Shown in pieces: positions 1-46,427 of a stretch of DNA of 46,427 bases. Made by a program: the position numbers and the translations under genes. Source of the stretch: Candidatus Methylobacter oryzae (GTDB taxonomy: Bacteria; Pseudomonadota; Gammaproteobacteria; Methylococcales; Methylomonadaceae). The stretch is from the NCBI GenBank assembly GCA_945861405.1, contig CAMAUL010000018.1, positions 1-46,427 on the forward strand. Direction: 5' to 3'. How positions within the stretch are numbered: position 1 is the stretch's first letter; every line of letters begins with the position of its first letter. Under the pieces are notes generated by a model. The model saw nothing but the letters and a program-made list of their open reading frames with translations. It was not told where the DNA came from and searched no databases.

Positions 1-63
1 CCCCCCCCCCCCCCCACTGCTCGCTACCGCCCTTCGCCAAGCTCAGGACAGGCTTGGGTGGCC
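1..63. repeat. Poly-C run and dispersed-repeat fragment at window edge
   Basis: The window opens with 15 consecutive C residues, followed by a stretch containing AAGCTCAGGACAGGCTT, which looks like a piece of a dispersed intergenic repeat. No ORF is supported here. The homopolymer at the extreme edge may be a contig-end or assembly artefact. The repeat assignment rests on general resemblance only, because no second copy is visible in this window. Confidence 0.35.
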
Positions 64-627
64 TTATTCCGGCCTACGTTGCTGATAATCGGAGGCAAGT
101 TCCAAATCAGTCGGCACATGAAAACCTAGCCGATCCCGACAATAACTCCGCCAGCCCTCTACATCCAGGTCAAACACAACATCCTCCCCATGCCACATCG
201 ATGCAGTCACGCTAAAATCCTGATGCAGATAGACCACTGAGTCATCCGCCAGCGCTTGCCGCACCTGCCATCCGGGAAATTGATCGAACGCTTTGGCGGG
301 ATAAGCCTTGCAATACGGACGGGCAGGTCGCTCTGCCGCAATGCCGCTGCTTTGCTCCGCTTGTTGCAACAGTGTTGCGGCTTCCACCTGCGCGGCCGCC
401 AAGGCTATTTGATAAGGCGTTCTGAGATCGCGGCCGCTATTGAGCGCATTAGCTCCGGATTTTAGCAACAGTCGAACAATAGCCGCATCGCCATGGCCGG
501 CTACCCAATTCAATGCCGTCCAACCGTAATCGTCCTTTTGTTCCAAATCCTCGCCACCTTCAACCAAGGTTTGCACCCTATTAACGTCACCTGCTTTCGC
601 GGCCTCGATCAGTTGTAGTTTATTCAT
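64..627 (-). CDS. Ankyrin-repeat protein with unknown C-terminal domain
   Basis: This 187-residue protein has two to three ankyrin repeats in roughly residues 1-90. Visible signatures are DDYGWTALNWVAGHGD, IVRLLLKSGAN and the degenerate RTPYQIALAAAQ. Ankyrin repeats bind other proteins, and no partner can be named. The C-terminal ~85 residues, rich in aromatic and acidic residues, are not a domain I recognise. There is no signal peptide or membrane segment, so it is probably cytoplasmic. An ATG four codons upstream (639) is possible, but GGA sits directly against it. The chosen ATG at 627 has GGA at a normal distance and aligns with the start of the small ORF upstream of cysC, which has a related leader. 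The fold is secure and the function unknown. Confidence 0.75.
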   Translation of the reverse strand: MNKLQLIEAAKAGDVNRVQTLVEGGEDLEQKDDYGWTALNWVAGHGDAAIVRLLLKSGANALNSGRDLRTPYQIALAAAQVEAATLLQQAEQSSGIAAERPARPYCKAYPAKAFDQFPGWQVRQALADDSVVYLHQDFSVTASMWHGEDVVFDLDVEGWRSYCRDRLGFHVPTDLELASDYQQRRPE

Positions 628-660
628 AATCCATTCCAAATGTTAGGTGGAAAATTAATG

Positions 661-745
661 TCATTCCGGAGCTAATTCACTCCAACACCTAGTGGACGAT
701 TGACCGTAATGTTTTCCTCATAGTTGAGTTTTAACTATTCGGTCT
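661..745 (-). promoter_or_regulatory. Leader of the ankyrin gene, related to the leader at 1563-1660
   Basis: This noncoding stretch upstream of the ankyrin gene aligns imperfectly with 1563-1660. Shared blocks in the minus-strand sense are CTATGAGGAA, TCAATCGTCC, TGGAG and TTAGC-CCGG, in the same order and at nearly the same distance from the start codon (about 39 against 35 nt). Similarity continues through the ribosome-binding site into the first codons. I infer a duplicated promoter/leader; the exact promoter hexamers are not clear. Confidence 0.5.
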
Positions 746-765
746 AGCTGCGACAGAAATATCGC

Positions 766-1416
766 TCATGATTTTTTGCTGCTGTCATGGCTAAAGTTTT
801 CAGCGTTGATAATGCCGCTCCGAATCATTTCATCGGCAACCTGATGCACACAGACATCCAGCTCTGCGAGACCAGTTTGCACGGTGAGCTCACAGTTTTC
901 GGGGGCTTCGTAAGGGGACGTGATGCCGGTAAATTCCGCTAATTGACCGGCTCTAGCTTTTTTATAGAGGCCTTTTACGTCGCGCGATTCGCAAATCTCG
1001 ATAGGTGTATCGCAATAGATTTCAATGAAGTCGCCACGCTCCACTATACCGCGCACACGCTCACGGTCTGCACGATAAGGAGAGATAAAGGCGGTAAGCA
1101 CAATGACGCCCGCTTCCATAAAAACCTTGGCCATTTCGCCGATGCGGCGAATGTTTTCCTGTCGGTCTTTTGCTGAAAAGCCCAGGTCGCCGCACAAGCC
1201 GTGGCGGACATTGTCACCATCCAGCACGAAGGTGCGGCAACCGTGCTGATGTAACGCTTCTTCAACGGCATGAGCCAACGTGGATTTGCCCGAGCCGGAC
1301 AAGCCGGTAAACCATAAGATCGCGCCGCGATGACCGTTTTGCGCTTCACGCCGAGCGCGGGTAACGGTGGCCCGATGCCAAACGACATTCGCTGAAACTG
1401 GCCGCAATGTAGTCAT
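766..1416 (-). CDS. cysC: Adenylylsulfate (APS) kinase
   Basis: The enzyme phosphorylates adenosine 5'-phosphosulfate to PAPS in sulfate activation, in the cytoplasm. The 216-residue product carries a P-loop GLSGSGKST, the [18 protein letters not shown] region that binds APS, the [13 protein letters not shown] helix, and the C-terminal segment [13 protein letters not shown] followed by FTGI and YEAP. All are canonical for CysC, and the length fits the family. The ATG at 1416 overlaps the stop of the small ORF 1413-1529 as ATGA, suggesting translational coupling. An in-frame TTG at 1473 would extend it, but the extension does not look like CysC. No cysD, cysN or cysH lies nearby, so this is a standalone copy. 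The family call is very secure. Confidence 0.95.
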
Positions 1417-1529
1417 GACAGCAACTGCACGGGCAGCTGTCCTGCTGGACAATTCATCTTTACATGGACACAAAGCTTGCGCCCGATTTCGCCTGCTTTC
1501 ATAGTTTCGCTCAGCTTTGGTTCATTCAT
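1413..1529 (-). CDS. Possible 38-residue small protein or leader peptide upstream of cysC
   Basis: This short ORF starts ATGAATGAACC and encodes a 38-residue peptide beginning [19 protein letters not shown] and ending PVQLLS. It has a good Shine-Dalgarno sequence, AAGGA six bases before the ATG, while cysC itself has no visible one. Its TGA overlaps the cysC ATG. The upstream region and start align with those of the ankyrin gene, so this start may be a copied promoter plus initiation region. It could be a coupling leader peptide, a real microprotein, or a remnant from a duplication. I recognise no homologous family. Confidence 0.45.
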
Positions 1530-1822
1530 AACCGTTCCTTAAACGTATGTGAAAAACGCACTACCGGACTGAGGCTAAATTGCTCCAGCATTGAGAGGAC
1601 GATTGATTACAATCCATTCCTCATAGCTGTTTTCGATATAATCAATCAGCTGCTAAATGCCCGGAAGGGGCAGCACCCTGCCAATATAGCTACTGACTAT
1701 TGTGCTCAAGGCACTGGAAACAGGCACCAAATCGCCAAAATCAGCATGACGAAAAAAATTACGAACAGCACTCACAACGGTATACCATAGCGAGTAATGG
1801 TTACCACTACCGGAGATTCACC
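1530..1822. promoter_or_regulatory. Divergent intergenic region with duplicated leader
   Basis: This is the spacer between the minus-strand cysC unit and the plus-strand secretin-like gene. Its left part (1563-1660) is the leader copy related to 661-745 and presumably holds the cysC promoter. The right part (1660-1822) should hold the promoter of the secretin-like gene, but no convincing -35/-10 pair was picked out. Only very short ORFs are present, such as a 14-codon one near 1747, and I do not support them as genes. Confidence 0.4.
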
Positions 1823-2611
1823 TTGAAAAAACTTTTAGCATTGATTTTCATAAGCCTGCTAAACAGCAGCGCCTTGGCCGACGACACCGTTATTGAAGTG
1901 ATCCCGTTAACCAATCGACCGGCATTCGAGATACTGCCGCTGCTTGGGCCGTTGCTTGGCAATACCGCCCAGCTGATTGACAACGGCTCCAATCTGCTGG
2001 TCAAAACCACGCCAGACCGGCTGGCCGAAATCAAGTCCATCGTCAAGCAACTGGATGTGCGCCAGAGCAATCTGGTCATCACCGTCATGCAAAGCAGGCA
2101 GACTAACGCTGATGAGCTTAACGCGGCGGCCAGAGCTCAACTGAATGTGCCAATCGATAATCCATCACGATCCGGCGGCAGGGTAATCGGTCATTTATAC
2201 CAGACCCAAGCCAAGGACGCCGATGAAAGCACCCAGACCATCCGCACGATGGAAGGCGTCCCTGCTCACATCAAGGCGGGCAATGTTTATCCAAGACAAT
2301 ATTCTTCAACCTACGGTTACGCCACAGCAACCGAACATACCGAAGCGACCACCGGTTTTGCGGTAGTTCCCCGACTGGCCGGACAACAAGTCATTCTTAG
2401 CGTATCGCCATGGTCGGATAAAATGAATGGCCGGGGACAAATCGAAACCCAGAATGCGCAATCAACCATCAGGATTAACCTTGGCGAATGGGTAGAACTC
2501 GGTGGCGTTGGCGAAAATACCAGCAGCAGTTCAAACGGCGCGCTGGTTAATACGCGCCAAACCGGCGACAGCCAGATGCATATTTTGGTTAAGGTTGACC
2601 GGGCGGATTAG
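1823..2611 (+). CDS. Secretin-like exported protein (short N-domain protein)
   Basis: The 262-residue product starts with a clear Sec signal peptide, KKLLALIFISLLNSSALA, cleaved before DDTVIEV. Residues ~20-95 match the secretin N1/NolW-type fold: VIPLTNRPAFEILPLLGPLL, then DNGSNLLVKTTPDRLAEIKSIVKQLDVRQSNL. The C-terminal part resembles the start of a secretin barrel domain, with GFAVVPRLAGQQVILSVSPW and INLGEWVELGG. It is much shorter than a full type II or pilus secretin, so it is probably a periplasmic relative and not a complete pore. The start is TTG, chosen because GGAG lies seven bases upstream and the signal peptide begins there. No secretion operon is nearby. Confidence 0.7.
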   Translation: MKKLLALIFISLLNSSALADDTVIEVIPLTNRPAFEILPLLGPLLGNTAQLIDNGSNLLVKTTPDRLAEIKSIVKQLDVRQSNLVITVMQSRQTNADELNAAARAQLNVPIDNPSRSGGRVIGHLYQTQAKDADESTQTIRTMEGVPAHIKAGNVYPRQYSSTYGYATATEHTEATTGFAVVPRLAGQQVILSVSPWSDKMNGRGQIETQNAQSTIRINLGEWVELGGVGENTSSSSNGALVNTRQTGDSQMHILVKVDRAD

Positions 2612-2613
2612 TC

Positions 2614-2660
2614 TGTAGGGGCGGATTTATCCGCCCTGAGCGAATGAATTCGCCCCTACA
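2614..2660. repeat. Palindromic repeat with TGTAGGGGC termini
   Basis: An inverted repeat begins TGTAGGGGC and ends GCCCCTACA just after the stop of the secretin-like gene. It could fold into a hairpin that also serves as a transcription terminator. Elements with related ends occur at 8502-8572 and 15483-15535. Confidence 0.7.
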
Positions 2661-2676
2661 AATGCTCAAGCATATT

Positions 2677-3228
2677 CTACCCCCCCAGCGCACCCAAGCC
2701 CAGCTCAAGTTCTGTGCAAAGCGCTTGGTATTTAGCCCAGATAGCCGTGCTATCCAAGCGTTCATCAGTTTGGGCGTATTCTTTCAGCAGCGCGGTTTTC
2801 GCCTGATCCGATAAACCAGCCTCCCCCATCGGATACAAGATGTTGTCTTCCTTATAAATATGTTCTGATAACAGCCGCGCATATTGGGCGGCGTTGTCCG
2901 CCAGTGCAGCCAAGGCTTTTGCCTGCACGGCCTGCTCCATGTTTCGAACATAACCCCTGGCTTTATCGTGTTCCATCAGCATTTGCGGAACCGGGTTGCA
3001 ATGCGTCAATACGCCGGGAACCCCGAGATAGCGGAACAAAATATCTTCCTCTTTAGCATGGTGGAAATGATCGGCAAACTCATGGATAAAGTCTATAAAA
3101 CAAGCCGCTTTTTCCAGCAATACGGGTGTGTCGGGGTACTTTAGACTGAATGCGGCATAACGCTCCATCAAATCGACGTATTTTAAAATCAGCTGATGCT
3201 CTTTCATCAGATTTTCGGTGGCTAACAT
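2677..3228 (-). CDS. Hemerythrin HHE-domain protein
   Basis: A 183-residue cytoplasmic protein with the iron-ligand pattern of hemerythrin HHE proteins: KEHQLIL near the start, FADHFHHAKEEDILF, LMEHDKARGYV, and LSEHIYKEDNILYPMGE near the C terminus. Such proteins bind a di-iron centre used for oxygen sensing or storage, or for handling nitrosative and iron-sulfur damage; which applies here cannot be told. The ATG at 3228 is chosen because AAGGAA lies about ten bases upstream and the helical bundle begins there; a longer frame to 3282 has no such signal. A TGTAA-N4-TTACA palindrome sits upstream of the gene. Confidence 0.85.
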   Translation of the reverse strand: MLATENLMKEHQLILKYVDLMERYAAFSLKYPDTPVLLEKAACFIDFIHEFADHFHHAKEEDILFRYLGVPGVLTHCNPVPQMLMEHDKARGYVRNMEQAVQAKALAALADNAAQYARLLSEHIYKEDNILYPMGEAGLSDQAKTALLKEYAQTDERLDSTAIWAKYQALCTELELGLGALGG

Positions 3229-3299
3229 AGTTTGATATTCCTTAAATGTAAGTGCAAAAGTTGAACCCGGCGTTTTAAACAATCCAGCCTAATTTATAA

Positions 3300-3313
3300 T
3301 GTAAAACATTACA
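3300..3313. promoter_or_regulatory. TGTAA-N4-TTACA palindrome, candidate operator
   Basis: A perfect dyad TGTAA-AACA-TTACA lies about 70 bases upstream of the hemerythrin start, in the divergent region shared with the PhnA-like gene. Its size and position suit a dimeric regulator. The sequence does not clearly match an FNR or NsrR consensus, so no regulator is assigned. Confidence 0.35.
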
Positions 3314-3420
3314 CAACATAAAACTCAAAAAGTGAAATCATAGGTATATGAATGGATCACAGCTACTTTCGTCCCGAATAGGCATAGCCCCTGGTAAAAT
3401 GTACAATAAGCGCCTAAACA

Positions 3421-3437
3421 CCTTGTATCTCACAAGG
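3421..3437 (+). promoter_or_regulatory. Small hairpin in the PhnA-like gene leader
   Basis: CCTTGT and ACAAGG form a six-base-pair stem around a five-base loop, ending about 28 bases before the PhnA-like start codon. It would lie in the mRNA leader. Any regulatory function is unknown. Confidence 0.3.
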
Positions 3438-3465
3438 TTAGTACAACCCTACATTAAGGAAAGCA

Positions 3466-3807
3466 ATGAGTAACCTCCCCAAATGCCCCGCATGCGGCTC
3501 AGAATTCACCTACGAAGACGATAGTATGTACGTCTGCCCTGAATGCGCACACGAATGGCCAAAAGCAGGGACAACTGAAGATAGCAGTGATGTCCGTATC
3601 GTTAAGGATGCAAACGGCAACGTGTTGCAAGACGGCGATAACGTGACCGTAATCAAAGACCTCAAAGTCAAAGGGTCGTCATCGGTTATCAAAGTCGGCA
3701 CTAAAGTCAAAATCATCCGTCTGGTCGACGGCGATCATGATATTGACTGCAAAGTCGACGGTATTGGCGCGATGAAACTTAAATCAGAGTTTGTTAAAAA
3801 GGTCTGA
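3466..3807 (+). CDS. yjdM: PhnA/YjdM-family zinc-ribbon protein
   Basis: The 113-residue protein has an N-terminal zinc ribbon formed by Cys7, Cys10, Cys24 and Cys27 (CPAC and CPEC), followed by the conserved PhnA domain (residues ~43-113) with [25 protein letters not shown] and a C-terminal LKSEFVKK. The family was named PhnA after the E. coli phosphonate locus, but it is not phosphonoacetate hydrolase and its role is poorly defined. The ATG is preceded by AAGGAAAGCA, a strong ribosome-binding site. It stands alone; no phn genes are nearby. Family assignment is secure, biochemical role is not. Confidence 0.9.
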
Positions 3808-3871
3808 TACTAAAAGCTTTTCTCGCTCCCACGCAGCGCGCTCATCGTTATACACAAGTGCCTGCGGGACA

Positions 3872-4060
3872 CCGTCATTCTGGCAGGGACAGATATTTGC
3901 TCCTGCAATATCTGCATTCCCCACATCCTTGTGGGTTATGCCGGAATCCAGACACATGGACGTGAAAGCTTGAAAGATATCCAGAGCATCTAAACAATGC
4001 GCTAGATTCGAAAGTTACCATCCATGGCACTGGATACTGGCATCCCTGCCAGTATGACGG
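3872..4060. mobile_element. MITE-like 189-bp element with 18-bp terminal inverted repeats
   Basis: The left end CCGTCATTCTGGCAGGGA and the right end TCCCTGCCAGTATGACGG are inverted repeats matching at 17 of 18 positions. Inside, ATCCAGACACATGGAC and ATCCATGGCACTGGAT form a second, imperfect inverted pair, so the whole element could fold into a long hairpin. It has no coding capacity. It fills most of the 308-bp gap between the PhnA-like gene and moeA. The flanking 3811-3871 segment also looks repetitive. A miniature non-autonomous element is the best reading. Confidence 0.65.
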
Positions 4061-4115
4061 CTTTGGGACAAAGTTGTGTTTAATCCGCAACGGGCAAGCT
4101 AGGCTTGCACTCCGG

Positions 4116-5360
4116 CTATATTAATAAACTAAACGGCTCAACCGTTACTTTGTCGCCCGGCTTTACGCCTTTGCATTCTTCCGGCAAGACGATATAACAG
4201 TTGCTTTGGCTCATGGAACTGAGAATATTCGAGCCTTGCCGCCCAGCACTGGCGACAAAAAATTCGCCGTGTTCATCTTGACTGAGGATGCCGCGCTGAT
4301 AGTCCTGCCGTCCGGGCGATTTTTTTAACGCGGTGGTACACGTCGCGCCAAATCTTAACGGTTTGGCGGGCGGCGTGCCGGAAAGTTGACTCAGAGCAGG
4401 CGCCACAATCTGTTGAAAAGTGACGGCTACGGCCACCGGATTGCCCGGCAAGCCAAAAAAATGGCACGCGCCTATTTTGCCGAATGCCAGCGGCTTTCCA
4501 GGTTTTATCGCAAGCTTCCAGAAATTGACTTCGCCGCAGCTTTGCAGGATTTCTTTGACATAATCGGCCTCGCCGACCGACGCGCCGCCGGTGGTGATGA
4601 TTACGTCATGGTTTTTAGAGGCCTCAATAAAGCTGCGTTCAAGCAGCTGTTTGTTGTCGGGAATCACACCCAAATCGACTACGTTGTAGCTAGGGTCTAC
4701 CAACAATCCGCCCAACATGGCTCGGTTGCTGTCGTATATTTTTCCAGGCTCTAGCAACTGGCCTAATGCAGTCAATTCGTCGCCGGTCGAAAAATAAGCG
4801 ATTCTCAGGCGACGTTTCACGGTCACGTCGCCAACACCGGCAGAGGCCAGCAAGCTTAAATCGACCGCCGTCAGTTTTTTAGGCTGGGCGCACAGCAAGC
4901 CGCCTTGTTTGACGTCTTCGCCGATTTCCCTGATATTTTGCAGTGCTCGCGTGTCAGCCGGAAAATGGACGGTTTGCTCAAGGAGCTGTACCTGTTCTTG
5001 CATGATGACCGAATCGGCTTGTTCAGGCACAACCGCGCCGGTAAAAATCCTGACGCACTGTCCAGGTTGCAGCGCCCCTACAAATGGCCGTCCAGCCCAG
5101 GAAGTTCCCACCAAACTAAGCGTGAACACCTGCCCATTCACTATATCCCGGCAGGCAAAGGCATAGCCGTCCATGGCCGAGTTCCGGTCATGCGGAATGT
5201 TGATCGGCGAATAAACGGCTTCTGCCAGCACTCGCCCCAAGGCATCGTTTAATGTCAGTTTTTCTGTGCCACTGACCGGGTGTACGGCGGCTTTGATGCT
5301 GTCTAGCGCTTCGTCAATCGACAATAACGGCTTGGATTCGAGGCTGCATGCGTCAATCAT
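4116..5360 (-). CDS. moeA: Molybdopterin molybdenumtransferase
   Basis: MoeA inserts molybdate into adenylylated molybdopterin in the last step of molybdenum cofactor synthesis. The 414-residue product has the family signatures NSAMDGYAF (~residues 61-69), GGASVGEADYVKEIL in the MoCF-binding domain, and GLPGNPVAV. The length is normal and no truncation is seen. Its ATG overlaps the end of mobB by eight bases, so the two are co-transcribed with mobB first. Confidence 0.95.
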   Translation of the reverse strand: MIDACSLESKPLLSIDEALDSIKAAVHPVSGTEKLTLNDALGRVLAEAVYSPINIPHDRNSAMDGYAFACRDIVNGQVFTLSLVGTSWAGRPFVGALQPGQCVRIFTGAVVPEQADSVIMQEQVQLLEQTVHFPADTRALQNIREIGEDVKQGGLLCAQPKKLTAVDLSLLASAGVGDVTVKRRLRIAYFSTGDELTALGQLLEPGKIYDSNRAMLGGLLVDPSYNVVDLGVIPDNKQLLERSFIEASKNHDVIITTGGASVGEADYVKEILQSCGEVNFWKLAIKPGKPLAFGKIGACHFFGLPGNPVAVAVTFQQIVAPALSQLSGTPPAKPLRFGATCTTALKKSPGRQDYQRGILSQDEHGEFFVASAGRQGSNILSSMSQSNCYIVLPEECKGVKPGDKVTVEPFSLLI

Positions 5361-5880
5361 GGGCTTTCATAACCTGGATTTGGATAAATTCGGCGATCAT
5401 TTCAGGCCGGTTTAGGTCAAGTTGCATTATATGGGGTAGCGTTTGCAGCACTGCATCGGTCGCTACCGCAATGATGTCCGGGTCGCTTAGGTAAAGCAAG
5501 GATTGCGCAAGCGATGGCCGATGCAATTCAATTTTAGGGAATTTTTCCGCCCGAAAGCCTTCAACCAGGATCAAATCCAGTTCGGATTGATCGAATTGCT
5601 TCAACTGATCTTCCAACCGGGTCTCTTGTTCCGGGTCAAGTTCGGTAATCATCGCCCGTCGATAGCGGGATACCAGCATCACCGGCGAGGCACCGGCTTC
5701 CCGCAGGCGGAAACTGTCTTTTCCCGGCCGGTCGATCTCAAAATCATGGTGACTGTGTTTAATCAATCCGATGCGCAGGCCTTTTTGTTTTAAAATCGGG
5801 ATCAATAGGGTCAATAACGTGGTTTTTCCGGTTCCGCTTGCGGCTACAAAACCTAAAACTGGAACTTGGGTATTCAGCAT
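5353..5880 (-). CDS. mobB: Molybdopterin-guanine dinucleotide biosynthesis protein MobB
   Basis: A small P-loop GTPase that assists attachment of the guanine nucleotide to molybdopterin. The protein starts with the phosphate-binding loop in VLGFVAASGTGKTTLL, followed by GLIKHSHHDFEIDRPGKDSFRLREAGA and the DLILVEGFRAEKFPKIELHR motif typical of MobB. The start at 5880 gives 175 residues and matches the usual distance from start to P-loop. An upstream ATG at 5916 would add 12 residues; neither has an obvious Shine-Dalgarno. It forms a two-gene operon with moeA. Confidence 0.92.
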   Translation of the reverse strand: MLNTQVPVLGFVAASGTGKTTLLTLLIPILKQKGLRIGLIKHSHHDFEIDRPGKDSFRLREAGASPVMLVSRYRRAMITELDPEQETRLEDQLKQFDQSELDLILVEGFRAEKFPKIELHRPSLAQSLLYLSDPDIIAVATDAVLQTLPHIMQLDLNRPEMIAEFIQIQVMKAHD

Positions 5881-6008
5881 ATCAACCAACATTAAATAGT
5901 TATCATAAGACGTCATATTTTAAGGTATTATTTATCTAAACACTATCCATATACAGGCAAAAGCCTTGAGAACGGTCTTAACATAGATCATTGATCCGGG
6001 AGTAAACC

Positions 6009-6512
6009 TTGATTCGAATTTACCTGATTTTGCTATTGCTGGTCATTGCATTTTTTGGGGTACGCGCGTTTTTAAAAACCTCGCCCACCGTATTGGCCTA
6101 TTACATCAAGCGGTTATTGCTAATCGTTGCCGGGCTTATCGTGGTTTATTTGACCGCAACCGGGCGTTTGAACTGGCTTTTCGCGCTGGCAGGCGTGGTT
6201 GTGGCCTTTATACTCCGCTTGATGCCGGTGCTGTTACGCTATGCGCCCCATTTACATCGGCTATGGTCGCATTTCAATGCCATCAAGCAGCACACCTCAC
6301 AACGGCAAAACAAAACTGATACTAAAAGCCATATGTCGGCTGAAGAAGCCTATGAAGTGCTGGGCTTGAAAATGGGTGCCTCGGAAGCTGAAATTGTTGC
6401 CGCTCATCGCAAATTAATGCAAAAAATGCATCCCGATCATGGCGGATCGAATTATTTGGCAGCGAAAATCAATCTGGCTAAAAAGGTTTTGTTAAAAACG
6501 AATCCTCTATGA
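6009..6512 (+). CDS. Membrane protein with C-terminal J domain
   Basis: The 167-residue protein has two or three membrane helices (residues ~3-21 and ~37-75) and a compact C-terminal J domain, with AYEVLGL at ~115 and the HPD triad at residues 141-143 in [18 protein letters not shown]. The arrangement resembles Tim14/Pam18-type J proteins, which stimulate Hsp70 (DnaK) at a membrane. The start is TTG, supported by GGGAG about six bases upstream. Its stop overlaps the nlpD start as ATGA, placing it in the nlpD-rpoS transcription unit. In many gammaproteobacteria that place is taken by surE and pcm. Confidence 0.85.
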
Positions 6513-7423
6513 CGTCTTTTAATTTCAAGCCTATTTCTATAGGAATGCTGGCGGCATTAGTCAATGGCTGTGCAAATCTACCGCCAAACTATGCACCTGT
6601 CACGACAAATCAACCTGATATTGTTAAAGAAATTAAAGACGACACAAAATATCATCAGGTTAAAAAAGGCGACACCCTGTACGCCATAAGCCTGATTTAC
6701 GACCTGGATTACCGACACTTAGCGCAATGGAATCAGATCGCTCCACCTTATACGATAGAAATTGGTCAAAAAATAAAACTTTCCGGCCCGGATTTAACAA
6801 ATGATTCAGCCCAAAGCAGCATGGAGCAGTATCAAACGCCCACAAAAATGGGAGAGACAACTCAAAAAATCGTCGCAGCCCCCCAAGCAACCAGAATTAG
6901 CTCACAGAAAAAAACCACTCTTTCTTCAAATAATACTCTTAATCCGTCATACAAATCCCAAACCCTAAAAGATACCGCTGAAAAATCCGGAAGCAGCTCA
7001 CAAAAAAAACCAATAATTTCAATTGACAACGTAGACATGTTAAAGTTAAGCTTTCAATGGCCGCTAAAAGGGAGGGTATTGAAAGCTTTCGCTCAAGCCG
7101 ACAACAAAGGCATAGATATTGCTGGAAAAACAGGACAGGATGTAAAAGCGGCAGAATCGGGTAAGGTTGTCTACAGCGGACAAGGCCTGATCGGCTATAG
7201 TAATTTGCTTATTATCAAACACAACGATTTGTATTTAAGCGCTTATGCCAATAATAGCCAACTGCTCGTTGAAGAGGGAAGCTCAGTGAAAAAAGGCGAG
7301 GTTATTGCGAAAGCGGGACAAGCGGAATCAAGTCCGGCAAAATCAAACCGAGCATCGTTGCATTTTGAAATACGAAAAAACGGAAAACCGGTAAATCCAC
7401 TTAGTTTTTTACCGGAAAAGTAA
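6509..7423 (+). CDS. nlpD: NlpD-type murein hydrolase activator lipoprotein
   Basis: The 304-residue lipoprotein has a lipobox LVNGC (Cys21), a LysM peptidoglycan-binding domain (~residues 50-95, [20 protein letters not shown]), a Ser/Thr/Gln-rich linker, and a C-terminal LytM/M23 domain (~185-302). The M23 zinc ligands are altered: the usual HxxxD site reads NKGID and the HLHFE motif reads SLHFE. A non-catalytic LytM domain is expected for NlpD, which activates amidases at the division site. It sits directly before rpoS, as in E. coli, and probably contains an rpoS promoter. Confidence 0.92.
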
Positions 7424-7464
7424 TAAAACCATTTCGGCTGAAGTCGAATAATGTAGAGGTTATC

Positions 7465-8499
7465 ATGAAGGCAGAATTAGTTGAGCTATTGGACGATGAT
7501 GTTTGTGTATTATTTGACGATGATTTGTCTTTTGACGATGAACCTCAGACAGATTCGATTGTCGGCGGAGCAGCATTCGACTGCATGGATGCAGGAGGTC
7601 GAGCAATGCATGGAGCAATTGCCGAGGATATTGACGAAATAGTCACCAGCGAGTCGCCGCACGACAGAAGCATGGATGCGACGCGGGTTTATTTGAATGA
7701 ACTGTCCCGTTCGAAATTGTTGACCGCCGATCAGGAAAAAATATACGGCTCCCGTGCCCTGCTGGGCGATGAAGCGGCCCGCAAGATCATGATCGAAAGC
7801 AATTTGCGGTTGGTCGTTAAAATCTCCCGCCGTTACCTGAACAGGGGCTTGCCGTTGCTGGACTTGATTGAAGAAGGCAATCTGGGCTTGATGCGCGCAG
7901 TTGAGAAATTCGACCCTGAAAGAGGCTTCAGATTTTCAACCTATGCCACTTGGTGGATCAGGCAAACCATTGAACGGGCCATCATGAATCAGACACGAAC
8001 CATTCGTTTGCCAATTCATATCGTTAAAGAAATGAATACCTATCTTAAAGCCCAACGCCATTTGGCGCAGTTACTCGACCATGAGCCCAATGCCGAAGAT
8101 ATAGCGGGGCATCTGGATATACCGGTCAATAAAGTTGAAAAAATGCTCAAGCTTAACGAGCGCGTTACCTCTATCGATATGCCCGGCGGCAAGGATTTTG
8201 ACAAGCCGTTGGTCGAGTCGATTTCCGATGGCGAAAGCTTGTCAGCCGCTGAAAAAATCCAGGAAGACGGCATCAGGCACAACATCGCCAAATGGGTGTT
8301 CCAGCTTTCAGAAAAGCAGCGCGAGGTGATTTGCCGCCGCTATGGGCTTTGCGGCTATGAAGGCTCGACCCTTGAGCAGGTCGCCCAAGAGTTGGGGGTA
8401 ACCCGTGAGCGGGTCAGACAGATTCAGATGGACGGCTTAAAAAGAATGAAGGAAATCCTGGAAGGTAACGGCTATTCATTTGAAGCCATTTTTAATTAA
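7465..8499 (+). CDS. rpoS: RNA polymerase sigma factor RpoS
   Basis: RpoS is the general stress and stationary-phase sigma factor. The 344-residue product has an acidic N terminus, region 1.2 ([20 protein letters not shown]), region 2 ([30 protein letters not shown], then [18 protein letters not shown]), region 3 ([17 protein letters not shown]) and region 4 with the helix-turn-helix [19 protein letters not shown]. The 40-base gap after nlpD carries AGAGG before the ATG. The context (nlpD upstream) separates it from RpoD and RpoH. It ends in a palindromic repeat that may act as a terminator. Confidence 0.96.
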
Positions 8500-8501
8500 G
8501 C

Positions 8502-8572
8502 GTAGGGGCTGGCCTTGTGCCTGCCCTGATAGACCATGATGTCAGGGGCAACCACAAGGGATTGCCCCTACA
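8502..8572. repeat. Palindromic repeat with GTAGGGGC termini after rpoS
   Basis: The left arm begins GTAGGGGCTGGCCTTGTG and the right arm ends ACCACAAGGGATTGCCCCTAC, forming a long imperfect hairpin between convergent rpoS and the nitrilase gene. It is closely related to 15483-15535 and shares its ends with 2614-2660. It could terminate transcription from both sides. Confidence 0.75.
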
Positions 8573-8575
8573 GGG

Positions 8576-9442
8576 CTACACAACAAATGCATTTTGCAAC
8601 GGCCAGTCCCGATAATTAAAGACCTGCCCCTGCTCCCGAACAGTATCGCAAGCACTAAGCGACACTTCCGCAACAACCCATTGCACCTCATTAAGTTTAC
8701 CGGCGGCCAGAATGCCGTCATCGGGAAATCCGCGATCCACCGGCGTATAAACAGCCGCCGCGCCGATATTGACATCCACGGCTTCAGACCAGGGCGCATC
8801 GCCTACCAGCGTCGATTGAACGACGTAGCACTGGTTTTCCAAGGCCCTTGCTTGGCAACCTATTTTAACGCGATGGTATCCGGCCAGGGTATCGGTGCAA
8901 CTAGGCACTAAAATCAGGTTCGCCCCGGCTTCGACCTGCTTTCTTGCCAGCAGCGGAAACTCGCTGTCATAGCAAATGTTAATCGCGATTCTTCCGTAGT
9001 CGGTATCAAAACACTTTAGCTCCTCGCCTTTCTGAATCAGCCATTGCTCGTTTTCAAAGCGGGTCATCATCAGCTTATCCTGATAATCAACTCGGCCATC
9101 AGGCATGAACAAATAAGCCCGGTTTCGATAAGCGCCGGAATCCGTTTTTACCGGAAAGGTGCCCGGCTGAATGATGCACTGGTATTTTTTCGCCAAGGTT
9201 CGATACAAATCCAGATAATCGTCCAGCAATGACTGCATGGCTGCCAGCTGTTTGCTTAATGATGAATAAACCGCCTCGCCGTATAACGAAGCCAGCTCCA
9301 TACTGGCATACTCGGGAAAAAGCAAAATCTTCGCATCCTGCTGGGCGGCTTCAGCAACCCAGCGTTCAGCCTTGTCTTGATACTGCTGCCAGTTTTCCAG
9401 GAAACTGATGTCGTACTGGGCAGTCGCTATTTTAAAGTTCAT
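8576..9442 (-). CDS. Carbon-nitrogen hydrolase (nitrilase superfamily)
   Basis: The 288-residue cytoplasmic enzyme has the Glu-Lys-Cys triad of the nitrilase superfamily: Glu44 in LFPEYAS, Lys123 in YQDKLMMTRFE, and Cys157 in INICYDSEFP. These enzymes hydrolyse or condense amide and related C-N bonds; the substrate cannot be told from sequence. Its start overlaps the end of the GNAT gene by 11 bases. The same two domains occur fused in one protein in other bacteria, so the products probably act together. Confidence 0.88.
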   Translation of the reverse strand: MNFKIATAQYDISFLENWQQYQDKAERWVAEAAQQDAKILLFPEYASMELASLYGEAVYSSLSKQLAAMQSLLDDYLDLYRTLAKKYQCIIQPGTFPVKTDSGAYRNRAYLFMPDGRVDYQDKLMMTRFENEQWLIQKGEELKCFDTDYGRIAINICYDSEFPLLARKQVEAGANLILVPSCTDTLAGYHRVKIGCQARALENQCYVVQSTLVGDAPWSEAVDVNIGAAAVYTPVDRGFPDDGILAAGKLNEVQWVVAEVSLSACDTVREQGQVFNYRDWPLQNAFVV

Positions 9443-10034
9443 GTTTCAACCAGAAAGTCATCGGTTTAGGCGTTTCATTTTCATCATCCAGGTCTTTCCA
9501 GATATAAGTTGTGTGCAGCTCGGGATGTTTGACGTAGCCGCGTTTGTTCCAGAATTGATCCAGCGGCACGTAATCGGCCGGACGCCTCGGATGATCGACA
9601 GGCCGTTCCACGCAGCAAAAACAAATACGCTTGAAGCCCGCCAATTCTTTCGCGTGAGCTTCCCGTTCCTCAAAAAACCGGACGCCGATACCTAAGCCGC
9701 GATAATTCTTGTCCAGCACCGATTCGCTGCAATAAAAAACCTCGTCCAGATTGTAACCCTGTTCGATAAAGGGCTTTTTCAGCTCATCGGTTTCATATTT
9801 CATCGGGATTGCGGTCGATGCCCCGACCACCGTGTCGCCATCGAACGCGATCACAATAACGCTGTCCGGGCAATCGATATAAGTCTGCAAATATTTTTTT
9901 TCATAGTCGACATCGCCGTCGTACAAATACGGGAAATCGCGAAACACTTCTATCCTAAGCCGGGCAAGTTTGGGAATATATTGTTCCAGAGTCGGGCCGC
10001 TACATCTTTCAATACGAATATCTTTAGCCATCAT
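9432..10034 (-). CDS. GNAT-family N-acetyltransferase
   Basis: The 200-residue protein has a GNAT fold, with the acetyl-CoA pyrophosphate-binding loop in KNYRGLGIGVRFFEEREAHA (~residues 110-130) and a conserved CFCCVERPVDHP strand after it. The substrate is unknown. The downstream nitrilase gene overlaps by 11 bases, so the pair is one operon and resembles fused GNAT/carbon-nitrogen hydrolase proteins split in two. A second ATG one codon in is equally possible; neither has a clear Shine-Dalgarno. Confidence 0.85.
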   Translation of the reverse strand: MMAKDIRIERCSGPTLEQYIPKLARLRIEVFRDFPYLYDGDVDYEKKYLQTYIDCPDSVIVIAFDGDTVVGASTAIPMKYETDELKKPFIEQGYNLDEVFYCSESVLDKNYRGLGIGVRFFEEREAHAKELAGFKRICFCCVERPVDHPRRPADYVPLDQFWNKRGYVKHPELHTTYIWKDLDDENETPKPMTFWLKHEL

Positions 10035-10182
10035 GTTACAAAAGCAAAAAGAAACATATTTTAGCCGAACGCTTAAAGTTTGCGTAGCTTAAGCCGTAAA
10101 AAACCGGTTTTTCTGTTATTCTCCGCAAAAAGGCTACCGTATTCAAAGAGTGGCAATTATGAGATGATGCAGTTATGGAAAA

Positions 10183-10258
10183 GTGGGGAGTAGTGAGTGG
10201 AAAGCGTCAATCACACAACTGCCACCCGTTACTCGCCACTCACTACTCACTACTCACA
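10183..10258. repeat. Inverted repeat GAGTAGTGAGTGG / CCACTCACTACTC
   Basis: A perfect 13-base inverted pair (10188-10200 and 10236-10248) encloses 35 bases. The right arm continues with further tandem copies of ACTCACT. It lies just upstream of the GH17 gene, so it may shape that leader or terminate upstream transcription. A similarly worded but different repeat is at 37151-37226. Confidence 0.6.
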
Positions 10259-10281
10259 ACCCACCAAATTAACTTTTATTT

Positions 10282-11991
10282 ATGAAAATTGCTTCGTTCG
10301 CTGTACTGGTTGTTATGCTTAACGCTGTGTTGGGCTGGGCGACCAACCTACCCCAGGATGTAGGCTTGGATGTCCCATCAGGAAAACTCAACAGCCTGTC
10401 ATTCGCCCCGTTCAGGGAAGGCCAGGGGCCTTTGGATGAAAAATTTCCGACCCCCGAACAAATCGACGCCGACTTACAGTTGATGGGTGAAAAAACCCAC
10501 ACCATCCGCACCTATGCCAGTTCGGAAGGCAGTATGCAGACCATTCCCGCCTTGGCGCAAAAGCATGGCCTGGAAATGATTCAAGGCGCATGGCTGGGCG
10601 GCAACAAAATCGACAATAACGAGGAAGTCGCCGCAGTGATCCGTTCCGCCAACGAACACCCCGATGTGGTCAAGCGGGTTATCGTCGGCAACGAAGTATT
10701 GTTACGCGGCGATCTGAAAGCCGACCAGCTGATCGAATACATACGTGAAGTCAAACGCTCGGTCGAGCAGCCGGTTTCGTATGCCGACGTATGGTCCATG
10801 TACATGAAGTACCCGGAATTAATCAAAGAAGTGGACTTTATCACCATCCACATTCTGCCCTATTGGGAGGACGAGCCTATCACCGTAGATCAGGCACCGG
10901 GGCATATTGAACGTATCTTCAAGCAGGTACACCAGGAAGCCGAAGCGATTGCCCCCGGCAAACCGATACTGATCGGCGAATCGGGCTGGCCTGGCGAAGG
11001 CCGTCAACGCGGCTGGTCTGTACCCAGCGTGGTCAACGAGGCAAAATTCATCCGCGCATTAATTAAAATCGCCAATAAAAACGGCTTCGATTACAACATT
11101 GTCGAAGCCTTTAACCAATCATGGAAAAGCGAACTTGAAGGAGTGGTCGGCGCAAACTGGGGACTTTATACGGTTGATCGCAAGGAGGTTTTCCCGTTAA
11201 CCGGCAAGGTCTACGAGAATCCCGATTGGCTTAACGGCGTGATAGCGTCAACAATCCTTTTCCTGCTCATCGTTGTCTGCTGCTGGAAGCCGTTGCAATC
11301 TTTATCCACCATACGTCTGGCGTTCTTTTTAGCCTTCTCGCAACTGCTGACCTTTTTGCTGGCTAACATGGTCGAAAACCTGTGGTACACCAGCTATAGC
11401 GACTGGCAGCGTTTTCAAACAGTATTAACCGTGGGCTTAAACGCCATCTTAGCCGGCTTGATATTGCATCGCGGCTACGGCCTGTTAGCCAACCGGGCCG
11501 CCAATCCAAAATTCGGCGCCTGGATATACACAATCTGCATACTGTTCTCCGGATATGCCGCTTATAAAACTTTCGGCCTGGCAATGAATGGGCGGTATAT
11601 CAGCTTTCCCATCGTGTCTGTTTACATCCCTGTTGTCGGCATGTTCGGTTTAATGATCGTCAGTTATATCACCGAGCGTCCGTGGTCGTTAAAGAACATC
11701 GAGATTAACCGATTGGCAGGACACACCCATGCCAAAGCCGATCAAGACAAGATCATAGGCTACGCGCTACCGATCATGGGTTTGATGCTTGTTATCTGGG
11801 AAGCCAAAGCCTTCATGGTAAGCCGCGACTTTATCCTGGCTTATCCGAATGTCGCCAAAAGAATCGGCGTGGCTTTTATGTTTTCCGTAACCAATGGCCA
11901 ACTGGTGGTATGGCTGATATGCCTAGCCATTCTCGCATTACCGCTTCTGGTTAGCGGCAATAAAACCGGCAAACGTGCCGTTCGCGGCTAA
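10282..11991 (+). CDS. GH17-family beta-glucan enzyme with C-terminal membrane domain
   Basis: The 569-residue protein has an N-terminal signal/anchor (residues 1-20), a glycoside hydrolase family 17 barrel (~35-310) and six to eight membrane helices (~315-560). The acid/base Glu138 lies in VIVGNEVLL and the nucleophile Glu233 in ILIGESGWPGEG, both canonical. Bacterial GH17 proteins of this kind are known as beta-1,3-glucan hydrolases or transglycosylases tied to cyclic or envelope glucan synthesis, and I infer a periplasmic catalytic domain here. No glucan synthase (GT2) gene is adjacent. The last codons and the stop fall in a small palindrome, so the extreme C terminus may be repeat-derived. 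Confidence 0.85.
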   Translation: MKIASFAVLVVMLNAVLGWATNLPQDVGLDVPSGKLNSLSFAPFREGQGPLDEKFPTPEQIDADLQLMGEKTHTIRTYASSEGSMQTIPALAQKHGLEMIQGAWLGGNKIDNNEEVAAVIRSANEHPDVVKRVIVGNEVLLRGDLKADQLIEYIREVKRSVEQPVSYADVWSMYMKYPELIKEVDFITIHILPYWEDEPITVDQAPGHIERIFKQVHQEAEAIAPGKPILIGESGWPGEGRQRGWSVPSVVNEAKFIRALIKIANKNGFDYNIVEAFNQSWKSELEGVVGANWGLYTVDRKEVFPLTGKVYENPDWLNGVIASTILFLLIVVCCWKPLQSLSTIRLAFFLAFSQLLTFLLANMVENLWYTSYSDWQRFQTVLTVGLNAILAGLILHRGYGLLANRAANPKFGAWIYTICILFSGYAAYKTFGLAMNGRYISFPIVSVYIPVVGMFGLMIVSYITERPWSLKNIEINRLAGHTHAKADQDKIIGYALPIMGLMLVIWEAKAFMVSRDFILAYPNVAKRIGVAFMFSVTNGQLVVWLICLAILALPLLVSGNKTGKRAVRG

Positions 11992-11997
11992 AGCCGC
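11984..11997 (+). repeat. REP-like hairpin overlapping the GH17 stop codon
   Basis: GCGGCT-AA-AGCCGC is a perfect six-base-pair stem, and the TAA stop of the GH17 gene spans the edge of the stem and the loop. The surrounding text resembles common REP-like intergenic elements. It may act as a transcription or mRNA-stability signal. Confidence 0.55.
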
Positions 11998-12102
11998 TCC
12001 CACAAAATAAATATTGTAGATTGGACTGGGTTGATTTTAGCGGAGCTCAGATAAGCTGTGTGATATTATTTGGTGACACTTAACATACCAAGAGATCTGA
12101 AT

Positions 12103-12342
12103 ATGACTGATAACGTAGACAACATAGTCCTTGAACATTTGCGTGCTTTACGCGCCGGGCAAGATCGTATTGAAACAGGTTTAAAAGAAGTTAAGCAGCG
12201 TTTGACAGGCGTTGAATCAGGTATTGCTGGACTTAGACGCGATAACGTAGGTACTCAAGAAGATGTCTATCGCCAGCAAACAGTGATTGACGCCATTCAA
12301 GAACGCTTACAACGCATTGAAAAGCGCTTGGAGTTATCGTAG
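12103..12342 (+). CDS. Small coiled-coil protein of unknown function
   Basis: The 79-residue hydrophilic protein is almost wholly helical, with heptad-like spacing in EHLRALRAGQDRIETGLKEVK and in VIDAIQERLQRIEKRLEL. There is no signal peptide or membrane segment. The ATG at 12103 follows AGAGATCTGAAT, an acceptable ribosome-binding site; a TTG at 12070 would add 11 residues of poor coding character. It stands alone between the GH17 gene and the di-iron protein. I do not recognise a named family. Confidence 0.65.
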   Translation: MTDNVDNIVLEHLRALRAGQDRIETGLKEVKQRLTGVESGIAGLRRDNVGTQEDVYRQQTVIDAIQERLQRIEKRLELS

Positions 12343-12403
12343 TAGTGGGTTGAGTAAGTAAACGGCTACATCGTTTAATCGGTGCACCCGCCCGAGGGCA
12401 TAA

Positions 12404-12425
12404 GGCAAGCAAAAAGGCGCTTGCC
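12404..12425 (+). terminator. Hairpin GGCAAGC / GCTTGCC
   Basis: A perfect seven-base-pair stem with an eight-base loop lies about 60 bases after the small coiled-coil gene. No T-run follows directly, so an intrinsic terminator is only a possibility. Confidence 0.35.
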
Positions 12426-12524
12426 CACATGTTTAAAACAGAGGCAGGGGCTATACTTTTCGGAATAACCTGAAGTAAACTAGGGAAAATATAAAAATTC
12501 TAACCCAGCAGAAGATTAGGAAAT

Positions 12525-13298
12525 ATGCGTAACATTAAATTATTTGAATCCGCCGATCACCGTTTTATTTTACTCAACGAGAGTGATTGGGGCGATAAAG
12601 AACAGGGCGTGCGTTCCAACCAGTATCTGATCACCCATCATAATGACGGGGTGTTGCTTGATCCCGGCGGTTTTGGGGTGATGCCTCGTGTACTGGTGGA
12701 AATGTTGCGCTACGTGAGGCCGGAGCAAATCAAGGCCATTTTTCTGTCGCATCAGGATCCCGACATCGTCGGCGGCCTGTCAACCTGGCTGGAATTGTGT
12801 CATTGCCCCGTGTATGTTTCCAGCATCTGGCTGCGCTTTTTGCCCCATTACGGCTTGAAAGACATGTCGCAATTTATCGGAGTGCCCAACGAAGGCATGG
12901 ACTGCGAGCCATCGCCCGGTTTTAAACTAAAAATCGTGCCCGCGCATTTTTTGCATTCCGAAGGCCAAATCAATGTCTACGACCCAATTTCCAAAATCCT
13001 GTTCACCGGCGACATCGGGGCGGCGATGATGCCCATGGATAAAGATGAAGCGTTTGTAGACGATTTTGCCGACCACATCCCCTATGTCAAGGGATTTCAC
13101 CGCCGCTACATGTGCTCCAACAAGGCGATACGTTGTTGGTTGGACACCATTGCCGACCTGGATATTGCGATGATTGCCCCGCAACACGGCCCGATTTACC
13201 GGGGCGCTGCGGTGCAGGATTTTCTAAACTGGCTCAAAGACCTGCAATGTGGCATTGATATAATGCAGCCTGGCGGACACTTTCCACAGGACGACTGA
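12525..13298 (+). CDS. Di-iron oxygen-binding (ODP-type) metallo-beta-lactamase-fold protein
   Basis: The 257-residue protein has the metallo-beta-lactamase fold as found in flavo-diiron proteins but lacks the flavodoxin domain. Ligand candidates are His76, Asp78 and Asp80 in LSHQDPDIVGG, His141 or His144 in VPAHFLHSEG, Asp163 in LFTGDIG, and His221 in APQHGPIYRG. Such stand-alone domains (ODP) are known to sense oxygen or iron in signalling, for example in spirochaete chemotaxis. Here the next gene, a GGDEF-EAL protein, starts two bases after the stop, so I infer that this is its redox sensor. AGGA lies just upstream of the ATG. It could instead be an enzyme, but the coupling favours sensing. 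Confidence 0.8.
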   Translation: MRNIKLFESADHRFILLNESDWGDKEQGVRSNQYLITHHNDGVLLDPGGFGVMPRVLVEMLRYVRPEQIKAIFLSHQDPDIVGGLSTWLELCHCPVYVSSIWLRFLPHYGLKDMSQFIGVPNEGMDCEPSPGFKLKIVPAHFLHSEGQINVYDPISKILFTGDIGAAMMPMDKDEAFVDDFADHIPYVKGFHRRYMCSNKAIRCWLDTIADLDIAMIAPQHGPIYRGAAVQDFLNWLKDLQCGIDIMQPGGHFPQDD

Positions 13299-13300
13299 GC

Positions 13301-15544
13301 ATGAATAATTTACCGCAGCCCAGTCATCTGGAGGCTTTGCGCTTCAAGGTTATCAGCCAGATTGCCGAAATCCTGGAAAATCAATCACGCACCCAGCGCT
13401 ATGCAACAGGCCTGTCCGAGCTTAATCATGACGTGCACCAAGAGATTGTCAGTAAATTGATGGCGGCTATGGCGACTATGGCTGCCGACGACTCCGCCGC
13501 CATGATTGCGATGATCCCAACGATTACCCATATCATTGATACCTGCACCCGGCTGGATAACAGTCTTGACTTGCTCTTCCATCAACGCAGTGAGCAATGG
13601 TCGTCTAGTGATCAATACATCCAAAACCTGATGATCGAGTTTAATCAAACCTTGCTTGAGCTGTCTTCGGTTTTGATTGAAAAAGATTTGCTGGAGCGGC
13701 AAAGTCAGGTGTTGCAGCGTATTATCCTGTCGCATGAACACATCTCGCAATGGAAAGAGTTTGTGCAGGAAATTCTGGCGGATTTTTACGCCATTTTCCC
13801 GTTTAGCTTTTTTTATATCGCTTTTGCCGAAGAACATGGCTTATCGCTGTATTTGTATTATCTGGGGCACTGCTCTGATGAGACCCGCACACAGGCGCGC
13901 GGCATACTGAGTCAACAGATGCTGCAAAGCATTGGGCTGCCCCCCCATTCCGCACTGGATATTGAAGAGTTCAATATCCAGTGCGGCGCCGAAATTAAAC
14001 CGAATTTGGATATTCGAATGATTAGCGTGCCGGTGCCCGATCAAGCACCCAATCTGGCCGGTTTATTAGGGGTCGCTTACGCCGCTGAAAACAAACTGTC
14101 ACCGCAGGAAGCCAGCGTGATCCGTGCGATACTCGCGGTCATGGTGATGGTGGTGGGTTCCAGCAAGGTGTTATCGCGTACGCTGTTGGAACTTGAATAC
14201 TACGCCGTGCATGACCCGCTCACAGGGCTACACAACCGCCGCCAGTTTAACGAAATGTTAAACTATGAAGTCAGCCGTTCCGAGCGCCATCAGCATGAGT
14301 TTAGCGTGCTGATGCTCGACCTGGACGACTTTAAAGACATTAACGATTCCTATGGGCATCCCACCGGCGATACCGCGCTGTGCGCAATCGCCACTGTCCT
14401 GCTTGAACATACCCGCAAGGGTGATTTGTGCGCCCGCGTTGGCGGGGATGAGTTTGCCATTATCCTGACTGAAACCGGCCCCGCAGGCGCAAAGATAGTC
14501 GCCGAAAACGTAGGCCGCGCGCTACGGGAATTGGCCATCACCTCGGCGCAAGGCAACCGTTTTCATTTAACCGTCTCCATCGGCGTGAGCAGTTATCCCG
14601 GCGATGGAAACGACATTGATGCCCTGCTGGAGGGCGTCGACGCCGCCATGTACAAAGCCAAGGATATGGGCAAAGACAGCGTCTGCGCCTTTGATGCCAT
14701 GGAAGCGCGGGTCAGTATCCGCGAGACCCGCGATAATGTGGAAAATCTGCGCGAGGCGTTGAAAGAAGGCCGCATTGTCCCCTATTATCAATCGATCGTT
14801 AACTGCCAGACCGGCGAACTCTATGCCTTTGAAACGCTGGCCCGGCTCAAATCCCCAACCGGCGAGACGACGTCGGCGGCGACATTTATCGAAACCATTG
14901 ACAAATACGGCCTGGCGCGTGAGCTTGACCTCGCGATGATCAACAACTCATTTGCCGCCAAACGCGCCTGCATGGACGCCAAACGCCCGGAAGCGAACGC
15001 AAAAATCTTTATCAACTTGTCCGTGCAAGAGATTCAAGGCCGAGGCATTTTAGGTTATGCCGAAGAACTCTGCCAGCAACTGGAACTTCCCCCCGAAAGC
15101 ATCGTATTTGAATTGCTGGAACGCGACGCGATTGGCGATATGACCAATATGCGCCGGTTTCTGACCAATCTGCGTCGCAAAGGGTTTGCCTTTGCGCTGG
15201 ACGATTTTGGCACCGGCTATAATTCTTTCCATTATTTGCGCGAATTGCGCTTTGAATACGTCAAAATCGATGGCGCGTTTGTGCGCAACATACTGAGTTC
15301 TAAAGTCGATTATGCCTTGGTGCATAACCTGTCCCGATTATGCCAGGACATCGACATCCTCACCGTTGCCGAATTTGTCGAAAACCAAGAGATTTGGGAA
15401 GCACTCAAGGATATGGGCATCAACTACGCCCAAGGCTATCACATCAGCATGCCGCTGCCGGATATGCAGCAAACTTTGAAAAAGGGGCTGGCCTTGTGCC
15501 TGCCCATTGGGCAACCACAAGGGATTGCCCCTACATGTCATTGA
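13301..15544 (+). CDS. GGDEF-EAL protein (c-di-GMP synthesis/breakdown)
   Basis: The 747-residue cytoplasmic protein has a helical N-terminal sensor (~1-155), a GAF-like segment (~160-285), a GGDEF domain (~300-460) and an EAL domain (~480-735). The GGDEF motif VGGDEF is intact with an RKGD inhibitory site five residues before it, so cyclase activity is plausible. The EAL motif reads ETL (FETLARL), but INLSVQ, the DDFGTG loop, VKIDG and AEFVE are kept, so phosphodiesterase activity is possible. It follows the ODP-type protein by two bases. The last ~19 codons lie in a dispersed palindrome (15483-15535) and the gene converges with the next one with a 7-bp overlap. Confidence 0.92.
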   Translation: MNNLPQPSHLEALRFKVISQIAEILENQSRTQRYATGLSELNHDVHQEIVSKLMAAMATMAADDSAAMIAMIPTITHIIDTCTRLDNSLDLLFHQRSEQWSSSDQYIQNLMIEFNQTLLELSSVLIEKDLLERQSQVLQRIILSHEHISQWKEFVQEILADFYAIFPFSFFYIAFAEEHGLSLYLYYLGHCSDETRTQARGILSQQMLQSIGLPPHSALDIEEFNIQCGAEIKPNLDIRMISVPVPDQAPNLAGLLGVAYAAENKLSPQEASVIRAILAVMVMVVGSSKVLSRTLLELEYYAVHDPLTGLHNRRQFNEMLNYEVSRSERHQHEFSVLMLDLDDFKDINDSYGHPTGDTALCAIATVLLEHTRKGDLCARVGGDEFAIILTETGPAGAKIVAENVGRALRELAITSAQGNRFHLTVSIGVSSYPGDGNDIDALLEGVDAAMYKAKDMGKDSVCAFDAMEARVSIRETRDNVENLREALKEGRIVPYYQSIVNCQTGELYAFETLARLKSPTGETTSAATFIETIDKYGLARELDLAMINNSFAAKRACMDAKRPEANAKIFINLSVQEIQGRGILGYAEELCQQLELPPESIVFELLERDAIGDMTNMRRFLTNLRRKGFAFALDDFGTGYNSFHYLRELRFEYVKIDGAFVRNILSSKVDYALVHNLSRLCQDIDILTVAEFVENQEIWEALKDMGINYAQGYHISMPLPDMQQTLKKGLALCLPIGQPQGIAPTCH
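15483..15535. repeat. Palindromic repeat forming the 3' end of the GGDEF-EAL gene
   Basis: The left arm AGGGGCTGGCCTTGTGCCTG and right arm ACCACAAGGGATTGCCCCTAC match the element after rpoS (8502-8572) with a shorter centre. It is translated as the final residues GLALCLPIGQPQGIAPT of the GGDEF-EAL protein, which ends three codons later. Confidence 0.8.
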
Positions 15545-16617
15545 TGCTGCTTTAAAGCGGCGACAGCCTCCGTCAAACCCTGCTTTGCCGCCTTGCGGTA
15601 CAAAGCAACCGCTTGCTTGTTATCTTTTGCTACACCCACGCCATTTGCGTACATATCGCCCAACTTATATTCAGCCTGGGCATCGCCCTGTACCGCCGCC
15701 TTGCTGTACCAGGAAAAAGCTAGGCTATTATCCTTCGCCACACCTTGTCCTTGGGCATATATCAGACCCAGGTTATATTGCGCCGTGGCATCGCCTTGTT
15801 CGGCAGCCTTATAAAACCAATAAATGGTCGAACTGGAGTTTTGCTCAACACCTTTTCCGGTCGCATACATGAAGCCCAATTTGGTTTGCGCCTCCCTGTG
15901 CCCTTGCTCTGCCGCCTTGCCAAGCCAAACAGCCGCCTGTTTATCATCCTCGGCGACCCCCTTTCCCATGGCGTATATCATGCCTGCTTGAAACTGCGCA
16001 TCCACATTACCCTGTTCAGCCAGCTGCAAATAAAGCGGCAACGCTTTAACAACTTGCCCCCGTTTAGCCAGTTTCTTAGCCTTTGTCAGTATGGCTGCAA
16101 CCTCTTGATTAACCGGTGCTGTCGTTGTTTTTAAGTCCGCTATGTAAAAAAAAGTTACCGCCAATACGATTCCGGCAACAGCTATACGCCAAAGAGATCC
16201 GTTTATTTTTTTTAATGACCGGGTAGTGTTATGCCGCATCTTATCGCCAATCGAGCGGGCGATTTCCCGGAATTTATCGATGGTTGCCAGGTAGGTTGGG
16301 GGGATTTCTGTGGTCGTTACCGGCGGCTCGGCATAGGTTTGGGTGATAATTGTCCTCATCCGCTGCGCCTCATAAGTCACGCGCTGCCTTTCTTGCTGGT
16401 CTATCCATTGATCGTACTTGGCTCTTTTATCAGTATCCGACAAAATCGCATAAGCGACATTGATAATCTTCATTATCCGAAGCGCTTCTTCAGGCCCACC
16501 CGCATATTTATCGGGATGATAATTTTGGCAAAGCGCTTTATAGGCGCCCCTGATAACGCCTGCAGGTGCATCACGCGACACATTTAAGTCATCATAATAA
16601 GTTTTAGATTTAGCCAT
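15538..16617 (-). CDS. J-domain protein with Sel1-like repeats
   Basis: The 359-residue protein begins with a J domain (~5-68) containing HPD in CQNYHPDKYAGG, then a single membrane helix (~165-182, IAVAGIVLAVTFFYIADL), and four Sel1-like repeats (~205-350) of the form A-x-Q-G-x-x-x-A-Q-x-x-L-G-x-x-Y-x-x-G-x-G-V. J domains recruit DnaK; Sel1 repeats are protein-binding scaffolds. With the helix between them, the Sel1 part would be periplasmic if the J domain is cytoplasmic. It is convergent with the GGDEF-EAL gene and lies 14 bases downstream of the CvfB-like gene, probably co-transcribed. Confidence 0.88.
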   Translation of the reverse strand: MAKSKTYYDDLNVSRDAPAGVIRGAYKALCQNYHPDKYAGGPEEALRIMKIINVAYAILSDTDKRAKYDQWIDQQERQRVTYEAQRMRTIITQTYAEPPVTTTEIPPTYLATIDKFREIARSIGDKMRHNTTRSLKKINGSLWRIAVAGIVLAVTFFYIADLKTTTAPVNQEVAAILTKAKKLAKRGQVVKALPLYLQLAEQGNVDAQFQAGMIYAMGKGVAEDDKQAAVWLGKAAEQGHREAQTKLGFMYATGKGVEQNSSSTIYWFYKAAEQGDATAQYNLGLIYAQGQGVAKDNSLAFSWYSKAAVQGDAQAEYKLGDMYANGVGVAKDNKQAVALYRKAAKQGLTEAVAALKQHQ

Positions 16618-16631
16618 GCTATTGTCAGTTC

Positions 16632-17462
16632 TCAGTCAACCAGCTTGATTCCGCTTTTGTCCATAGTAATTAATTGTTGCTTGTACAGTGCGCCTATTGC
16701 CTGTTTAAACACTTTTTTACTGACCCCGAATGTTGCATAAATGGCTTCCGGCGGACTTTTATCGCTCAGCATCAACTCGCCGTTATTGGCTTTAAGCTTG
16801 GCTATAATGCTGTCGGTCAGCGATAAGACCTTGCCGTATCCCGGCTGGTGTAAACTAAGGTCGATTTTACGGTCTTCCCGTATCTGCTTGATGTAACCGT
16901 CCAGTTTCTGGCCTTTTCTGACCGGCTGATACAACTCGTTTTGATACAACATGCCCCAATGAGTATTGTTAATGATGGCTTTAATGCCCAAATCCGAAGT
17001 ATCGGCGATGATCAGCGACACTTTTTGGCCGACTTCAAAATCGACCGATTCATCGCTGAGAAATTTATCAATCTTGGTAGTCGCTGCAATGCGGTTTTGG
17101 TCATCAAGAAACACCTTGACCAGATATGAGCGCCCGACTTCCATCTCGTGGTATTGCTCACCGAACGGCACCAGCAAATCTTTAGGCAGCCCCCAGTCCA
17201 AGAACGCTCCGACATAATTAAGCGATACCACTTTCATCCAGGCGATATCGCCCACCTCGGCCAACGGCTTTTTGCCGGTGGCGGCCAGATGGCCTTCCCC
17301 ATCCACGTAAACGAACACGTCCAGGCTATCGCCGGCTTGGCAGTTTGCGGGCAGTTTCCTGTCCGCCAGCAGCACTTTTCCCGAGATTCCGTCATCGAGA
17401 TAGACATCAGCGCCTTGTTGTTTAACGACTTTCAGCTTATTTATTTTGCCGATATTTATCAT
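16632..17462 (-). CDS. CvfB/YitL-like S1-domain RNA-binding protein
   Basis: The 276-residue protein has consecutive S1-like OB domains (residues ~1-210), seen in DVYLDDGISGKVLLADR, VVSLNYVGAFLDWGLPKDLLVPF and LSLHQPGYGKVL, then a C-terminal winged helix (~215-276, SPPEAIYATFGVSKKVFKQAIGAL). This order is characteristic of the CvfB family of RNA-binding regulators. The gene is 14 bases upstream of the J/Sel1 gene on the same strand. The family is secure; targets are unknown. Confidence 0.88.
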   Translation of the reverse strand: MINIGKINKLKVVKQQGADVYLDDGISGKVLLADRKLPANCQAGDSLDVFVYVDGEGHLAATGKKPLAEVGDIAWMKVVSLNYVGAFLDWGLPKDLLVPFGEQYHEMEVGRSYLVKVFLDDQNRIAATTKIDKFLSDESVDFEVGQKVSLIIADTSDLGIKAIINNTHWGMLYQNELYQPVRKGQKLDGYIKQIREDRKIDLSLHQPGYGKVLSLTDSIIAKLKANNGELMLSDKSPPEAIYATFGVSKKVFKQAIGALYKQQLITMDKSGIKLVD

Positions 17463-17520
17463 TTATAAAATACTCAAAAGGATCAATAACCGTAACTACT
17501 CAGCATTTGCTGAGTTTTTA

Positions 17521-17676
17521 ATAGAACACGGATGACACTGATTATACGGATTAAAACGGATTTATTTTTTTTCATCTATCGTAAATAATTCTCTTCTGTA
17601 TTGCTGATATTTACCGAAATTCAAAAGCGTTTACTATCAGTGCTTATCAGTCAAATCCGTGTCATCCGTGTTCTAT
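17521..17676. repeat. 156-bp element with 18-bp perfect inverted ends
   Basis: ATAGAACACGGATGACAC and GTGTCATCCGTGTTCTAT are perfect inverted repeats at the two ends. The interior is AT-rich, with further CGGAT motifs. It occupies most of the gap between the rapA stop and the CvfB-like start. Related wording (GAACGC and GATG in place of GAACACGGATG) appears at 21851-21903 and 32262-32395, pointing to a dispersed family. Confidence 0.75.
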
Positions 17677-17702
17677 TTTTCTAACTGCTGGATAATTATG
17701 AA

Positions 17703-20700
17703 TCAACTGGTAATCACAAACCTGACCGCATCCAGCCTTAATTGCGCGGCCTGGATGTTTTCATGCGCCAGCATGGTCATGTCCTTTAGCTGCTCGATTT
17801 CTTCCGTCCTGATGGTCGGATTGACTTTTTTCAGCCTGACCAGACGCTTGATCTCATTGCTAAGCGATTCCAGCATGGCTTGAGTCGCTTCATCGACTAA
17901 CTGCTGCATGTCGGCTTTGGCTTTTTGCTCGGCCACACTCAAGATATTGATCAGGTGCGGACGTTGGCTGTTCAAAAAGGCAATGATTTTATGTTTATCA
18001 AACTTGATACCGGCTTCGACCAAGTCGCGATGCTCAATCGCTGCACTGACATCCTTTTGATTTTGATCGATCAATATTCGAATCGGGGTATGAGGCAGAA
18101 ACCTGCCGATTTGCAATTCGGCGGGCGCACTGCACTCGACTATAAACAAGCACTCCAGCAGAAACTGCCCGGCTTTAAGATTGTTATGTTTGATCACGCT
18201 GATCGCGGCATTGCCGGTTTCAGTGGACAACACCATATCCATGGACGCGGTGACCAATGGATGTTCCCAGGTCATAAACTGCATATCTTCCCGCGCCAAA
18301 GCAATCTGCCGGTTAACGGTGACGGTCATGCCGTCTTCAGTCAATCCGGGAAAATGCGAAACGCGCAAATGATCACTGGGACGGATGATAAAACAATCGG
18401 GCGAATGGAACTCGGTATCCACGCCGTAGCATTCAAAGACATCTTCCATATAAGGCCAAAGTACGCCTTCCTTCTCGTAATTATTCAGCTGATCGATAAG
18501 CTCGTGGGCCAAGTCCTTGCGGCAGGAATTGAGCTCCAGCAATTGATCGCGACCATTATGCATTTGCGCTTCGAGCTCGGCGCTGAGTGCTTGGGTTTTG
18601 GCGATCAGGTCATCGATAGCGGCCTTGCTACCGCTATCCAAAACAGCAGCCAGCTGATCGTGCAGAATATCCGCAACCCGCTGGGCGGATGAGCTATTGC
18701 AGGCAAACGCATTCAGGCCTTCGTCATACCAGCGGTACAACACGGCGCACTCGGTATGTTCCAGATACGGCACATGAATCTGGATAATATGTTTCTGCCC
18801 GATACGGTCAAGACGACCTATACGTTGTTGCAACAAATCGGGATTGGTCGGCAAATCCAGCAGGATTAAATGATGCACAAACTGGAAATTCCGGCCCTCG
18901 CTGCCTATCTCTGAGCAAATCAACAACCGCGCGGCGCTCTCCGGGTCGGCAAAATAAGCCGCCGCCCGGTCGCGCTCGATAATGCTCATGCCTTCATGAA
19001 ACACCGCCGACGCGATACCGGCACGGTTTTTCAAGGTTTGCTCAAAATCAATCGCGGTTTGCGCGTGTTTGCAGATCACCAGCGCTTTATCGCCAGGGAA
19101 GGTGTGTATGCCGTCAGCCAGTCGGGAACTGGCGAGGCGATCGCCAGGGATGGTGTGTATGCCGTCAGTCAGTCGGGAACTGGCGAGGCGATCTCCTGTC
19201 AGCTGTCTAACCTTGTCCACCAGCCACTGGTAGCGCGGGTCTTGCTGCAAGTCATCGTCATTTGCCGACCCTGTTAATGCATAGCCGTAGCGTTCCCGTT
19301 CGGGAAAGCCCTGCACGGTTTGCCGCGAATTGCGAAACAAAATCCGCCCGGTGCCATGGTGATCGAGCAGCACATTAACCAGCGCTTCACGCGCCGCCGA
19401 CTTTTCAGGATCATTCGCCGCACCTGCTCCCGGCAGGTTTGCGGCATACACACCATCCCTGGCGATAGCCTCGCCAGTTCCCGACTGGCTGACGGCATAC
19501 ACACCATCCCTGGCGATAAGATTTTTCAGCAAGCCATCGACATTGTCATCTTTCAGCAACGCGGCTAAATGCTGCTGCGCCTCGTCATCCAGCGTTTCCT
19601 TGGCCAGCAACGATTTGGCCGCATTGGCTACCGGCTCAAACAGGCGTTCTTCTTCAACAAACGCTGCAAAGCTGTAAAACCGGTCGGGATCGAGCAATCT
19701 TAACCGGGCAAAATGGCTTTCCTTGCCCAATTGTTCGGGAGTCGCCGTCAATAAAATAAGGCTGGGGGAAATCTGGGCCAGTTGTTCGACAAACAAATAA
19801 TCTGCGCTGGGCGCTTGTTCGCTCCATTCCAGATGGTGCGCTTCATCGACTATCACCATATCCCAGCCCGCCTCTATCGCCTGCTGCTGGCGACGCGGGT
19901 AATTGGAGAAAAAGCCCTGGCTGCATAAAATCAGTTGTTCGGTTAGAAAGGGGTTATCGGAACCTACATCATCATCGTCCGGGATCGCCAGTAATGGTTC
20001 AGTCTCAGCAAGCATATCGTCTTCGACGCAAGCGCCAAGGCAGCGCGCCTCGTCAAAAATACTAAAACGCAGATTAAAACGCCTGAGCATTTCAACCAAC
20101 CATTGATGCAGCAGCGTTTCCGGCACAATTATCAACACCCGGTTGCTCAAGCCGTTAATCAGCCGGTGGTGCAAAATCAGACCGGCTTCGATAGTTTTAC
20201 CTAAGCCCACTTCATCGGCCAGCATGATTCTTGGCGCCGACCGGTTAGCCGATTCATGCGCAATAAACAGCTGATGCGGAATCAGCGAAGCGCGGCCACC
20301 CAACAAGCCTTTAACCGGCGATTGCTGATGTTGCTGCAATCTGAGCCAGGTTTCATAGCGCAGCAAAAACCAGGCGGAAGGATCGACTTGCCCGATAAAC
20401 AACCGATCCTGGGGCTTGTTAAATTGTATATGATGATTCAGCTCCACCTCATCCAACCGGACTTCCTGTCCATCTTCGTCTTTGCCCAGATAAGTAATCA
20501 AGCCATCCTGCTCAAGCAAGCCGGTGACGGTGACTTTATCCTCGTCTATCGACTCGATAACGTCGCCAGCCGAAAACCGGACGCGCGTTAACGGCGCGTT
20601 ATCTTTCGCATACATGCGCTTTTCGTCACAAGCCAAAAAAAGCACCGTGACCCGCTTGTGCTCTACTTCAAGAATAAGTCCTAATCCGAGTTCCGACTCG

Positions 20701-20741
20701 GTGTTACTAATCCAGCGTTGGCCGGGGATGAACTGTTCCAT
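17703..20741 (-). CDS. rapA: RNA polymerase-associated helicase RapA
   Basis: RapA is a Swi2/Snf2 ATPase that recycles RNA polymerase. The 1012-residue product has Tudor-like N-terminal domains (~1-110), the Walker A motif in LADEVGLGKTIEAGLIL, the DEAH box in IVDEAHHLEW, helicase motifs V and VI in CSEIGSEGRNFQF and QQRIGRLDRIGQ, and the RapA C-terminal region ending LDAVRFVITS. It is ~44 residues longer than E. coli RapA as I recall it. Most of the excess is two in-frame 34-residue insertions made of 51-bp repeats (19089-19190 and 19416-19517). The insertions flank a conserved segment and appear to lie at loops, so the protein is probably still functional. Confidence 0.95.
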   Translation of the reverse strand: MEQFIPGQRWISNTESELGLGLILEVEHKRVTVLFLACDEKRMYAKDNAPLTRVRFSAGDVIESIDEDKVTVTGLLEQDGLITYLGKDEDGQEVRLDEVELNHHIQFNKPQDRLFIGQVDPSAWFLLRYETWLRLQQHQQSPVKGLLGGRASLIPHQLFIAHESANRSAPRIMLADEVGLGKTIEAGLILHHRLINGLSNRVLIIVPETLLHQWLVEMLRRFNLRFSIFDEARCLGACVEDDMLAETEPLLAIPDDDDVGSDNPFLTEQLILCSQGFFSNYPRRQQQAIEAGWDMVIVDEAHHLEWSEQAPSADYLFVEQLAQISPSLILLTATPEQLGKESHFARLRLLDPDRFYSFAAFVEEERLFEPVANAAKSLLAKETLDDEAQQHLAALLKDDNVDGLLKNLIARDGVYAVSQSGTGEAIARDGVYAANLPGAGAANDPEKSAAREALVNVLLDHHGTGRILFRNSRQTVQGFPERERYGYALTGSANDDDLQQDPRYQWLVDKVRQLTGDRLASSRLTDGIHTIPGDRLASSRLADGIHTFPGDKALVICKHAQTAIDFEQTLKNRAGIASAVFHEGMSIIERDRAAAYFADPESAARLLICSEIGSEGRNFQFVHHLILLDLPTNPDLLQQRIGRLDRIGQKHIIQIHVPYLEHTECAVLYRWYDEGLNAFACNSSSAQRVADILHDQLAAVLDSGSKAAIDDLIAKTQALSAELEAQMHNGRDQLLELNSCRKDLAHELIDQLNNYEKEGVLWPYMEDVFECYGVDTEFHSPDCFIIRPSDHLRVSHFPGLTEDGMTVTVNRQIALAREDMQFMTWEHPLVTASMDMVLSTETGNAAISVIKHNNLKAGQFLLECLFIVECSAPAELQIGRFLPHTPIRILIDQNQKDVSAAIEHRDLVEAGIKFDKHKIIAFLNSQRPHLINILSVAEQKAKADMQQLVDEATQAMLESLSNEIKRLVRLKKVNPTIRTEEIEQLKDMTMLAHENIQAAQLRLDAVRFVITS
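19089..19190 (+). repeat. Two tandem 51-bp coding repeats in rapA (orientation 1)
   Basis: Two head-to-tail copies of a 51-bp unit start ATCGCCAGGGA and differ at only two positions. Read in the rapA frame each gives RLASSRLADGIHTIPGD (17 residues, with small changes). They are inserted between VDKVRQLT and KALVICKHA, just before a core strand of the second helicase lobe. The unit carries an internal hairpin GCCAGT-TCCCG-ACTGGC, and adjacent units join to form GGCGATCGCC. Confidence 0.9.
19416..19517 (-). repeat. Two tandem 51-bp coding repeats in rapA (orientation 2)
   Basis: The same 51-bp unit is present in the opposite orientation, again as exactly two copies. The copy at 19467-19517 is near-identical to those at 19089-19190; the copy at 19416-19466 matches at about 41 of 51 positions, diverged in one half. 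In the rapA frame this reads IARDGVYAVSQSGTGEA, then IARDGVYAANLPGAGAA. Both strands of the unit are therefore translated in one protein, with no stop codon. Confidence 0.9.
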
Positions 20742-21007
20742 TTATTAAGATGCCATTAAGATTGAGTAAATATTGATTCAATTGGACTATTATAAGCGAC
20801 ATAGCGGAATTATTCCGGCAATTAATTGTTGTACAGAACGGTTTAGGCATGATCCAGGAACAGCTTTAACTCCGCCAAATTATTACTTTCGTTAAGTAGC
20901 CATTAAGGTTAAAGCGAATAATATGAAGTCAAAGTTTTTCACGGTCTAAGCAGCCTTACCGACTCAACATAGAACTAAATTAAATCCATTATTTAAGGAA
21001 GATAACC
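20742..21007. promoter_or_regulatory. Divergent intergenic region rapA / glycine-zipper genes
   Basis: This 266-base AT-rich gap separates rapA (minus) from the first glycine-zipper gene (plus). It must hold both promoters, but no convincing promoter or operator was identified. No ORF is supported. Confidence 0.3.
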
Positions 21008-21322
21008 ATGAAAAAATCGCTATTTATAACCCACCTGATTGCGCTGGCACTTATTTATTCATCAGCATCTTACGCATCCGGGGGCGAAGGTCGCGGCCAT
21101 GGCAAGGAGCACCGTAATCACCATCATTCCGAAGAAGCCAGATATTATCCTGAGCAGCCCCAACGTCAAAGCTATCAGGATCCGCGCTCTCACCAAGGTT
21201 TGGCTGGCGGCGTAGTAGGCAGCGTTTTGGGCTACGAAATTGGTAAAGGCGACCCTATTGCTACCGGATTGGGCGCAGCCGCAGGCTCTTTCCTCGGCAA
21301 TGGAGTCGCAGGGAAACGTTAA
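21008..21322 (+). CDS. Glycine-zipper exported protein 1
   Basis: A 104-residue protein with a signal peptide (KKSLFITHLIALALIYSSASYA), a His-rich mature N terminus (HGKEHRNHHHSEE), and a glycine-zipper segment (~65-104) GLAGGVVGSVLGYEIGKGDP then ATGLGAAAGSFLG. Glycine-zipper segments of this type insert in or associate with the outer membrane or pack as helical hairpins. The function is unknown. The ATG follows AAGGAAGATAACC. It is a paralogue of the next gene, with which it shares the SDPRSHQGLAGG-like block at the DNA level. Confidence 0.8.
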   Translation: MKKSLFITHLIALALIYSSASYASGGEGRGHGKEHRNHHHSEEARYYPEQPQRQSYQDPRSHQGLAGGVVGSVLGYEIGKGDPIATGLGAAAGSFLGNGVAGKR

Positions 21323-21387
21323 CACGATTGGATTTACAAGCTTGATTTTTGTTAACTCAATAACTAAATAACACGAGGGAACATCCC

Positions 21388-21771
21388 ATGAAAAAATTGC
21401 TTTTTTTGATTCAATTAACGGTTGCAGTAACCCTGTTTTCACCGCTAACTTATGCGGATAGTGATTCGGGGCATCGTGGTTGGGGGCATCATCACCATCG
21501 TCACCATCGTCACCATCGTCATTACGACGATGACGACTATTATGTCCAGCCGCAAGTCAATTACTATTACCAACAACCGCCGGTTCGTTATTACCAACAA
21601 CCTAGATATTCGAGCGATCCACGCTCTCACCAAGGCTTAGCCGGTGGTGTTATCGGTAGCGTATTCGGCTATGAACTGGGTGGTGGCGACCCACTTGCTA
21701 CGGGGCTGGGTGCTGCGGCGGGGTCTTTCTTTGGCAATGAAGCAGGCGGAAATTACCCAGGGAGATGGTAA
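21388..21771 (+). CDS. Glycine-zipper exported protein 2 (His-rich)
   Basis: A 127-residue paralogue of the upstream gene: signal peptide (KKLLFLIQLTVAVTLFSPLTYA), a strikingly His/Asp/Tyr-rich region (WGHHHHRHHRHHRHYDDDDYY, ~30-52) and a C-terminal glycine zipper (GLAGGVIGSVFGYELGGGDP). The His-rich run is encoded by tandem CACCATCGT units (21493-21519). The His and Asp clusters could bind metal, which is inference. An ACGAGGGAA ribosome-binding site precedes the ATG, 65 bases after the first gene, so the two are probably co-transcribed. Confidence 0.8.
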   Translation: MKKLLFLIQLTVAVTLFSPLTYADSDSGHRGWGHHHHRHHRHHRHYDDDDYYVQPQVNYYYQQPPVRYYQQPRYSSDPRSHQGLAGGVIGSVFGYELGGGDPLATGLGAAAGSFFGNEAGGNYPGRW

Positions 21772-21850
21772 TCCCAGCTGTGATTAACGTATCTACCCTT
21801 CAAAAAGTTGGGCTACGCTTAAAACCCAATCTACAGCGCTATTAAAATAC

Positions 21851-21903
21851 AATGGAACGCAGATGAATCAGATAAAAAAATCTTATTTAATCCGCGTTCT
21901 ATT
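21851..21903. repeat. Palindromic element GGAACGC / GCGTTCT
   Basis: A short inverted element beginning AATGGAACGCAGATGAATC and ending TAATCCGCGTTCTATT abuts the stop codon of the hybrid kinase gene. It belongs with the elements at 32262-32395 and 17521-17676. It may serve as a bidirectional terminator between convergent genes. Confidence 0.6.
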
Positions 21904-24688
21904 ATTTAAGCAACGTGTCCAATAATGTCAGCAGCTTGGGAATATCCAACGGCTTGGTTAAATAATCGGTAAAACCGGTAGCCAGGCCTTTTTTCACATC
22001 CCGCTCCATCGCGTTAGCGGAGATGGCGACCACCGGAATATCACAAGTAGCCGGATCTTCCCGTAAATAACGCAAGGCTTCAAAGCCGTTCATACCCGGC
22101 AAATTAATGTCGAGCAAAATAAGGTCGGGGTGATGCGCTTTTGCGATGTCCAGTCCCTGCTCGGCCGTGCGGGCATCAAGCAGCCGCAGACTGGTATGCG
22201 TGGAAATTATTTTTTGCACCAGACGCAAATTGGCCGGGTTATCTTCGATATAAAGCACAGTGTGCGCCGCAGCATACGTATTCTGCATCGTTTCAGCGGC
22301 GCTGGAAGCCGATGGCAGATAAACCTTTGCCTCAGCCGCAGGCAGCTCAACCCAAAAAGTACTGCCCTCACCGGCAACACTTTCCACACCGATAGTACCG
22401 TCCATCGCCTCGACCAATCGCTTGGACAACGCCAGCCCGATACCGGCACCCTCAATACCGTCATAGGCCGACTCTATACGTTCGAAAGGTTTAAACAAAC
22501 GCGGCAACGCATCAGCCGCAATACCGCGTCCGCTGTCGCGCACAGAAATCCTGACCTTGCCCTCGGATACGAGTTGGCAAGTAATCCAGACACTACCCTT
22601 CTCGCGGTTATATTTGACCGCATTGGACAGCAGATTAAGTAGAATCTGGCGCAACCGTAGCCGGTCGGCCTGCACTGTACTAACGCCGTCCATATCCTGC
22701 TTCAACTCGACTTGGCGACCAAAAGTTAATGGCTGTAGCAATGCCATGCACTCCCCTATCAGCGACGGCACTTCAACTGGCTCCAACGACAGATCAATCC
22801 GACCAGTCTCGATGCGCGCCAAATCCAGCACCTCATTGATCAATTCCAGCAAGTGTTTTCCGCCATGGAGAATCTCGCGGACATTATCAGTCTGATCGGG
22901 AGTCAGCGCGGTCTCCTCATCGCTCTCCAATAATTGCGCAAAACCCATAATCGCATTCATAGGCGTACGCAGTTCGTGACTCATCCGCGATAAAAACTCG
23001 GACTTGGCATTATTGGCCCGATCCGCGTCTTCCTTCGCCTGTAGCAATAGCTCGGTGCGCTGTTGTACGCGTTGTTCGAGTTCTTCATTAAGGTCTTTAA
23101 GCGCCAGCTCTGTCTGTTTAAGCGCGGTCACATCCTGCACCGTACCGACCGAGCGGATCGGCTTGCCTTCGGCATCGAAATAGGATGCACAGCGTTCGGT
23201 CACGTGCTTGATCCGTCCGTCCGGCATTAACAGACGGTGGGTGATCTCGTACGGTTCCCGAGTCTGCAAAGATCGGCTGTAGGCCGTATTAACGGCATCG
23301 CGATCATCAGGATGTATCGCATTGAGAAACGCCTCATAAGTCGCGCCGAACCGATCCTTGTCGATTTCGAACAGATGGTAGGTTTCATCGGACCAAATCA
23401 ATATATCGTCACTTAAGTTCAGCTCCCAACTGCCTATTTGAGCGATATGCTGAGCATCATTCAACTGCTCCATAGCCAACCGGATATCAGCGGTACGCTG
23501 CTCGATCTGTCGTTCAAGATCCGCATAATGAAATTGCATCTGTTCCGTCATGGTGTTGAAGGAAACAGCCAGTTGCTGGAATTCATCACACCCGACCATC
23601 GGGGCGCGGCGGTTCAAGTCTCCGCCTGCAATCCGTTCCGTGGCGGTTATCAACTGCCGAATCGGGGCTATCAGGGCACGGCCAAACAGCAGCGCGACCA
23701 TGCCTGCAACCAACCACAAAAAACCCAACGCGATCAGGCTGATTTTTTGTAAGCGGTAAAGCGGCGCGAAAGCCTCAGAGGTATCCATCTTCACCACCAT
23801 ACCCCAGCGCAAAGCGGGCAGGTAACGCCAAGCGCCGATAATCTCCATGCCCGCATAGTCACGGGTAATGCCCTTGTCATGTCCGCCGACAAGAGCCGAC
23901 TGCATGGGCTTGGCTACCTTGTCGCCCATCGGAACACGGTAACGGAAGGCCGCATCCGGAACTTGTCGCAATGCGCCGACATAAAGCACATCACTACCAT
24001 CAAGTTGCGCCAAGACTGTTTCACCTGTCTTGCCCAAACCGGTGGTATCACTGGTGACGCTGGTGAGTTTATCCAAATCCATTTGCAGAGCCAGCGTACC
24101 GATTACCTTACCCTCCTTAAACATCGGTGCGACGATGAAAATGGCCGACTTGCCGACGGATGGCGCATAGGACTGGGCCTGCGTAATTTGTATATCAAGC
24201 AGTGCGATGGCTTCCCGATGAGCGTTGGCCAGGGCAGTGTCGCGATAAGGGCCGGTGTTAAGATTACTGCCCAAATCGGATTCATGCTGGATAGAAAACA
24301 CCACATTGCCGACTGTGTCAGTGAGCAATAAATCGTAGTAACCCACACTCTCGAACAGGGTGCGAAAATAATCATGATAAACCTGTTCATTGGCTCGATA
24401 ACGCGACGAGGCTATGCCCTGCCCGGCTTGTAGATCAGAGTGAGCTTGCAGGGTGTCGAGAGCAGCGAATGATTTCGCCAACAACCGCCCGTCGGTCAGG
24501 CGCTCGTTAACATAGGTGTTAATCTGATCCGCCTTTTTGTCGGCAAGGGAAGACAGGCTTTCCAATTCCGACTGCTGCAGGGTGCGATCAAAAGCCTGAA
24601 TATAAAGCCAAGCCAGCCCCGCCAGCGGCAACGGCGAGAGCAGCAGAAAACCCAGCATCAGGCGCGGAATAATTCTGCCGAAGATCAT
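21902..24688 (-). CDS. Hybrid sensor histidine kinase (Cache-HAMP-PAS-HisKA-HATPase-REC)
   Basis: The 928-residue kinase has a membrane helix (~9-30), a large periplasmic Cache-type sensor (~33-310), a second helix (~325-345), HAMP (~345-400), PAS (~415-535), HisKA with His ~570 in RMSHELRTPMNAIMG, HATPase (~685-790, DSGRGIAADALPRLFKPF, GAGIGLALSKRLVE) and a C-terminal REC (~813-925, LILLDINLPGMNG). The ATG at 24688 overlaps the stop of the UrtA-like gene as ATGA and begins just before the first helix; the frame upstream of it is only the shadow of that gene. The pairing implies that the binding protein presents a ligand to the Cache domain. Phosphotransfer may pass to the Hpt-REC-REC-GGDEF protein encoded upstream. 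Confidence 0.93.
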   Translation of the reverse strand: MIFGRIIPRLMLGFLLLSPLPLAGLAWLYIQAFDRTLQQSELESLSSLADKKADQINTYVNERLTDGRLLAKSFAALDTLQAHSDLQAGQGIASSRYRANEQVYHDYFRTLFESVGYYDLLLTDTVGNVVFSIQHESDLGSNLNTGPYRDTALANAHREAIALLDIQITQAQSYAPSVGKSAIFIVAPMFKEGKVIGTLALQMDLDKLTSVTSDTTGLGKTGETVLAQLDGSDVLYVGALRQVPDAAFRYRVPMGDKVAKPMQSALVGGHDKGITRDYAGMEIIGAWRYLPALRWGMVVKMDTSEAFAPLYRLQKISLIALGFLWLVAGMVALLFGRALIAPIRQLITATERIAGGDLNRRAPMVGCDEFQQLAVSFNTMTEQMQFHYADLERQIEQRTADIRLAMEQLNDAQHIAQIGSWELNLSDDILIWSDETYHLFEIDKDRFGATYEAFLNAIHPDDRDAVNTAYSRSLQTREPYEITHRLLMPDGRIKHVTERCASYFDAEGKPIRSVGTVQDVTALKQTELALKDLNEELEQRVQQRTELLLQAKEDADRANNAKSEFLSRMSHELRTPMNAIMGFAQLLESDEETALTPDQTDNVREILHGGKHLLELINEVLDLARIETGRIDLSLEPVEVPSLIGECMALLQPLTFGRQVELKQDMDGVSTVQADRLRLRQILLNLLSNAVKYNREKGSVWITCQLVSEGKVRISVRDSGRGIAADALPRLFKPFERIESAYDGIEGAGIGLALSKRLVEAMDGTIGVESVAGEGSTFWVELPAAEAKVYLPSASSAAETMQNTYAAAHTVLYIEDNPANLRLVQKIISTHTSLRLLDARTAEQGLDIAKAHHPDLILLDINLPGMNGFEALRYLREDPATCDIPVVAISANAMERDVKKGLATGFTDYLTKPLDIPKLLTLLDTLLK

Positions 24689-25911
24689 GGTCGGCCTCCT
24701 TCCAGCAGGGCTTGCCACCCTTCGCGGGTGCGATAAATAGGCCAGGGAGTTGGCCGTAACGGTGCGCCGGAAGCAAACACCTGCTCGAACTGTCCATCGG
24801 GGCGCACTTTGCCTACCCGCATCATCTTCCATAAATGGCGGGTGTCCGCATCCACCGCCGCTATCCCGGAAGGACTCTTGATACTCTGCCGCAATAGAGC
24901 TGGATTGACCCGGCTCGGCTCACTAGAGTTCACATCCCGCACCGCCTGCGCCCACAACTTTACGCCCACATAAGCGGCTTCCGCCGGATCACTGATGACA
25001 CGATCAGCGCCAAAACGAGCCTGATACGCGGTAGCAAAGCGATGATTCCCCTCCCCCGGCAAAGACTGAAAGTAACTCCATACTCCGTAATGCCGGGTAA
25101 GTTGTCCACCTCTCCAAGCCAGCATTCCGCTTTCTTCCACGCTGAAAGACACCAATGGCAGATCGCTCAACCCAGCCTTGACCAGCGCAGGAAAAAAGAC
25201 GGCATTGCTGTCACCGTTGAGCGTGTTGAGCACTACGTCAGGCTTTTTCTGAGCAATATCCTTGATGATTGCTTCCACATCACTACTCCCCAAAGGCAGG
25301 TAACGTTCGCCGAGGATTTGCCCCCCGTAAGCGTTAATCAGGTCGGCTATGATGATATTAGCCGTGCGCGGGAAAATATAATCAGACCCCACCAGATAAA
25401 CACGCTGTCCGAATTCCTGCGTAGCCCAGCGGGTACCCGGCACGATCTGCTGATTGGGTGCTGCGCCGGTATATATAATGTTGGCTGATTGCTCCATGCC
25501 TTCATACTGCACCGGATAAAACAACAAATGCCGGTGTTTTTCGACCACCGGTTTCACCGCCTTGCGGCAGGCTGATGTCCAGCAACCGAACAGGACACGG
25601 ATCTGCTCTTGTTCAATCAAGCGTTCGGCTTCTTGGGTAAACACCTGCGGATCGGACTTGCCATCGGCCACTATCATTTCCACCGGTAGCCCGAGCAAGC
25701 CACCCTGAACATTGATTTCTTCGACCGCCAAGCGCACCGCATCCACCAGCGGTTTTTCGCTGACCGCCATGGTGCCGGTCAGCGAATGCAACACACCGAT
25801 TTTGATAGGCGCTATTGCCGCAACGAAGGAATGTCGCCTGACCATTAACGCGACAATAATCAGGATAGCTGTTAACGCCAGCACTGTGATAATTTTAAGG
25901 CGGTTTTTCAC
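24685..25911 (-). CDS. UrtA-like periplasmic substrate-binding protein
   Basis: The 408-residue protein has an N-terminal signal anchor (~7-24, no lipobox) and a type I periplasmic-binding fold closely resembling urea/short-chain amide binding proteins (UrtA, AmiC): IKIGVLHSLTGTMAVSE, LFGCWTSACRKAVKPVVEKH, LLFYPVQYEGME, YTGAAPNQQ and DPAEAAYVGVKLWAQAV. No urtBCDE permease or ATPase genes are present; instead its stop overlaps the start of a Cache hybrid kinase. I infer that it works as a ligand sensor for that kinase, not in transport. The start is GTG, supported by GGGGAAG about nine bases upstream. The ligand could be urea, an amide or a branched amino acid. Confidence 0.88.
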   Translation of the reverse strand: MKNRLKIITVLALTAILIIVALMVRRHSFVAAIAPIKIGVLHSLTGTMAVSEKPLVDAVRLAVEEINVQGGLLGLPVEMIVADGKSDPQVFTQEAERLIEQEQIRVLFGCWTSACRKAVKPVVEKHRHLLFYPVQYEGMEQSANIIYTGAAPNQQIVPGTRWATQEFGQRVYLVGSDYIFPRTANIIIADLINAYGGQILGERYLPLGSSDVEAIIKDIAQKKPDVVLNTLNGDSNAVFFPALVKAGLSDLPLVSFSVEESGMLAWRGGQLTRHYGVWSYFQSLPGEGNHRFATAYQARFGADRVISDPAEAAYVGVKLWAQAVRDVNSSEPSRVNPALLRQSIKSPSGIAAVDADTRHLWKMMRVGKVRPDGQFEQVFASGAPLRPTPWPIYRTREGWQALLEGGRP

Positions 25912-26101
25912 AACTTATTCTTCCCCTGTTTAAGACGCGTGGAATGGGTACAACTCCAAGGGTGGAGGAGGTAGAGCACCAAAAGGAGGCGCTTTAGGCG
26001 ACGCACGGAGCAGCGAAACAGTGTGCCGAAAGTTTATTCCCGACTTGGGCTGCTTGATATTTTTCCATAATGAGAATTACTGCTTATTAATAAAGCCTAC
26101 C
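25912..26101 (-). promoter_or_regulatory. Gap between the two signalling cassettes
   Basis: A 190-base noncoding stretch separates the Hpt-REC-REC-GGDEF gene from the UrtA-like gene, which are otherwise in the same direction. It is the only sizeable gap in the 9.3-kb signalling region, so it probably holds a promoter for the second cassette. No clear promoter, riboswitch or terminator was recognised. Confidence 0.35.
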
Positions 26102-27772
26102 TCATTGCGGGGATAAATCTACATCATCCGCAAACTGACGCACTTGGTTGCGACCGCCGTCCTTGGCAACATAAAGCGCAGCATCTGCCGCCGCAAGCAG
26201 ACTTTGCGCATCGGCGCACTGGTCGCTGGTAGCAACACCGGCACTCAGTGTGATGCTAAAGCTCTGTCCTTGATGAATAAATCGTATCTCGCTAAATCGC
26301 TGGCGAATGTCATTAAGCAGATGTATCGCATCTTCCGCAGTACATTCCGGCAAAACGATGGCGAACTCCTCTCCGCCATACCGACCGATGCTATCCTGCC
26401 GCCGCAGGCGCTGGCGCAGCAAATGCGCCAAGGTCTTAATAACCTGATCGCCCATGGGGTGCCCCCACGTGTCGTTGACGCGCTTAAAATGATCCATATC
26501 CACCATCGCCATCGCCATGACCGTGCCCTGCCGATGAGCACGTTCAAGTTCATGAGCCAGCCGATCTTTAATGCTGGAATGCTTAAGCAATCCAGTCAAA
26601 CTATCCTGGCTCATCAAGTCACCGACCTTACGAGCCCGTGCCGCTCGCGCCCGCACTGTGGCAACCAGTCGCGCGTCCGAAATAGGCTTGGTCAGGAAAT
26701 CGTCGCCGCCGTTATTTAGGGCTTTAATCTGTTCATTCAAATCGTCTTCCGCCGAAAGATAAACAATGGGTAAACCCATCCACATATCTTCGTAACGTAT
26801 GGCGAGCGCCAAATCGGAACCCTTGCAGTCGGGCATGTACAAATCAATGATAAGCAGGTCGGGGTTCAAACTTTGCATCGCCGCCAGAGTTTCCTGCGGG
26901 CGGCAGACCTTTTCGACCAGCATTCCTGCGGCTTCCAGGGTCAGCCGGTAGTGTTCGGCCAAGACTTCATCATCGTCGACAATCAGCACCCGGAAAGGTG
27001 CGTGTTCGCGCTCCCGCAACAACATCTCTATGCGTCCAGCCAGAATAGAAATGTCTACGGGTTTAGCCAAAAATGCCCCGCCCCCGGCCTGAGCCGCCGC
27101 CAACCGAACCGAAAAATCCATTCGTTTCGTCAGAAAAACCGTCGGTAAACGGTAACCAAGCCGCTCAAACAACGAGGACAACGCCTCGGTACTATCGGCA
27201 GGAATCTGTCCCGATAACATGATATCCGCTATCAGCACATTAGGCGGATCGGCCCGTATTAAAAGCTCGGCTGCTGCAAAGTCCTTGCAATGGGTTACTT
27301 CATAACCGAACTGGCTCAGCCCTTTGCTCAATTCATCAGCAACCAGCTGGTCACCTTCGATCAGAATAATGCGAACAAATTCCCTCTGTCCGGACAGAGA
27401 AGATGCGGGGAGCTTTATTTCCGCAACTGCCGCGCCGGAAGCATCATTCATACTGATAGTTTGCTGCAATGCCGACAAGTCAGTTTTCCATGCCTCCCAA
27501 GCTACCAACTCCGGCGCTCCGCCGTCGAGCCAATTCTTTGCTGTCACTTCCAATACCCGCGCCTGTCGAGACAACTCGGGAAAACCGAATGTGCCGCCGG
27601 AACCGGCCAGTTTATGCAAACTGGCATGAAGTTCCGCCAGAATTGCCGGGGCAATATCCGTCCCCTGCCCTGAAACACGACGAACTAATTCGTCCAAAGT
27701 GTTAGCCAAGCGTTCAGTATACTGCCCGCGTAAAGCGGCAAACTGGGCACCGAAATCGGCAGAATCAGTCAT
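26102..27772 (-). CDS. Hpt-REC-REC-GGDEF response regulator (diguanylate cyclase)
   Basis: The 556-residue protein combines an Hpt domain (~1-110, His53 in LHKLAGSGGTFGF), a first REC (~131-250, Asp in LIADIMLSG), a second REC (~256-380, LIIDLYMPD) and a GGDEF domain (~385-545). The active motif is GGEEF, with an RRQD inhibitory site five residues before it, so it should make c-di-GMP with product inhibition. Having its own Hpt, it can take phosphate from hybrid kinases; both kinases in the cluster end in REC domains. The start overlaps the stop of the REC gene as ATGA. Confidence 0.93.
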   Translation of the reverse strand: MTDSADFGAQFAALRGQYTERLANTLDELVRRVSGQGTDIAPAILAELHASLHKLAGSGGTFGFPELSRQARVLEVTAKNWLDGGAPELVAWEAWKTDLSALQQTISMNDASGAAVAEIKLPASSLSGQREFVRIILIEGDQLVADELSKGLSQFGYEVTHCKDFAAAELLIRADPPNVLIADIMLSGQIPADSTEALSSLFERLGYRLPTVFLTKRMDFSVRLAAAQAGGGAFLAKPVDISILAGRIEMLLREREHAPFRVLIVDDDEVLAEHYRLTLEAAGMLVEKVCRPQETLAAMQSLNPDLLIIDLYMPDCKGSDLALAIRYEDMWMGLPIVYLSAEDDLNEQIKALNNGGDDFLTKPISDARLVATVRARAARARKVGDLMSQDSLTGLLKHSSIKDRLAHELERAHRQGTVMAMAMVDMDHFKRVNDTWGHPMGDQVIKTLAHLLRQRLRRQDSIGRYGGEEFAIVLPECTAEDAIHLLNDIRQRFSEIRFIHQGQSFSITLSAGVATSDQCADAQSLLAAADAALYVAKDGGRNQVRQFADDVDLSPQ

Positions 27773-28149
27773 GCCTTGCTATCCCAACAGGCCGCCACCT
27801 GAGCCGCCAGCGTCATCGGATCGAAGGGTTTGGCTATAACGTTCAGTGCTCCCAAGGCTTGATACTGCGCGACTTCCGACGGCTGCACCTTTGCGGTAAG
27901 AAAAATCACCGGAATCGTTGCTGTAGCAGGGTCGGTACGCAGGTTTTGCAGTGTAGTCAGTCCATCCATGCCCGGCATCATCACATCGAGCAGGATTAAA
28001 TCCGGAGCAAAGCCGCCCACTTTGTCCAAAGCCTCCTGCCCTCCGCTACAGATCATCACCTGGTAGCCGCCGACCATTTCCAGCGCCAGTTTAGCCACGG
28101 CCTGAATGTCCGGTTCGTCTTCCACGTACAGTATGCGTTTCAGGCTCAT
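27769..28149 (-). CDS. Single-domain response regulator
   Basis: A 126-residue stand-alone REC domain (CheY-like) with the acidic pair in YVEDEPDI, phospho-acceptor Asp in LILLDVMMPGMDG, Thr in IFLTAK, and Lys in IAKPFDP. It has no output domain, so it probably shuttles phosphate or titrates a kinase. It overlaps both neighbours by four bases (ATGA), so it is made in step with the PAS kinase upstream and the GGDEF regulator downstream. Confidence 0.92.
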   Translation of the reverse strand: MSLKRILYVEDEPDIQAVAKLALEMVGGYQVMICSGGQEALDKVGGFAPDLILLDVMMPGMDGLTTLQNLRTDPATATIPVIFLTAKVQPSEVAQYQALGALNVIAKPFDPMTLAAQVAACWDSKA

Positions 28150-30089
28150 AGAATTGTTTTCCCTTTGCTTAAAGCATTACCGGCAAGCAGGCGCTTGAGG
28201 GTGTCGAGTAAATTCTGATTGGGAATACGCGTCTTGACCAACGCTGACTGCACGATGTCTTGTTGCTGTTGAGTCATTTCAGAGCCGGACAACACAATCA
28301 CCGGCGGCTCAGGGTTTAGCCGCTTCAATTCCGTCAATAGCTCCCAGCCCCAACCGTCGGGCAAACCAATGTCCAGTACCACCAGACTATATCGCTCCAG
28401 TGCCAAATTGGCACGCGCTTCGGCCAGATTATTGGCGACATCAAAATCGGCGACATCGCGGCCGATGGTCGCGACAATCTGATGCAGGTCAACATCATCT
28501 TCTACATGCAACACCCGTGGTTTACAAGCCGACTGTGTCGGCACACCGCTACGCTGCTCCATGCATCGCTCTACCTCCTGCATCCGTGCAGTCGTCGGCA
28601 GGGCGCGGCGCACCGCAGCGGTTAATCGCGATTCCTCAAACGGTTTTTCGATCCAATCGATAGCATTGAACTCACTATTGATAACAAGCTTGCCGTCCTC
28701 AATAAAAGCCGACACCACGATGATAGGCAGCGCCTCAGTCTCGGTTTGGCTGCGAATCCGCCGAATGAGCGCTGCACCGCCTTGATCCGGCAACATCTGA
28801 TCCAAAGTCATCGCTGCGTATTCGTTATGGGCAAGATAATTAAGGGCGACTTCGCCGTTAGCGGCCACATCCACGTGGTAGCCGACGCGATTCAGCATCA
28901 TCGACAACAGTGTCGCAATATCCGGGTCATCCTCCACCACCAGTAGGCGCACCGCTCCCAGAATAAACGTGTTGGCTGGTTGCTGCGTGATTTCCTGTGT
29001 CCGACAAACCGGCAGTTGAAAGTAAAAACGCGCACCCTGCCCTTCCTCAGAATCGAAACCTATCAGCCCGCTCATGCGCTCGATAAATTCCTTGCTGATG
29101 GCTAGTCCCAGCCCCGTGCCGCCTTTTTGCCGGGTATCCGATGAATCCGCCTGGGAAAATTTCTGGAAAATGCGACTGCGAAATTCAGCGGAAATGCCGG
29201 GGCCGTGGTCGATGACTTCGACCTGAACCGCATTTTTGTGTTGCCGCACGGCGACTTCAACTTGGGCGCCGGGAGGGGAAAACTTGGCTGCATTGGAGAG
29301 AAAATTGGTTAATACCTGTTGCAGCCGTCCGCTATCAACCCGCACCTGCATATCATCGGCTCGTTCGGTCAGCTCGAAATTCACCTGATATTGCTCGCCG
29401 TAGGCGCGGACAGCCTCCAACGTTTGTTCCACCAGCGGCATCAGCGGTTGCGTTTGTAAATCGAGATGCATTTTACCGGCCGCAAGTTTTTCCATGTCCA
29501 GCAAATCGTTGATCAGCAAGGCCAAGCGCTTGCTGTTCTTATAGGCAATATCGAGCATCACTTTCGCCTGCTCCGGCACCTCGCCCAAAGCGCCGCCGAC
29601 GACCAAACCCAGCGCACCGGTAATAGAGGTGAGCGGCGTACGCAGTTCGTGACTCACGGTGGAGACAAACTCGGTCTTCATCAGCTCCACCCGTTTGCGT
29701 TCGGTGATGTCGCGCACCAAACCGATAAACAACGGCTGTCCGTTGTGAGTGCTCCGCGACACGGCGAGATCCATCGGAAAGATGCTGCCGTCCTTGCGCC
29801 GTCCTTCCACCTCACGACCAATGCCGATAATATGCTGTATGCCGGTCGCATGATAATTTTCGAGATAATCATCGTGTTCGCTGTGGTACGGCTCGGGCAT
29901 CAGCATATTGACGTTTCTGCCGATAATTTCGTCCGCCGTATAACCGAAGATAGTTTCCGCCGCGCGATTAAACGATTGAACAATCCCCCTGTTATCGATG
30001 ATAATAATGCCGTCGATAACATTATCGAGTATGGCCTGAGTAAACAGGACGTTCTCTTTTAGGGATTGAACCAGATTAATCACATTCAA
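28146..30089 (-). CDS. Soluble PAS histidine kinase with two REC domains
   Basis: The 647-residue kinase has no membrane segment. Domains in order: PAS (~15-130, with ERK linker), HisKA (His ~143 in STVSHELRTPLTS), HATPase (~250-360, DHGPGISAEF, GGTGLGLAISKEF), REC1 (~385-500, Asp in MTLDQMLPD) and REC2 (~525-640, LVVLDIGLPDGWGWE). The PAS domain suggests cytoplasmic redox, oxygen or ligand sensing; no cofactor-binding residue was identified with confidence. It overlaps the HD-GYP gene upstream and the REC gene downstream by four bases each. Confidence 0.93.
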   Translation of the reverse strand: MNVINLVQSLKENVLFTQAILDNVIDGIIIIDNRGIVQSFNRAAETIFGYTADEIIGRNVNMLMPEPYHSEHDDYLENYHATGIQHIIGIGREVEGRRKDGSIFPMDLAVSRSTHNGQPLFIGLVRDITERKRVELMKTEFVSTVSHELRTPLTSITGALGLVVGGALGEVPEQAKVMLDIAYKNSKRLALLINDLLDMEKLAAGKMHLDLQTQPLMPLVEQTLEAVRAYGEQYQVNFELTERADDMQVRVDSGRLQQVLTNFLSNAAKFSPPGAQVEVAVRQHKNAVQVEVIDHGPGISAEFRSRIFQKFSQADSSDTRQKGGTGLGLAISKEFIERMSGLIGFDSEEGQGARFYFQLPVCRTQEITQQPANTFILGAVRLLVVEDDPDIATLLSMMLNRVGYHVDVAANGEVALNYLAHNEYAAMTLDQMLPDQGGAALIRRIRSQTETEALPIIVVSAFIEDGKLVINSEFNAIDWIEKPFEESRLTAAVRRALPTTARMQEVERCMEQRSGVPTQSACKPRVLHVEDDVDLHQIVATIGRDVADFDVANNLAEARANLALERYSLVVLDIGLPDGWGWELLTELKRLNPEPPVIVLSGSEMTQQQQDIVQSALVKTRIPNQNLLDTLKRLLAGNALSKGKTIL

Positions 30090-31168
30090 CTCTCAGGCTC
30101 GGAAAACCGCTCACGAATCTTAAGAATTTCAGGTAGTTGCATCAAAAACACATCGACCAGATCGGGATCAAAATGGGTGCCGCGATTTTCCCTGATCAGG
30201 TCAATGGCCACCTCAACCGTCCACGCCTTTTTGTAGGGTCGCTCCGAAGTCAAGGCATCGAACACATCAGCCAACGCCGCAATACGTCCGGCCAACGGAA
30301 TTGCCTCGCCGGATAACCCGTTAGGATAACCGCTGCCATCCCATTTTTCATGATGGCTAAGCGCAATTTCGCCGGCACACCTCATCAAGTCGGAATCGTC
30401 GCCTTCGAGAATGTTGGCGCCAATGGCGGAATGAGTCTTCATGATTTCCCATTCTTCGGGTTCGAACTTGCCGGGCTTAAGCAGAATATGATCCGGGATG
30501 CCGATCTTGCCGATGTCATGCATCGGACTGGCGTGCAGCATTAATTCGCAATCGTCCTCGTTCCAGCCGATTGATTTTGCTAACAAGGCCGAAATATGAC
30601 TCATACGCAGAATATGATTGCCGGTTTCGTTATCGCGATATTCGGCGGCACGGCCCAGACGCTGCACGACCTGTAACCGGGTGCGGCGCAGCTCGTCGGT
30701 ACGTGTCTGCACCATTTCATCCAGCACGTCTTTCTGCTCATAAACCAGACGATGCGCCAATTGTGCGTCGAGCATGTTGCGTACCCGCGCCAGCAGTTCG
30801 TTTCGATCAAACGGCTTGGTGATGAAATCGCGCGCACCGCCATTAAGCGCGCGCAACAAAAAATCCTGCCCATGCTGTGCGGTGAGTATTAACACGGGCG
30901 GAAGTATCGGATCATCAAGCGCTTTCAGCTGCTCCATCACGCCGAAGCCGTCCAGATGAGGCATATTGATGTCCAGTAAAATCAGGTCGGTGCGTTGCTG
31001 CTGGTAAACCTCCAGCACCTGTCTTGGATCCTGTACCAATACCAGATTGGTGTAGCCTTGAGCGGACAGCATTTTATCCAGCAGTTTCAGGTTTACCGGC
31101 TCGTCATCCACAATCAGAATACGGGCGGCTTCCTTCTTGTATAGAGTGGTTGTAGTCATATTAATCAT
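30086..31168 (-). CDS. REC-HD-GYP response regulator (c-di-GMP phosphodiesterase)
   Basis: The 360-residue RpfG-like protein has a REC domain (~14-130, Asp in LILLDINMPHLDG) and an HD-GYP domain (~165-350). The catalytic motifs are intact: HDIGKIGIPDHILLKPG, the HHEKWDGSGYP signature, and LADVFDALTSERPYKKAW. HD-GYP domains hydrolyse c-di-GMP. It is the first gene of the four-gene ATGA-overlapping cassette, opposite in activity to the GGDEF regulator at its end. An ATG three codons in is an alternative start. Confidence 0.95.
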   Translation of the reverse strand: MINMTTTTLYKKEAARILIVDDEPVNLKLLDKMLSAQGYTNLVLVQDPRQVLEVYQQQRTDLILLDINMPHLDGFGVMEQLKALDDPILPPVLILTAQHGQDFLLRALNGGARDFITKPFDRNELLARVRNMLDAQLAHRLVYEQKDVLDEMVQTRTDELRRTRLQVVQRLGRAAEYRDNETGNHILRMSHISALLAKSIGWNEDDCELMLHASPMHDIGKIGIPDHILLKPGKFEPEEWEIMKTHSAIGANILEGDDSDLMRCAGEIALSHHEKWDGSGYPNGLSGEAIPLAGRIAALADVFDALTSERPYKKAWTVEVAIDLIRENRGTHFDPDLVDVFLMQLPEILKIRERFSEPES

Positions 31169-31250
31169 TTCATGAGGCTAACGTGATTGTAGATTAACGC
31201 ACTCGTTTTTCAAATTTCGGTACTGGTTTTGATCGGCCTCATGAGCCAAC

Positions 31251-32186
31251 CTACATCCCAAAAAAAATGTAGCCCGTGATAGCCGCCACGCAAATCACAA
31301 CCAATTTTATTTTATTGAACAACGACTGCTCCCGCCAATAAAACAGCACACTGGCTTTCTTCCGTGACCAGTAGGCGATCTGGTTTTTCTTACACCGCCT
31401 ATAAAAAGGCGGCACTGCCCGACACAGCCGATAGATTCCATAAAAAGCAAATGACGCTATGATATAAAAAACGATAACCTGAGTTTGATGCAGGTCGGTT
31501 TCAAAAAGATGCTCGACGAGTTTATCCAGATTTAACTCGATAAACTCAAAGGCCAGATGGCAGAACTCAAGGAATAGCACAAACAGATGGTGTAACAAAT
31601 CGATCAATAAACCAAATACCACATCAGGCATAGCGATAACGGTAAGAATAGCGGCCAGGACAAATCCTTTAACCACGGTTTGTTGCATTTTCTTTTTGTC
31701 CACGTACTTGCTCAACAACTCCTGATCCTGACCTTTCAAGCTGACGAAATGCGCGCCAACTAAATAAGGATGGTGAGTTTCATATGGATTGCTATTTTTG
31801 CAATAAACGACCTTGCAGTATGCCACGATGGACGCCAAGCTGGACAACAGCAATAGCCTGATTACCAGATAATCGCCTTCTTTAAACGCCTCGTCACAAC
31901 TAAAAGCCATGCCGCTGGCACTGATGTTAACGTTAAGCGTGTCATCTTCGTCAAACTGCATCTCCTCCGGCAGTTCTTTATCCAGCCTTGGTTTAGGCAA
32001 GGTCGAATCCTGGGATGCTTTTTCAAGTTCTGCAGGCAATAAAAAATCATTAGAAACATTGTCGAAAGCGGGATACGGTTCGGTCAGCCGATTTTCATCT
32101 ATTTTTTGGTAAAACAGATTAACTTGTTCGTAAATTCGAAAAGAAACCCTACGATTATTATTTTTCGTCATGTTGACCTTATCCAT
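31251..32186 (-). CDS. PilZ-domain membrane protein
   Basis: The 311-residue protein has the two PilZ c-di-GMP-binding motifs: RRVSFR (residues 12-17, RRxxxR) and NISASG (~92-97, NxSxxG), followed by a PilZ strand YLVGAHFVSL. C-terminal to it are about four membrane helices (~170-215, ~248-266, ~292-310). It is therefore a likely c-di-GMP effector anchored in the inner membrane. It lies 82 bases upstream of the REC-HD-GYP gene on the same strand. A start five codons in (32171) has a better Shine-Dalgarno (AAGG). The family of the membrane part is unknown to me. Confidence 0.82.
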   Translation of the reverse strand: MDKVNMTKNNNRRVSFRIYEQVNLFYQKIDENRLTEPYPAFDNVSNDFLLPAELEKASQDSTLPKPRLDKELPEEMQFDEDDTLNVNISASGMAFSCDEAFKEGDYLVIRLLLLSSLASIVAYCKVVYCKNSNPYETHHPYLVGAHFVSLKGQDQELLSKYVDKKKMQQTVVKGFVLAAILTVIAMPDVVFGLLIDLLHHLFVLFLEFCHLAFEFIELNLDKLVEHLFETDLHQTQVIVFYIIASFAFYGIYRLCRAVPPFYRRCKKNQIAYWSRKKASVLFYWREQSLFNKIKLVVICVAAITGYIFFGM

Positions 32187-32261
32187 AATCTACAACCTCT
32201 AAACCATTTATTGCTAGGATTTGATTATACTTATATAACTACTCAGCACCATCAGAATACA

Positions 32262-32395
32262 ATGGAACGCAGATGACGCAGATAGTTATGATTGAATAAG
32301 ATTTTTTAGTAATTTATGAATATTAAAATTATCTGCGTTCATCATATTCATCCGCGTCGCCTAGAGGCGCCTACTTTTGGCATCTGCGTTCCATT
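32262..32395. repeat. 134-bp element with 14-bp perfect inverted ends
   Basis: ATGGAACGCAGATG and CATCTGCGTTCCAT are perfect inverted repeats at the ends. A nested pair (CGCAGATA / TTATCTGCG) lies inside. The element fills most of the 239-bp gap between purL and the PilZ gene and is related to 21851-21903. Confidence 0.75.
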
Positions 32396-32425
32396 TTTTG
32401 AATACCGGTTAACAACACTTTTCTT

Positions 32426-35400
32426 TTAGCCTACCCATACTCTGGCGTTTCTAAACAACCTCATCCACGCGCCATATTCATCCCAATCATCCGGGCGCCA
32501 TGAATTCTGCACGGCTCTAAAACAGCGCTCGGGGTGCGGCATCATAATGGTAAACCGCCCGTCCGTCGTGGTCAGCCCGGTAATACCGAACGGCGATCCG
32601 TTGGGGTTGGCCGGAAATTCCGTAGTCAATTCGCCATAGTTATCGACATAACACAAAGCCACCGCACCCGCTTCCAGCGCCACTGCCGGGTCTGCGGCAA
32701 ATTCTGCGCGTCCTTCGCCATGCGCAATGGCAACCGGCATTCGGGAACCTTCCATACCGGCAAACAGGATTGATGGCGATTTTTGCACTTCAACCAACGC
32801 CACCCGCGCTTCGAATTGTTCCGAGGTGTTGCGCATAAAACGCGGCCAATGTTCAGCTCCGGGAATGATGTCTTTTAATCCCGACATCATCTGGCAACCG
32901 TTACAAACGCCCAAGCCAAAAGTATCGGGTCGCTGGAAAAATGCGGCAAATTCATCCCGGCAGCGTGGATTGAACAGGATCGATTTTGCCCAGCCGCCGC
33001 CAGCACCCAATACATCGCCATAAGAAAACCCACCGCAAGCCACCAGACCGGTGAAATCGGCCAAGCTCACCCGTCCGTGAATAATATCGCTCATGTGCAC
33101 GTCGATGCTGGTGAACCCGGCGCGGTCAAATGCCGCCGCCATTTCCACATGGCCGTTAACGCCCTGCTCACGAAGTATAGCTACTTTCGGTCTTGCTGCA
33201 TTTTTAAACAACGCCGTCACGTCGTCGTTGACATCGAAGGTCAACTCAACATTCAAGCCCGGATCCTCATCGTCGGCGATACGTTCGAACTGTTGCAGGG
33301 CGCATTCCGGGTTATCGCGCAAAGCTTGCATCTTGTAGCTGAGTTCGGACCAGACGCTTTGCAATTCGGCTCGTCCGGCGGAATAAATAACCTCGCCCGA
33401 ATGGCGGATATTCAATTGCGGTTCGTCCATGACCTTGCCGATCACATAAGTGCAATCAATCAAACCCGATTGTTTCAGCTGTTCCACAACATCCTTGCTA
33501 TCGCTCTGGCGCACTTGCAATACCGCGCCCAGCTCCTCGTTAAACAATGCCGCCAGCACATCATCGCCCAGGCTGTCGAGAGTCAGGGTTACGCCCAGTC
33601 TTCCGGCGAACATCATTTCCGCCACCGTCGCCAGCAGGCCGCCGTCGGAGCGGTCATGGTAGCTGAGCAGTTTATCTTGGGAGTTCAACGTTTGTATGCT
33701 ATCAAAGAAAGCTTTCAACAAACTTGCTTGATCCAGGTCGGGGCAATCATCGCCGAGCTGGTTGTAGACTTGGGCCAACACCGAACCGCCCAAACGGTTT
33801 TTACCGGCACCCAGATCGATCAGGATCAACGCGCTGTCTTCATCCGGCACACAGCGCAGTTGCGGGGTCAGGGTAAGGCCAATATCGTTAACCGGTGCAA
33901 ACGCGGTAATCACCAGCGACAACGGCGAGGTCATGGTTTTGTTATCCCACACGGTTTTCATCGACAGGGAATCCTTGCCGACCGGTATCGCGATGCCCAA
34001 TGCCGGGCACAATTCCATGCCCACCGCTTTAACCGTATCAAACAATGCCGCGTCTTCGCCCTGATAACCGGCAGCGGCCATCCAGTTGGCTGACAGTTTG
34101 ATTTTTTTCAGCGAATCGATGCTGGCGGCGGCGATATTGGTAATGGCCTCGCCTATCGCCATGCGGCCGGATGCCGGGGCGTCGATAACCGCAATCGGCG
34201 AGCGCTCGCCCATCGCCATCGCCTCGCCGGTCACAGAATAAAAGCCCACTGCGGTAACCGCAACATCGGCCACCGGCGTTTGCCAGGGGCCAACCATTTG
34301 ATCGCGCGCCACCAGACCGGTGACCGAACGGTCGCCGATATGAATCAAAAAGCTTTGATCGGCGACGGCCGGAAATGCCAACACGCGCTTGACCGCCTCG
34401 GCCAGCGTGATGCCGCTGACATCCAGCGCTTTGGTTTTGGGTTGGACATGCTCGACATTGCGGTGCAACTTCGGGGACTTGCCGAACAATACCGACATCG
34501 GAATATCGACCGGCTTGTCGCCCAGCAATTCGTCGTTCAGCGTTAAATGCTCTTCGTCGGTCGCCTCGCCGATCACCGCAAACAGGCAATGCTCGCGTTC
34601 GCAAAAAGCAGTGAACAATTCCAGCGATTCGGGTTTAATCGCTACCACATAACGTTCCTGCGCTTCGTTGCACCAGATTTGCATCGGCGACATGCCACTA
34701 TCGGCATTGTTTACCTTGCGCAATTCGAAGCGTCCGCCCCGGTCGCAGTCGTGGATGATTTCCGGTACCGCGTTGGACAAGCCGCCCGCGCCTATATCGT
34801 GGATCGACACTATCGGTGTCTCGTGTCCCATCGCATTGCAATGGTTGATGACTTCCTGGCAACGGCGCTCCATCTCTGGATTTTCCCGTTGCACCGAGGC
34901 AAAATCCAGGTCTTCAGAACCTTCGCCGGAAGCCTGCGATGAAGCGGCGCTGCCGCCCAAGCCAATCAACATCGCAGGGCCGCCCAGGATGATAATCAAC
35001 GAACCGGCCGGGATCGGGTGCTTATCGACCAGCATAGGGCGAATGTTGCCCAAACCGCCTGCAATCATGATCGGTTTGTGATAGCCCCTAAATTCATTGT
35101 CCTTGCCGGGAACCGCCTGCTCGAAGCTGCGGAAATAACCGGTCAGATTGGGCCTGCCGAATTCGTTATTAAACGCCGCGCCTCCCAGCGGGCCTTCCAA
35201 CATGATGGTCAACGCCGAGGCGATGCGTTCCGGCTTGCCGTTATCGGCCTCCCAGGGTTGGGGGAAGCCGGGGATTTTCAAATGGGAAACGGAAAAACCG
35301 GTTAATCCGGCTTTAGGCGCAGAGCCTCGGCCAGTTGCTCCTTCGTCGCGGATTTCGCCGCCGGAACCGGTTGCCGCGCCCGGATAAGGCGAAATCGCGG

Positions 35401-36283
35401 TAGGATGATTATGCGTTTCCACCTTCATCAGCAAATGCGCGTCTTCTTCGACATAGCCGTATTCGTAGGTTAATGGATTGCGGATAAAAACCTGGGCGCT
35501 CGAACCGACCATGACCGAAGCGTTATCGCTGTATGCGGACAAGATGCCTTCCGGGCTTTTTGCTGCGGTATTGCGGATCATTTTGAACAAGGATTGCGCC
35601 TGTTCTACGCCGTCTATCGTCCAGTCGGCGTTAAAAATCTTGTGCCGACAATGCTCGGAATTGGCCTGGGCAAACATCATCAATTCGACATCAGTCGGAT
35701 TCCTGCCCAAGGCTTGAAAGCTCTCGGTCAGATAATCGATTTCATCATCGGACAAGGCCAGACCCAGTTCGGTATTGGCGCTAACCAGCGCGTCACGGCC
35801 CTGGGTAATAATCTCGACAGTCAATAACGGTTTGGGCTGATGCAGAGCAAACAGTTCGGGCTCGATGTCGCCGTCCAAAACGGTTTGGGTCATACGGTCA
35901 TGCAATAACGCTTTTATCGATGCTGATGACGGAGTATAGCCATCCAATATGTATTCTATGCCACGTTCGATGCGTTTAACCTCGAATAATCCGCAACGCC
36001 GGGCAATCTCGGTCGCCTTGCTAGACCAGGGCGAAATCGTGCCTGAGCGCGGCACAACCAGCAAACGCATCCCCGAAAGACTTACACCTGTTGGCGCAGA
36101 ACCATAAGACAATAACTGCTTTAGAATATCGGACTGACTGTCATTCAAGTCATGATCAATATCCACAAAATGAATAAATCGCGCCGAGACGGCCTTGATA
36201 GCGGGTTCTATAGACTGAAGTTCAGTCAGTAGCTTGTTAATACGAAAGTCGGAAAGCGCGGAAGTTCCAGAGATTTTTAACAT
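32426..36283 (-). CDS. purL: Phosphoribosylformylglycinamidine synthase
   Basis: PurL converts FGAR and glutamine to FGAM in purine synthesis. The 1285-residue product is the large fused form: N-terminal domain, synthetase core ([69 protein letters not shown]) and a C-terminal glutamine amidotransferase (~1030-1285) with Cys in [14 protein letters not shown] and His in [10 protein letters not shown]. The length matches enterobacterial PurL. It stands alone, bounded by repeat elements on both sides. Confidence 0.97.
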
Positions 36284-36291
36284 GGGTAAAG

Positions 36292-36375
36292 AAGGTACAA
36301 GGTAAAAAGGCGCAAGGTTCAGGGAGCGCGATGCAAGTTTCGGTTTTTAGCCTTTTACCTTGCACCTTGCACCTT
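36292..36375. repeat. Inverted repeat AAGGTACAAGGTAAAAAGG / CCTTTTACCTTGCACCTT
   Basis: Two near-perfect inverted arms lie between the purL start and the bamC stop; the right arm is followed by a partial second copy (GCACCTTTTACC). It could form a hairpin terminating bamC or dapA transcription ahead of purL. The wording differs from the other repeat families. Confidence 0.65.
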
Positions 36376-36388
36376 TTACCTCATTAAA

Positions 36389-37144
36389 TCACTTTGCCAA
36401 ATCGGACTTAATAGTGTCATGCAGCAGCATCAACAAACTTAAACTTCCCGCGTTAGCCACCGGTTTTTGGTCTTTGTCCATGACAATAACCTCGGTCTGT
36501 TGGTTATTTTCCACCAATTTGAGGACATACTCTTGCTCGTTGAGGTCAAATCCTTGGAAGAAAAAGCTGACCTCGTCCATAATCGACCCGTCTTCCACTT
36601 CCTGTTTATCCGGGTCATACTGGACATTAAACAGCTTTTCCTCCTGATTGCGATTGGTCACCTCAATAGACTTTCGGCTTAATGCTTTACCAACCATACG
36701 CCATGCTCTTGCCGACGATGCGCCGATACGCAAACGCTTGGTTCCTTCGTCTGCGTCAACCAGTTCGACCTGAATAAGTTTCCGCTCTATCTCTGGAGCT
36801 GCGTATGAAATACCTCCCTGTATTTCCCCCTTCGGGCCAGTCGATGGCTGTTCAAATTCGCTCCCGGCGGATTTGTCAGGTTGCGGAGCAGTAGTCGCTT
36901 CAGGGGCCGGAGCGGCATCGCCCGTTTCGGCAGTCGGCGCGGAATCTGTCTTTTGAGTAGCCGGGGCGGCTTGAGCGCTGGCAATTGAATCGCCCGCAAG
37001 GTCTGTCGGCAACACCAGCGGCGGAATTTCAGTGGTAAACTGATAATCTTTTTCCTTGTCCGGAAATAAATTTTTTATATATGTGCAGGCTGATACATTG
37101 ATCAAAACAGCAACGATAATGAGCGATCTGATTTTAATTTTCAT
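36389..37144 (-). CDS. bamC: Outer membrane protein assembly factor BamC
   Basis: BamC is an accessory lipoprotein of the BAM complex. The 251-residue product has a lipobox NVSAC (Cys20), a Pro/Ala-rich low-complexity stretch (~55-100), and a C-terminal helix-grip domain (~120-250) with LVDADEGTKRLRIGASSARAW and VEDGSIMDEVSFFF. It is shorter than E. coli BamC. Its place just downstream of dapA is the conserved enterobacterial order and supports the call. An inverted repeat sits between the two genes. Confidence 0.85.
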   Translation of the reverse strand: MKIKIRSLIIVAVLINVSACTYIKNLFPDKEKDYQFTTEIPPLVLPTDLAGDSIASAQAAPATQKTDSAPTAETGDAAPAPEATTAPQPDKSAGSEFEQPSTGPKGEIQGGISYAAPEIERKLIQVELVDADEGTKRLRIGASSARAWRMVGKALSRKSIEVTNRNQEEKLFNVQYDPDKQEVEDGSIMDEVSFFFQGFDLNEQEYVLKLVENNQQTEVIVMDKDQKPVANAGSLSLLMLLHDTIKSDLAK

Positions 37145-37150
37145 AATGAG

Positions 37151-37226
37151 TAGATAGTGAAAAGTAGGTAGTGGGCAAGGCGTGTGTCTACAGTTGTTTT
37201 TCCACTACCCATTTCCTACTAGCCAC
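37151..37226. repeat. Inverted repeat between dapA and bamC
   Basis: Imperfect inverted arms (AGTAGGTAGTGGG and CCACTACCC with CCTACTAGCCACT) flank a short centre in the dapA-bamC gap. It could form a hairpin that lowers read-through into bamC. Its wording resembles the repeat at 10183-10258. Confidence 0.5.
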
Positions 37227-37234
37227 TTTACGAG

Positions 37235-38110
37235 TTAAATAACTTCGGCCTGACGCATTGCATCACGCACCGCATCAAAGCAATCTTCGGTCAACCAGGT
37301 CAATGGCAAGCGTATGCCCTTGCCCATTAGACCCATTTCCGCAACCGCCCATTTAACCGGGATCGGGTTGGATTGGATAAACAGCTTATCGTGTAATGCG
37401 GCCAGTTTTTTGTCGATGGCTAACGCAGTTCCAGCATCGCCCGCCATCGCCGCCATAATCATTTCATGCACCAGTTTTGGCGCGACATTACCCGTTACGG
37501 TGATGCTGCCGTTGCCGCCCAGCAGGCAGAACTCGCGGCTAGTCGCATCGTCGCCGGTATAAATCGCAAAATCGTCGCCGGTCAGATCGCGGATTTTTTT
37601 GACCCTGGACAAATCGCCGGTCGCCTCTTTAACGCCGACGATATTTTTGATATGAGACAAACGACCCACGGTTTCCGGCAGCATGTCGCAAGCGGTGCGC
37701 CCCGGCACATTATATAAAATCTGGGGAATATCGACCGCGTCGCCAATGGCCTTATGATGCAGATACAAACCTTCCTGAGTCGGCTTGTTGTAATAGGGAG
37801 TCACGATCAAACAGGCATCGGCACCGGCTTCTTTGGCCAGACGGGTCAGGTTGATCGCTTCGGTCGTCGAGTTTGCGCCGGTTCCGGCAATCACCGGTAT
37901 TCTGCCGCCGACAAAATCGACAATCGCCTTGATTACAGCGCAGTGCTCATGCTCATCCAGCGTCGCCGACTCGCCTGTGGTGCCGACGGCAACCAAGGCA
38001 TCGGTTCCCTCGGCTATATGAAATTCAACCAGCCTTTTTAAGCCCTCCATATCCACCGCACCGCGTTCATCCATCGGTGTGACTAAAGCGACGATACTAC
38101 CTTGAATCAT
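37235..38110 (-). CDS. dapA: 4-hydroxy-tetrahydrodipicolinate synthase
   Basis: DapA condenses pyruvate with aspartate semialdehyde in lysine and diaminopimelate synthesis. The 291-residue TIM-barrel protein has [15 protein letters not shown], the tyrosine motif ILYNVPGRT, and the Schiff-base lysine in [12 protein letters not shown]. The length is normal. It is followed by bamC on the same strand. Confidence 0.96.
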
Positions 38111-38247
38111 GAAATCTCTCGATCAGAATTAATGCTGTTACAAAATTGCCGCCATTATAACAAGCAAATAACTTTGTAGGGATGGATTTAAACGGATTTT
38201 TAAAGCCCCACCAAGTTCATTATGCGCTTTTAAATCAGCGTTTTCTC

Positions 38248-39480
38248 TTAGTTACAAGGTTCTTTCTGTTGTAAGTAGCGTCGCAATAAATCCAGCGCCA
38301 GCAACGCCGCCTGATTTTGTTTGCGTTCGATAGGGCCTGCCACCGATCCGTTGGTTTGAAAAAATCCATCTTTAGTCCGCAGCGTATTATATAAAGTAAT
38401 GGCTTTGTCTTTATCGTGAAAGGTTGGTTTGTCCCCTGAGTAGAGCTGAACCAGCACCAGATCGGCGGTGCCTGTCTTGTGTATTTCGCTGGCGATGGCC
38501 TGTGCGGTTGCCGGTAAATCATTGGTATTGACGGTGACCGCGAGCTTTTGACACAGCCGTTGCAAGGATTGCTCGTAGCAGGTTTCCAGCAGCCAGTCTT
38601 TGCCTATGCACTTGGCCGCAAGCAAACCCTGGCTGGCGGTTTCCACAACAGCCAGCGTATGTTTCCCTGCCGTCATCAACTGATCGACGGTAAACACCAA
38701 GTCGCCGCTGGCCTGCCCCAAGCCGCCAATCGCAAACACATTGTCGCCCAACTCTGCGGCAACCTGTTCGACCAACGCGGCCAAGGCGGCTTCCGGATAA
38801 TCCTGCGGAAACAACAACTTGGTTTGCACATCGTCCGGGCCAGCCCGAAAACCCAGCTGCACTTGAGGCGGAATTTCAATCGCACCAATCCGCTGCTGTA
38901 TGGCCGACTCGCCCAGGCCAAACGTCCTGAGGGTAATTAATTTGTCAGGCCACAATACAAACCGACTTGCCAGCGTCGGCTGGATCGATTCCAGAAACAA
39001 ATGGCGCATTTCGGTAGGCACGCCCGGCGCAAACGCAAACCAGCAGCGCCCGGCTTGCAGGGAAAAGCCCGGCGCGGTACCCCAGCCATTGTCGATACGT
39101 ACCGCCCCCTTCGGAAACATCGCCTGCTTGCGGTTCGATTCGGGCATGATCCGGTTCCTGAGCGTAAAAAAACGCTGAATCTGCCCGAAGGCAACGGCGT
39201 CGAATTCCAGCGGCAGGCCGAACGCGTTGGCAACCGCCTCGGCGGTCAAATCATCGCTGGTCGGCCCGAGTCCGCCGGTGCAAATGCAGCAATCTGCACG
39301 GCTTGATATTTCCTTAAGCAAGGCGACCAGATCATCGAGTTTGTCGCCCACGGCGGTATGACGGGTTACGGTAAAACCCATGTTGACAACCCGCTCAGAC
39401 AACCAAGCCGCATTAGTATCGACGGTTTGCCCGGTAACGACTTCTTCGCCTTGGGAGAATATTTCCAGGGTTGGGTTCAT
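38248..39480 (-). CDS. CinA-like protein with degenerate amidase domain
   Basis: The 410-residue protein has the N-terminal MoCF/CinA domain (~1-170) with FSQGEEVVTGQTVDTNAAWLSE and ICTGGLGPTSDDLTAEAVA, a middle KH-like part, and a C-terminal CinA/PncC domain (~255-405). In active nicotinamide mononucleotide deamidases the last domain carries ESCTGG with a catalytic Ser; here it reads ETASQG, and the later GIAGPGG-type loop is absent. The deamidase activity is therefore probably lost. The start at 39480 matches the family N terminus; an ATG at 39531 adds 17 hydrophobic residues and has no ribosome-binding site. Confidence 0.85.
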   Translation of the reverse strand: MNPTLEIFSQGEEVVTGQTVDTNAAWLSERVVNMGFTVTRHTAVGDKLDDLVALLKEISSRADCCICTGGLGPTSDDLTAEAVANAFGLPLEFDAVAFGQIQRFFTLRNRIMPESNRKQAMFPKGAVRIDNGWGTAPGFSLQAGRCWFAFAPGVPTEMRHLFLESIQPTLASRFVLWPDKLITLRTFGLGESAIQQRIGAIEIPPQVQLGFRAGPDDVQTKLLFPQDYPEAALAALVEQVAAELGDNVFAIGGLGQASGDLVFTVDQLMTAGKHTLAVVETASQGLLAAKCIGKDWLLETCYEQSLQRLCQKLAVTVNTNDLPATAQAIASEIHKTGTADLVLVQLYSGDKPTFHDKDKAITLYNTLRTKDGFFQTNGSVAGPIERKQNQAALLALDLLRRYLQQKEPCN

Positions 39481-39663
39481 GGTAAAAAGCAAAGTTATTA
39501 AGTTTAATTCCGTTATAGTCTGCTGAAGCATTTTAAATTACAACTTAGGGACATGCATAAAATAACTTGAGCCTCACTTTACCATGCAAGTTTTTAAAGA
39601 CAATTAGCGACTCGCCTGTCAAAATCAAATTACCAATTCATCACCAAACGGAACCGATATGCT

Positions 39664-40887
39664 ATGAAGCTGCAACATGTTGATATACATAACGCTATTA
39701 CCGCATTAACTTGTGCGCTGGATTTGGTGGGCGTTGACGAAGTCAGGCACGGCAAGCGGGTGGCGGTCATGGCCAGGGCTATTGCCCAGCACCTTAAATG
39801 GCCGGAGCTTGAGTGCCTGTCCATCCTTTACTCAGGCATGCTGCATGATTGCGGAGTTTCCAGAATCCATGAACACCACCGAATCACAGAAACACTGGAA
39901 TGGGACGGTGCAGAGGATCATTGCATCCGCGGGGCCGATTATTTGTCTGCCTGTCCGCCGGTGGCGTACTTGTCCACCGAGATTCGCTACCATCATACCC
40001 GCTGGGAAAAACTGCTGGAGACGCCTATCGATCATCACATTCGCTTGCGCGCCAATCTGCTGTTTCTGGCGGATCGTATCGATATGCTGCAAACAGATTT
40101 CCTGAACAGCGGCCAGATCCTGACCGAGTATCCGGCGATTATCGCGCGAATCAAAACGCTGTCCGGCGTATTGTTTGCGCCGGAGTTGGTGGACGCCTTT
40201 GCCGAAATCGCCGATGTCGAGGCTTTTTGGCTGGCAATGGAACCCGAATATCTGGATGAAGATTTACGCAGCATCGGCAGCCAAATTCCAACGACGCTGC
40301 TCGATATTCCGGCACTCAAAGAGCTGGCGCGGCTGTTTTCGCGAGTGGTGGACGCCAAATCCCCGTACACCGATGACCACTCGCAGCGGGTAGCACATAT
40401 CGCCCGGCAATTGGCTATCGATTTCGGCATTGAAGGCTACGAACTGGAGCAGGTTGAAATCGCCGGACTGTTGCACGACATCGGCAAATTGCGGGTATCG
40501 GAAGACATCATCGACAAACCGGGCAGCCTGACGCCTGAGGAACGGGCCACCATGCACCGCCATAGCTACGATACCTTCCGTATCCTGCAACGCGTGTTCG
40601 ACGACTCAAAGATTCCGGTATGGGCCGGATTCCACCATGAGACCTTGCTCGGCGACGGTTATCCTTTTAAAAACGGCAACAAGGAACTGGATCTGGAATG
40701 CCGCATTATCACCGTCGCCGATATTTTCCAGGCATTAGCGCAAGAAAGGCCTTATCGCCATACCATGAGTCTTGAGTATATTCTCAACGATTTACAGTCG
40801 CGCGTTGCAAGCGGCCATCTCGATGCAAAAGTGGTTGCTAAATTGACCGATAATGCCGAACTCTATTACCGACTGGCTGTGGCTTGA
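39664..40887 (+). CDS. Tandem HD / HD-GYP protein
   Basis: The 407-residue cytoplasmic protein has two HD-type domains. The first (~20-150) has MLHDCGVSRIHEHH and YHHTRWEKL; the second (~230-400) is HD-GYP-like, with LLHDIGKLRVSEDIIDKPG, FHHETLLGDGYPF and ADIFQALAQERPYR. The second keeps the HD and GYP signatures and may hydrolyse c-di-GMP; the first is divergent and may regulate. No REC or PAS domain is visible. It is divergent from the CinA-like gene and monocistronic. Confidence 0.88.
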   Translation: MKLQHVDIHNAITALTCALDLVGVDEVRHGKRVAVMARAIAQHLKWPELECLSILYSGMLHDCGVSRIHEHHRITETLEWDGAEDHCIRGADYLSACPPVAYLSTEIRYHHTRWEKLLETPIDHHIRLRANLLFLADRIDMLQTDFLNSGQILTEYPAIIARIKTLSGVLFAPELVDAFAEIADVEAFWLAMEPEYLDEDLRSIGSQIPTTLLDIPALKELARLFSRVVDAKSPYTDDHSQRVAHIARQLAIDFGIEGYELEQVEIAGLLHDIGKLRVSEDIIDKPGSLTPEERATMHRHSYDTFRILQRVFDDSKIPVWAGFHHETLLGDGYPFKNGNKELDLECRIITVADIFQALAQERPYRHTMSLEYILNDLQSRVASGHLDAKVVAKLTDNAELYYRLAVA

Positions 40888-40935
40888 TCCACTGTCTTTT
40901 AGGAGGCGATAAGGATAAATACTCGACATCAAAAT

Positions 40936-40968
40936 GTAAATCGGGCATAAACATCATGCTCGATCTAC
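40936..40968. terminator. Imperfect hairpin between convergent genes
   Basis: GTAAATCGGGCAT and ATGCTCGATCTAC form an imperfect stem around a seven-base loop, between the convergent HD-GYP and hydrolase genes. A bidirectional terminator is plausible although a long T-run is lacking. Confidence 0.4.
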
Positions 40969-41027
40969 AAGACTGAAATATAGAAAAGAGGCCATCACAT
41001 TGAGTTACAGCCTCCAAAATTTCTATA

Positions 41028-42020
41028 TTACATCGATAGCTGATTGAGCAAAAACGCTTTAACTTCCTGCCGCCTTATTTCCGATGGATGTTTGGGGCAG
41101 TTTTGCCAACCATGTATCAAACTGGAATGAGTCCCTGACGGAATCTCGCATAGAAGCTTACCGTCATCGTCTTTCACGGTATATTCGGCTTTGGTAATTT
41201 GCCGACACAAAAAACCAGAACCTAACTCCCGTTTCAGATATTCGTATTTTTCAATCGGGGCAGTGGTGTCCAAAGCAAAACGGGTGCCGTAGGCCTTTGC
41301 AGGCAATAATGACCTTATTGGTGGATACTTGATTGGATTAGGATTAAGTCGCTGCTTTGCCAGTTCCCACTCTGAATCTGAGATTGCCAAGTCTTGCTCA
41401 CCGCCAAACCCAAGCTTTGTCCGCATAGGTAATGTTGGCTGAGCCAGCACAATCCGGGTTACCCGAGGATTATCCAGCAATGCCAACGGCAATGCACCGG
41501 TAAGGCAATTACCGATAATGCCGATATTCTGCTGGGGATGGCTTTTGGCAATTTCCGCCACAAACTTGCGTAACCATTGGGTTATCAATGTGCTTCCACC
41601 GAGTTTAGGCTGCGGCTCCCATTCCTGCGCCCAAATATAGTCCCAAAAACCACTCGGTAAACTGTCACGATACACTTCCCCCATCAACAGCGGTACATAG
41701 ACGGTAAAATCTTTCGTCAAGGTTACTGCATAATCGATGGTTTTTGTTTCCAGCCCTGGCATTTCGTGCAGCAAGATTACGGGCGGTTTACTTTTATCCT
41801 CCCCACATATCAGGTAATCATGCTTAAGCTCAACGGATTCATCAAAAGTTTTAAAGTTCTTTTGGACATCCTGCGTGGTTAACACCGCCGCATCACCTGG
41901 ACTAGTCGGCACCCGCTTGCAGATAATAGCATGTTGCGGTTCCAATTCTTGCTTGATGACAAGGGATCCACAGCCGCTAAGTAAACCAACCAGCAATAAA
42001 CATTGAATTAAGGCTTTCAT
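41028..42020 (-). CDS. Dienelactone-hydrolase-like lipoprotein
   Basis: The 330-residue protein has a lipobox LLSGC (Cys17) and an alpha/beta-hydrolase fold of the dienelactone hydrolase type. The nucleophile is Cys172 in IGNCLTGALP, as in dienelactone hydrolase (GxCxG). Glu86 in LLHEMPGLE matches the residue that pairs with that Cys, and HSSLIHG near the C terminus supplies a likely His. Family members are normally cytoplasmic, so a lipidated one is unusual. Its start overlaps the stop of the large hydrolase gene as ATGA. The substrate is unknown. Confidence 0.83.
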   Translation of the reverse strand: MKALIQCLLLVGLLSGCGSLVIKQELEPQHAIICKRVPTSPGDAAVLTTQDVQKNFKTFDESVELKHDYLICGEDKSKPPVILLHEMPGLETKTIDYAVTLTKDFTVYVPLLMGEVYRDSLPSGFWDYIWAQEWEPQPKLGGSTLITQWLRKFVAEIAKSHPQQNIGIIGNCLTGALPLALLDNPRVTRIVLAQPTLPMRTKLGFGGEQDLAISDSEWELAKQRLNPNPIKYPPIRSLLPAKAYGTRFALDTTAPIEKYEYLKRELGSGFLCRQITKAEYTVKDDDGKLLCEIPSGTHSSLIHGWQNCPKHPSEIRRQEVKAFLLNQLSM

Positions 42021-44287
42021 TTTCCGCTCTCCTTAGAAGAACAGATAACCCCGTATTTCTGCATTTCTTTTGGATTTAATTCACACAGTTCTTTCTCAAA
42101 GTCGGTTTTGGTGAAGTTCAACATAAAATTGAATGTGTAATCGCGTTTCTCCAAACGTTGACACTCTTCCGATACATTCCAGCAGTTGTCGGCATCAGGT
42201 ATTCCGGTTTCGCGCAGATCACTGTGTGCACCGACAGGAGGCATTTTTGAGTCATAAACTTTACTGGCATCGAAGGAATAAAATTTCTCCCGTAGCCAAA
42301 GCAGTTTTTCTGGTTCGAAGTCAGATTTAAAACCAGCCTGAGTCAGAGAGGGTTTAGAGTTGAAACGACAAAAAGTTTCAGGGTCGATATTAGGCGCAAA
42401 TGGCGTGAATTCAGAAAGAGATCGTCCTTGGCTCTTTAAATCGATATTTTTAAGTTGCTCATCACTGTAGCCTTCTTTTTGACATGACCCCTTGTCTGAT
42501 GGATCACAGTAATAATCAGCTAAGCCCGACAAATTAGCTTGTGCCCACCTCCCTTCTGCTAAATGATTTAAACCGGTTTTCCCTAATCCTGATCTAGAAA
42601 GCCGAAATGCGCCTTGCTCAGCCTCATCCCGCTGAAAAACTAATGGGCTATTTAAACTTAAACCTTGCGTTGGGTTTCCAAACATTCGTGTTAGTTTGAT
42701 CGGTAGAAAGAAATCCACACTATTTGCCAAGTTCTTGCCAAGACTTTTAAAGCTCAGTTCCGAATCGGATTCAGGGGAAAACCAGCCGTCGAGAGTACCG
42801 GTTCGGATATGGTGCATAAAATCAAAGGGAAGATTGGTTACCGTATGAAATGCATAACCTAATTGGCTTTCAACAACACCTTCACCAAGCCCCATTACTC
42901 CACTTACCCCTTGAAACATTTTAAAAAAAGGATACGTTACAATCCCTGCTGGATAATTATGAGTGAAATCAGCAAAATATTGATCTACACCATTAGCATT
43001 TTGCTGAAACCATTGGCTCAATTGGCCGTTGAGCATCAACTCTCTTAAAACAAATAGGCCTCCATTGGCGTAGTCGTTATTGGTGTAAACGATAGCTTTG
43101 CGCGGTATAAACTTCAAAGTCTCTGTTGGTGATGAATGGAACTGATCTACAGGGTAGGATAATTCTCCTGGGTGGAAAGCCGGATTAAAAAGCACCAACG
43201 AATCAATCGGTGTTAATCGAGTATTTTTATACCATTCGTTTAACAAAACTGGGGGACTGGCATCTCTATGACCCAATACCTCAGTCCCCAAGAAATAATG
43301 TCCCGTTTTAGGTGAAATAGCTAATTCATGCAATTTCTTCCAATCCGGCTCATGGTCTTCCAGAAGCCAGCGCCTTAGTGCCTCCATTCCAGCCAGTGCC
43401 ACAAGTTTAGCACCATAGCTATGGCCTACCAGATGCAATTTTGTTTGTGCTAAAGGAACACAGACGTCATCGGCAGGGCTAAACGGGTCTGGTTTGTTAC
43501 AAGGAGTTTTTTCTAAGGCTTGTTTATCCTCTTTCTTTTGCTGAATCAATTTGTAAATGAGTGCCGACAGAGGTAAATCTTCACCCATCGTAGAATCGGC
43601 ATCTTCAATTAAATTACTGTCCTGATAACCATAAGCCTGATCCCCCCAATCTTTTCCAATATAATAGTTTGGATTATGTGTGCCGAGCGCGTTCATAGAG
43701 GCATTTAAGCTTTCTTTCCATACCGTAAATATGTGCAGCGGAATTTTATCAACAACATTGGTCAACGGTTCTACAGCAGAATCCATACCGAAAGGCAACA
43801 CCGCTTTCACCAAATCAGTAGTCGGGCGCGTGGTGGATGTCCAGGTAACAAAAATAAAATAAGGTTGGAAACAACTATTCGATACATCATTATTGTGCAT
43901 GACCGAAGGTTTACAACGATCCTGGTTGGCCAATGAGTTTTTTTGCTTTTCCACGAAGGCGTCTATTCGCTCCATGTAACTATGGTAATTAGCGATAGCC
44001 ACCGGCAAGGTGTAATTCCAACCGTGGGAAACTAAATAAATGTCACTGATAGCCGGTTTATCAAGAGATTTGCGCCATTTCATTTCAGTAAGCAGCTCTT
44101 CAACCGGATGGGTCAGTAATCGATGCTCACCGTTGTAAATAGCAAAGCTGTAATTGTGACCGCGCACTACATAGGAATTTTCCTTATGCGGCATGTATTT
44201 GTGATTTTGATCTGTTGCACAACCGCTAAGTAATATCAGTATGGTTAGGTAAGCCGTTAGCATCTTCAGTTGCTTATGGGAGTTCAT
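42017..44287 (-). CDS. Large alpha/beta-hydrolase lipoprotein
   Basis: The 756-residue protein has a lipobox LLSGC (Cys23) and a serine-hydrolase core with LVSHGWNYTLP (~oxyanion region, residue 80s) and the nucleophile elbow HLVGHSYGAKL (~287). The C-terminal ~300 residues match nothing I recognise. Esterase, lipase or peptidoglycan/ester hydrolase activity is possible; the substrate is unknown. It is followed by the dienelactone-hydrolase-like gene with a 4-bp overlap, so both are made together and probably act at the same membrane. Confidence 0.8.
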   Translation of the reverse strand: MNSHKQLKMLTAYLTILILLSGCATDQNHKYMPHKENSYVVRGHNYSFAIYNGEHRLLTHPVEELLTEMKWRKSLDKPAISDIYLVSHGWNYTLPVAIANYHSYMERIDAFVEKQKNSLANQDRCKPSVMHNNDVSNSCFQPYFIFVTWTSTTRPTTDLVKAVLPFGMDSAVEPLTNVVDKIPLHIFTVWKESLNASMNALGTHNPNYYIGKDWGDQAYGYQDSNLIEDADSTMGEDLPLSALIYKLIQQKKEDKQALEKTPCNKPDPFSPADDVCVPLAQTKLHLVGHSYGAKLVALAGMEALRRWLLEDHEPDWKKLHELAISPKTGHYFLGTEVLGHRDASPPVLLNEWYKNTRLTPIDSLVLFNPAFHPGELSYPVDQFHSSPTETLKFIPRKAIVYTNNDYANGGLFVLRELMLNGQLSQWFQQNANGVDQYFADFTHNYPAGIVTYPFFKMFQGVSGVMGLGEGVVESQLGYAFHTVTNLPFDFMHHIRTGTLDGWFSPESDSELSFKSLGKNLANSVDFFLPIKLTRMFGNPTQGLSLNSPLVFQRDEAEQGAFRLSRSGLGKTGLNHLAEGRWAQANLSGLADYYCDPSDKGSCQKEGYSDEQLKNIDLKSQGRSLSEFTPFAPNIDPETFCRFNSKPSLTQAGFKSDFEPEKLLWLREKFYSFDASKVYDSKMPPVGAHSDLRETGIPDADNCWNVSEECQRLEKRDYTFNFMLNFTKTDFEKELCELNPKEMQKYGVICSSKESGK

Positions 44288-44492
44288 GTTTGCCCCTTCT
44301 TATTGTTTTGATAATTTATTGGAAGCTGTTTTATTTCGTTGGCACATCAAAATCCAGCCTATTTTTAGTTACACCGTTCAAAGTGGCTAAATTTTGATAC
44401 CTTGCGACAAATTGTTATCTTCGTCTATCCTGTAAAAGCCGCTTCACGCTATACTCACAGGCTTCCAACGTTTAAAAGTGCCGATGAAATGC

Positions 44493-45578
44493 TTATTTGC
44501 TGTCCAGGGCTTTACTGCCTATGGCGACAGTTCTCAGTTCATTAAGCTTCGCCGATACTGAATAGTTAATCCCCGTAGCATTGTCCTTGAGTTTGTCCGA
44601 TAACTTATCCGCTGCTGTCCCTTCCGGCACAAGTCCTAATTTGAGTGCTTCTGCTAAAATTGCATCTCGCTTTCCTTTATCAGTTTCCACTGCAAACGCC
44701 TTTTCAATATCGCGGATCAAGTCTTTGTTTAGGCTTTCAGCTTCATTTTTCGCCGCATCGGGTGCCATACTTTCAAAAGCAACTTGGCGTACAGAAGCCC
44801 TTTTAGCGAAGGCAGTGGCGGCTTGGCCGGTGGCGAAGAATTGAATATGATTGGGCTTCCCTTTCCAAATGGGTGCTGATTCGTTCGCCTTGTCATCCCA
44901 ACCGCTTGCGTTGTCTATTGACGCATAGAAAGAAGGTAATTTGACATTCCAAACCTCACCTGTTCCGCTAGAACAACCTTTATCAACAAAAATCGGGGGC
45001 GATGCGAATTCCTTACGATTGTAGCCTAACTTCAATGAATCGGGATAAGGCCCCGCTGTGCCGCTCCACGCGACCTTAAGACCATACGCTGTATCTGTAG
45101 CAAAATAAAATGGGCGGGAGTCTTTTTGATACTCTTCCAGAGTAGTCCCTATTAAAGAATGCCACGCTTTTAAAAACCAAACTCGGGGATCCACCGGTGG
45201 TTCTTTCAAGCATAAAGATGAATCAACAGGATCATTCGACTCTTGAGCCAAATAAACCGCTGCATCACCTCCCGCAAATTGGCCAGTAATTCTTGGGTTT
45301 AAAAAGTTCCCTTGCAAACCAAAAGCACCTAGTAACGGCAAAGCGGTTTCTTTCGATTCATTGCCGTTACTACCTGATTTTCCCATTGTTTGTGGAAACG
45401 TCGGCTGAATCGCCAACTCTCTTCTGGCAATGGTAATTTCCGCAGTCGGCGGTTTTGTATCAATATCGAGTCCAACATTAGTTTTGGTTACCAACAAAGC
45501 CCTATCGTATCCGGCACAACTAGATACCACAGTGCCGAACAAAACCAGCGCCACTCTAGATATAAAAGTGAGTTTCAT
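44493..45578 (-). CDS. Lipoprotein of unknown function
   Basis: The 361-residue protein has a signal peptide ending in lipobox VVSSC (Cys21). The mature part begins with a beta-rich segment (TKTNVGLDIDTKPPTAEITIARRELAIQP style), then GAFGLQGNFLNPRITGQFAGGDAA, and ends in a helical region (~265-361). I recognise no named domain. It starts 20 bases after the small lipoprotein gene and is probably in its operon; the large hydrolase gene follows after 205 bases. Confidence 0.75.
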   Translation of the reverse strand: MKLTFISRVALVLFGTVVSSCAGYDRALLVTKTNVGLDIDTKPPTAEITIARRELAIQPTFPQTMGKSGSNGNESKETALPLLGAFGLQGNFLNPRITGQFAGGDAAVYLAQESNDPVDSSLCLKEPPVDPRVWFLKAWHSLIGTTLEEYQKDSRPFYFATDTAYGLKVAWSGTAGPYPDSLKLGYNRKEFASPPIFVDKGCSSGTGEVWNVKLPSFYASIDNASGWDDKANESAPIWKGKPNHIQFFATGQAATAFAKRASVRQVAFESMAPDAAKNEAESLNKDLIRDIEKAFAVETDKGKRDAILAEALKLGLVPEGTAADKLSDKLKDNATGINYSVSAKLNELRTVAIGSKALDSK

Positions 45579-45597
45579 GTTTACGTCTCCCCGTGAT

Positions 45598-45972
45598 TTA
45601 TTTATTGTTGTTATGATTTGGTACTATCAGTGTGGGTGGCTGTGAGCCGAATTTGAATAAAAAGAAATTGTCGTCTTCCGGCTTATGAATAGCAATGGAG
45701 GTATTATCGTCGTAGATGGTGATCCGCTCACGCTGATCCCAACCTGCGCTCATGCCAACCGCACCCTCTTCCACGCCCAAAGCGACACCTGCCAGAGTTG
45801 CTTTGCGAATGATCGCCTGTTTGCCGTCTTCAGGCGCTGAAACTTTGGTAGCCAAATGACCAATTCCCCAGATATGTTCGGCTCCGGTTTCTGCATCCCG
45901 GTAATAAATCGCGCAGCCTGAAACAGCGAAAGAAAGCGTGACTATTAGTATAACCTTGGCTGGCTTAACCAT
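45598..45972 (-). CDS. Small lipoprotein of unknown function
   Basis: The 124-residue protein has a signal peptide with lipobox AVSGC (Cys20), then AIYYRDAETGAEHIWGIGHL, a Gly-rich centre (VALGVEEGAVGMSAGWDQRERI) and a short C terminus ending in Asn/Lys. No known domain was identified. It is the first gene of the minus-strand lipoprotein group. GGAG-type sequence lies just upstream of the ATG. Confidence 0.75.
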   Translation of the reverse strand: MVKPAKVILIVTLSFAVSGCAIYYRDAETGAEHIWGIGHLATKVSAPEDGKQAIIRKATLAGVALGVEEGAVGMSAGWDQRERITIYDDNTSIAIHKPEDDNFFLFKFGSQPPTLIVPNHNNNK

Positions 45973-46327
45973 TGTCCATCCTCCAAATCTCCAGCTTGTA
46001 CGTTATTATTAGCCAAGTCCCCATTAACGAGCCGACACAGACTACTGAAAGGTAGGAAAGGGTGAGCAACCAGACAAAACACAAAGTCTAGAGACAAACA
46101 TCGGTGCTTGAAATGGATAATACGCACCTCATAACCGTTCTGCAATTAAATAATTTTACAAAGCTATTGATCAACTACCCAATCCAGCAACATTAATTTG
46201 TAAATCCACTCAATTTTTATTAGTTTATCTCTCACTTTACTGTCACTGTCCCCAAGCAACCAAGCTAAAGCTCGGAAACTAGTGTAACGTCCCCAACAAA
46301 TATTTAGATATGATAAAATTGGTGCCT
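45973..46327. other. Noncoding AT-rich gap before the transposase
   Basis: This 355-base stretch holds the upstream region of the lipoprotein operon and, near 46280-46327, the presumed left end of an IS630-type element. A 66-codon minus-strand frame (45945-46145) overlaps the lipoprotein start and is not supported. No terminal inverted repeat can be confirmed, because the other end lies outside the window. Confidence 0.4.
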
Positions 46328-46427
46328 ATGAAAACACCAATGAAGCTATCACTGACCGATGAAGATAAATTAACCTTGGAGCGCTGGGTTAAAAGCAGAG
46401 CAACTGGAACCAAACAAAAGCAGCGCG
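46328..46427 (+). CDS. IS630-family transposase, N-terminal fragment cut by window edge
   Basis: The ATG at 46328 opens a frame that runs off the window and reads KLSLTDEDKLTLERWVKSRA followed by TGTKQKQR. That pattern (LTxEDxxxLExWVxxRxT-xxxxxR) is typical of the N-terminal helix-turn-helix region of IS630/IS-family DDE transposases. Only 33 residues are visible, so completeness cannot be judged. It borders the lipoprotein module. Confidence 0.7.
   Translation, partial: MKTPMKLSLTDEDKLTLERWVKSRATGTKQKQR

Follow-up and report, generated by a model that had tools for sequence, protein, structure and literature searches.

The window, by which we mean the whole 46,427-nucleotide stretch of DNA analysed here, carries on its minus strand a 1012-codon open reading frame (positions 17,703-20,741), which was identified as rapA by its translation and by matches to RapA entries in the PDB (best E 2.7e-250). 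This gene is host to two arrays of a 51-bp repeat. At site 2, two units antisense to rapA occupy positions 19,089-19,139 (left unit; plus strand; matrix score 74.3) and 19,140-19,190 (right unit; plus strand; 77.6), and at site 1 two units on the minus strand, sense to rapA, occupy 19,416-19,466 (right unit, probably the older; 86.9) and 19,467-19,517 (left unit; 77.1). A repeat search confirmed the original prediction of two blocks of 2 × 51 bp lying 225 bp apart: the direct units are 96% identical at site 2 and 82% identical at site 1 (in the register of the repeat tool), and both blocks together form a 105-nt inverted pair that is 89% complementary. The 20-bp core of the unit, searched with up to three mismatches, gave four matches in the window compared with none in 100 shuffles. 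Each array runs head to tail and, as predicted for blocks inverted relative to each other, each is in frame in the 1012-residue translation. The four units are not identical and encode RLASSRLTDGIHTIPGD and RLASSRLADGIHTFPGD at one site and IARDGVYAVSQSGTGEA and IARDGVYAANLPGAGAA at the other; the peptide RLASSRLADGIHTIPGD predicted earlier turned out to be a composite of them. The site 1 left unit and site 2 have the GTCAGCCAG..GAGGC variant in common. With a threshold of E 10, an Rfam scan of positions 18,900-19,700 gave four hits, whose scores fell far short of the gathering scores. We also note a small ORF beside rapA (21,388-21,771), in which a hydrophobic N terminus and a histidine-rich tandem stretch can be seen by eye.

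The expectation that Escherichia coli RapA is devoid of both segments held in an alignment with the solved RapA 7m8e, which we take to be the E. coli protein and which lacks the blocks of site 1 and site 2. Site 1 falls in a gap between two aligned stretches (query 406|442, 7m8e chain 393|397). At site 2 the 7m8e chain has 23 residues, which equals the host length minus the block, as read by eye from the printed sequences; phmmer itself pairs the block with other residues. An AlphaFold2 model of RapA, made from a four-row alignment only, had a mean pLDDT of 32.1 and was set aside.

Empty and filled insertion sites in rapA

To relate the blocks to their orthologues, we compared 21 RapA sequences of the genus, omitting the partial genes of genomes G013 and G017. 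Site 1 holds two units in the window genome, one in five species and none in 15, and site 2 holds two units in the window genome, a unit and a 25-bp remnant in G018, one unit in six species and none in 13. The blocks are thus not conserved, with 15 of the 21 proteins devoid of block 1 and 13 of block 2. At both sites the gain is exact: site 1 reads CTT|AACG when empty and CTT[51]AACG when filled, and site 2 reads TTT|TTGACC and TTT[51]TTGACC, respectively. The left target flank of site 1 in the window is CTT in the sense of rapA (19,518-19,520, minus strand; empty orthologues have, for example, CTT|AACG), and that of site 2 is TTT (19,086-19,088, plus strand), where blockless orthologues read CTTTTTG.. 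(or a variant) or CTTTATCGCC. No target-site duplication was seen between empty and filled rapA sites, and one-unit gains amount to 51 bp. In G018, the unit and its remnant (76 bp) are accompanied by a loss of host bases, giving a net gain of 69 bp that keeps the frame despite decay.

The right unit of site 1 is 98-100% like the single unit of the compared one-copy orthologues, whereas the left unit occurs, among the 21 proteins, in the window genome only. Species with filled and empty sites are interleaved in the rapA tree, which means that gain and loss, or exchange, of the sites took place on more than one occasion. In G021, G002, G009, and G008, the blockless site 2 has TTTATCGCC where others have TTTTTGACC or similar; this could be an excision footprint or the native target, and the rapA tree fits either. 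Separately, the rapA of Methylobacter sp. C3_concoct.bin.75 (locus L144, 478-3387) has a third filled insertion site, VLASN[IARDGVYAANLPGAGA].

Distribution, fold and target of the 51-bp unit

The genome to which the window belongs (3.58 Mb in 154 contigs, 93.6% complete) and its relatives contain dozens of further copies. In the window genome, BLAST listed 40 matches, a pattern search found 66 (compared with none for the reversed pattern), and a position matrix, built from a set of repeat loci that included window-genome copies, recognised 61 units in 47 arrays and none in the reversed sequence of the same 36 stretches; these stretches were picked around pattern matches, and the census is one of copies within three mismatches of the core. 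Counting the window genome, 22 of the 23 genus genomes searched had matches, with none in G004. At the level of the family, 55 of 237 genomes, belonging to 13 of 29 genera, had matches, the weakest of which (E near 1e-4) may represent chance or distant relatives. Among the matches listed for an exact 21-mer, Methylobacter predominates, with Methylovulum, Methyloglobulus, and unclassified Methylococcaceae also present, and the carriers include a named isolate, Methylobacter tundripaludum SV96. The exact 21-mer did not occur in viral contigs, and distant blastn gave nothing in plasmids and phages. The window-genome arrays are clustered (17 pairs within 5 kb, 3.0 expected); local hopping as the cause was rejected because neighbours are no more alike than distant arrays (P = 0.55). 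One region (C11:9475-15435) has five arrays in 6 kb, with OTCase, RuvX, and TonB family proteins encoded among the adjacent genes. Overall, we consider it very probable that the rapA blocks are copies of a non-autonomous 51-bp mobile element that invades protein-coding genes in Methylobacter and related methanotrophs.

The consensus of the unit starts with ATCGCC (92-99% per position) and ends with GCGGCG (67-94%), and its predicted fold, ..(((((....))))).....(((((..((((((.....)))))))))))., has a small hairpin on the 5' side (CGCCA-GGGA-TGGTG) and a long one on the 3' side. The 6-bp inner stem of the latter is perfect in 165 of 271 units, which use 29 different stems, compared with a mean of 20.6 and a maximum of 37 in a re-paired control, and the four top mutual-information pairs are all inner-stem pairs. 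In a 38-row alignment, 92.4% of paired cells are complementary, compared with 81.8% when shuffled and at most 48.2% when slid, and double changes occur at 12 of 16 pairs. We conclude that compensating changes preserve base pairing in the 3' stem. Support for the 5' hairpin comes mainly from pair 4-15 (GT, GC, TA, AT), and the ends of the unit are complementary over about 4 bp without covariation. The folding energy of the DNA does not choose between the strands because the complement folds almost equally well (z of -3.7, and -3.6 for the unit strand). Stem mismatches are GT in 385 cases and AC in 85, with 229 of the GT at one pair.

The target can be described as T|NNNG. Across 189 arrays (those of 211 without a partial unit at the right, with orthologous sites in different species counted separately), position -1 is T in 184, position -2 is T or A in 179, and position +4 is G in 148. 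In the window genome, a manual count gave T at -1 in 47 of 47 arrays and G at +4 in 40 of 47, a few right flanks starting like a decayed further unit. A wider preference, YTWT|NNNG, is seen in both orientations, and the +4 G is already there in the empty rapA site 1. It is unlikely that T|NNNG arises from codon usage because arrays occur in every phase and both orientations. We conclude that the unit was gained precisely to the right of the T at T|NNNG, without target duplication.

How such a unit moves can be framed as a mechanism in which an enzyme supplied in trans would recognise the hairpins on a single strand and would join the element to its T|NNNG target. IS200/IS605-type chemistry uses end hairpins and inserts 3' of a short specific target without duplicating it. 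The unit could accordingly be a REP-type repeat moved as single-stranded hairpin DNA by an IS200/IS605-like Y1 (HUH) transposase such as a RAYT, a reading that is compatible with a mobile element and that we regard as possible but doubtful. Its two hairpins agree with this, as do the lack of duplicated targets, the position of insertions 3' to a T-rich motif, and the presence of PF01797 proteins in every genus genome (23 of 23); further, the excess of GT over AC stem mismatches points to one structured strand. Against it, none of the 30 Y1 transposase loci of the genus that were inspected (from a longer list) has a unit within up to 1.5 kb on each side, and two Y1 loci of the genus (L306, 1344-2048; L304, 1287-1988) have long inverted repeats of their own, which include GACCCC..GGGTC hairpins and form a family distinct from the 51-bp unit. 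The consensus also has neither a GTAG nor a CGTC tag, and the right flank matters too (+4 G), whereas the IS608 scheme, in which the cleavage site lies inside the element, predicts a free right flank. The copy-rich genomes G005 and G010 have one Y1 match each, and neither a transposition event nor an autonomous parent element was seen.

Another enzyme, such as a tyrosine recombinase whose non-homologous crossover spans 3 bases, or a reverse transcriptase copying a short structured RNA primed at the T, would be equally compatible with a mobile element but seems unlikely to us. The left (T-ATC-G) and right (G-NNN-G) junctions can be read as fixed and target-derived 3-base segments, and partial units that retain the left part exist; however, loss of a hairpin explains partial units equally well, and the balanced orientation to the host gene described below speaks against this option. 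In one case (L040 of G002, minus-strand match 1501-1576), a unit ends after 25 bp at GTAGCGGCGACCGGCCGGTCGCCGCTAC, and the sequence resembles a GTAG-type REP inserted at the hairpin of the element.

Host genes, reading frames and tandem arrays

In the window genome, 45 of the 47 arrays lie within stop-free frames of at least 160 codons. Random insertion of the genome's own units at T|NNNG would give 79.3% (P = 0.0016), and the difference is marginal against the 87.8% for random insertion before any loss (P = 0.063). In other genomes the same holds for 131 of 137 testable arrays, i.e. 164 unique arrays minus 27 close to the end of a locus. A manual count showed that 34 of the 47 window-genome arrays have at least 40 codons on either side; the remaining 13, with fewer than 40 codons on one side, may be close to or past a terminus, and some of them may be outside the true protein. 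Mapping the copies in ORFs showed all six reading frames to be represented, though unevenly. In other genomes, phases 0, 1, and 2 account for 61, 3, and 7 sense and 33, 4, and 23 antisense arrays. In the window genome, 18, 1, and 2 sense arrays compare with the 13.2, 3.4, and 7.2 that a simulation of insertions into weighted target sites predicts, and 15, 0, and 9 antisense arrays with 13.0, 1.6, and 6.6. The three rare frames combined are seen 3 times in the 45 arrays against 12.2 expected (P = 0.0006), a depletion that we read as the loss of frames bringing stops or awkward peptides. Orientation to the host gene is balanced in the window genome, with 21 sense and 24 antisense.

Pfam families were matched by 38 of 40 host ORFs scanned from the 43 distinct ones, the scan leaving out a 39-codon ORF, an ORF cut by a contig end, and RapA; L229 and L262 had no Pfam match. 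From the families, we presume the hosts to include PurH, MinC, the β and χ subunits of DNA polymerase III, UvrD, a SufB/SufD protein, RecO, RuvX, ValRS, and pyruvate dehydrogenase E1. There are two insertion sites in valS, which is the sole valS above the cut-off in the window genome, and dnaN, likewise represented by one match, carries two units between residues aligned to 96 and 102 of the solved clamp. We infer that the inserts are translated into the host proteins and tolerated because single, open copies of core genes would otherwise be hard to explain. For RapA site 1 and the β clamp, the insert stands in an alignment gap relative to solved homologues, a position that would fit loops as a matter of agreement, not proof. 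Because 51 is 3 × 17 and stops are few, insertion adds 17 codons per unit and leaves the gene unbroken; insertions with harmful peptides would be lost. That the unit equals 17 codons and seldom brings a stop would explain why copies persist even in single-copy core genes.

The original prediction that a third frame of the repeat is also open was right but understated the case: of 271 distinct 51-mers, 59% can be read without a stop in every one of the six frames, compared with 7% of shuffles. We considered and rejected the idea that the stop-free unit is an adaptation to coding, as intergenic relatives are open in six frames too (70% of the 20 units of f119). All-six-frames-open units make up four of four in G253 and eight of eight from other genomes and are scarce elsewhere (none of nine in G176, one of six in G338); none was found among 11 slices, with approximate ends, of an intergenic relative from G063. 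Stop-free frames therefore probably predate the coding habit.

It is very improbable that the element owes its persistence to a benefit for the host, whether its hairpin served as a regulatory RNA or its peptide as a useful linker. Its structure is strongly conserved, and the depletion of three frames suggests that either stops or the encoded peptide are under selection; but the selection detected is negative, the hosts are unrelated, either strand is used, presence and absence are scattered among close species at rapA, and one genome of the genus (G004) has none.

Among 206 arrays, 131 are single units, 57 have two units, and 18 have three to five. Units are spaced by 51 bp in 97 of 99 cases and by 54 bp in two, all multiples of three, and neighbours in an array are on average 87% identical, compared with 82% for random units, with 27 of the 99 pairs at 95% or more. 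The unit itself starts with ATCG, so each insertion recreates a T|NNNG target (T|ATCG) at the occupied site, and tandem arrays could be favoured in this way. That the regenerated target drives leftward growth of arrays is a possibility on which the evidence is mixed. The left unit is nearer the consensus in 49 of 75 multi-unit arrays (the right in 25), and rapA site 1 fits leftward growth in that its right unit is the one common to single-copy species; in contrast, in 99 pairs of orthologous sites with unequal copy number, which are not independent, the shared unit is like the left, the right, or neither in 33, 33, and 33. A general leftward polarity, supported by site 1 and the score asymmetry but not by this comparison, is therefore no more than a possibility.

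That the blocks are an intragenic minisatellite, made by local tandem duplication through slippage with no mobile element, is hardly credible: head-to-tail units with a 51-bp period would be expected from it, but the unit is found at 47 places in the window genome in both orientations, 131 of the 206 arrays are single units, and empty sites reveal the gain of one whole 51-bp unit. As the sole explanation it is refuted by the dispersed single copies, while the greater likeness of units within an array suggests that some amplification is probably local and that part of the array growth likely occurred by slippage.

Relatives in other Gammaproteobacteria and known repeat families

A DNA-level search of 369 genomes of the class matched nine, including the window genome and mostly weakly; the two-hairpin relatives required a covariance model. 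This model, built from 38 units and giving rough E-values (short calibration), matched 26 of 274 class genomes in 24 genera and 11 of 299 genomes sampled across the phylum, all 11 of the same class. At 42 places in ten other genomes, the relatives have hit lengths of 48-55 bp: 14 are 49 bp, 13 are 52 bp, nine are 51 bp, one is 48 bp, and the others are 50 or 55 bp, such that 32 of the 42 lengths are not divisible by three. Six of the 42 lie in frames of at least 160 codons, and four of these in frames of at least 200 (manual count). Two-hairpin repeats are thus widespread and lie mostly between genes, and the methanotroph 51-bp subfamily is the one that occurs mainly within them. Triplet length as the sole difference was rejected, since the nine relatives of 51 bp and the one of 48 bp are mostly intergenic, which makes the move into genes proposed below slightly less likely. 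In G063, of another genus in the same family, 11 relatives are in frames of fewer than 180 codons, and the genome also has a three-unit 51-bp array in a 468-codon frame and one lone unit close to the beginning of a frame of 158 codons.

Some further observations concern these relatives. Those at L329, L374, L376, L377, and L348 directly follow the T-run of sequences that look by eye like terminators. At L378-L387 of G063, a related intergenic repeat, CCCATGGATGGGGTGAATGCAGAGAAATGACGGGATCATTTCC, is embedded in a longer stretch of conserved sequence, in a genome that also has the 51-bp coding class. L346, L350, L353, and other f119 relatives end in GACG, the complement of which begins with CGTC, the tag of CGTC REPs in the available text of PMC3733652.

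Tentatively, and as a proposal that may well need revision, we suggest a two-hairpin mobile family across Gammaproteobacteria, mostly intergenic and about 48-55 bp long, of which a methanotroph 17-codon subfamily would have moved into genes, where it would persist by translation-neutral insertion and be moved by an enzyme not yet described, one able to join a folded strand to a T|NNNG target and leave that target unduplicated. We found no earlier description of the 51-bp repeat in the literature searched, which covers few subscription papers. The persistence of mobile DNA inside genes by translation is best described in Rickettsia, as far as the accessible text of PMC10969869 shows. The methanotroph repeat offers free-living carriers with named isolates, sharp insertion rules, and empty sites in close relatives, and its intergenic relatives, mostly of non-triplet length, are a natural comparison for the coding subfamily. 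One can thereby test how often selfish DNA gives rise to new stretches of protein, in which loops an arbitrary peptide of 17 residues is tolerated, and which enzyme moves such elements. For annotators, inserts in methanotroph ValRS, β clamp, and similar proteins are repeats and not functional domains.

Among known systems, the Wolbachia palindromic elements bear a likeness to the 51-bp repeat. The unit shares with elements derived from IS200/IS605 the lack of target duplication, a position 3' of a short target, and hairpins, and differs in its constrained right flank (+4 G in 148 of 189). Like bacterial MITEs (Correia/NEMIS, ERIC, RUP), it is a small non-autonomous mobile repeat; most MITEs have terminal inverted repeats, TA ends, and target duplications according to the available text of PMC2229807, whereas the unit has no target duplication and no TA ends. 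PARCEL repeats, thought mobile, are likewise tandem, palindromic, and protein-coding, but have, in what is accessible of PMC2996958, a 25-residue amphipathic motif in variable-number tracts within ORFs without assigned functions, whereas our unit has 17 codons, uses six different frames, and is inserted in conserved core proteins. GTAG/CGTC REPs are described in the accessible parts of PMC3733652 as short hairpin repeats with alternative complementary stems, some of them intragenic in several species, and the unit resembles them in its stems and, like the rarer REPs, in being intragenic. It differs in having two hairpins where a REP has one, in the absence of a GTAG/CGTC end tag from its consensus, in being mostly intragenic where REPs are predominantly extragenic, in having no RAYT neighbour (0 of 30 Y1 loci, flanks up to 1.5 kb), and in its common head-to-tail units, such dimers being absent, under-represented, or negligible in most families of that source as far as its text was available. 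Rickettsia palindromic elements are, in the portions available of PMC2229807 and PMC10969869, small inverted-repeat elements found in frame in many unrelated conserved genes, of 105-146 bp (PMC2229807) or about 150 bp (PMC10969869) with 12-bp terminal inverted repeats. The 51-bp unit too inserts in frame in many unrelated ORFs (45 of 47 arrays in its own genome, 131 of 137 elsewhere). By the same partial sources, it differs in size, falling outside 105-146 bp with a net insertion of 51 bp at empty sites, and in its ends, which show about 4 bp of complementarity beside two separate hairpins where the Rickettsia elements have terminal inverted repeats of about 12 bp; it differs also in its tandems, its T|NNNG target, and its free-living gammaproteobacterial hosts. 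The suggestion of a protein-invading family in another lineage, comparable to the Rickettsia elements, is thus supported in the sense of a counterpart and not of a member: size, ends, and tag exclude the unit from the Rickettsia palindromic elements and the REPs, and it belongs to a known kind, the protein-coding mobile repeat.
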